From Holosporaceae bacterium (GTDB taxonomy: Bacteria > Pseudomonadota > Alphaproteobacteria > UBA3830): 33,880 nt of DNA. The stretch lies in NCBI GenBank assembly GCA_031283965.1, contig JAITAU010000059.1, forward strand, positions 1-33,880, given 5' to 3'. The notes under the pieces are model-generated. The model did no database searches, was not told the DNA's origin, and saw nothing but the letters and a program-made list of their open reading frames with translations. Made by a program: the position numbers and the translations under genes. Positions 1 to 33,880 of the stretch are shown here, one piece after another (position 1 is the first letter of the stretch; each line of letters opens with the position of its first letter).

Positions 1-1
1 T

Positions 2-193
2 GCCAGAGGTGCCGGCAAATCTTCAGATGGTAGATCTTCGATTGCCTACAGGGTGAAATCCTATGGAAGCAGCGCAAAAGACGACGCTCCGGGCGGGGTT
101 CCTCCGCAGACACAGGCTGAGCATAAATATACGGTGAAATCCATTGGAGGCTCCGGCTCTCAGAAATATTTTCAGAGTGACTGTTGCAAATAA
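2..193 (+). CDS. C-terminal part of a hypothetical protein, truncated by the window start
   Basis: Frame 2 is open from the window edge to TAA at 191-193 (ARGAGKSSDGRSSIAYRVKSYGSSAKDDAPGG...KYTVKSIGGSGSQKYFQSDCCK*). It contains two similar 'YxVKSxGxS' segments. Confidence 0.5.
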   Translation, partial: ARGAGKSSDGRSSIAYRVKSYGSSAKDDAPGGVPPQTQAEHKYTVKSIGGSGSQKYFQSDCCK

Positions 194-291
194 CCCATAT
201 TTAGTCCATTTCGTTCGATGTCGGTGCGTTTTTCGAAGCGATGCGGTATGTTCTGCTCACGAATGAAAAAGAACCGAGCGCGTCGTGCATG

Positions 292-315
292 TTTGAAAAT
301 ATTTTTGAAAATATT
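292..315. repeat. Perfect 12-bp tandem duplication TTTGAAAATATT x2
   Basis: Read directly: tttgaaaatatt at 292-303 and again at 304-315, upstream of the 387-1844 ORF. Confidence 0.8.
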
Positions 316-386
316 GACATTTGCAACTTGCGTTTTCTTCGCTAATTCCTGTAGTTAGTAATATGTATCTTGCAGTGGAGAAAAAT

Positions 387-1844
387 ATGAAAAAAGTAAT
401 GAAAAATCTTGGCTTGGTAGTGGGCTTTACGTCCGTAATGGTGGTGGCGGACGTAGAGGCAACGAACAAGGCTCCTTCCATTGTTCCAAAAGAATGCGAG
501 GTGGAAAACGGACTGGTGGGTATGAAACGGGACATTAATATGAAATTGACGAAGTGGCTGAATAATGAGCAGCTTGTCCAGCTGTTTGGCGTAAGCTCCG
601 AGTATTTTCTGTGGAAAAAACATTTTCTTTTTGAAAACATCCGGCGGAAAGTGTTGGTTTTTGACATCCTTTCCCATTGCATGGACGTTGAGTCCAGTTA
701 TGACGGAATTGTCGGAAGCACGAGGTTTTGGGCCAGCCACGGTCTAGTGAACGTTCCCATGGAATTGTGGTTCCATAAAGGTTCGTCGGGGAAAAGCCTG
801 GCAGATTACCTTTTGGCCGAGAAGGATGTACCTGCAGAAAGTGTGAAACAGCCGCTTTTATTCGGTTTCTTTTTTCTGGAAGCCCTTATTAACGAGTTGG
901 CTGCTGTGAAGGGCGACTCCGTCGCTCTCTTCAACAGACTTCTCAAGTATGCCAAGGATAACGGGTACGGAGATGTCGTGAAATGCGGTGGCGCGCTGTT
1001 TGCGTGTCAGATTTTCCAGCTTTTTGAGTTGAGTTATTGTTTGGGTTGGGACAGATTTGTCAAGGATAACTCTGCTGAGAAGAATGATGTTGAGGAGAAT
1101 AGTTGTAAATATTTTACTTATCCTCCTTTTCTCTCCTCCAGTTCATCATCTGATGAATCTTCGACGCCGTATCCTTCTCTGATAATTCGAAGGATACGTG
1201 GAATTCTTCCTTTTTCTCCAGCTTCGGGTTCTTCAATCTCGAGTTCTTCGTCCAGGAATAGCTCTAATTTCATTCATAGTTCTTCAGGCCTAGGAACTGC
1301 TTTGGCTGTTGGAGTCCATATCCAGGATCTGGCCACCACGGCCTCCAGTATTGATGAACAGAAAAAGCAGGCTAGCCAGGTGATTGACAATATCCTCAAT
1401 GCCGAGTCAGAAGGGTACTTTGGTTTTTGTAATTGGGTTGCCGCCGGAGCCTATGGACGTCCTCTTAGGTTTTGGTTTTTACGCAATGATAAGGACCAGA
1501 GCCTGATGTCCCTGGCACTGCGCGGTAATGAAAGTTGGACTGGCCCCGTATATTTATTGTTGTACGCAATCAGACAGCTTTACCTCGATCTTGGTTGTGA
1601 TTCAGATGAACTCGGAAAAGCACTGAAGAGTCCTCTGCCGGGACTGAACACTGATTTTTTCGCTGAAGTTAAGAAGGAATGCTCCAAAAAGGGGTCAGCA
1701 GGCTCAATGGAGCGGGATTTTGGTCTTTTGCTTGTTAGGTATCTCTGGTATGACGCCGACGTTTTTAACTGTAACGATGAGATAAAGTCATTGGGATTTG
1801 ACTTTGAAAAGACCCCAAGATTTCAGCTGCTTAAAAAGAAATGA
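387..1844 (+). CDS. Hypothetical secreted protein with a central Ser-rich low-complexity segment
   Basis: Long ORF (track start 321). The ATG at 387 (MKKVMKNLGLVVGFTSVMVVADVEA) gives a signal-peptide-like N-terminus. No recognised domain. Confidence 0.8.
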   Translation: MKKVMKNLGLVVGFTSVMVVADVEATNKAPSIVPKECEVENGLVGMKRDINMKLTKWLNNEQLVQLFGVSSEYFLWKKHFLFENIRRKVLVFDILSHCMDVESSYDGIVGSTRFWASHGLVNVPMELWFHKGSSGKSLADYLLAEKDVPAESVKQPLLFGFFFLEALINELAAVKGDSVALFNRLLKYAKDNGYGDVVKCGGALFACQIFQLFELSYCLGWDRFVKDNSAEKNDVEENSCKYFTYPPFLSSSSSSDESSTPYPSLIIRRIRGILPFSPASGSSISSSSSRNSSNFIHSSSGLGTALAVGVHIQDLATTASSIDEQKKQASQVIDNILNAESEGYFGFCNWVAAGAYGRPLRFWFLRNDKDQSLMSLALRGNESWTGPVYLLLYAIRQLYLDLGCDSDELGKALKSPLPGLNTDFFAEVKKECSKKGSAGSMERDFGLLLVRYLWYDADVFNCNDEIKSLGFDFEKTPRFQLLKKK

Positions 1845-2679
1845 GTTTTCTGTAAACTAAAGTGCTCCAGCCGTCTAGGTCGTAGCGATGGATTAGTCTC
1901 AGCGAGGAGTATGCCTTCGGCACATCTGAGTCGTCAGCGGTGAATCCTGAGATGATCAAAATCCCTCCGGTGGAGATGGTTTGACAGATGGCGGGCGCCA
2001 TGGCAATCAAGGGGCATGCCAGGATGTTGGAAACGATAAAGTCATATTCGGCAGAGGCGAATTCCGACTCTTGGTTTTGGAAGACGGAAACCCTGTTAGC
2101 TACTTTGTTAATGACGATGTTTTCGCCAGTTACCCGGAGGGCTTCCGGATCGTTGTCGGCGGCCGTTACCTTTTCGCCTCCAAGTTTCGCTAGGGCGATG
2201 GCCAGGACGCCGGACCCGCAACCCAGATCCAATGCGTTTTTGTGTCTCCGGCGGTCGAAAAACGTTCCGCAGGCGACAAGGCATCGGTTGGTGGTGGGAT
2301 GTTCGCCGCTGCCGAAGGCAGTGGCGGCGGCAATTTCCAGACATATTTTATCCGGCGGTCTGGCCATGATCCTTCGATGCGGACCGTAGATGTAGAATTT
2401 ATCGACGGCGATGGGACGGAAGCTTTCAAAACATCTCTCCAGCCAGTCGGTTTGCTCCAATTTCTCGATTTTGATCGCAGCGGCTCGGTGGTTTCCGAGG
2501 AGATCCAAGATTTCTTTCTCGTCGATGGGGTTATCGCGCAGCAATTCCACTCGCCAGCGCCCGTCCGCTTCCACCAGGGAGACGCACATGAAATCCTCCC
2601 CAAACGGCAGGTCCGCCACTTCTGCGGCGATGGCGAAATCGAAGTCTCCAATGGTGCATTTATGGATTGGAGTGGTCAC
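1831..2679 (-). CDS. prmA: Ribosomal protein L11 methyltransferase
   Basis: SAM-binding motif LDLGCGSGVLAIALAKLG and NILACPL motif; GTG start overlaps the infC stop by a few nt. Confidence 0.93.
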   Translation of the reverse strand: MTTPIHKCTIGDFDFAIAAEVADLPFGEDFMCVSLVEADGRWRVELLRDNPIDEKEILDLLGNHRAAAIKIEKLEQTDWLERCFESFRPIAVDKFYIYGPHRRIMARPPDKICLEIAAATAFGSGEHPTTNRCLVACGTFFDRRRHKNALDLGCGSGVLAIALAKLGGEKVTAADNDPEALRVTGENIVINKVANRVSVFQNQESEFASAEYDFIVSNILACPLIAMAPAICQTISTGGILIISGFTADDSDVPKAYSSLRLIHRYDLDGWSTLVYRKLISF

Positions 2680-3206
2680 CTGGAGACGACCGGCGCAAGA
2701 ATCAGCATCATCTGCCGGCCATCTAACTGAGGATTCCCCTCACATTTAGCGATTTCTTTAACGTCCTCAGTTAGGCGGCTCAACAGCCTTTCCCCGATTT
2801 CCTTATGTGATATCTCACGACCGCGAAAGCGCAGCGTCACCTTGACTTTGTTGCCTTCTCCGATGAATTTTTGGATGCTGGATAGCTTCACCAGGTAATC
2901 GTGTTCCCCTATCGACGGCGTGAACTTGACCTCCTTTATTTCTATGAATTTCTGCTTCTTTTTAGCCTCGGATTTCTTCTTCTGAAGCTCATATTTTAGT
3001 TTCCCGTAATTCACTATCTTACAGACCGGAGGCGTCGCTTGGGCGGCTACCTCTACCAGGTCCAGCCCAGCCTCCTTCGCCATGATCATGGCTTCTCTTA
3101 TGCCCACGACGCCAACGGCGTTTCCATCCTGATCTATCAGACGCACCTGCGGCGCCAAAATTGCCCTATTTACCCTATACTTCTCCTCCACCGTTTTATT
3201 TTCCAA
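2676..3206 (-). CDS. infC: Translation initiation factor IF-3
   Basis: VRLIDQDGNAVGVVGIREAMIMAKEAGLDLVEVAAQATPPVCKIVNYGKLKYE and a C-terminal KVKVTLRFRGREISHKEIGERLL; likely TTG start behind a GGAGG Shine-Dalgarno. Confidence 0.96.
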   Translation of the reverse strand: MENKTVEEKYRVNRAILAPQVRLIDQDGNAVGVVGIREAMIMAKEAGLDLVEVAAQATPPVCKIVNYGKLKYELQKKKSEAKKKQKFIEIKEVKFTPSIGEHDYLVKLSSIQKFIGEGNKVKVTLRFRGREISHKEIGERLLSRLTEDVKEIAKCEGNPQLDGRQMMLILAPVVSR

Positions 3207-3315
3207 ACATCTCCTCCGGGTTAAATACGCATCAGCCTAATAATTTTTGGACAAAAATCAAGGAGATTTCACGGAATTTCCTTCGGGAGTTGCACGTCCG
3301 CAATATTTTAAGTGT

Positions 3316-3327
3316 ATACAATTGTAT
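3316..3327. promoter_or_regulatory. 12-bp perfect palindrome ATACAATTGTAT in the divergent infC/secretin intergenic region
   Basis: The sequence equals its reverse complement and lies between two divergently transcribed genes. Confidence 0.35.
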
Positions 3328-3381
3328 CGCTGCGAACTATAGTTATTTAAATTAATTTTTAATATTTATATTGGGTATTTT

Positions 3382-5001
3382 GTGCAACGTTTTCTGATAA
3401 TGTTTCTTCTGCTGCTGGTCGGATGTGTTAAAACGGATGGTCCGAGAACGCCGCAGCAGAGAAATCTCGATCCAAAGGCCTTCGAGCTGCTGTCCCGACC
3501 CATCGACGATCCAGCGTTCGACGCGGATGTGTCGGAGCCCTGGGAGGAGGATTTCGATCCGGAGCCGGTCATCCATGAAAATTTCTACAAACAAATCTCC
3601 ATAGCCGTCACCGAGAATATGAAAATGCGAGAGGCGCTGACACAGATGGCTAATCTCGCAGGCGTGAACGTCTTCATAGTGCAGGACGTTGAAGGAAGCA
3701 TCTCCTTCGTGGCGAAAAATCGACCATTTCTGGACATTCTGAAGGACATTTGCGGCGGCGCCGGCCTAAAATACTCCATCAACGGTAATTCCGTGAAGAT
3801 CGAATACGACTCCCCATTGCTAAAGGTCTACAACGTGCAGTTCCTGAACATTCAGCGGGATACCCAGAGTTCCGTTTCCATCTCCACAGATATTTTCGCC
3901 AGCCAATCAGTATCCACCAGGGGCGATTCCGGCACGCCAAACTCCAGCGCCGCCGTCAACAATGGCTCCAGTAGCTTTGTGGAGGGAAAGACGAAGAACG
4001 ATTTTTGGAGCGAGCTGGAAGGAGCTCTGAAGATCATCGTTGGAGAGGGAGACGGTTCCTACGTCTCGCTGCATCGGCAGGGCGGGCTTGTAACGGTGTA
4101 TACCACTCAAACTAAGCAGGAGGAGGTGCGGAAATATCTGCGTCTGCTGAAGGACACCACCGAATCTCAGGTGCTGATAGAGGCGAAAATCCTGGAGGTA
4201 AACCTGAGCGACGAATACAAAAACGGCATCAACTGGAACGTCCTACGCAGAGGCGGATTCTCCATCCGTAAGGACTTCGACAACACCGGATTGTTTGCGG
4301 CCGGCATAGACATGGAAAACTTGAGCGTCATGGTCGGTCTCGTGGAAAGATTTGGGGCCGTCAAAACCATCTCCAGCCCCCGCATCACCGTCCTGAATAA
4401 CCAATCGGCCATCCTGAAGGTGGCCAAGAATGAAGTCATCTATCTGCCGGAACTCCAGAGACAATACGCCACCGTGTCGGACAACAGAAGCACGGATTTT
4501 CTCTCCACAACCATCCACACCATCCCAATAGGGTTGGTGATGTCTGTGCAGCCGTCCGTGGACAGGAAGAGCAATACAATTCTGCTGAATCTACGCCCCA
4601 CAATCTCCAGAATCGCCGATTACAAGAAGGTGCCGTTCTTCTACAACACCACCGTCAGAGCGGCCGACGGCAACAACAATGTCCCTCAGGTGCAATCCCA
4701 GGAGATCCCCATCGTTGACGTGCGGGAGTTCGACTCCATCCTGAAGCTTCATTCGGGGCAGATCGTGGTCATGGGCGGTCTGATGCAGGAAAAATCCCGC
4801 AACAGCCGCGAAGGTTTCCCGCAGTTGAGGGAGATCGATTTCCTCATCGGCTCCAACGCCAAGACAACTGACGTCACCGAGCTGGTGATATTCCTGAAGG
4901 CCACGATTCTGCACAGGAAGAGCAAAATGCACCACGCCGCCGACAAGAAAGTCTACGACGCCTTCGCCTCCGATCCGCGCCCCTGGAGATTGAAAAAGTG
5001 A
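3382..5001 (+). CDS. Secretin-family outer membrane lipoprotein (MshL/PilN/GspD-like)
   Basis: Lipobox-like LLLLVGC; STN-like segment; secretin core VKTISSPRITVLNNQSAILKV...VQPSVDRKSNTILLNLRPTISRI...LHSGQIVVMGGLMQE. GTG start. Confidence 0.9.
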   Translation: MQRFLIMFLLLLVGCVKTDGPRTPQQRNLDPKAFELLSRPIDDPAFDADVSEPWEEDFDPEPVIHENFYKQISIAVTENMKMREALTQMANLAGVNVFIVQDVEGSISFVAKNRPFLDILKDICGGAGLKYSINGNSVKIEYDSPLLKVYNVQFLNIQRDTQSSVSISTDIFASQSVSTRGDSGTPNSSAAVNNGSSSFVEGKTKNDFWSELEGALKIIVGEGDGSYVSLHRQGGLVTVYTTQTKQEEVRKYLRLLKDTTESQVLIEAKILEVNLSDEYKNGINWNVLRRGGFSIRKDFDNTGLFAAGIDMENLSVMVGLVERFGAVKTISSPRITVLNNQSAILKVAKNEVIYLPELQRQYATVSDNRSTDFLSTTIHTIPIGLVMSVQPSVDRKSNTILLNLRPTISRIADYKKVPFFYNTTVRAADGNNNVPQVQSQEIPIVDVREFDSILKLHSGQIVVMGGLMQEKSRNSREGFPQLREIDFLIGSNAKTTDVTELVIFLKATILHRKSKMHHAADKKVYDAFASDPRPWRLKK

Positions 5002-5636
5002 GAAATATATTCCATAAAAATCGAGGATTTTCCTTGATAGAAGTGGCGATCGCAGTCGTGGTCATCGGCCTAATCGCCAGCTTCGCTCTGAAGGGGAAGG
5101 AATTGATTCACACCGCCAGGCTGCGCTCCGTGGTGGATCAGGTGAACGCCATCCGACTGGCCACCCAGACCTTTGTGGACAGGTACGGAGCTCTCCCGGG
5201 GGATTACACCAAAGCCAGGGAGATGATCAAAGATTCTCTGACGAACGGCCACGGCACCGGCGACATAATATCCGTTGAGGATGCTAAGCGATTCTGGCAG
5301 CATCTGGTGGCGTCGGAATTGGTGAGCCTGGAGCTGGTGAACGGCTTCCCCGTCAGCAAAGTCGGCGGCCACTATTCGGTGTCCTCGAATCTTGAAAACC
5401 GCAGCGGCATATGGATCATTTTGTGCCGCAGCACCATGGACAATCACAGCTTTGACGGAGCGCTATCGCCGGGCGACGCGCATTCCCTCGACAAAAACAA
5501 CGACACCGGAGACCCAAACACCGGTGAAATTCAGGCCGTTCGATCCGCGTCTGCATCTGGGGAGTGCTTTATTGGTTCAGAATATAATCTCAAAAATAAA
5601 AACAAAGATTGCGTTATCATGTTTAGGGTTTGGTAG
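4998..5636 (+). CDS. Type IV pilin/pseudopilin-like protein
   Basis: Prepilin signal RGFSLIEVAIAVVVIGLIASFALKGKELI with G/F cleavage site and Glu+5; VDRYGALPGDY motif; Cys-bracketed C-terminal Asp/Asn-rich loop. Overlaps the secretin stop. Confidence 0.88.
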   Translation: MRNIFHKNRGFSLIEVAIAVVVIGLIASFALKGKELIHTARLRSVVDQVNAIRLATQTFVDRYGALPGDYTKAREMIKDSLTNGHGTGDIISVEDAKRFWQHLVASELVSLELVNGFPVSKVGGHYSVSSNLENRSGIWIILCRSTMDNHSFDGALSPGDAHSLDKNNDTGDPNTGEIQAVRSASASGECFIGSEYNLKNKNKDCVIMFRVW

Positions 5637-6291
5637 AGGGTCTCTGCTGTTGGAGATGGCCATTGTAATCGCCATCATTGGAGCGATCTCTGGCTTTTTC
5701 ATCACCAGGAGCATCACCGCTAATCGCATGCTGCGGGAAAATGTCACCCGAAGCAACATCGACACTGTGGTAATCGCTCTGGCGGCCCATGTGGCCAACC
5801 GTCATCGGTTGCCGAAACCGTCTCTCAACAACGATGGCTGGGAAAACACCACCGCCAGGGAGGATTTGTCCGGTTACGTGGGCTATATTCCCTTCCATAC
5901 CCTGGGAATATCTGCGAAAATTGCGTCTGACGGGGACGTGAAGCCGCTAATCTACACTGTGGAGCCGTTCCTGACGGTGAATTTCTCAAGCCTCTACGAG
6001 ACGGAGGCAAATCTCGGCGGAAATTTCTGCCATCCGGTGCTGGATCCCAAGATTTCCGTGGGCGGACGGATCGCTTCGCCAGACGTGGTGGCCTTCGTCA
6101 TCGACGTCCGGAGTAATCCTCCGACGATTGCCGACAGAATCGTCGTCACCGTCTCCAAAAACACCACCTGGATATCCAGAGACATGCTGCTGATGAAATA
6201 TCTCAAGGGACCTCCGGCAAGAGCGAATACCAGAAGCCAACAGCAGCCGACTCAGGAGCAGCCGAACGACGTCGACGATTTCAATTTCTGA
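5572..6291 (+). CDS. Second type IV pilin/pseudopilin-like protein
   Basis: Class III signal-like GRGSLLLEMAIVIAIIGAISGFF followed by ALAAHVANRHRLPKP and GYVGYIPFHTLGI. The ORF track starts at 5392; TTG at 5572 behind GGGGAG is the more likely start. Confidence 0.75.
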   Translation: MVQNIISKIKTKIALSCLGFGRGSLLLEMAIVIAIIGAISGFFITRSITANRMLRENVTRSNIDTVVIALAAHVANRHRLPKPSLNNDGWENTTAREDLSGYVGYIPFHTLGISAKIASDGDVKPLIYTVEPFLTVNFSSLYETEANLGGNFCHPVLDPKISVGGRIASPDVVAFVIDVRSNPPTIADRIVVTVSKNTTWISRDMLLMKYLKGPPARANTRSQQQPTQEQPNDVDDFNF

Positions 6292-6401
6292 GGCATCATC
6301 ATCTAATACCAAGTCTCATCATCAACTGACCATTGCTTGTCATGGTAACAGCTCCTGCAGTGAACATCAAAGTGTTGAGGTGTTTTTATACCGCGTCGCG
6401 A

Positions 6402-8201
6402 CTACTTTTCTTTCCTCATTTTCAGGGCCGACAGGAAGGTGCCGTGGGGGATTTCCACATTCCCGATCTCCCGCATCTTCTTCTTTCCCTTTTTTTGCTT
6501 CTCCAGCAGTTTATTTTTCCGGGTGACGTCTCCGCCGTAGCACTTGGCGACGACGTCCTTACGGAACGGCTGGATAGTCTCCCGAGCGACCACCTTGCCG
6601 CCGATTGCAGCCTGTATGGGAATCTTGAACATGTGCCTCGGGATGAGCTCTTTCAAGCGTTCGCACAGAAGTCGTCCCCGATGTTCCGCACTGCCGCGGT
6701 GGACTATCATGGACAGTGCGTCCGCCGATTCTCCGTTCACCAGGATGGTCATCTTCACCAGGTCACCTTCCCGATGACCAAGAAGGCTGTAGTCGAAGCT
6801 GGCGTAGCCGCGGCTGACGGATTTTAAGGCGTCGTAGAAGTCGTAGACCACCTCGTTCAGCGGCAATTGATACTCCAGCAGCACCCGGGAGCCGATGTAG
6901 GTAAGTTCGCTCTGGATCCCGCGCTTTTCCTCGCACAGAGCCAGAATATTCCCCAGATACTCGTCCGGCACTATTATTTTCGCCAGAATCCATGGCTCCT
7001 CCACATGGGATATGGAGCTGGGATCAGGCATGTCCGCCGGATTGTGCACCTCCTTCAGACTTCCGTCCGTCAGGTGGACCAGGTAGACGACGCTGGGCGC
7101 CGTGGCCACCAGATCCAGGTTATATTCCCGCCGCAGCCGCTCCTCAATCACTTCCAAATGGAGCAATCCCAGGAATCCGCAGCGGAAACCCACGCCAAGA
7201 GCCTGAGAAGTCTCCGGTTCGAAGGAAAAACTAGCGTCGTTCAGCTGTAGCTTGACTAGACTGTCCCTCAATTTGGAGTAATCCACGGTATCCACCGGGA
7301 ATATCCCGCAAAAAACCACCGGAATGCAGGGTTTAAATCCAGGCAGCGGCTCCGCAGTCGGTCGATTTTCCTCGGTTATGGTGTCGCCGACCCTGGCCTC
7401 GCCGACGCTTTTGATGCCGGCGATGATGTAGCCAATCTCTCCGGCCTTCAGTTCACTCACCTCCGTTGGCTTCGGCAGAAACACGCCGACTTTTTCAATG
7501 GAGTAGGTCATGCGGGCGGCCATCAGTCGCACTCTCATGCCGGCACGAAGGATTCCGTTCCTGATACGCACCAGGGCCACCACTCCCATGTATGGATCGT
7601 ACCAGCTGTCCACCAGCAAAGCCTTCAACGGAGTGTCATCCGCGCCGTCTGGCGGCGGAATTTTGGCAACGATGGCCTCCAACACATTCTCCACGCCGGT
7701 TCCCAATTTTGCTGATACTGGAATTGCGTCGCTGCAGTCGACGCCGATGACGTCCTCGATCTGGCCGCAGACTTTTTCCACATCGGCGGCTGGAAGATCG
7801 ATTTTGTTGAGGACGACCACAATCTCGTGATCCCGCTCCAGCGCCTGATATACATTGGCCAGAGTTTGGGCCTCCACCCCCTGTGTGGCGTCCACCACCA
7901 GGATGGACCCCTCGCAGGCGGCCAACGACCGGCTCACTTCGTATGCGAAATCCACGTGCCCCGGCGTGTCCATAAGATTCAGCAAATGGAGGTTGCCGTC
8001 CTTTGCCTTGTAACTCAGACGGACGGTTTGGGCCTTTATGGTAATGCCTCGCTCCCGCTCGATGTCCATGGAATCCAGCATCTGGTCCCGGAATTCCCGA
8101 GAATCCACGGCGCCACAAAACTGAATAAGCCTGTCCGCCAAAGTGGATTTTCCGTGGTCGATGTGAGCGATTATGGAAAAATTTCGAATCCGTGATTTCA
8201 T
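6402..8201 (-). CDS. lepA: Elongation factor 4 (LepA)
   Basis: [52 protein letters not shown]-terminal [21 protein letters not shown]. Confidence 0.98.
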
Positions 8202-10573
8202 TTGGTCCGTAATTCCCCGCCAACGGAAGCGACGTGGGCGATGATCTTATCCGAAACTTCTGCCGCTTCGTCCTCGGTCAGCGTTCGGTCAGCCACCTCC
8301 AGCACCACGGCGATTCCCAATGAATTTTGTAATTCGCTCACGCTGTAGCAGTCAAAGACGTCCACATTCGATATCCGCTGGTCCAACTTGTAGACGGCGG
8401 CAACGACGTTGCCGATGGCCACCTTTGCGTCAAACACGAAAGAGAAGTCTCGGTTAATTTTCGGAAAAACCTTGGAGGCATAGCTGTTTCTTGCGCTCTT
8501 GCTGTACAACAGTGACGAACACAGCAGCTCGAAACAAACAACTTTTTCCCCCATGCCGAATATTTTGTTGATCTTCGGATGCAGTTCGCCGAAGTAGCCA
8601 AACTTCCGCCGCCCTAGAACGAGTGCTCCACTGCGTGAGGGGTGATAGTAGCTCGGAGCCGGAAATTCCATCAGGACATTTTTGGATTTTACTCCAAAAT
8701 ACTCCAGTAGAGCCAGAAGATCAGATTTTACATCGAATACGTCGACGGAGCGCGTCTTCTGTAGCCAATTGCGCTCGTGGGCCAGACCTGCCCGCAGTCC
8801 GGATATGTGCAGTTCCTGCTTGCCGTCGCCCTGGAACACATTACCTGATTCGCATATCTCAACGCCGGATCTGCCGTAGTTCAAGGAGCGCTTTGCCGTC
8901 AGCAGGAGATTAGGAATCAGCGAAGGCCTCAGCACGTCCAGATCGACGCTGATGGGATTAATTAGATTTATGAGGGCGTTATCTTCACTAAAAACCTCTG
9001 CATGCTCGCCATTCATGAAGGAATAGGTGACGACTTCGGATAGTCCGCAGGAGGCCAGAAGCCGCATGGCTGCGGTTACCAATTTTTTCTCGCTGAGGAT
9101 TTTGTCCGTCCCGACGGCCACGTTCTCTATTCTTTGGGAGGGAATTTGATCATAACCGACGATGCGGAGGATTTCCTCAATTAAATCCTCCTCAAGAGCG
9201 ATGTCGGATCGCCAGCTGGGGACGGCGCAGGTGATCTTATCTTCATCGGAGCTGATTTCTATCAATCCAAGGTTCGCAAGGATTGCTTTTGCCATGTTCC
9301 AATCGACTTCTCCGCAGCCGACGGCCAACAGCTTCTCCCTTCTCAAAGTAACCGACGGCTTGGGTTCAGGTTCGTCTCCGACCACCATGACGGCACTGGC
9401 TTCTCCGCCGCAGTGGTCCAAAATCAATCGTGTGATGGTTTCGAGACCTGGAACGCAGAAACTTCGATCTACACCGCGCTCGAACATCGAACGGGAATCG
9501 CTAATGAGATTGAGAAAAGAGCCGGTTTTAGAGACGAAAACCGGATCAAACAGCGCAGATTCCAGCAGAATATCGGTGGTATTCTCGTCGCAGGCGGCTT
9601 CGGCGCTCCCCATCACCCCCATCAGGCACAGTGTGGATCGCGAATCGGCGCACACCAGCATGTCGTCCCGCAGTTCATGGGTCGCTCCCTTGAGGTCGAC
9701 GAATTTTTCCTGGTTTTTTGCGAATCTGACCGAGAGACCGCCGTTAATTTTTCCCAGATCGTAGATGTGCAACGGCCGGCCGGAGTCCAGCATGAACCAA
9801 TTGGCCAGATCGACGACAGCTGAGATGCTTTTCATGCCGGCAGACTGCAGCAGCGACCTGACCCACTCTGGACTCTCCCCATTTCGAATGTTACGGATAA
9901 CGCGAAAGGCCAAAACGGGGGCGTATTGTTCACAGGCCTCGCTGCGATCGCAGTCAATCTTCAGCGGAAACTTAAAGGCGCTATCCACAACAATCTTTTT
10001 GGCCTCGATGAAGGAGCCAACGCCGGACGCCGCTAGATCTCGGGCTATGCCCTTCACCGAGAGGCAATCTCCACGATTGGGTGTGACGGATACGTCGATT
10101 ATGCCGCCATCGTAGCCCAGCGCGTCGCCGACAGGAGTGGACAGATCAACGTCGTCTCCCACGTCGACGATGCCGTTTTTCTCCGCCGACAGCGCCAACT
10201 CCGCTGGCGAGCACATCATACCCTCGCTCTCAATGCCCCTGATTTTGCTCCTCTTCAGCACTTCTCCGGACGCCGGAACGACGGCGCCAGGCATGGCCAG
10301 CACGGACTTGAGTCCCACACGCACGTTTTTTGCTCCGCAGACGATGCGCATAGTGGCACCATCATCGTCTCGGACGATGCAGACGTTCAACGTGTCAGCG
10401 TTGGGGTGCTTCTCAACGGAATCTATGCGAACCAACTTGAATTTTTTGAAAATCTCCGCCGGATCCTGGAGATTCTCCACCTCCAAACCGATGGCCGTCA
10501 GACGATCGGCCACCTGACGTAGGCTGAAACTCGTGACCAGATGCCGCCTCAGCCAATTGAATGAAAAACGCAT
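8198..10573 (-). CDS. pheT: Phenylalanyl-tRNA synthetase beta subunit
   Basis: Full-length 791 aa: tRNA-binding EMAP-like N-terminus, [21 protein letters not shown]-terminal anticodon-binding domain [15 protein letters not shown]. Confidence 0.97.
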
Positions 10574-10587
10574 TCGATTTCCCCTAT

Positions 10588-11652
10588 TTAAACGGTCACA
10601 TGACAGAATCCGTAGGTATTCCGCCAGCGTTCGTTGGACTCGAAGTACTCTCGCAGATCAGAAATGCCGTATTTCAGCGAAGTCAGCCGATCTATGCCGA
10701 ATGCGAAGGCTATTCCCTGATAGCGGAGAGTGTCTACGTTGCCGTTTCGCAGCACATTCGGATGGACCACACCGCAGCCGGCGACCTCTAGCCAACGATC
10801 TCCAGTGCCGAACACCATCTTTCCGTTCACAATGTCGTAGTTTACGTCCACCTCCGCCGACGGCTCCGTGAAGGGGAAGAAACTGGGCCGCAACCTCAGG
10901 CTCAGATGCTTCACCCCGAAGAATTTCTTGAGGAAATCCGTCATAAGCCACTTGAGGTGGCCAAACCCGACCTTTTCGTCCACCATCAGCCCCTCGACCT
11001 GGTTGAACATCGGCGTATGGGTGGCGTCGCAGTCATTCCGGTAGACCCGTCCTATGGAGAAAAATCGATACGGAGGCGTGTTGGCGAGCATGGCGTGGAT
11101 CTGGATGGGAGAGGTGTGGGTGCGCAGCAGCCGTCGCCCACACTCTCCGGCAGCTATCTGCAGATAGAAGGTGTCGTGCATGGCGCGGGCCGGATGATGC
11201 TCCGGCATGTTGAGCGCGGTAAAATTAAAATACTCGGTCTCTATATCTTCGCCGTCCGCGAGAACGAAGCCATAGGAGGACATGATGTCTGCGATCTCCT
11301 CCGAAACCTTGGTCAGCGGATGAATCTTTCCGAAAGATCTCGGACGGGCCGGCCGCGATGCGTCAACAAACTCGGAAACCAGTCGCTCGCTGATCTCGGC
11401 ACTCTCCAGTTCGCAGCGACGTTGGTCCAGCGCTTTAATGACATTATCTTTTATGGAGTTAATTTCTGAGCCGACTCGCCGTCGCTGATCCGGTTCCATC
11501 TCCCTCAATTTTTCTATCACCTGGGTGATCTTCCCATTTTTACCGAGAATGGCGTTCCGAAGGGTCTCCACCCGTTTCAGACTGTCGCATCTGGCGATTT
11601 CTGAGAGACAGGCGGCCAGCAGCGTCCCCAATTCTTGCATAGACAACCTCAT
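10588..11652 (-). CDS. pheS: Phenylalanyl-tRNA synthetase alpha subunit
   Basis: HPARAMHDTFYLQ, LLRTHTSPIQIHAM, GRVYRNDCDATHTPMFNQVEGLMVD, GIAFAFGIDRLTSLKYGISDLR. Likely start MRLSMQELG at 11652; the track extends to 11685. Confidence 0.97.
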   Translation of the reverse strand: MRLSMQELGTLLAACLSEIARCDSLKRVETLRNAILGKNGKITQVIEKLREMEPDQRRRVGSEINSIKDNVIKALDQRRCELESAEISERLVSEFVDASRPARPRSFGKIHPLTKVSEEIADIMSSYGFVLADGEDIETEYFNFTALNMPEHHPARAMHDTFYLQIAAGECGRRLLRTHTSPIQIHAMLANTPPYRFFSIGRVYRNDCDATHTPMFNQVEGLMVDEKVGFGHLKWLMTDFLKKFFGVKHLSLRLRPSFFPFTEPSAEVDVNYDIVNGKMVFGTGDRWLEVAGCGVVHPNVLRNGNVDTLRYQGIAFAFGIDRLTSLKYGISDLREYFESNERWRNTYGFCHVTV

Positions 11653-11747
11653 TTTTGCGAAAGGCGAACGGCGCAAGTGTAACAAATGGAACAGCTGAAA
11701 AAAAGCGCCATCTCGACGTACAGAAATAAAACGCCGCCACCTCTAGA

Positions 11748-12060
11748 TCACTTAACATTTACTGCGGCCATAGTGGCGAGTCCTAAAGTTTTGTATTGAT
11801 TGGCTACATTGCGGGCTTTGTTTTTCAATCGGTCCCAAAAGTGTTCCATGGGATTGAGAACCGGCGAGTAAGACTGAAAAAAGCAACCTGTAGTTTGTAT
11901 TTTCAATGAGTTTTCCAGTCTTAGTGGATTATGAAATCTCGCATTATCAAGCACGATGACGCTTCCGCCAGGCAATCGTGGAATCGACACATTCTTTACC
12001 AAAGTTTCAGCAACTTCGACGTCATGGCTGCATTGATATTACATTTCTGCCAATTTGAAA
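11748..12060 (-). pseudogene. Remnant of an IS630-type (DDE_3) transposase, C-terminal part only
   Basis: GGSVIVLDNARFHNPLRLENSL...FFQSYSPVLNPMEHFWDRLKNKARN matches the IS630 catalytic C-terminus. Upstream residues NINAAMTSKLLKLW continue in another frame, and no N-terminal half is present. Confidence 0.8.
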
Positions 12061-12072
12061 TGAGGTTTTGGC

Positions 12073-14058
12073 TCAATATACCGCATTGCCATTTGTGGAG
12101 GAAAACCGCAGGATTTCATCGGCAGCTGAGACATGAGGAGCCTTCAGCATTTCTATCGCCTCAGTCAGCGCCTTTTTCTGGTTCATTGATTCATCGGGAT
12201 TAAGTAATCTCGTCGCCCATTGAAAAATGTTGTCGGCGGTACAGTTACTTTGCAGCAGCTCCGGCACAGCATTTCGTCCGGTGAGAATGTTCACCAGACA
12301 GACGTATTGTGTTCTGATCAGCAACCTCAACATCAGAGATGTGAATGGGGAGGTTTGATAGATCGCCACCATCGGAACGCCAGCCCTCGCCAGCTCCAGC
12401 GTTACGGTTCCGGAGGCTGCCACCGCCAGATGGGAGGAATAGTAGGCCAAGATCTTCTGGGATTTCTGAGGCAATATGACGGGTTTTTGCTCCCACTCTG
12501 CCACTCCATTCTCCACCAGTGGTATCAAATCCTCGACGGTGGGGATAAGGAAGCGCGCGTTGCCGTATTCCCGAACCATCCGTCGGGAAAATTCCCCCAA
12601 TAGTGGAAGATGTCGCTTGATTTCCGAAGGTCTGCTACCTGGAAGCAGCGTCACGATTTTACAGTCGTCATGATCCTGAATGTTGCAGAACAGCCGCAGA
12701 AAATTCCTGATATTTTGGTCGTTGGGCCTTTCGAAATCCGGGTCCGTAACCACCGGATGCCCTACGAAAACGGTTTTTAGACCATATCTGCCAAGCAATT
12801 TCTCCTCGAATGGCAACAGCACCAGCAATTTATCGATGAATTTATGCAGCGACTTCGCCCGCCACGGCCTCCAGGCCCAAACCGGCGGAGCAACGTAGTG
12901 TACCACGGGAATTTTATGGTTTCTTCCCTTGATTCTTTTATCAATGCGATGGGTGAAGCCGGAGGAATCTATTGTGACCAGGACGTCAGGCTGATATTCC
13001 AGGATTGCCTCCACCGTTTTGTTCAGGAGCCGCCACACATGGAGAATCTTCCCCAGCACTTCGAAAATCCCGATGATGGATAGCTCTTTGATGGAGAACA
13101 ACTTTTTCAGTCCGGCGTTTTCCATGCATCGACCTCCTACGCCGTAGAATTCCACTCTTCCGCCTGACGTTTTTAGGATGTCCTCCATTAGTCTTCCGCC
13201 AAGATAATCTCCGGAGGCCTCCCCCGCAACGAGAAAAATCTTTATTTTTGAAGCTCTTACCCCCATAAGGAACATTCCCAATTGGTCGGCGCGGTCGATT
13301 AGGGCTTGCCGATCCACGACAATGCAGCGGCCGCTCTCTACCGCCAGACCGTCGAAGCCGTTTTCCTTAAGTTTCTCGATAGTTTCTACGCCGACGACTG
13401 GAAGATCCAGGCGGTGATCCTGCTGTGGTTTGGACATTTTCACCAGCACTCCGCCGCTGGTAGTTTTTCTAGATTGGGCGCAATTTTCTATCAGAAAATC
13501 AGTGCCGCTTGCGGCTTCAGTTCCCAAGATTTCTCCATAGCAGACGGCCACCGACTGGCCCAGATCGTTCGCCCCCAGCCTCATGGCGGCTTCGACGCCA
13601 ATTTGGACGTCCAGCAGCTGCGACGCTGATGGTTTTCTTCGAGAAAAAAACCCTTCCGACAGAAAAATATCCTCCAGGAGATCCGTGCCGGAGATTATCT
13701 CGAAGCCCTCATGCGCCAGGAGGTTCGAGACAGCGCGCAGCAAAATATCATCGCCGGCGAAGATGGCCTTTCCGAGGCTTAAAATCCACCGGGCGCCGGT
13801 TTCGTCGAGAAGTAACTCATTGAATTTGGGGCGTTTCACCCGCCCGGCGAAGATGATTTTTTCCACTTTGTTTCTGTGGAAGAAGTCGATGGCCTTCCCG
13901 ATTTCACCAAAATTTACGGGCATTTTTTCAGAGGCCGGCCAGCCGTCCGGATGGCAGAAACCCTCCAGCAACAGCAGACAGAAATCCATCCTCTTACGGA
14001 CGCAAGCCTCAGCCACCAGGCGCGGATAATCGCCGCCTCCGCATATGATACCGATCAT
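12073..14058 (-). CDS. lpxI-lpxB: Fused LpxI (UDP-2,3-diacylglucosamine pyrophosphatase) - LpxB (lipid-A-disaccharide synthase)
   Basis: Residues ~1-267 are LpxI-like (MIGIICGGGDYPRLVAEAC, FAGRVKRPKF, GDDILLRAV, DLPVVGVETIEKL). Residues ~271-661 are LpxB-like (IKIFLVAGEASGDYLGGRLM, YVAPPVWAWRPWRAKSL, LLPGSRPSEIKRHLPLL, SGTVTLELARAGVPMV). No stop between them. Confidence 0.9.
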   Translation of the reverse strand: MIGIICGGGDYPRLVAEACVRKRMDFCLLLLEGFCHPDGWPASEKMPVNFGEIGKAIDFFHRNKVEKIIFAGRVKRPKFNELLLDETGARWILSLGKAIFAGDDILLRAVSNLLAHEGFEIISGTDLLEDIFLSEGFFSRRKPSASQLLDVQIGVEAAMRLGANDLGQSVAVCYGEILGTEAASGTDFLIENCAQSRKTTSGGVLVKMSKPQQDHRLDLPVVGVETIEKLKENGFDGLAVESGRCIVVDRQALIDRADQLGMFLMGVRASKIKIFLVAGEASGDYLGGRLMEDILKTSGGRVEFYGVGGRCMENAGLKKLFSIKELSIIGIFEVLGKILHVWRLLNKTVEAILEYQPDVLVTIDSSGFTHRIDKRIKGRNHKIPVVHYVAPPVWAWRPWRAKSLHKFIDKLLVLLPFEEKLLGRYGLKTVFVGHPVVTDPDFERPNDQNIRNFLRLFCNIQDHDDCKIVTLLPGSRPSEIKRHLPLLGEFSRRMVREYGNARFLIPTVEDLIPLVENGVAEWEQKPVILPQKSQKILAYYSSHLAVAASGTVTLELARAGVPMVAIYQTSPFTSLMLRLLIRTQYVCLVNILTGRNAVPELLQSNCTADNIFQWATRLLNPDESMNQKKALTEAIEMLKAPHVSAADEILRFSSTNGNAVY

Positions 14059-14843
14059 CGACGGCCTTCAGGGAGGCAGAAGGAGCGTTCGGTGTTCGCC
14101 CTCATGAAGCTGATCAGATGATGAACGCAATTCATGTGGGGAATGGCTTCATCCACTGCGTTTAAATTGTCGTGGATGGTGCCATTGCCGGAAAAAATAG
14201 CGTCGTAGGCTTTACATAGGGCGGAGATTTCAGCTCTATCCACTTCAGCACGCTTCAAACCAATGATGTTCAGACCGTATAGGTGTGCTCGTTCTCCCTT
14301 CACGGCTCCGTAGGGGATGACGTCCCGCTCCACGCCGGACATGCCGCCGACGATGGCGTTGCGACCGATGCGCACATGTTGATGGACCGCCGAAAGGCCG
14401 CCGATTATCACGTTGTCCTCGATTTTCACATGTCCACCCAGAGTGGCGTTGTTGCCCATGATCACATTGCTGCCGATAACGCAGTCGTGGGCCACATGTA
14501 CTCCAACCATGAACAGATTGTTGTCTCCAACGACGGTTTTCATGGCGCCACCGGCAGTTCCCGGATGCATGGTGACGTGTTCCCTGATGGAATTGCGGCA
14601 GCCGATGATCAACTGAGACTTTTCGCCTTCATATTTCAAGTCCTGAGGGCAAAAACCTATGGCGGCGAATGGAAATATCTTTGTCCCTTCTCCAACGACG
14701 GTGTGTCCCTCTAGGCAGACGTGGGAGGCGATTTCAACGTCATCCAGCAGTACCACATTTTCTCCCACAACGGAATAGGCGCCGATCTTTACGTTCTTGC
14801 CGATTTTCACAGATGGAGCAACGATGGCCGTTTGGTGTATCAT
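14055..14843 (-). CDS. lpxA: UDP-N-acetylglucosamine acyltransferase
   Basis: Hexapeptide repeats (IHQTAIVAPSVKIGKNVKIGAYSVVGENVVL), HVTMHPGTAGG, LNIIGLKRAEV. Confidence 0.96.
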   Translation of the reverse strand: MIHQTAIVAPSVKIGKNVKIGAYSVVGENVVLLDDVEIASHVCLEGHTVVGEGTKIFPFAAIGFCPQDLKYEGEKSQLIIGCRNSIREHVTMHPGTAGGAMKTVVGDNNLFMVGVHVAHDCVIGSNVIMGNNATLGGHVKIEDNVIIGGLSAVHQHVRIGRNAIVGGMSGVERDVIPYGAVKGERAHLYGLNIIGLKRAEVDRAEISALCKAYDAIFSGNGTIHDNLNAVDEAIPHMNCVHHLISFMRANTERSFCLPEGRR

Positions 14844-14851
14844 TTCTGCTC

Positions 14852-15328
14852 CTACGACACCACCACCATGGCGGTGAAAGTTGCTTCCGCCACCAGCGAC
14901 TGATCAACGTAGGCTTTTCCGGTGAAGCGCCACACATTCTCCCGACAGCGGTCTTTTTTCACGTAGAGGCGCAGGACGTCACCAGGTTCCACCAGTCGAC
15001 GGAATCTCACATTATCCATGGACATGAAATAAACCAGGCCGTTTTTCTTCTCCAGATTCATGGTTTTCGAAACCACCACTGCGGCGGTTTGACCCATAGC
15101 CTCCACGATCATCACCCCTGGCATTATTGGTTTAGTGGGGAAGTGTCCCTGGAAGAAATACTCGTTGACCGTTACATTTTTTATGCCGACGGCGCCTTCT
15201 CCAGGCCGCAGCTCCTCGATGCGGTCTATCAGCAGCATGGGATAGCGGTGTGGCAGGTGGCATTTTATTTCGTTTATGTCCAGATTGATCGGAGCGTCCT
15301 CCAGGTTAGCTTGTAAGTTATGTTCCAT
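14852..15328 (-). CDS. fabZ: 3-hydroxyacyl-ACP dehydratase
   Basis: LPHRYPMLLIDRIEEL, GHFPTKPIMPGVMIVEAMGQ. Confidence 0.97.
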   Translation of the reverse strand: MEHNLQANLEDAPINLDINEIKCHLPHRYPMLLIDRIEELRPGEGAVGIKNVTVNEYFFQGHFPTKPIMPGVMIVEAMGQTAAVVVSKTMNLEKKNGLVYFMSMDNVRFRRLVEPGDVLRLYVKKDRCRENVWRFTGKAYVDQSLVAEATFTAMVVVS

Positions 15329-15340
15329 GGTAAATTTCCG

Positions 15341-16363
15341 CTACTTTGTTTCCTTTTTTGCACTGACAGATTTTTTCAGAAACGCCACCTGTCTCTTCCA
15401 TGTCATGGCGTCGACGGCTGGAATGCCGCCAACGATTTCCCCGGCGTCGACGTTGGAAGCGACTCCGCTTTTGGCGGCGACAACAACCCGATCTCCGATC
15501 TCCAGATGGCCAACGACCCCCACCTGACCCGCTAACACTACGTCGTTGCCGATTCTGGCACTTCCGGCGATTCCCACCTGAGCCACGACGATGGTTCTTT
15601 CACCTATGACCACATTGTGGGCTATCTGCACCAAATTATCAATGATTGTGTCGCTGCCGATGACCGTATCTTCGATGCTGCCGCGGTCGATGGTGGTGTT
15701 GGCTCCGATGCGGACGCGATCGCCGATCATCACTCGCCCCAACTGCTTCACAAAAATCATTTCGCGGCCGGTTGGAATGATGCCGAAGCCGGATTCGCCG
15801 ATGCGGGCGCCGGAATTCACCAACACGTCTTTCCCCATGATGCAGTGGGAAATAGAGACGTTGTTGCAGATTTTACATCCGGAACCAATGCGACATCCTT
15901 TTTCGATGGTGGTGTTGGCTCCGATTGTTACTCGGTCGCCGATCTTCACATTTTCTCCAATCGACACGAAATTTCCGAGGAAACAATGGGCGCCGATCTC
16001 CGCCGTCTCGGAAATATGCGCGCCAGGGCAGATGGCTGGAGCAGGAGAATCTTCCGGATGCAAAACCTTCAGCGCCTTGGCGTAGCCGATGGTGGCGTTG
16101 GAATATACCAGACCGATAACGCCATTCGGCAGGTGTGAAAGATAAGCTTCGGTGAGAATTACGGCGCCGGCGCCGGTGTTTTTAAGGTCCTCCAGATATT
16201 TCTGGTTGCCGAAAAACGACAACTCTGTGCCGGTGGCAAGCTTCAGAGTGGCGACGCCGGAAATTACAAAATCCATCTCGCCAACAATCCGAAAACCACA
16301 GAGAACTGCCAGCTCGGAGATCTTAATTTTCCTGAATTCGTCGTAAAAATTCACGTCAATCAT
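15341..16363 (-). CDS. lpxD: UDP-3-O-(3-hydroxyacyl)glucosamine N-acyltransferase
   Basis: Left-handed beta-helix hexapeptide repeats with GANTTIDRGSIEDTVIG, NLVQIAHNVVIG, GIAGSARIGNDVVLAGQVGVVGHLEIGD. Confidence 0.96.
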   Translation of the reverse strand: MIDVNFYDEFRKIKISELAVLCGFRIVGEMDFVISGVATLKLATGTELSFFGNQKYLEDLKNTGAGAVILTEAYLSHLPNGVIGLVYSNATIGYAKALKVLHPEDSPAPAICPGAHISETAEIGAHCFLGNFVSIGENVKIGDRVTIGANTTIEKGCRIGSGCKICNNVSISHCIMGKDVLVNSGARIGESGFGIIPTGREMIFVKQLGRVMIGDRVRIGANTTIDRGSIEDTVIGSDTIIDNLVQIAHNVVIGERTIVVAQVGIAGSARIGNDVVLAGQVGVVGHLEIGDRVVVAAKSGVASNVDAGEIVGGIPAVDAMTWKRQVAFLKKSVSAKKETK

Positions 16364-16411
16364 GATTTTTCAAAGCTCTCGTCAATGTATAGGCCGCGCA
16401 CAAGCCGAAAC

Positions 16412-17047
16412 CTAGGCCGTCGCCGACTCTTCTCCCTCTTTCACTTCAACTTTTATCGGTGGGCAGCTCTTGTTTACATTCCGAATGACGTCATCGGTGA
16501 TATCAAGACAGGCGTCGCTGGCGTAGACGACGGCGTCGTGAGCAATGACGATCTTGATGTTCTTTTCGACGCAAATTTTTTCGATTATTTTCTTTATTTC
16601 GGCATCAAAAGACGCAATTGCAACCCGATAGGCCTTGGCAATATCGTATTTTTTCTGACGCACAAGATCGTAGAGGATGAGCTGCATGTCCTCTATCTTG
16701 CGGGCGTCGGAATCGGATTTTTTGTTGGTTTCCATGGACTTTATTTTCGATTCCAGATCCAGAAGATATTTCTTCGATTCATCATTTATGGCGGCCATTT
16801 GCTTATCGATGTCCTTGCCGACTTTAGAATCTGTCGCTACCTTTTTGATGTCCACAACGGCGATGGCGGATGAACAATTGGCGGCGGTGATGCTCTTGCC
16901 GACTTTAGAATCGGTCGCCATCTTTTTGACGCCCCCAACGGCGATGGCGGATGAACAATTGTCAACGGTGGAGCGAGCGACAGCAACCACGTCCGCCCCC
17001 AAGAGCAGAGACACGAGCGACGCCAATGGAAACAGAATCCGCATCAC
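16412..17047 (-). CDS. OmpH/Skp-family periplasmic chaperone-like protein with a duplicated N-terminal unit
   Basis: Located between bamA and lpxD; AIAVVDIKKVATDSKVGKDIDKQMAAINDESKKYLLDLESKIKSME coiled-coil followed by EKICVEKNIKIVIAHDAVVYASDACLDITDDVI. Confidence 0.85.
   Translation of the reverse strand: MMRILFPLASLVSLLLGADVVAVARSTVDNCSSAIAVGGVKKMATDSKVGKSITAANCSSAIAVVDIKKVATDSKVGKDIDKQMAAINDESKKYLLDLESKIKSMETNKKSDSDARKIEDMQLILYDLVRQKKYDIAKAYRVAIASFDAEIKKIIEKICVEKNIKIVIAHDAVVYASDACLDITDDVIRNVNKSCPPIKVEVKEGEESATA
16814..16961. repeat. Two imperfect tandem copies with an 81-bp (27-codon) period inside the Skp/OmpH gene
   Basis: cttgccgactttagaatc...gcgatggcggatgaacaattg at 16814-16880 and again at 16895-16961. 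Confidence 0.9.
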
Positions 17048-19329
17048 ATTAATCCGGTCAGAGTGAAAGTCTGCGTCTCGTCAAACTTCTTCTTTCTCAG
17101 CGAGAACCCGAATACAAAGGACATCGGCGACCCGAGCGGCGATTTGGCCCACTCGATGGCAACGCCGGCAGAGGCTCTTGTGGAGCTGCAGTCATTGACC
17201 TTGGAGCTGGCATATTTGGTGCCCCAGGCGCTGCCGAAATCCAGGAAGACCACGCCGTTTATGCCGATTTCCCGCGTGGACAGAGGGGCTTTCACCATAA
17301 AGCTAAGAGTCCAGAATTTGTTGCCGCCGATGCTGTTTCCATGAAGATCTCGCGGACCTACGCCGTAGGAATCAAATCCGCGCAGACTGTCCCCTCCTCC
17401 GAGAGTATAACGGTGACCGCTGCGAACGCCTCTGGACTCAATGAGATGACCGATGTTGGCGCTGGTGATGAAGGTGAGCTTCTGGGACAGTGGATAATAG
17501 TAATTTCCACCGAGCTCATTTTTGAAATACCGCACGCTGCCGCCGATTCCGGCGAAGGAATTTGTTAGCGCAATATCGTAGCCGCTTCTTGGATCGTACG
17601 GATTATCGGCTCTGTTGAAGAACAAAGTGGAAGATATTTCGCTACTGACGTAGCGGCCGAACTCATCTCTCATGAGATACACTGCGACGTTGTCCGGAAC
17701 TCGTGCATATGTTTCTTGTCCATCCCTGCTCCACCAACGTCGATCGTTGAAGGCTAGGGTATAGGATATGCGATGTCTCAGATCGTTCCTGATGCTATAG
17801 ATGATGAAGGGCGATATGTATGCGGACTTGTTGACACTCTGATCCACACTTTTTCTGTTGTATTGGTGGGCTCCAATGTTGACGCCGGCTCCGAAGTTGA
17901 GATCCATGAAACGCGGGTTGAATATACCGAGTTTTATGCCATGATTTTTCTGTGCCCAGGACACATCAGCCGAGAAACTATTCCCGGTTCCCATCAGGTT
18001 ATTCTCCACGAAGCCGACGAAGCCGCCGAATCCATCGGCGTCGTTGACGTTGAGTCCGAAGCGGAATTGCGCTGTGCTCTCCTTTTCCTTCACGGAGACG
18101 ATCAGAATCCGCCTGTCATCGGTGGAACCGTTAACGTCGCTGATCTGCACGTCATCAAAATAATCCAGACTCTTTAGGAGCTCAGTCGTTCTCTGGATTT
18201 TGTAGAGGTTTAGGGCGTCCCCCTCCTGGATGGTAAACTCTCGGCGGATGACTCGATCGAGGGTTCTGGTATTGCCGACAATTTCGATGCGCTCCACGAA
18301 GGCTCGCGGCCGCTCGACTATGGTGTATTTCACTGTGGCGGTTTTCTTGACCTTGTCGTAGTCGACGTCCACCACTACGTCGATGAATGGATTATCCTTC
18401 AGGGAGATCACGCCCCGGACGTTGTCCTTGCAGGCGTTTATCAGGGCCTCGTTGTAGATGCTTCCCTTTTTTATTTCGATATATTTCTTAAACTCATCGA
18501 CCTTCACCTTCTTTACTTTGGACTCCAGGCTTGTGCTCTTGATGGTGTATTTATCTCCTTCCTCGAGGATGAAGGTGCAATAGTGGGATTTTTTATCAAA
18601 ATCCATCTCGGCGGAGGTGGAGACGACCATGAAGAAGGGATACCCGTTGTTTTTATAGAAAGAGGACAGGGTCTCCACGTCCACTTCTATGCGCTCCTCT
18701 CGGAAGACATGACTATCGTAATCCCAGAAACGCCAAACTTTCGCCTCTTTAGTCTCCAGCAGGTCCTTCAACTCATCATCGCTGAAGTTTTTATTGCCGA
18801 CGAAAAGGATTTTCTGCACCTTCGTCTTCGATCCTTCATTGATCTCGAAAACCAGGTCGATTCGATTGCCGGGATGGCGGATGATTTTGGGCACAATGAC
18901 GGCGGAATAGCAGCCGAGCGCCTTGTAGGTCATCTGAAAATCCGACAGAATGTCCTTGATGATGTGCATGCTGTAGAGCCGTCCCTCGCCGACTCTATCG
19001 TTTATGATATTTTTCAGCGTATCGTCGCTGGCGACGTCGTTTCCCTCGAACGCTACTCTGTCGATCATGGGTTTTTCCTGACATTTAATCACCAGGGCGT
19101 CGCTTCGCTTGATGATTTTTATATGGGAGAAAAAATCCTTCTTGAAAAGAGCCTTCAGCGTCGCATCCACGTCCGCAGGTCCGTAGCTTTTGTTTGGTTT
19201 GATGGCGAGGCAGTCTTCGATGGCTTCGATTTCGACTCGATCAAGCCCTTCAAACTCGATTTTACTCACAATGTCCGCCGCCGCGTCCGCCAAGCACAGA
19301 ACAACCGCTAAACATAACGCCTTTCTCAT
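17044..19329 (-). CDS. bamA: Outer membrane protein assembly factor BamA
   Basis: Signal peptide, POTRA repeats, GHRYTLGGGDSLRGFDSYGVGPRD (VRGF-type loop), C-terminal 16-strand barrel. Confidence 0.95.
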   Translation of the reverse strand: MRKALCLAVVLCLADAAADIVSKIEFEGLDRVEIEAIEDCLAIKPNKSYGPADVDATLKALFKKDFFSHIKIIKRSDALVIKCQEKPMIDRVAFEGNDVASDDTLKNIINDRVGEGRLYSMHIIKDILSDFQMTYKALGCYSAVIVPKIIRHPGNRIDLVFEINEGSKTKVQKILFVGNKNFSDDELKDLLETKEAKVWRFWDYDSHVFREERIEVDVETLSSFYKNNGYPFFMVVSTSAEMDFDKKSHYCTFILEEGDKYTIKSTSLESKVKKVKVDEFKKYIEIKKGSIYNEALINACKDNVRGVISLKDNPFIDVVVDVDYDKVKKTATVKYTIVERPRAFVERIEIVGNTRTLDRVIRREFTIQEGDALNLYKIQRTTELLKSLDYFDDVQISDVNGSTDDRRILIVSVKEKESTAQFRFGLNVNDADGFGGFVGFVENNLMGTGNSFSADVSWAQKNHGIKLGIFNPRFMDLNFGAGVNIGAHQYNRKSVDQSVNKSAYISPFIIYSIRNDLRHRISYTLAFNDRRWWSRDGQETYARVPDNVAVYLMRDEFGRYVSSEISSTLFFNRADNPYDPRSGYDIALTNSFAGIGGSVRYFKNELGGNYYYPLSQKLTFITSANIGHLIESRGVRSGHRYTLGGGDSLRGFDSYGVGPRDLHGNSIGGNKFWTLSFMVKAPLSTREIGINGVVFLDFGSAWGTKYASSKVNDCSSTRASAGVAIEWAKSPLGSPMSFVFGFSLRKKKFDETQTFTLTGLM

Positions 19330-19336
19330 ATCTCCA

Positions 19337-20470
19337 TCACTCCATCAAACTAGAAACAAACTTATTCACCGCCTCGATGCGAAGGATATCATTCACCGTC
19401 GTAACCAGCATGAGAAGTATCAACAAAACTGCGCAGACCATCATAATACGTTCCTGCAATGTTTTGTTGAGTTTTTTTCTGATCACCTCTTCAACGAAAC
19501 AGATTAAAATCCTGCCGCCGTCCAGCACAGGCAATGGAAAGAGATTTATAAACCCGAGATTCAGCGACAGCATGGCGGTAAATATGATCAGCAGAGCGTA
19601 GTTGCCGGACTTCGTCAGATCGCCGGCCATGGAGGCCATCTGAACGACGCCGCTAAAGTCGTCCAGAGATTTTTTCCCGGAGAATAGCTTGCTTAATATT
19701 TTGCAGAATTCCATCGTGGCTCGATAACAACTCCTAAAACTGAATTGCACGGATTCAAACAATGATCGCTTCTCAAAAGTTGGCTTTCCGACGGATATGC
19801 CAACCAATTTGCTTTTCCTGACGCCTCCGAGAAGCTTTTTGGTCTCTTGTACCTCGGGAACAACGGAAATTGCGACCCGTCGCCCTTTTCGCTCGATAAC
19901 AAAATCCACGCGACCGGACTTGTTGTTAGCGATGGCCACGTCCACATCTCGATATCTTGAGACTCCTCTACCATCCACAGAGATTATTTTGTCTCCGGCA
20001 ACGATTCCGTGCTTCTTGGCAGCGCTATTAGTCGATACTTTTCCCACGACGGACGGATAATTAGGAAAGCCGTAGCACCAGCTCATGATCACGATCACCA
20101 GAAACGCGTAGATGTAGTTAAAAAACGGGCCGCAGAAGGCCACCAGCATCTTTTCCCAATTGTTTTTCGCGGAAAAAGAGAACTTTTTTTCCTCTTCGCT
20201 CAATGTCTGTAGCGCGGCGCCGTTCTCGGTGGCGGAGGCCATGTCTCCATCTCCCAGCATCATGACATATCCTCCCACCGGGAACGCAGATATACACCAA
20301 CGGGTTCCGTGTTTGTCATCGACGCCCCAAAGCTCTGGACCGATGCCGAGGGAAAACTTCGTGACCTTGACGCCAACAGTTTTGGCCGCCAGATAGTGGC
20401 CATATTCGTGCACGAAAACCACTGTGTTTATGATGACAAAGAACGAAACGAGATAGTAGAGAATGTCCAT
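19337..20470 (-). CDS. rseP: RseP-like site-2 intramembrane metalloprotease
   Basis: VVFVHEYGHYLAAK (HExxH), one PDZ domain, NLFPLPVLDGGRI. Confidence 0.95.
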   Translation of the reverse strand: MDILYYLVSFFVIINTVVFVHEYGHYLAAKTVGVKVTKFSLGIGPELWGVDDKHGTRWCISAFPVGGYVMMLGDGDMASATENGAALQTLSEEEKKFSFSAKNNWEKMLVAFCGPFFNYIYAFLVIVIMSWCYGFPNYPSVVGKVSTNSAAKKHGIVAGDKIISVDGRGVSRYRDVDVAIANNKSGRVDFVIERKGRRVAISVVPEVQETKKLLGGVRKSKLVGISVGKPTFEKRSLFESVQFSFRSCYRATMEFCKILSKLFSGKKSLDDFSGVVQMASMAGDLTKSGNYALLIIFTAMLSLNLGFINLFPLPVLDGGRILICFVEEVIRKKLNKTLQERIMMVCAVLLILLMLVTTVNDILRIEAVNKFVSSLME

Positions 20471-20481
20471 GTTATTAACAC

Positions 20482-21171
20482 CTAAAATAAAAGACCAAGT
20501 AGCGCCAACACCGTGGAAGCCAACAGTAGGCTATCGAGACGGTCCAGTATTCCGCCATGGCCTGGGAATATATCACCCATATCCTTGACGGAAATTTTTC
20601 TTTTGAAGCTGGATTCCAGGAGATCCCCGAAGATCGACGCCAGAATCATCGCCTGGACTACCCAGAAATTCGTGAGATCCTGGCACAGGCGGCCGCCATA
20701 TCTCAAAGTATCCGGGAACATCCAGCTCAGGAAGAAGAAGGCTACGTTGGCGACGATTATCCCTCCCCAAAAGCCAGCCCAGGTCTTGTGAGGACTGATT
20801 TTGGGACACAGTTTCGGCCCGCCGATGAGTTTTCCGAAGAGATAACCTCCGATGTCTGTAAAACTGGCCATGCAGATCAGGAGTCCACACCCAAGTGCTC
20901 CGAAAAATTCTCGACAGTAGACGAAGGAGCAGATGCCAACGAAACATACGACCAGAGCGAGGCCACGCAGCGGCAGTTTTCCCTTTATTTTCGGAGAAAA
21001 TATCTCGCAGGCCATTATGGCGAAGGTGATCCAGCACAAAATCGTAAACACCCGGCCGGAGACGTGGAAAAGCATAAAGATGAACGGAATGAACATAAAG
21101 GAGGACAGCAGGCGCACAAAAAATTCCTTCCTCCGGCCACAGTCTTCATACTTCACGGTTTCACTCACCAT
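20482..21171 (-). CDS. cdsA: Phosphatidate cytidylyltransferase
   Basis: Multipass membrane protein with SFTDIGGYLFGKLIGGPKLCPKISPHKTWAGFWGG and PGHGGILDRLDSLL. Confidence 0.95.
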   Translation of the reverse strand: MVSETVKYEDCGRRKEFFVRLLSSFMFIPFIFMLFHVSGRVFTILCWITFAIMACEIFSPKIKGKLPLRGLALVVCFVGICSFVYCREFFGALGCGLLICMASFTDIGGYLFGKLIGGPKLCPKISPHKTWAGFWGGIIVANVAFFFLSWMFPDTLRYGGRLCQDLTNFWVVQAMILASIFGDLLESSFKRKISVKDMGDIFPGHGGILDRLDSLLLASTVLALLGLLF

Positions 21172-21856
21172 ACCTTCTTTCCCTTTTCAGAAATTCATCC
21201 ACCACGGATTTTAAATCATTTTCGCTAAAATCAGGCCACAATTTATCGATAAAAAATATCTCCGAGTAGGCGGACTGCCATACGAGGAAATTGCTCATGC
21301 GCCGTTCGCTGGTCCTGATGATGATATCAGGATGTGGGATACCGGCGGTGTCCAGATATGAGGAGAACATCTCCTCCGTCAAGTCGGAGACGCTAATCTT
21401 CCCGTCGATGGCGTCCCGTACGACCCGTCTCACTCCTCTGGTGATTTCGTCCCGCCCGCCGTAGCTGACGGCGATGACGGCCGTCAGCCCGACATTGTTT
21501 CTAGTGCGATTCTCCACGTATGCAGCCTTTTCGCGGACATCTTCACGCAGCCTCAGCGTGTCTCCGATCACCCTGACCCTTATGTTGTGCTCATTCAGGA
21601 AACCATCGGCGTCGCTGAAAGAGTCTCGGAAGATATCCATCAGATAATTCACTTCCTCCTGGGAGCGATTCCAATTTTCCGTGGAGAACATGTAGAAAGT
21701 CGCGTATCTGATGCAGTATTTGGGGAGAAATACCATAACATTCTTAACGACGTCATAGCCGCTCTTGTGTCCAAAAAGAACAGGCATGCCGTGGGCAGCA
21801 GCCCAACGACGATTTCCGTCCAAAATAAAGGCCACGTGCTTCGGAGAACTATCCAT
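21161..21856 (-). CDS. uppS: Isoprenyl (undecaprenyl) diphosphate synthase
   Basis: HVAFILDGNRRWAAAHGMP, GHKSGYDVVKNV, FSTENWNRSQEEV, DIIIRTSERRMSNFLVWQSAYSEIFF. Confidence 0.96.
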   Translation of the reverse strand: MDSSPKHVAFILDGNRRWAAAHGMPVLFGHKSGYDVVKNVMVFLPKYCIRYATFYMFSTENWNRSQEEVNYLMDIFRDSFSDADGFLNEHNIRVRVIGDTLRLREDVREKAAYVENRTRNNVGLTAVIAVSYGGRDEITRGVRRVVRDAIDGKISVSDLTEEMFSSYLDTAGIPHPDIIIRTSERRMSNFLVWQSAYSEIFFIDKLWPDFSENDLKSVVDEFLKRERRYGE

Positions 21857-22402
21857 TTAGATTTTCATTATTTCATTTTCTTTGATGGTTTGGGATGAAT
21901 CTATCTTCTTTATGAACTCATCCGTCAATTTCTGGACGTCCTCGGACAGGCGCTTCAGCTGATCCTCGGAAATCTCGCCGTTCTTCTCCTGTTTTTTTAT
22001 CTCGTCCATCCCCTCCCGCCGGATATTCCGGATGGAAATGCGTGTCTGCTCGGCGTACTTACCGGCCAACTTGCAAATTTCCTTCCTTCTCTCTTCACTC
22101 AAATCTGGAATGGTAATCCGAATCACCTGGCTGTCCACCACCGGGCTTAACCCCACCGGAGAATTCCTGATGGCGATTTCTGTCGGTTTCACCAGAGAGG
22201 AGTCCCAGATCTGTATGGAGAGCATTTTGGCTTCCGGAGCGCTGATGGTCCCTACTTGCTGCAGCGGCACCAGGCTTCCATATGCCTCCACCATTATGTT
22301 GTCTAAAATCGTGACTGAGGCGCGACCGGTTCTTAGACTTCTGAAGTCTCTCAGGAGATTCTCATAGCCGGCGTTCATCTTTTTTCTCAAGTTATCCAAC
22401 AA
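21857..22402 (-). CDS. frr: Ribosome recycling factor
   Basis: LRTGRASVTILDNIMVEAYGSLVPLQQVGTISAPEAKMLSIQIWD, IPDLSEERRKE, RNIRREGMDEIKK. Confidence 0.97.
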   Translation of the reverse strand: MLDNLRKKMNAGYENLLRDFRSLRTGRASVTILDNIMVEAYGSLVPLQQVGTISAPEAKMLSIQIWDSSLVKPTEIAIRNSPVGLSPVVDSQVIRITIPDLSEERRKEICKLAGKYAEQTRISIRNIRREGMDEIKKQEKNGEISEDQLKRLSEDVQKLTDEFIKKIDSSQTIKENEIMKI

Positions 22403-22424
22403 CTACGCGCTCTCCTTACAAAAA

Positions 22425-23135
22425 CTAAGATATTATAGAACAGTTTTCTCCACTGGATAGAACATTATTTAGATCGCCTTTTTCTTTCAACGAAAAAACC
22501 ATAATTGGGATTTGATTCTCACGAGCCAGGGTAACGGCTGTGTGGTCCATGACCCTTATGTCCCTCTCCAACACCTCTTTATGGGATAATTTCTCCAGCA
22601 GAACGGCCTGAGGATTTTTCTCAGGATCGCAATCGTAGACGCCTGCCACCTTGGTGGCCTTCAGCAGCATCTCGCAGCCGGTCTCCAGTGCCCGAAGAAT
22701 GGCAGCGGTGTCGGTGGTGAAATAGGGATTGCCTGATCCCGCTGCGCACACCACCACTCGCCTCTTTTCCAAATGTCTGATGGCCTTGCGGCGAATATAT
22801 GGCTCGCAGACCATAGGCATGGCGATGGCTGACATAACCCGTGATGGTACGTCGTGTCTTTCCAGAGAATTCTGGAGAGCGATGGAGTTCATGACGGTGG
22901 CCAGCATGCCGATGTTATCGGCCACGGCCCGGTGCATACCGTAAGCGGCAGCTGAAACGCCACGAAAAAAATTTCCGCCTCCAGTCACCACGCAGACTTC
23001 ATACCCGTTTTCGTACACAGATTTTATTTCGTCGGCAACCCTGTCCAGCGTTGCCACGTCGATGCCAAAATCCAACGGTCCCATCAGGAATTCGCCAGAA
23101 ATCTTCAATAGTATCCGACGATTTTTCTTTTCCAC
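22425..23135 (-). CDS. pyrH: Uridylate kinase
   Basis: RILLKISGEFLMG, VVTGGGNFFRG, GMLATVMNSIALQNSLE, AAGSGNPYFTTDTAAILRALE. Confidence 0.97.
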   Translation of the reverse strand: MEKKNRRILLKISGEFLMGPLDFGIDVATLDRVADEIKSVYENGYEVCVVTGGGNFFRGVSAAAYGMHRAVADNIGMLATVMNSIALQNSLERHDVPSRVMSAIAMPMVCEPYIRRKAIRHLEKRRVVVCAAGSGNPYFTTDTAAILRALETGCEMLLKATKVAGVYDCDPEKNPQAVLLEKLSHKEVLERDIRVMDHTAVTLARENQIPIMVFSLKEKGDLNNVLSSGENCSIIS

Positions 23136-23149
23136 AACATTTCCTTCCG

Positions 23150-24073
23150 TTAGCCCAATTGCGCGGCAACCTCCGCGGCGAAATCAACGGACTGCTTTTC
23201 TATTCCTTCTCCGAGAACGTATTTTATGAATTTCTTGACGACTATTGGCGCACCGATTTCCTTGGCGACGCCCGCAACCACGTCCTTGACACGAGAAGAC
23301 CCGTCCACCACAAAAACCTGCTCCATCAGTACTACATCTTCGTAAAATTTCCTAATGCGCCCCTCCACTATCTTGTCCACAAACTCCGGCGGTTTTCCCA
23401 TACTCTTTGCCTGCTCCAGCACCACCGCCCGCTCCCGTTCCAGGAGAGTTGGATCCAGATCCTGGACGGAAACGGAGGCAGGAGAAGTGGCGGCGATGTG
23501 CATGGCCAGCTTCTTCCCCAGCTCCAGCAGTTTTTCTCGATTGCCAGAGGATTCGATGGCCACAAGAATACCAATGCGTCCCAAATTATCTGCGACTTTA
23601 TTGTGCACATACGAGGCTATGACTCCGTCGGTCACATTCAAATGCGCCAGACGACGCAACCCCATATTTTCCCCAACGATGGCGATCAAATTGGTCAACT
23701 CTTCCCCGACGGTTCGGCCGCTGTTCGGATAGGAGGCGTCCTTCAGGGATTCCAGACAGCAGCCGCTCCCGCAGCCTATGGCCGCCACCTGACCGACATA
23801 TTTTTGGAAGAGTTCATTTCTGGCCACAAAGTCTGTTTCGGCGTTTACCTCTACGAGGGAGCCACGATTACCTGACGTATGAACCCCCACCAGGCCGTCG
23901 GCGGCGACTCGTCCAGATTTCTTCGCAGCCGCGGCTAATCCCTTCTTGCGCAACCAGTCAACAGCGTTCTCAACGTTGCCGTCACTCTCCATCAACGCCT
24001 TCTTGCAGTCCATCATGCCGGCTCCGGTGCGTTCCCGTAGCAGCTTTACATCACTCGCCTGTACATCTGCCAT
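23150..24073 (-). CDS. tsf: Elongation factor Ts
   Basis: VKLLRERTGAGMMDCKKALMESDGNVENAVDWLRKKG; VEVNAETDFVARNELF. Confidence 0.97.
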   Translation of the reverse strand: MADVQASDVKLLRERTGAGMMDCKKALMESDGNVENAVDWLRKKGLAAAAKKSGRVAADGLVGVHTSGNRGSLVEVNAETDFVARNELFQKYVGQVAAIGCGSGCCLESLKDASYPNSGRTVGEELTNLIAIVGENMGLRRLAHLNVTDGVIASYVHNKVADNLGRIGILVAIESSGNREKLLELGKKLAMHIAATSPASVSVQDLDPTLLERERAVVLEQAKSMGKPPEFVDKIVEGRIRKFYEDVVLMEQVFVVDGSSRVKDVVAGVAKEIGAPIVVKKFIKYVLGEGIEKQSVDFAAEVAAQLG

Positions 24074-24076
24074 GTT

Positions 24077-24895
24077 CTATACCTCCACCTGTTCCGTGAC
24101 GACCTCCGACGGCTTCGATTCCGCTTCCGTTTGCTCTGGAGCCTCGCTAAACCCCGTATCTGTTTCCATCACCTGTTCTTCCAGCGCTCCAATATCCACG
24201 CCGGAGGAGGCCAATCCCTGCTGAATTCCCTCGATGATGGCATTTTCCATGGCGCTGCAGTATAAATTTATGGCTTTTATGGAGTCGTCATTGCCGGGAA
24301 TTGGGTAATCCACCAGACTCGGGTCTGAATTGGTATCGCAAACGCCAACAATCGGGATATTCAGTACCCGGGCTTCCAGGACGGCGGTCCTCTCCTGTAC
24401 GACATCCAGCACAAACAGCAACGACGGAGTTCCCCCCATGCTGCGAACGCCACCCAGCCCTCGATTCAGCTTCTGGGCGTCGCGCTCGATGCTCAAAATC
24501 TCCTTTTTTTTCAGCAGGATATCCGGATCGTGGACTTTTTTCTCCAGAGTTTCTAGCTTCTTGATGGACTGGGAGACTGTTTTCCAGTTGGTGAGCATGC
24601 CACCCAACCAGCGGTGATTGACATAATACTGGCCGCTGCGAGTAGCGGCTTCGGCGATCCTTTCCCGCGCCTGTCGCTTGGTGCCAACGAAAAGGATTCG
24701 TCCGCCGCCGGCAGCCACCTCCGCCACCGTTTGCTGCGCTTCTTTCAGCAGCGTCAGTGTACGGTCCAGATTTATGATGTGAATTCTGTCCCGAGACCCG
24801 TATATGTAGGGCGCCATCTTTGGGTTCCAGCGCCGCGTCTGGTGGCCGTAGTGAACCCCGGCTTCCAGCAAATCTTTGACTGAAATTTCTTGCAT
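24077..24895 (-). CDS. rpsB: 30S ribosomal protein S2
   Basis: VKDLLEAGVHYGHQTRRWNPKMAPYIYGSRDRIHIINLDRT; VNHRWLGGMLTNWKT; start taken at MQEISVK (24895), track extends to 24907. Confidence 0.97.
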   Translation of the reverse strand: MQEISVKDLLEAGVHYGHQTRRWNPKMAPYIYGSRDRIHIINLDRTLTLLKEAQQTVAEVAAGGGRILFVGTKRQARERIAEAATRSGQYYVNHRWLGGMLTNWKTVSQSIKKLETLEKKVHDPDILLKKKEILSIERDAQKLNRGLGGVRSMGGTPSLLFVLDVVQERTAVLEARVLNIPIVGVCDTNSDPSLVDYPIPGNDDSIKAINLYCSAMENAIIEGIQQGLASSGVDIGALEEQVMETDTGFSEAPEQTEAESKPSEVVTEQVEV

Positions 24896-25121
24896 TATCA
24901 CTCCCAATTTTTCGGTTAAACTAGAGAAAAGCCGCCGTTCATCCTGAACTCCGACAAATCTCCCCTCCGCAAAACATAAGCTGAAAAACCAGACCGAACG
25001 GATGCTCTATACCATAGAGACCCAGTTTTGCGTGCATACTGGAGCAGTTTATACACAAAAACTGAGCCGATTACAACAGAAATCCACCAACTGAGATCGT
25101 TGCCCATTTAGGAGAATCATT

Positions 25122-25175
25122 CGACGGCGGCGTTCGTTGACAGCGCCTTAGTCTTTTGTTAGCTTCCCGCCGTCG
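25122..25175. promoter_or_regulatory. Inverted repeat CGACGGCGG / CCGCCGTCG in the trpS 5' region
   Basis: Perfect 9-bp arms at 25122-25130 and 25167-25175, 33 bp upstream of the trpS ATG. Confidence 0.4.
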
Positions 25176-25207
25176 GCGTTCGGGCGCATCCGTGAAAGGC
25201 AGAACAC

Positions 25208-26233
25208 ATGAAGAAAGTAGCTCTCACTGGCGATAGGCCCACGGGAAATCTCCATCTGGGACATCTGGCGGGCTCCCTGATGAATCGCGTTCAGCTTCAG
25301 GATTCATTCGACCAATACGTCATGTTGGCCGACGTGCAGGCCCTAACCGACTACTTCGAAAACCCGCAGAAAGTAAAGGATAACATACTCGAGGTGGCCG
25401 CCGACTATCTGGCTGTGGGAATTGACCCGGAATTATCCACCATATTCATTCAATCCCAGATCCCTCAGCTGGCGGAACTCACCGTGTACTTCATGAATTT
25501 GGTGACCGTCAGCAGACTGGAGCGGAATCCCACCGTGAAGACGGAAATCGCTCAGAAGGAGTTCGGCCGATCCGTACCCACGGGCTTTCTCTGCTATCCA
25601 ATCAGCCAGGCGGCAGATATAACTGCCTTTGGGACAGACGTAGTGCCTGTGGGTGAAGATCAGCTGCCCATGATCGAGTTGGCCAACGAAATTGTTCGAA
25701 AATTCAACAGGCTTTACCAGACGGACTGCCTAAAAGAATCAGAAGCTCTTTTGGGTAAGACCACCAGACTGGTGGGGATAGACGGAAAGGCGAAAGCCAG
25801 TAAGTCTTTGAACAATGCAATTTTTTTGAATGACCCGCCGGAGATCATAAAACAAAAAGTCCAAGCCATGTACACGGATCCTGATCACATAAGGATTTCT
25901 GATCCGGGAAAGGTGGATGGAAATGTGGTTTTTGCGTATTTGGATGCGTTCTACGACAATGCGGAAGAAATCTCTTCCCTAAAACAACAATATTCCAATG
26001 GTGGCCTCGGTGACACGGCTTTGAAGTCACTTTTAAACGAATGTCTACAGAAAATGTTGCTACCTATACGGGAGAAAAGGAGATTTTTGCGGAAAAAAGA
26101 CATACTGGAAATATGTATTAATGGGACCCGGAAAGCAAAAAGTGTGGCGGCAGGAACACTCGCAGCGGTAAAAAGTGCACTTGGCATTAATTTTTTTAAC
26201 GAAATGCCCATGCAGGGGGAAAATCTCTATTGA
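25208..26233 (+). CDS. trpS: Tryptophanyl-tRNA synthetase
   Basis: KKVALTGDRPTGNLHLGHLAGSL (HIGH region), GTDVVPVGEDQLPMIELANEI, GKAKASKSLNNAIFL (KMSKS variant). Confidence 0.95.
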   Translation: MKKVALTGDRPTGNLHLGHLAGSLMNRVQLQDSFDQYVMLADVQALTDYFENPQKVKDNILEVAADYLAVGIDPELSTIFIQSQIPQLAELTVYFMNLVTVSRLERNPTVKTEIAQKEFGRSVPTGFLCYPISQAADITAFGTDVVPVGEDQLPMIELANEIVRKFNRLYQTDCLKESEALLGKTTRLVGIDGKAKASKSLNNAIFLNDPPEIIKQKVQAMYTDPDHIRISDPGKVDGNVVFAYLDAFYDNAEEISSLKQQYSNGGLGDTALKSLLNECLQKMLLPIREKRRFLRKKDILEICINGTRKAKSVAAGTLAAVKSALGINFFNEMPMQGENLY

Positions 26234-26237
26234 TTTT

Positions 26238-26263
26238 GCCGAAGAAAGCCGGCAGACTTCGGC
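26238..26263. other. Hairpin GCCGAAG-N12-CTTCGGC between trpS and the HU gene
   Basis: 7-bp perfect inverted repeat at 26238-26244 and 26257-26263; no T-tract follows, so it is not a clear terminator. Confidence 0.5.
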
Positions 26264-26291
26264 CCTGTAGGTAGTTAATAGGAGTACATTT

Positions 26292-26564
26292 ATGAATAAG
26301 TCAGAACTGATCGATGCGTTATCGAAGAAGAGCGGCCTCACCAAGACCGACTCGGAGAAGGCCGTCAACTCTTTCGTAGGTATTGTGGAAGCGTCCCTGA
26401 AAAAAGGCCATGACGTGACCCTGGTGGGATTCGGTAGCTTCTCGGTGAAAAAGACCGCCGGACGCAGCGGGCGTAACTTCAAAACCGGAGCCACCATCGA
26501 CATTCCTCCACGGAAGTCTGTGCGGTTTAAGCCTGGGAAGAATCTTAAGGATTCCGTGAACTGA
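26292..26564 (+). CDS. hupB: HU-family DNA-binding protein
   Basis: MNKSELIDALSKKSGLTKTDSEKAVNSFVGIVEASLKKGHDVTLVGFGSFSVKKTAGRSGRNFKTGATIDIPPRKSVRFKPGKNLK. Confidence 0.95.
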   Translation: MNKSELIDALSKKSGLTKTDSEKAVNSFVGIVEASLKKGHDVTLVGFGSFSVKKTAGRSGRNFKTGATIDIPPRKSVRFKPGKNLKDSVN

Positions 26565-26576
26565 CCCCTTCGTTTT

Positions 26577-26591
26577 CCGCCGTAGCGGCGG
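26577..26591 (+). promoter_or_regulatory. GC-only hairpin CCGCCG-TAG-CGGCGG abutting the Shine-Dalgarno of the downstream OMP gene
   Basis: Perfect 6-bp stem with a 3-nt loop; last stem base G26591 is the first base of GGAGG (26591-26595); ATG at 26603. Confidence 0.45.
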
Positions 26592-26602
26592 GAGGATAAT
26601 GC

Positions 26603-27385
26603 ATGAAAAAGATTGTTGGGTTGCCTGCTTTGTTGGCGTTGCTGTCGTCGCTCAGTCAGATCGACGCCGCTTCCGCTGACGATGTTGCTGTTGCCAAAAG
26701 CGAGGCGCCCGCCGATATCGTCCCCGGTGGTGCAGAAGGTCCTCCTAAGGAAGAGTTCCTGGAGCTGTCAGAGCCTCATCGTAACGTCAGCGGAGCCTAC
26801 CTTGGGGTCGGCGCAGGGGTGTCTTTGATCTCCAACAGCATTCATTGCAAAAGAGACGGTCAGCCGGATATCGATTTCAAGAACAGCGCCTCCCAGTTCG
26901 ACCTGTCTCTGATCTTAGGTTTTGGGGCGCCGTTTTCTGGCCGATATTATGCCGGAATAGAGCTGGAATTGTTTAAACGGTTGTCGGAAAAGACTTCCTA
27001 TCACGATACCGGTCTTGTTGGCGTGCGTCATGTCGGTAACGTTGGTTTTAACATGGATGTGCGTTTCGGGTATTTGTTGCCGGAGCGTAGCTCCCTAGTC
27101 TACGTAACCGTCGGGTTTGCTAAGGTTCTCGGACGTGCCGTTTTCGACAATGGAGATCATCAGAGGAAGGGGGACCCGACGCAGGCATTCGGGTCCTACT
27201 ATCCAACGTTGGGGGTTGGGGCGGAACGTAAGATTAACCAGCTCTGGAACGTCCGTGGGGATTTACGCTTCTCAGTCACTTCGAAAGATGATAACAAGAA
27301 CGCCTACGTTCGCAATTTTCATTGGAAATTCGAGGGAAAACCGAGCCGAATAGCTCTCCGCGTATCCATCATCAGAAACATATAA
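26603..27385 (+). CDS. Putative outer membrane beta-barrel protein
   Basis: Signal peptide (MKKIVGLPALLALLSSLSQIDAASA), then alternating amphipathic segments (GAYLGVGAGVSLIS, FDLSLILGFGAPFSGRYYAGIELELF, GFNMDVRFGYLL, SLVYVTVGFAKV). Confidence 0.75.
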   Translation: MKKIVGLPALLALLSSLSQIDAASADDVAVAKSEAPADIVPGGAEGPPKEEFLELSEPHRNVSGAYLGVGAGVSLISNSIHCKRDGQPDIDFKNSASQFDLSLILGFGAPFSGRYYAGIELELFKRLSEKTSYHDTGLVGVRHVGNVGFNMDVRFGYLLPERSSLVYVTVGFAKVLGRAVFDNGDHQRKGDPTQAFGSYYPTLGVGAERKINQLWNVRGDLRFSVTSKDDNKNAYVRNFHWKFEGKPSRIALRVSIIRNI

Positions 27386-27444
27386 AATCATTTGAGTTGT
27401 TCACGTTCTAAGATTATCTTTAGTCGGTTATCTGGAGATTTGTG

Positions 27445-28548
27445 ATGAGAGCAAAGGTCGAAAAGCAGGATATTTTGCCGGCCGTAATGCGGGCGGTTAA
27501 TGTGGCGGACAAAAGATCCGTTGTCCAGAAATTATCCAACGTGCTACTTGATTTCAGCGATGGAAAGCTTCAGGTAAAGGCCACCGATCTGGACCATTCG
27601 ATCATCGAAAACGTGCCGGCGGCGGTGGACACCTTCGGCTCCGTGGCCGTGCCGGCTCATACGCTGAATGACATTGTGAGAAAGGCCGCTGACGGTGCCG
27701 TTCTGGAATTCACCCTTGTGGACAAAGGTAGCAAGTTGCTGGTGAATGCGGGCAAATCTAAATTCGAGTTGTCCACCTGGGATTGTGCCGAGTTTCCGCC
27801 CATAAACACCCTGAAAAATACCTGCTGTTTCAATATCAAATCCGCTGATTTTGTGAAACTCATCAACCGAACGAAATTTTCTATGTCCAACGAGGAGAGT
27901 CGCCACAATTTGAACGGCATATATCTCCACAAGGAGGATGACAGACTCAAGGCCGCTTCCACCGACGGCCATCGGCTGTCCGTTTCGGATATCTCCATAG
28001 ACACAAAGGAGAACATCCAGGGGGTGATAATTTCTAAAAAGACCGTCTTCGAGGTGAAGCGAATCCTCGAGTCCTTCTCAGGGGAAGTGGCTATCAGTTT
28101 CAGCGCCAATCAGGTGCAGTTCGCCGCCGGAGAGGTTATTTTCATCTCGAAACTGGTAGATGGAGTCTTCCCGGAATACAAGCGAGTTATACCGGAAATT
28201 TCCGGAGATTTTTTCTACGTCAAGCGGGCGGATTTTATCGAAATCATTGATCGCGTCTCCATAATTTCCGACGATAAGATAAGGTCCATAAAGTTGGAAT
28301 TGAGCAAAAATAATCTCTCCTGTCACGTGGTTAACAATAAGATCGGCAATGGTAGGGACGAAGTGGATGTGGCGTATTCCGGTAAGGAGTGGAGCGCCGG
28401 TTTCAACGCCAACTATCTGTTGGACGTTGCCCAGACTCTGCAGGGGGAGAAACTGAAAGTCTACGTCAAGGAATCCCTGTCTCCGATATTGATCGTTGAC
28501 GAATCTGAGCCGGAATCTCTCTTCGTCGTCATGCCAATGAGAATTTAA
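27445..28548 (+). CDS. dnaN: DNA polymerase III beta sliding clamp
   Basis: SNVLLDFSDGKLQVKATDLDHSI, NGIYLHKEDDRLKAASTDGHRLS, VFPEYKRVIP, C-terminal FVVMPMRI. Confidence 0.96.
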   Translation: MRAKVEKQDILPAVMRAVNVADKRSVVQKLSNVLLDFSDGKLQVKATDLDHSIIENVPAAVDTFGSVAVPAHTLNDIVRKAADGAVLEFTLVDKGSKLLVNAGKSKFELSTWDCAEFPPINTLKNTCCFNIKSADFVKLINRTKFSMSNEESRHNLNGIYLHKEDDRLKAASTDGHRLSVSDISIDTKENIQGVIISKKTVFEVKRILESFSGEVAISFSANQVQFAAGEVIFISKLVDGVFPEYKRVIPEISGDFFYVKRADFIEIIDRVSIISDDKIRSIKLELSKNNLSCHVVNNKIGNGRDEVDVAYSGKEWSAGFNANYLLDVAQTLQGEKLKVYVKESLSPILIVDESEPESLFVVMPMRI

Positions 28549-28552
28549 ATTC

Positions 28553-29659
28553 TTGGAACCGGATCTTCTGAGACTGGGCTGCAGAAATTTTCGCTCCTAC
28601 CGAACGTTGCTTCTGAATTTTTCTTCGAAGTTCGTCGTTTTCTATGGGGAAAACGGAGCCGGCAAGACCAACGTGCTGGAGGCGATCTCCATGTTTTCCT
28701 CCGGTCGTGGATTGAGAAAGGCCCCAATGGCCGATCTCAATTCGGTGTCGTCGCCGGATTTTTCCTGGCGTCTGGAGCTGGTGTTGCATCTGGATGGCTA
28801 CAAGACATTTTTATCAACCGCCGCTCCCGGCGGGCGCCGCGTAGCCAAAATCGACAACTCCAACATTAATTCTTTATCGAAATTTGAGGAAATTTTTTGG
28901 TTGCTGTGGGTCGCTCCCGGGATGGACAGCATTTTCTCGGGACAAGGAGTGGATCGCCGAGGGTTTTTTGATCATCTGGTGACCGGGTACGACAAAGAGC
29001 ACAAAGCCAGGATGAAAAATCTCAACACACTGCAAAAAGAACGTCTCCAGGTGATTTTTTGGAAGAAGGATGAGAGGTGGCTTCAGGTTTTGGAGGAAAA
29101 AATAGCCATGGAAAATGTGAAAATTACAAAAGCGCGCCTGGAATTCATAGAGCTGCTCCACAGAACATTCGCCGACCATCCATCGGATTTTCTGAGGCCG
29201 AAAATCAGCATCTCCGGCGCAGTCGAGAAAATATACGAGGCACACAGCGAAGAAAGCGCCCTTCTGGAAATGGCGGCAGCCTTGAAAAAACAAAGATTCG
29301 AGGATGCAGAACGCCAGACAACTCAAACCAGCGCCCTGAGAACATTTTGGCGCACAACCCATGACAAAACCAATCTAGAGGCGACAAACTGCTCCATGGG
29401 AGAACAGAAGGCGTTTTTGATCTCCCTGATCCTGGCAGTAGCCCGCATATACCGGAGTCATCGGGCCGGTATACCGACGTTGCTGCTGGACGATCTCCTG
29501 GTGCATCTGGACGAGGTCAACAGACGCAAGCTTGTGCGAGAGCTCATCTCCATAGACGTGCAAACATTTTTCACCGGGACGGATCTGGATCTTTTCAGTG
29601 ATCTTTCCGACGTGGCCCAAGTTTATCACGTGGAGAAATCCATCTGCACGCCGGTGTAG
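28553..29659 (+). CDS. recF: DNA replication/repair protein RecF
   Basis: LGCRNFRSYRTLLLNF, FYGENGAGKTNVLEAISMFSSGRGLR (Walker A), MGEQKAFLISLILA, PTLLLDDLLVHLD (Walker B). TTG start. Confidence 0.95.
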   Translation: MEPDLLRLGCRNFRSYRTLLLNFSSKFVVFYGENGAGKTNVLEAISMFSSGRGLRKAPMADLNSVSSPDFSWRLELVLHLDGYKTFLSTAAPGGRRVAKIDNSNINSLSKFEEIFWLLWVAPGMDSIFSGQGVDRRGFFDHLVTGYDKEHKARMKNLNTLQKERLQVIFWKKDERWLQVLEEKIAMENVKITKARLEFIELLHRTFADHPSDFLRPKISISGAVEKIYEAHSEESALLEMAAALKKQRFEDAERQTTQTSALRTFWRTTHDKTNLEATNCSMGEQKAFLISLILAVARIYRSHRAGIPTLLLDDLLVHLDEVNRRKLVRELISIDVQTFFTGTDLDLFSDLSDVAQVYHVEKSICTPV

Positions 29660-29699
29660 AAAGAAACGCTACGACTCAGATGAAACCATGGCGTAAAAG

Positions 29700-30335
29700 T
29701 TAGGCAACGGTCTCTTGAAGCATGCTGCGAATTGGGGCGAAGGTCCTGCGGTGATGGGGAGTGACGCCGTACTTCCTGATGGCGGCGACGTGAGCCAGAG
29801 TTCCGTATCCGACATTTGTGTCCCAACCGTATTGGGGATACTCTTTCGCCAACAGCCGCATGGCCGCATCTCGATGTGCCTTGGCAAGGATGGAGGCAAG
29901 AGAGATGGCCAGAACCTTATCGTCGCCCTTCACCACTGTCTTCACCAGCGCGTGAGGCAAATCCGGAGCTCGATTCCCGTCCACCAGAGCGTACTCTTTC
30001 GTCAGTCCGAGGGCGGCATAGGCTCGAGCCATGGCCAGAAGAGCGGCTCTCAAGATATTAAGTGCATCGATTTCTTGGACGCTGGCCTGGCCAATGGAAT
30101 AGTGCAGCGACGGCTGCTCCAGTACCCAGTCCACAACATTTTTCCTCTGGATAGCGGTCATTTTCTTCGAATCGCGGACAACTAGGTTGCTTGCCTCCAA
30201 TCGCAGCGCCGACTCTTCGTCAATCCAGACTGCAGCAGCCACCACCGGACCGGCGAGAGGCCCTCTACCCACCTCATCCAGGCCAACGCTGTCATCTATC
30301 TTTATTTTATTTTCCCGGTACCAACCGAGGCTCAT
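29700..30335 (-). CDS. rnhB: Ribonuclease HII
   Basis: GLDEVGRGPLAGPVVAAAV; DSKKMTAIQR; LVDGNRAPDL; SILAKAHRDAAM. Confidence 0.96.
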   Translation of the reverse strand: MSLGWYRENKIKIDDSVGLDEVGRGPLAGPVVAAAVWIDEESALRLEASNLVVRDSKKMTAIQRKNVVDWVLEQPSLHYSIGQASVQEIDALNILRAALLAMARAYAALGLTKEYALVDGNRAPDLPHALVKTVVKGDDKVLAISLASILAKAHRDAAMRLLAKEYPQYGWDTNVGYGTLAHVAAIRKYGVTPHHRRTFAPIRSMLQETVA

Positions 30336-31654
30336 TTCTTCACTTTTTTCTTGGCGTTATCCAGCGATTGGCGCGTTTTTTCCGAAACGTCGATGGACAG
30401 AGTATTCATCAGATCACGCATCCTACCGGAGAAATGATGCACTTTACGCATTTCCTTCTCTCCGGCCAGCTTGAAAAATTCCCAGGAGGACAGAATGTCC
30501 ACGTTCTTGCTGAGCGATCGACACCGCTCGGCGAAAATCAGCCACAAAGGACTCAACAGCAAACTGAGAGCCGTCAGGCTGATGAGAAATTTCATGCCGT
30601 AGCCACTCACCAGCCCTATCTTGCTGGCGGCGTATATTAACATGAAGGAAAACTCTCCGATGTGGGCCAACAGCACGCCGATCACAAAGGATTCCTTCAT
30701 GGGAAATTTGCACAGCCTCAGAACGAAAATGTTGATGCCGGTTTTGCCGAAGGCCACGAAAATCAGAGCCCCCGACATCAGAAAGAGATTGTCCCAAATG
30801 AAGCCGAGATCCACCAACAGCCCCACGCTGAGGAAGAATGTCATCAGGAGGATTTCCTCGATCGGATAGGATATGCTTTTAACCTTATCCCGTATATTGG
30901 AGTTACCCAGAATTAACCCGGCAATGAAGGCCCCAAAGGGAGCGGAAAGGCCGGCAACCTCCGCCATGACCGCGAATCCAAGACAAAAGCCGAACACCGT
31001 TAGCGCCAGCATGCTGTCATGCTTTCTTATGAAATTCGTGAATCTATGGATGTGCTGGTGGTATCTGGAGAAGTAGAAAATCAACCCCAGGGAGAACAGC
31101 ACGACAGCAGCAAACCTATAGATCTGATACTCCACGTCCTGGGAAGGCCCAAGGAAATTTATGATCAGCACCATCAGCAGCGAAACCAAATCCTGAGCAA
31201 TGAGTATACCGAATGTACTGGAGGCCACGCCGTCATGTCGATCCTTCAGATTTTCCAGCGATTTGACGGTCACGGCGGTGGAGGATAGCGTCATGCAGAA
31301 AGTTATCACGATTACGTGGCTATGAGACAGGTCCAACACATATCCCGCCACCAGGAGAACGCCGTAGAAGAAAGCGGCGGAGAGGGCGGTGGCCATCAGG
31401 GAAGTTTTCCAGATATTCTGAATTTTTTCGAAGGAAAGACTGAGACCGATGGTGAAGAGCAGGAACAAAATGCCCATTTCGGCAAATAGCTCCACCACTT
31501 CCCGATCAACGATGCACCGCACCCCCGACGGTCCCAGCAGAACGCCTGCCAGAACGTAGCCAAGAATCGGAGCATGACCAAAGGACGAGAGCGCCAAGCC
31601 AGATCCTGCAGCGCACAGAACAACAGAGGCTATTTTTGTTATGGTCCAATCCAT
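30332..31654 (-). CDS. CPA2-family monovalent cation/H+ antiporter (KefB/YbaL-like membrane domain)
   Basis: About 12 TM helices; GYVLAGVLLGPSG, FLLFTIGLSLSFEKI, FCMTLSSTAVTVKSL, PFGAFIAGLILGNS, IGEFSFMLIYAAS. No C-terminal RCK/TrkA-N domain. Start taken at MDWTITKIA; track extends to 31690. Confidence 0.88.
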   Translation of the reverse strand: MDWTITKIASVVLCAAGSGLALSSFGHAPILGYVLAGVLLGPSGVRCIVDREVVELFAEMGILFLLFTIGLSLSFEKIQNIWKTSLMATALSAAFFYGVLLVAGYVLDLSHSHVIVITFCMTLSSTAVTVKSLENLKDRHDGVASSTFGILIAQDLVSLLMVLIINFLGPSQDVEYQIYRFAAVVLFSLGLIFYFSRYHQHIHRFTNFIRKHDSMLALTVFGFCLGFAVMAEVAGLSAPFGAFIAGLILGNSNIRDKVKSISYPIEEILLMTFFLSVGLLVDLGFIWDNLFLMSGALIFVAFGKTGINIFVLRLCKFPMKESFVIGVLLAHIGEFSFMLIYAASKIGLVSGYGMKFLISLTALSLLLSPLWLIFAERCRSLSKNVDILSSWEFFKLAGEKEMRKVHHFSGRMRDLMNTLSIDVSEKTRQSLDNAKKKVKK

Positions 31655-31748
31655 TTCCACCAACTTTGAAGGGGCAACTCCGCGATCCAAAGAACCGCCC
31701 CTTAATTCTAAACAACAAGTGGTTAAATTTCACAAATTTTTGCAACTT

Positions 31749-31790
31749 TTTTATGCCAGCAATCCAATTTCCAAAGGAAGTGGCATAAAA
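31749..31790. repeat. Perfect 10-bp inverted repeat TTTTATGCCA/TGGCATAAAA enclosing a smaller TTCC-AAA-GGAA hairpin
   Basis: Arms at 31749-31758 and 31781-31790; inner stem at 31769-31772/31776-31779. Lies between the antiporter gene and the tRNA. Confidence 0.7.
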
Positions 31791-31943
31791 GTAACAAGCG
31801 TTACGGGCCTACTTTGTGGCTGCTCCACAAAATTTTCTCTTCCGTTCAGACGTACCCTCTGAAATAACGGCTGCATTGGGCAATCCGCAGAGACATTGCA
31901 CTTGATTTCGAATGCCGGTTGTTATAGCTTGCCCCAGAGCCCT

Positions 31944-32016
31944 GTCCCCATCGTCTAGAGGCCCAGGACGTCGCCCTTTCACGGCGACAACGCGAGTTCG
32001 AATCTCGCTGGGGACG
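31944..32016 (+). tRNA. tRNA-Glu (anticodon TTC), CCA not encoded
   Basis: GTCCCCA...TGGGGAC acceptor stem; TCGCC-CTTTCAC-GGCGA anticodon arm; GCGAG-TTCGAAT-CTCGC T arm; discriminator G followed by CTG. Confidence 0.93.
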
Positions 32017-32052
32017 CTGGTTTTCGCGGTTTGCATAGCGATGACACGAGAT

Positions 32053-32607
32053 CTAGTACGGCTTTCTCCCATGTATGATTGCGGCCATCCGGCTAGCACT
32101 GGGAAGACAGGTGACCCTGACTCTGGCGAACCCTTTGTTCCTGAACCCTAAAAGCTGCGCCGCCCGCTGGCTAACGTCGATTATGCGCCTGTTGGTCTTG
32201 GCGAAGGGCCCACGATCGTTGACCAACAGCTTTATCTTTCTGCCATTCTCCAAATTTTCCACCAGTACGATGGATGGCAGCGGCAGCGTTCGATGGGCCG
32301 CAGTCAATTTGTTTTTGTCGAATATTCTGCCGGTGGCGGTTGGGCGTCCGTGACAATCGTATCCATACCAACTGGCTTCGCCGACTGCGGCGTAGCGGTA
32401 ATGCACCTGCGGATAATACATCACACCGTTCACCACGTATGGCCTTTCGCTGCCGGCGTGCCAGTATTTTTCGCCGCCATAAGGACCGGACACTGAAGAA
32501 CAGGCACTTAGCAGGAGTAGAGCCATGAGCCAACAGACTGCAGGAAGAGATTTTTGTTGTCCTGGTGATGGAAATCTTAACATTTTTTCGCTAGTATTGC
32601 TCTTCAT
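32053..32607 (-). CDS. rlpA: RlpA-like septal ring/murein lytic lipoprotein (DPBB domain)
   Basis: Lipobox-like LLLLSAC; GEASWYGYDCHGRPTATGRIFDKNKLTAAHRTLPLPSIVLVENLENGRKIKLLVNDRGPF. Confidence 0.93.
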   Translation of the reverse strand: MKSNTSEKMLRFPSPGQQKSLPAVCWLMALLLLSACSSVSGPYGGEKYWHAGSERPYVVNGVMYYPQVHYRYAAVGEASWYGYDCHGRPTATGRIFDKNKLTAAHRTLPLPSIVLVENLENGRKIKLLVNDRGPFAKTNRRIIDVSQRAAQLLGFRNKGFARVRVTCLPSASRMAAIIHGRKPY

Positions 32608-32636
32608 ACCGGACGCTTGTCTCCATCGGTTAAGCC

Positions 32637-33098
32637 ATGCAAAAGACGATGAAAGACCACCTACGCTCAGTAAAACCGCTGACCATCAGGAATCCTACCA
32701 TAGAATTGTGTGAAACAAAACGGAAATTGCCGCCGAGGAAACGACCGCCAAACCCATCCAACGTACATTCACCGAGACGGAGCGAGCCCTCGCCGCTGAG
32801 CAGGAAATCTTCGAGAAAATTCGACTTCAGCCGGAGGATTGATCTGCATGGCCTGAGCCAAAACGATGCTTTTCAGGCGCTGATTGAGTTTTTTGTCCGC
32901 TGCCAATCGGAAAAAGTGAAGAAAATACTTGTGATAACCGGCGGAAATTGGCTGAAGGAGTCTCCTCTGCGAGATTCTTTCATGAAATGGGTTCAGGACT
33001 CCTTCGGGGATTACGTGGTCTCCTGTTCCCAGGCGAATTTGCGCCACGGAGGCCAGGGAGCGTTCTATGTGACGCTGAAAAAGCCTCCGTGCGAGTAG
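32637..33098 (+). CDS. Smr-domain protein (stand-alone)
   Basis: RRIDLHGLSQNDAFQALIEFFVRCQSEKVKKILVITGGN...HGGQGAFYVTLKK matches Smr motifs (DLHG, HGG.G). Confidence 0.88.
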   Translation: MQKTMKDHLRSVKPLTIRNPTIELCETKRKLPPRKRPPNPSNVHSPRRSEPSPLSRKSSRKFDFSRRIDLHGLSQNDAFQALIEFFVRCQSEKVKKILVITGGNWLKESPLRDSFMKWVQDSFGDYVVSCSQANLRHGGQGAFYVTLKKPPCE

Positions 33099-33140
33099 CG
33101 GATGCGGCTCCGGCCGAACAATCTACTATTTTTTAGACAA

Positions 33141-33662
33141 TTATTTGTGTTCAATTTTCCCTTCTATTAAAGAGATCTTCTTTTTCAGTGACAATTGGCT
33201 CTCCCCCCACTTATTGGCATTTTCTTCACATGGTCCTACGGACATTTCTCTCATCTCATCAATGGATTTCTCGCGAAGCTTCAAATACCAGTCTGCTATA
33301 AACAAGACTACTTCAAACACACTGCTGACCTCCAGCTTCTCCAACATATTGTCTTTTACAAGCTTGAGCTTTTCTATCGACGTAAGGCGATTGTAACCTA
33401 TTACGATATCGCACATAGTATTTACTATCTCACCAAGCTCTTCTAAAGACTTGTGTAGATTTTCTGAAGCAGTCGCAATATTGGTCATTCGTTCGTCAGT
33501 AGAAGACGGCAACAATTGCTCGTTATTATTCTCCTCCATAGCCGTCAGCGACGGAACCGCCACGGCAAGCATCACCGCCGTCAGTATCCTAGCAATTGCG
33601 CCTCCGAATAAATTACCAAGAATAAAACTCTTGTGCACCGTACTTCTGTTCTCACACGTCAT
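33141..33662 (-). CDS. Hypothetical secreted protein, probably helical
   Basis: Hydrophobic segment FGGAIARILTAVMLAVAVPSLTAME, then a heptad-like helical region. Likely start MTCENRSTVHKS at 33662; track extends to 33707. Confidence 0.65.
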   Translation of the reverse strand: MTCENRSTVHKSFILGNLFGGAIARILTAVMLAVAVPSLTAMEENNNEQLLPSSTDERMTNIATASENLHKSLEELGEIVNTMCDIVIGYNRLTSIEKLKLVKDNMLEKLEVSSVFEVVLFIADWYLKLREKSIDEMREMSVGPCEENANKWGESQLSLKKKISLIEGKIEHK

Positions 33663-33880
33663 AACTTTTCCTCCTACAACTTTACGCGTTGGGCAGAGTA
33701 GCAACATTTGAAAGAAATGTCTACTTAAAAGAAATAAATTTTATTGAATAAATGACTTAGCCAGCAAAGTCACGGATTCCAGTGGCTATAAACACGGCGG
33801 AAGACCATCACAAGCATCCATCCTGGCTCTCGGCATTATCCGTAGGCGGCAGTTTTTCCGATTGGCGACGAATGGCGATT

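Follow-up and report, generated by a model that had tools for sequence, protein, structure and literature searches.

Does a single alphaproteobacterial gene encode two consecutive enzymes of lipid A biosynthesis, and what could their union mean for the pathway? In the window (i.e., the whole 33,880-nucleotide stretch of DNA analyzed here, from a Holosporaceae bacterium assembly), a 661-aa ORF at 14058..12073 on the minus strand runs without an internal stop codon through an LpxI half and an LpxB half. It is the last member of a minus-strand gene order of lpxD, fabZ, lpxA, and the fused frame, and its start overlaps the lpxA stop by 4 bp (ATGA). The features are as follows.

15341..16363, minus strand: lpxD (PF04613)
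14852..15328, minus strand: fabZ (PF07977)
14055..14843, minus strand: lpxA
13261..14058, minus strand: LpxI half, residues 1-266, consisting of the LpxI_N lipid-binding domain and the LpxI_C pyrophosphatase domain (PF17930 and PF06230; 4ggm/4j6e match; catalytic residues kept)
13249..13260, minus strand: linker VRAS, residues 267-270 (junction comparison; structure model confident across the linker)
12073..13248, minus strand: LpxB half, a GT-B glycosyltransferase, residues 271-661 plus stop (PF02684 and TIGR00215; active-site residues kept)

Two other parts of the window deserve mention. A secretin gene (3382-5001) and a gene for a prepilin-like (N_methyl) protein (4998-5636) overlap on the plus strand, opposite to the lpx cluster; the pair may belong to a type II secretion system or to one resembling a type IV pilus. 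At 19337-21171 (minus strand), cdsA is directly followed by rseP, with dxr absent between them; dxr often lies between these genes in alphaproteobacteria.

Domain completeness and structure model

Pfam domains cover nearly the full length of both halves (i.e., LpxI_N at residues 1-130, E = 2.5e-26; LpxI_C at residues 135-265, E = 4.5e-38; LpxB at residues 274-649, E = 4.3e-90). The fused protein also passes the LpxB equivalog model TIGR00215 (235.8 bits; curated cut-off, 190.25). Its match to the LpxI NCBIfam equivalog NF047836 spans positions 2-274 of 275 and scores 193.7 bits, below the cut-off of 400, which serves as an annotation threshold rather than as a biochemical definition. Given the clear Pfam domains, the catalytic residues, and the structure, we read this score as a sign of sequence divergence.

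Residues of established importance in LpxI (Q169, T187, K214, and D225 in Caulobacter crescentus numbering; PMC6286764) are conserved in 29/29 fused proteins, and those of LpxB (E15, S17, D98, R201, E281, and N316; PMC5785501) are kept wherever a fused protein covers the position. Other positions are less constrained: N or E replaces LpxI D188 in 10 of the 29 proteins, one protein has S in place of LpxB T277, and the positions of LpxI N74 and LpxB F298 vary freely.

An AlphaFold2 single-chain model built on a 76-row alignment was of high confidence (mean pLDDT, 94.7; pTM, 0.83), and the linker is well defined in it, between strands 263-267 and 272-278. Among solved structures, those of Caulobacter LpxI and E. 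coli LpxB come closest. The modeled LpxI half lies much nearer to 4J6E, the UDP-2,3-diacylglucosamine (UDP-DAG)-bound D225A mutant (rmsd, 2.1; TM, 0.89 by target length), than to the lipid X-bound 4GGM. For the LpxB half, the match to E. coli LpxB has a large rmsd, as would be expected when a single chain is compared with the C-terminally swapped dimer of the E. coli crystal (PMC5785501). The LpxB part of the profile also matches a Tetrahymena respiratory complex I subunit (PDB 7tgh chain T1, 8gym_T1, and 8b6f_A0), deposited as a lipid-A-disaccharide synthase (i.e., an LpxB relative within a mitochondrial complex).

These results bear out the first-pass annotation, which had proposed a one-polypeptide fusion of LpxI and LpxB with almost no linker: about 4 residues separate the halves. 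Consecutive pathway steps are indeed joined in one protein. Neither half is truncated or has lost its key catalytic residues, and neither proved to be something other than a bona fide LpxI or LpxB. The LpxI domain is complete as described, and only its end required correction, from nucleotide 13255 to about 13258, where homology stops (residues 265-267).

Conservation of the junction

The order of the source genome was sampled by 50 genomes. In five genera of its family (g1, g2, g4, g5, and g6), every genome in which the gene was detected, 28 in total, carries the in-frame fusion; one further g5 genome had no match. In one of the 28 (G063) the gene is spread across two contigs, the first of which contains the whole junction. 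The fusion recurs at 49-61% identity, and the linker measures 3-6 aa in the relatives and varies in sequence. The named relatives are "Holosporaceae bacterium" MAGs, and we read a termite-gut origin from their isolate names. A review describes an uncharacterized gut-derived clade of Holosporales, from termites in particular (PMC11909080). In genus g3 of the family (11 genomes with a match) and in three sister families (f2, f3, and f4), lpxI and lpxB are separate genes. The LpxB proteins of four g3 species (L083, L084, L085, and L086) carry an insertion of approximately 50 residues near window residue 455.

This distribution bears directly on whether the ORF could be a sequencing or assembly error, in which an indel in a run of G's merged two separate genes. 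The junction in the window (...GGA ATG TTC CTT ATG GGG GTA AGA GCT TCA AAA ATA AAG ATT...) does contain a run of five G's at 13264-13260, and the loss of one base would bring a TAA into frame. The first-pass annotation had allowed for four or six G's (i.e., separate genes), a reasonable concern. However, the fusion recurs in 28 separate assemblies whose junction DNAs are dissimilar and share no common homopolymer; the 27 other fused genomes of the family lack such a G run. Because the relatives carry the in-frame fusion with unlike junction DNA, they exclude a frameshift artifact, and we give an error next to no credence. The fused gene is genuine and is a conserved trait of its lineage.

Beyond the family, only one other in-frame join was found among 385 genomes of the class, in a lone, distant alphaproteobacterial MAG (G247; L074:10-2013, minus strand; 13-aa linker). 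No single match spans both halves in any of its three congeners, each of which has a second LpxB-like gene; the join may be an independent, young fusion or an assembly error. A search of 399 genomes of the phylum at E <= 1e-82, a cut-off that could miss distant fusions, returned no further case. Micavibrio and other candidates were rejected, as their genes are separate, either adjacent or distant.

A genuine fused frame could still yield two products if the polypeptide were cleaved after translation into its LpxI and LpxB parts or if LpxB were also translated from an internal start, in which case the fusion would have no functional meaning. An in-frame ATG at 13266 in the window, and some ATG, GTG, or TTG near the junction in 23 of the 28 fused genes, are compatible with this idea. 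However, the positions of these codons are not conserved, 5 of the 28 genes have none at all, no Shine-Dalgarno-like core lies beside any of them (0/28), and none of the fused genera has regained a stop codon there. Such a core accompanies the LpxB start in 17 of 56 split genes versus 0 of 28 fused genes, a weak test given the many split genes without one. Judged from these sequence features, a separate LpxB start is unlikely, and we consider two separate products improbable overall.

Evolutionary origin of the fusion

In the class, lpxI and lpxB are often neighbors in the same frame: among the 385 genomes, 26, including G037 of sister family f2, show a joined lpxI-lpxB match that is broken by a stop. 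In two genomes of f2, LpxB follows directly behind the LpxI stop in the same frame. Since only a lone stop separates such neighbors, a single stop-codon change can create the fusion.

On the history of the fusion within the family, the gene trees conflict. The LpxI tree places the fused genes in one clade (96/94) with g3 as sister, and the concatenated LpxI+LpxB tree does the same (99/97). The LpxB-only tree does not recover the fused clade, yet does not reject it (p-AU, 0.184). The lpx genes favor one fusion event, which is the simplest reading. The alternative is that the common ancestor of the family already had the fusion and that g3 secondarily split it. In agreement with this, the PheT and PheT+LepA trees place the fused genera g6 and g4 outside a group of g3, g1, g2, and g5, a single fused clade fits these data worse (p-AU, 0.22 for PheT and 0.0758 for PheT+LepA), and lpxI and lpxB lie on different contigs in some g3 species. 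The fission topology is nevertheless disfavored by LpxI+LpxB (p-AU, 0.0272), with LpxI alone concurring, and we regard a split in g3 as less likely than not.

The fusion may also have been neutral, i.e., a stop lost between in-frame neighbors in a small-genome, drift-prone lineage, with the fusion persisting because it does no harm and the two activities present and coexpressed but not coupled further. The frequency of same-frame neighbors noted above and a genome of approximately 0.9 Mb fit this explanation. Against it stands the retention of the fusion across five genera, down to 49% identity and with a linker of 3 to 6 aa, although this argument is weak, since fission of fused genes is also rare. 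We therefore rate a neutral origin as a real possibility that falls somewhat short of even odds.

Predicted function and comparison with known systems

The source genome contains lpxA, lpxD, lpxC, and lpxK. In its assembly (approximately 83% complete), neither a second LpxI or LpxB match nor an LpxH match was found. Since LpxC and LpxK are present while these are missing, the fused gene is probably the sole source of LpxI and LpxB activities in this assembly.

We predict from sequence, with a probability of about 0.85, that the protein is a bifunctional enzyme that makes lipid A disaccharide-1-phosphate from two UDP-DAG molecules and holds LpxI and LpxB at a ratio of 1:1. The LpxI half would hydrolyze one UDP-DAG to lipid X and UMP, and the LpxB half would join lipid X to a second UDP-DAG, yielding the tetra-acyl disaccharide-1-phosphate and UDP (net, 2 UDP-DAG + H2O -> disaccharide-1-P + UMP + UDP). 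LpxI and LpxB share one substrate, a point absent from the first-pass annotation, so they compete for it and need balanced rates; a 1:1 fusion fits the 1:1 demand for hydrolyzed versus intact UDP-DAG. Besides setting this ratio, the fusion would keep both enzymes together at the membrane, so that lipid X would arise at the site of its consumption. Activity of both halves is inferred, as is a limiting effect of their proximity on free lipid X.

Several points weigh against this reading. Genus g3, like nearly every other alphaproteobacterium sampled, manages with separate genes. The movement of the two LpxI domains and an LpxB swapped dimer as in E. coli would both have to be accommodated by the short linker. 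Two LpxI positions may also count against it: D188 gives way to N or E in roughly one in three fused proteins, and N74 is not conserved.

Direct channeling of lipid X, within one chain or in a 2:2 dimer, is a more doubtful extension of the bifunctional reading. Kinetic modeling of the E. coli pathway gave a large excess of lipid X, owing to this competition for one substrate, and led to the suggestion of LpxH product inhibition together with LpxH-LpxB channeling (PMC4412817); if channeling occurs here, the fusion would be a natural example of such a hydrolase-to-LpxB hand-over. The head group of lipid X is solvent exposed on LpxI (PMC5016852), and pathway intermediates that build up after LpxH depletion are toxic in A. 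baumannii (PMC4985137). Lipid X is detergent-like, and how cells keep it low and pass it on is a question on which the fusion bears. With its very short linker, this natural, conserved fusion lends itself to experiments on the coupling of both steps and offers a handle for the joint structure of two peripheral membrane enzymes.

The LpxI half resembles C. crescentus LpxI (4GGM and 4J6E) over its full length (approximately 35% identity; key residues kept), although that enzyme stands alone and the present one carries LpxB at its C terminus. Similarly, the LpxB half shares with E. coli LpxB (5W8S, 5W8N, and 5W8X) the GT-B fold, approximately 28% identity in the structural alignment, and the active-site residues, while the E. 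coli enzyme stands alone and the F298 position is variable here. The long LpxB model NF002173/PRK01021 (610 positions) also places LpxB at the C-terminal end of a longer chain; however, only its positions 226-601 match here, and the LpxI half has no match to its N-terminal part. An LpxC-FabZ fusion is known from Bacteroidetes, Chlorobi, and Verrucomicrobia (PMC3087551). As in that case, neighboring genes of the lipid A region are joined into one polypeptide, but the enzymes joined here are different, and LpxC and FabZ are not known to pass a product between them. Both enzymes of the present fusion are well known; no description of their fusion was found in the papers searched, and what appears new within that coverage is a conserved fused architecture that defines a lineage.
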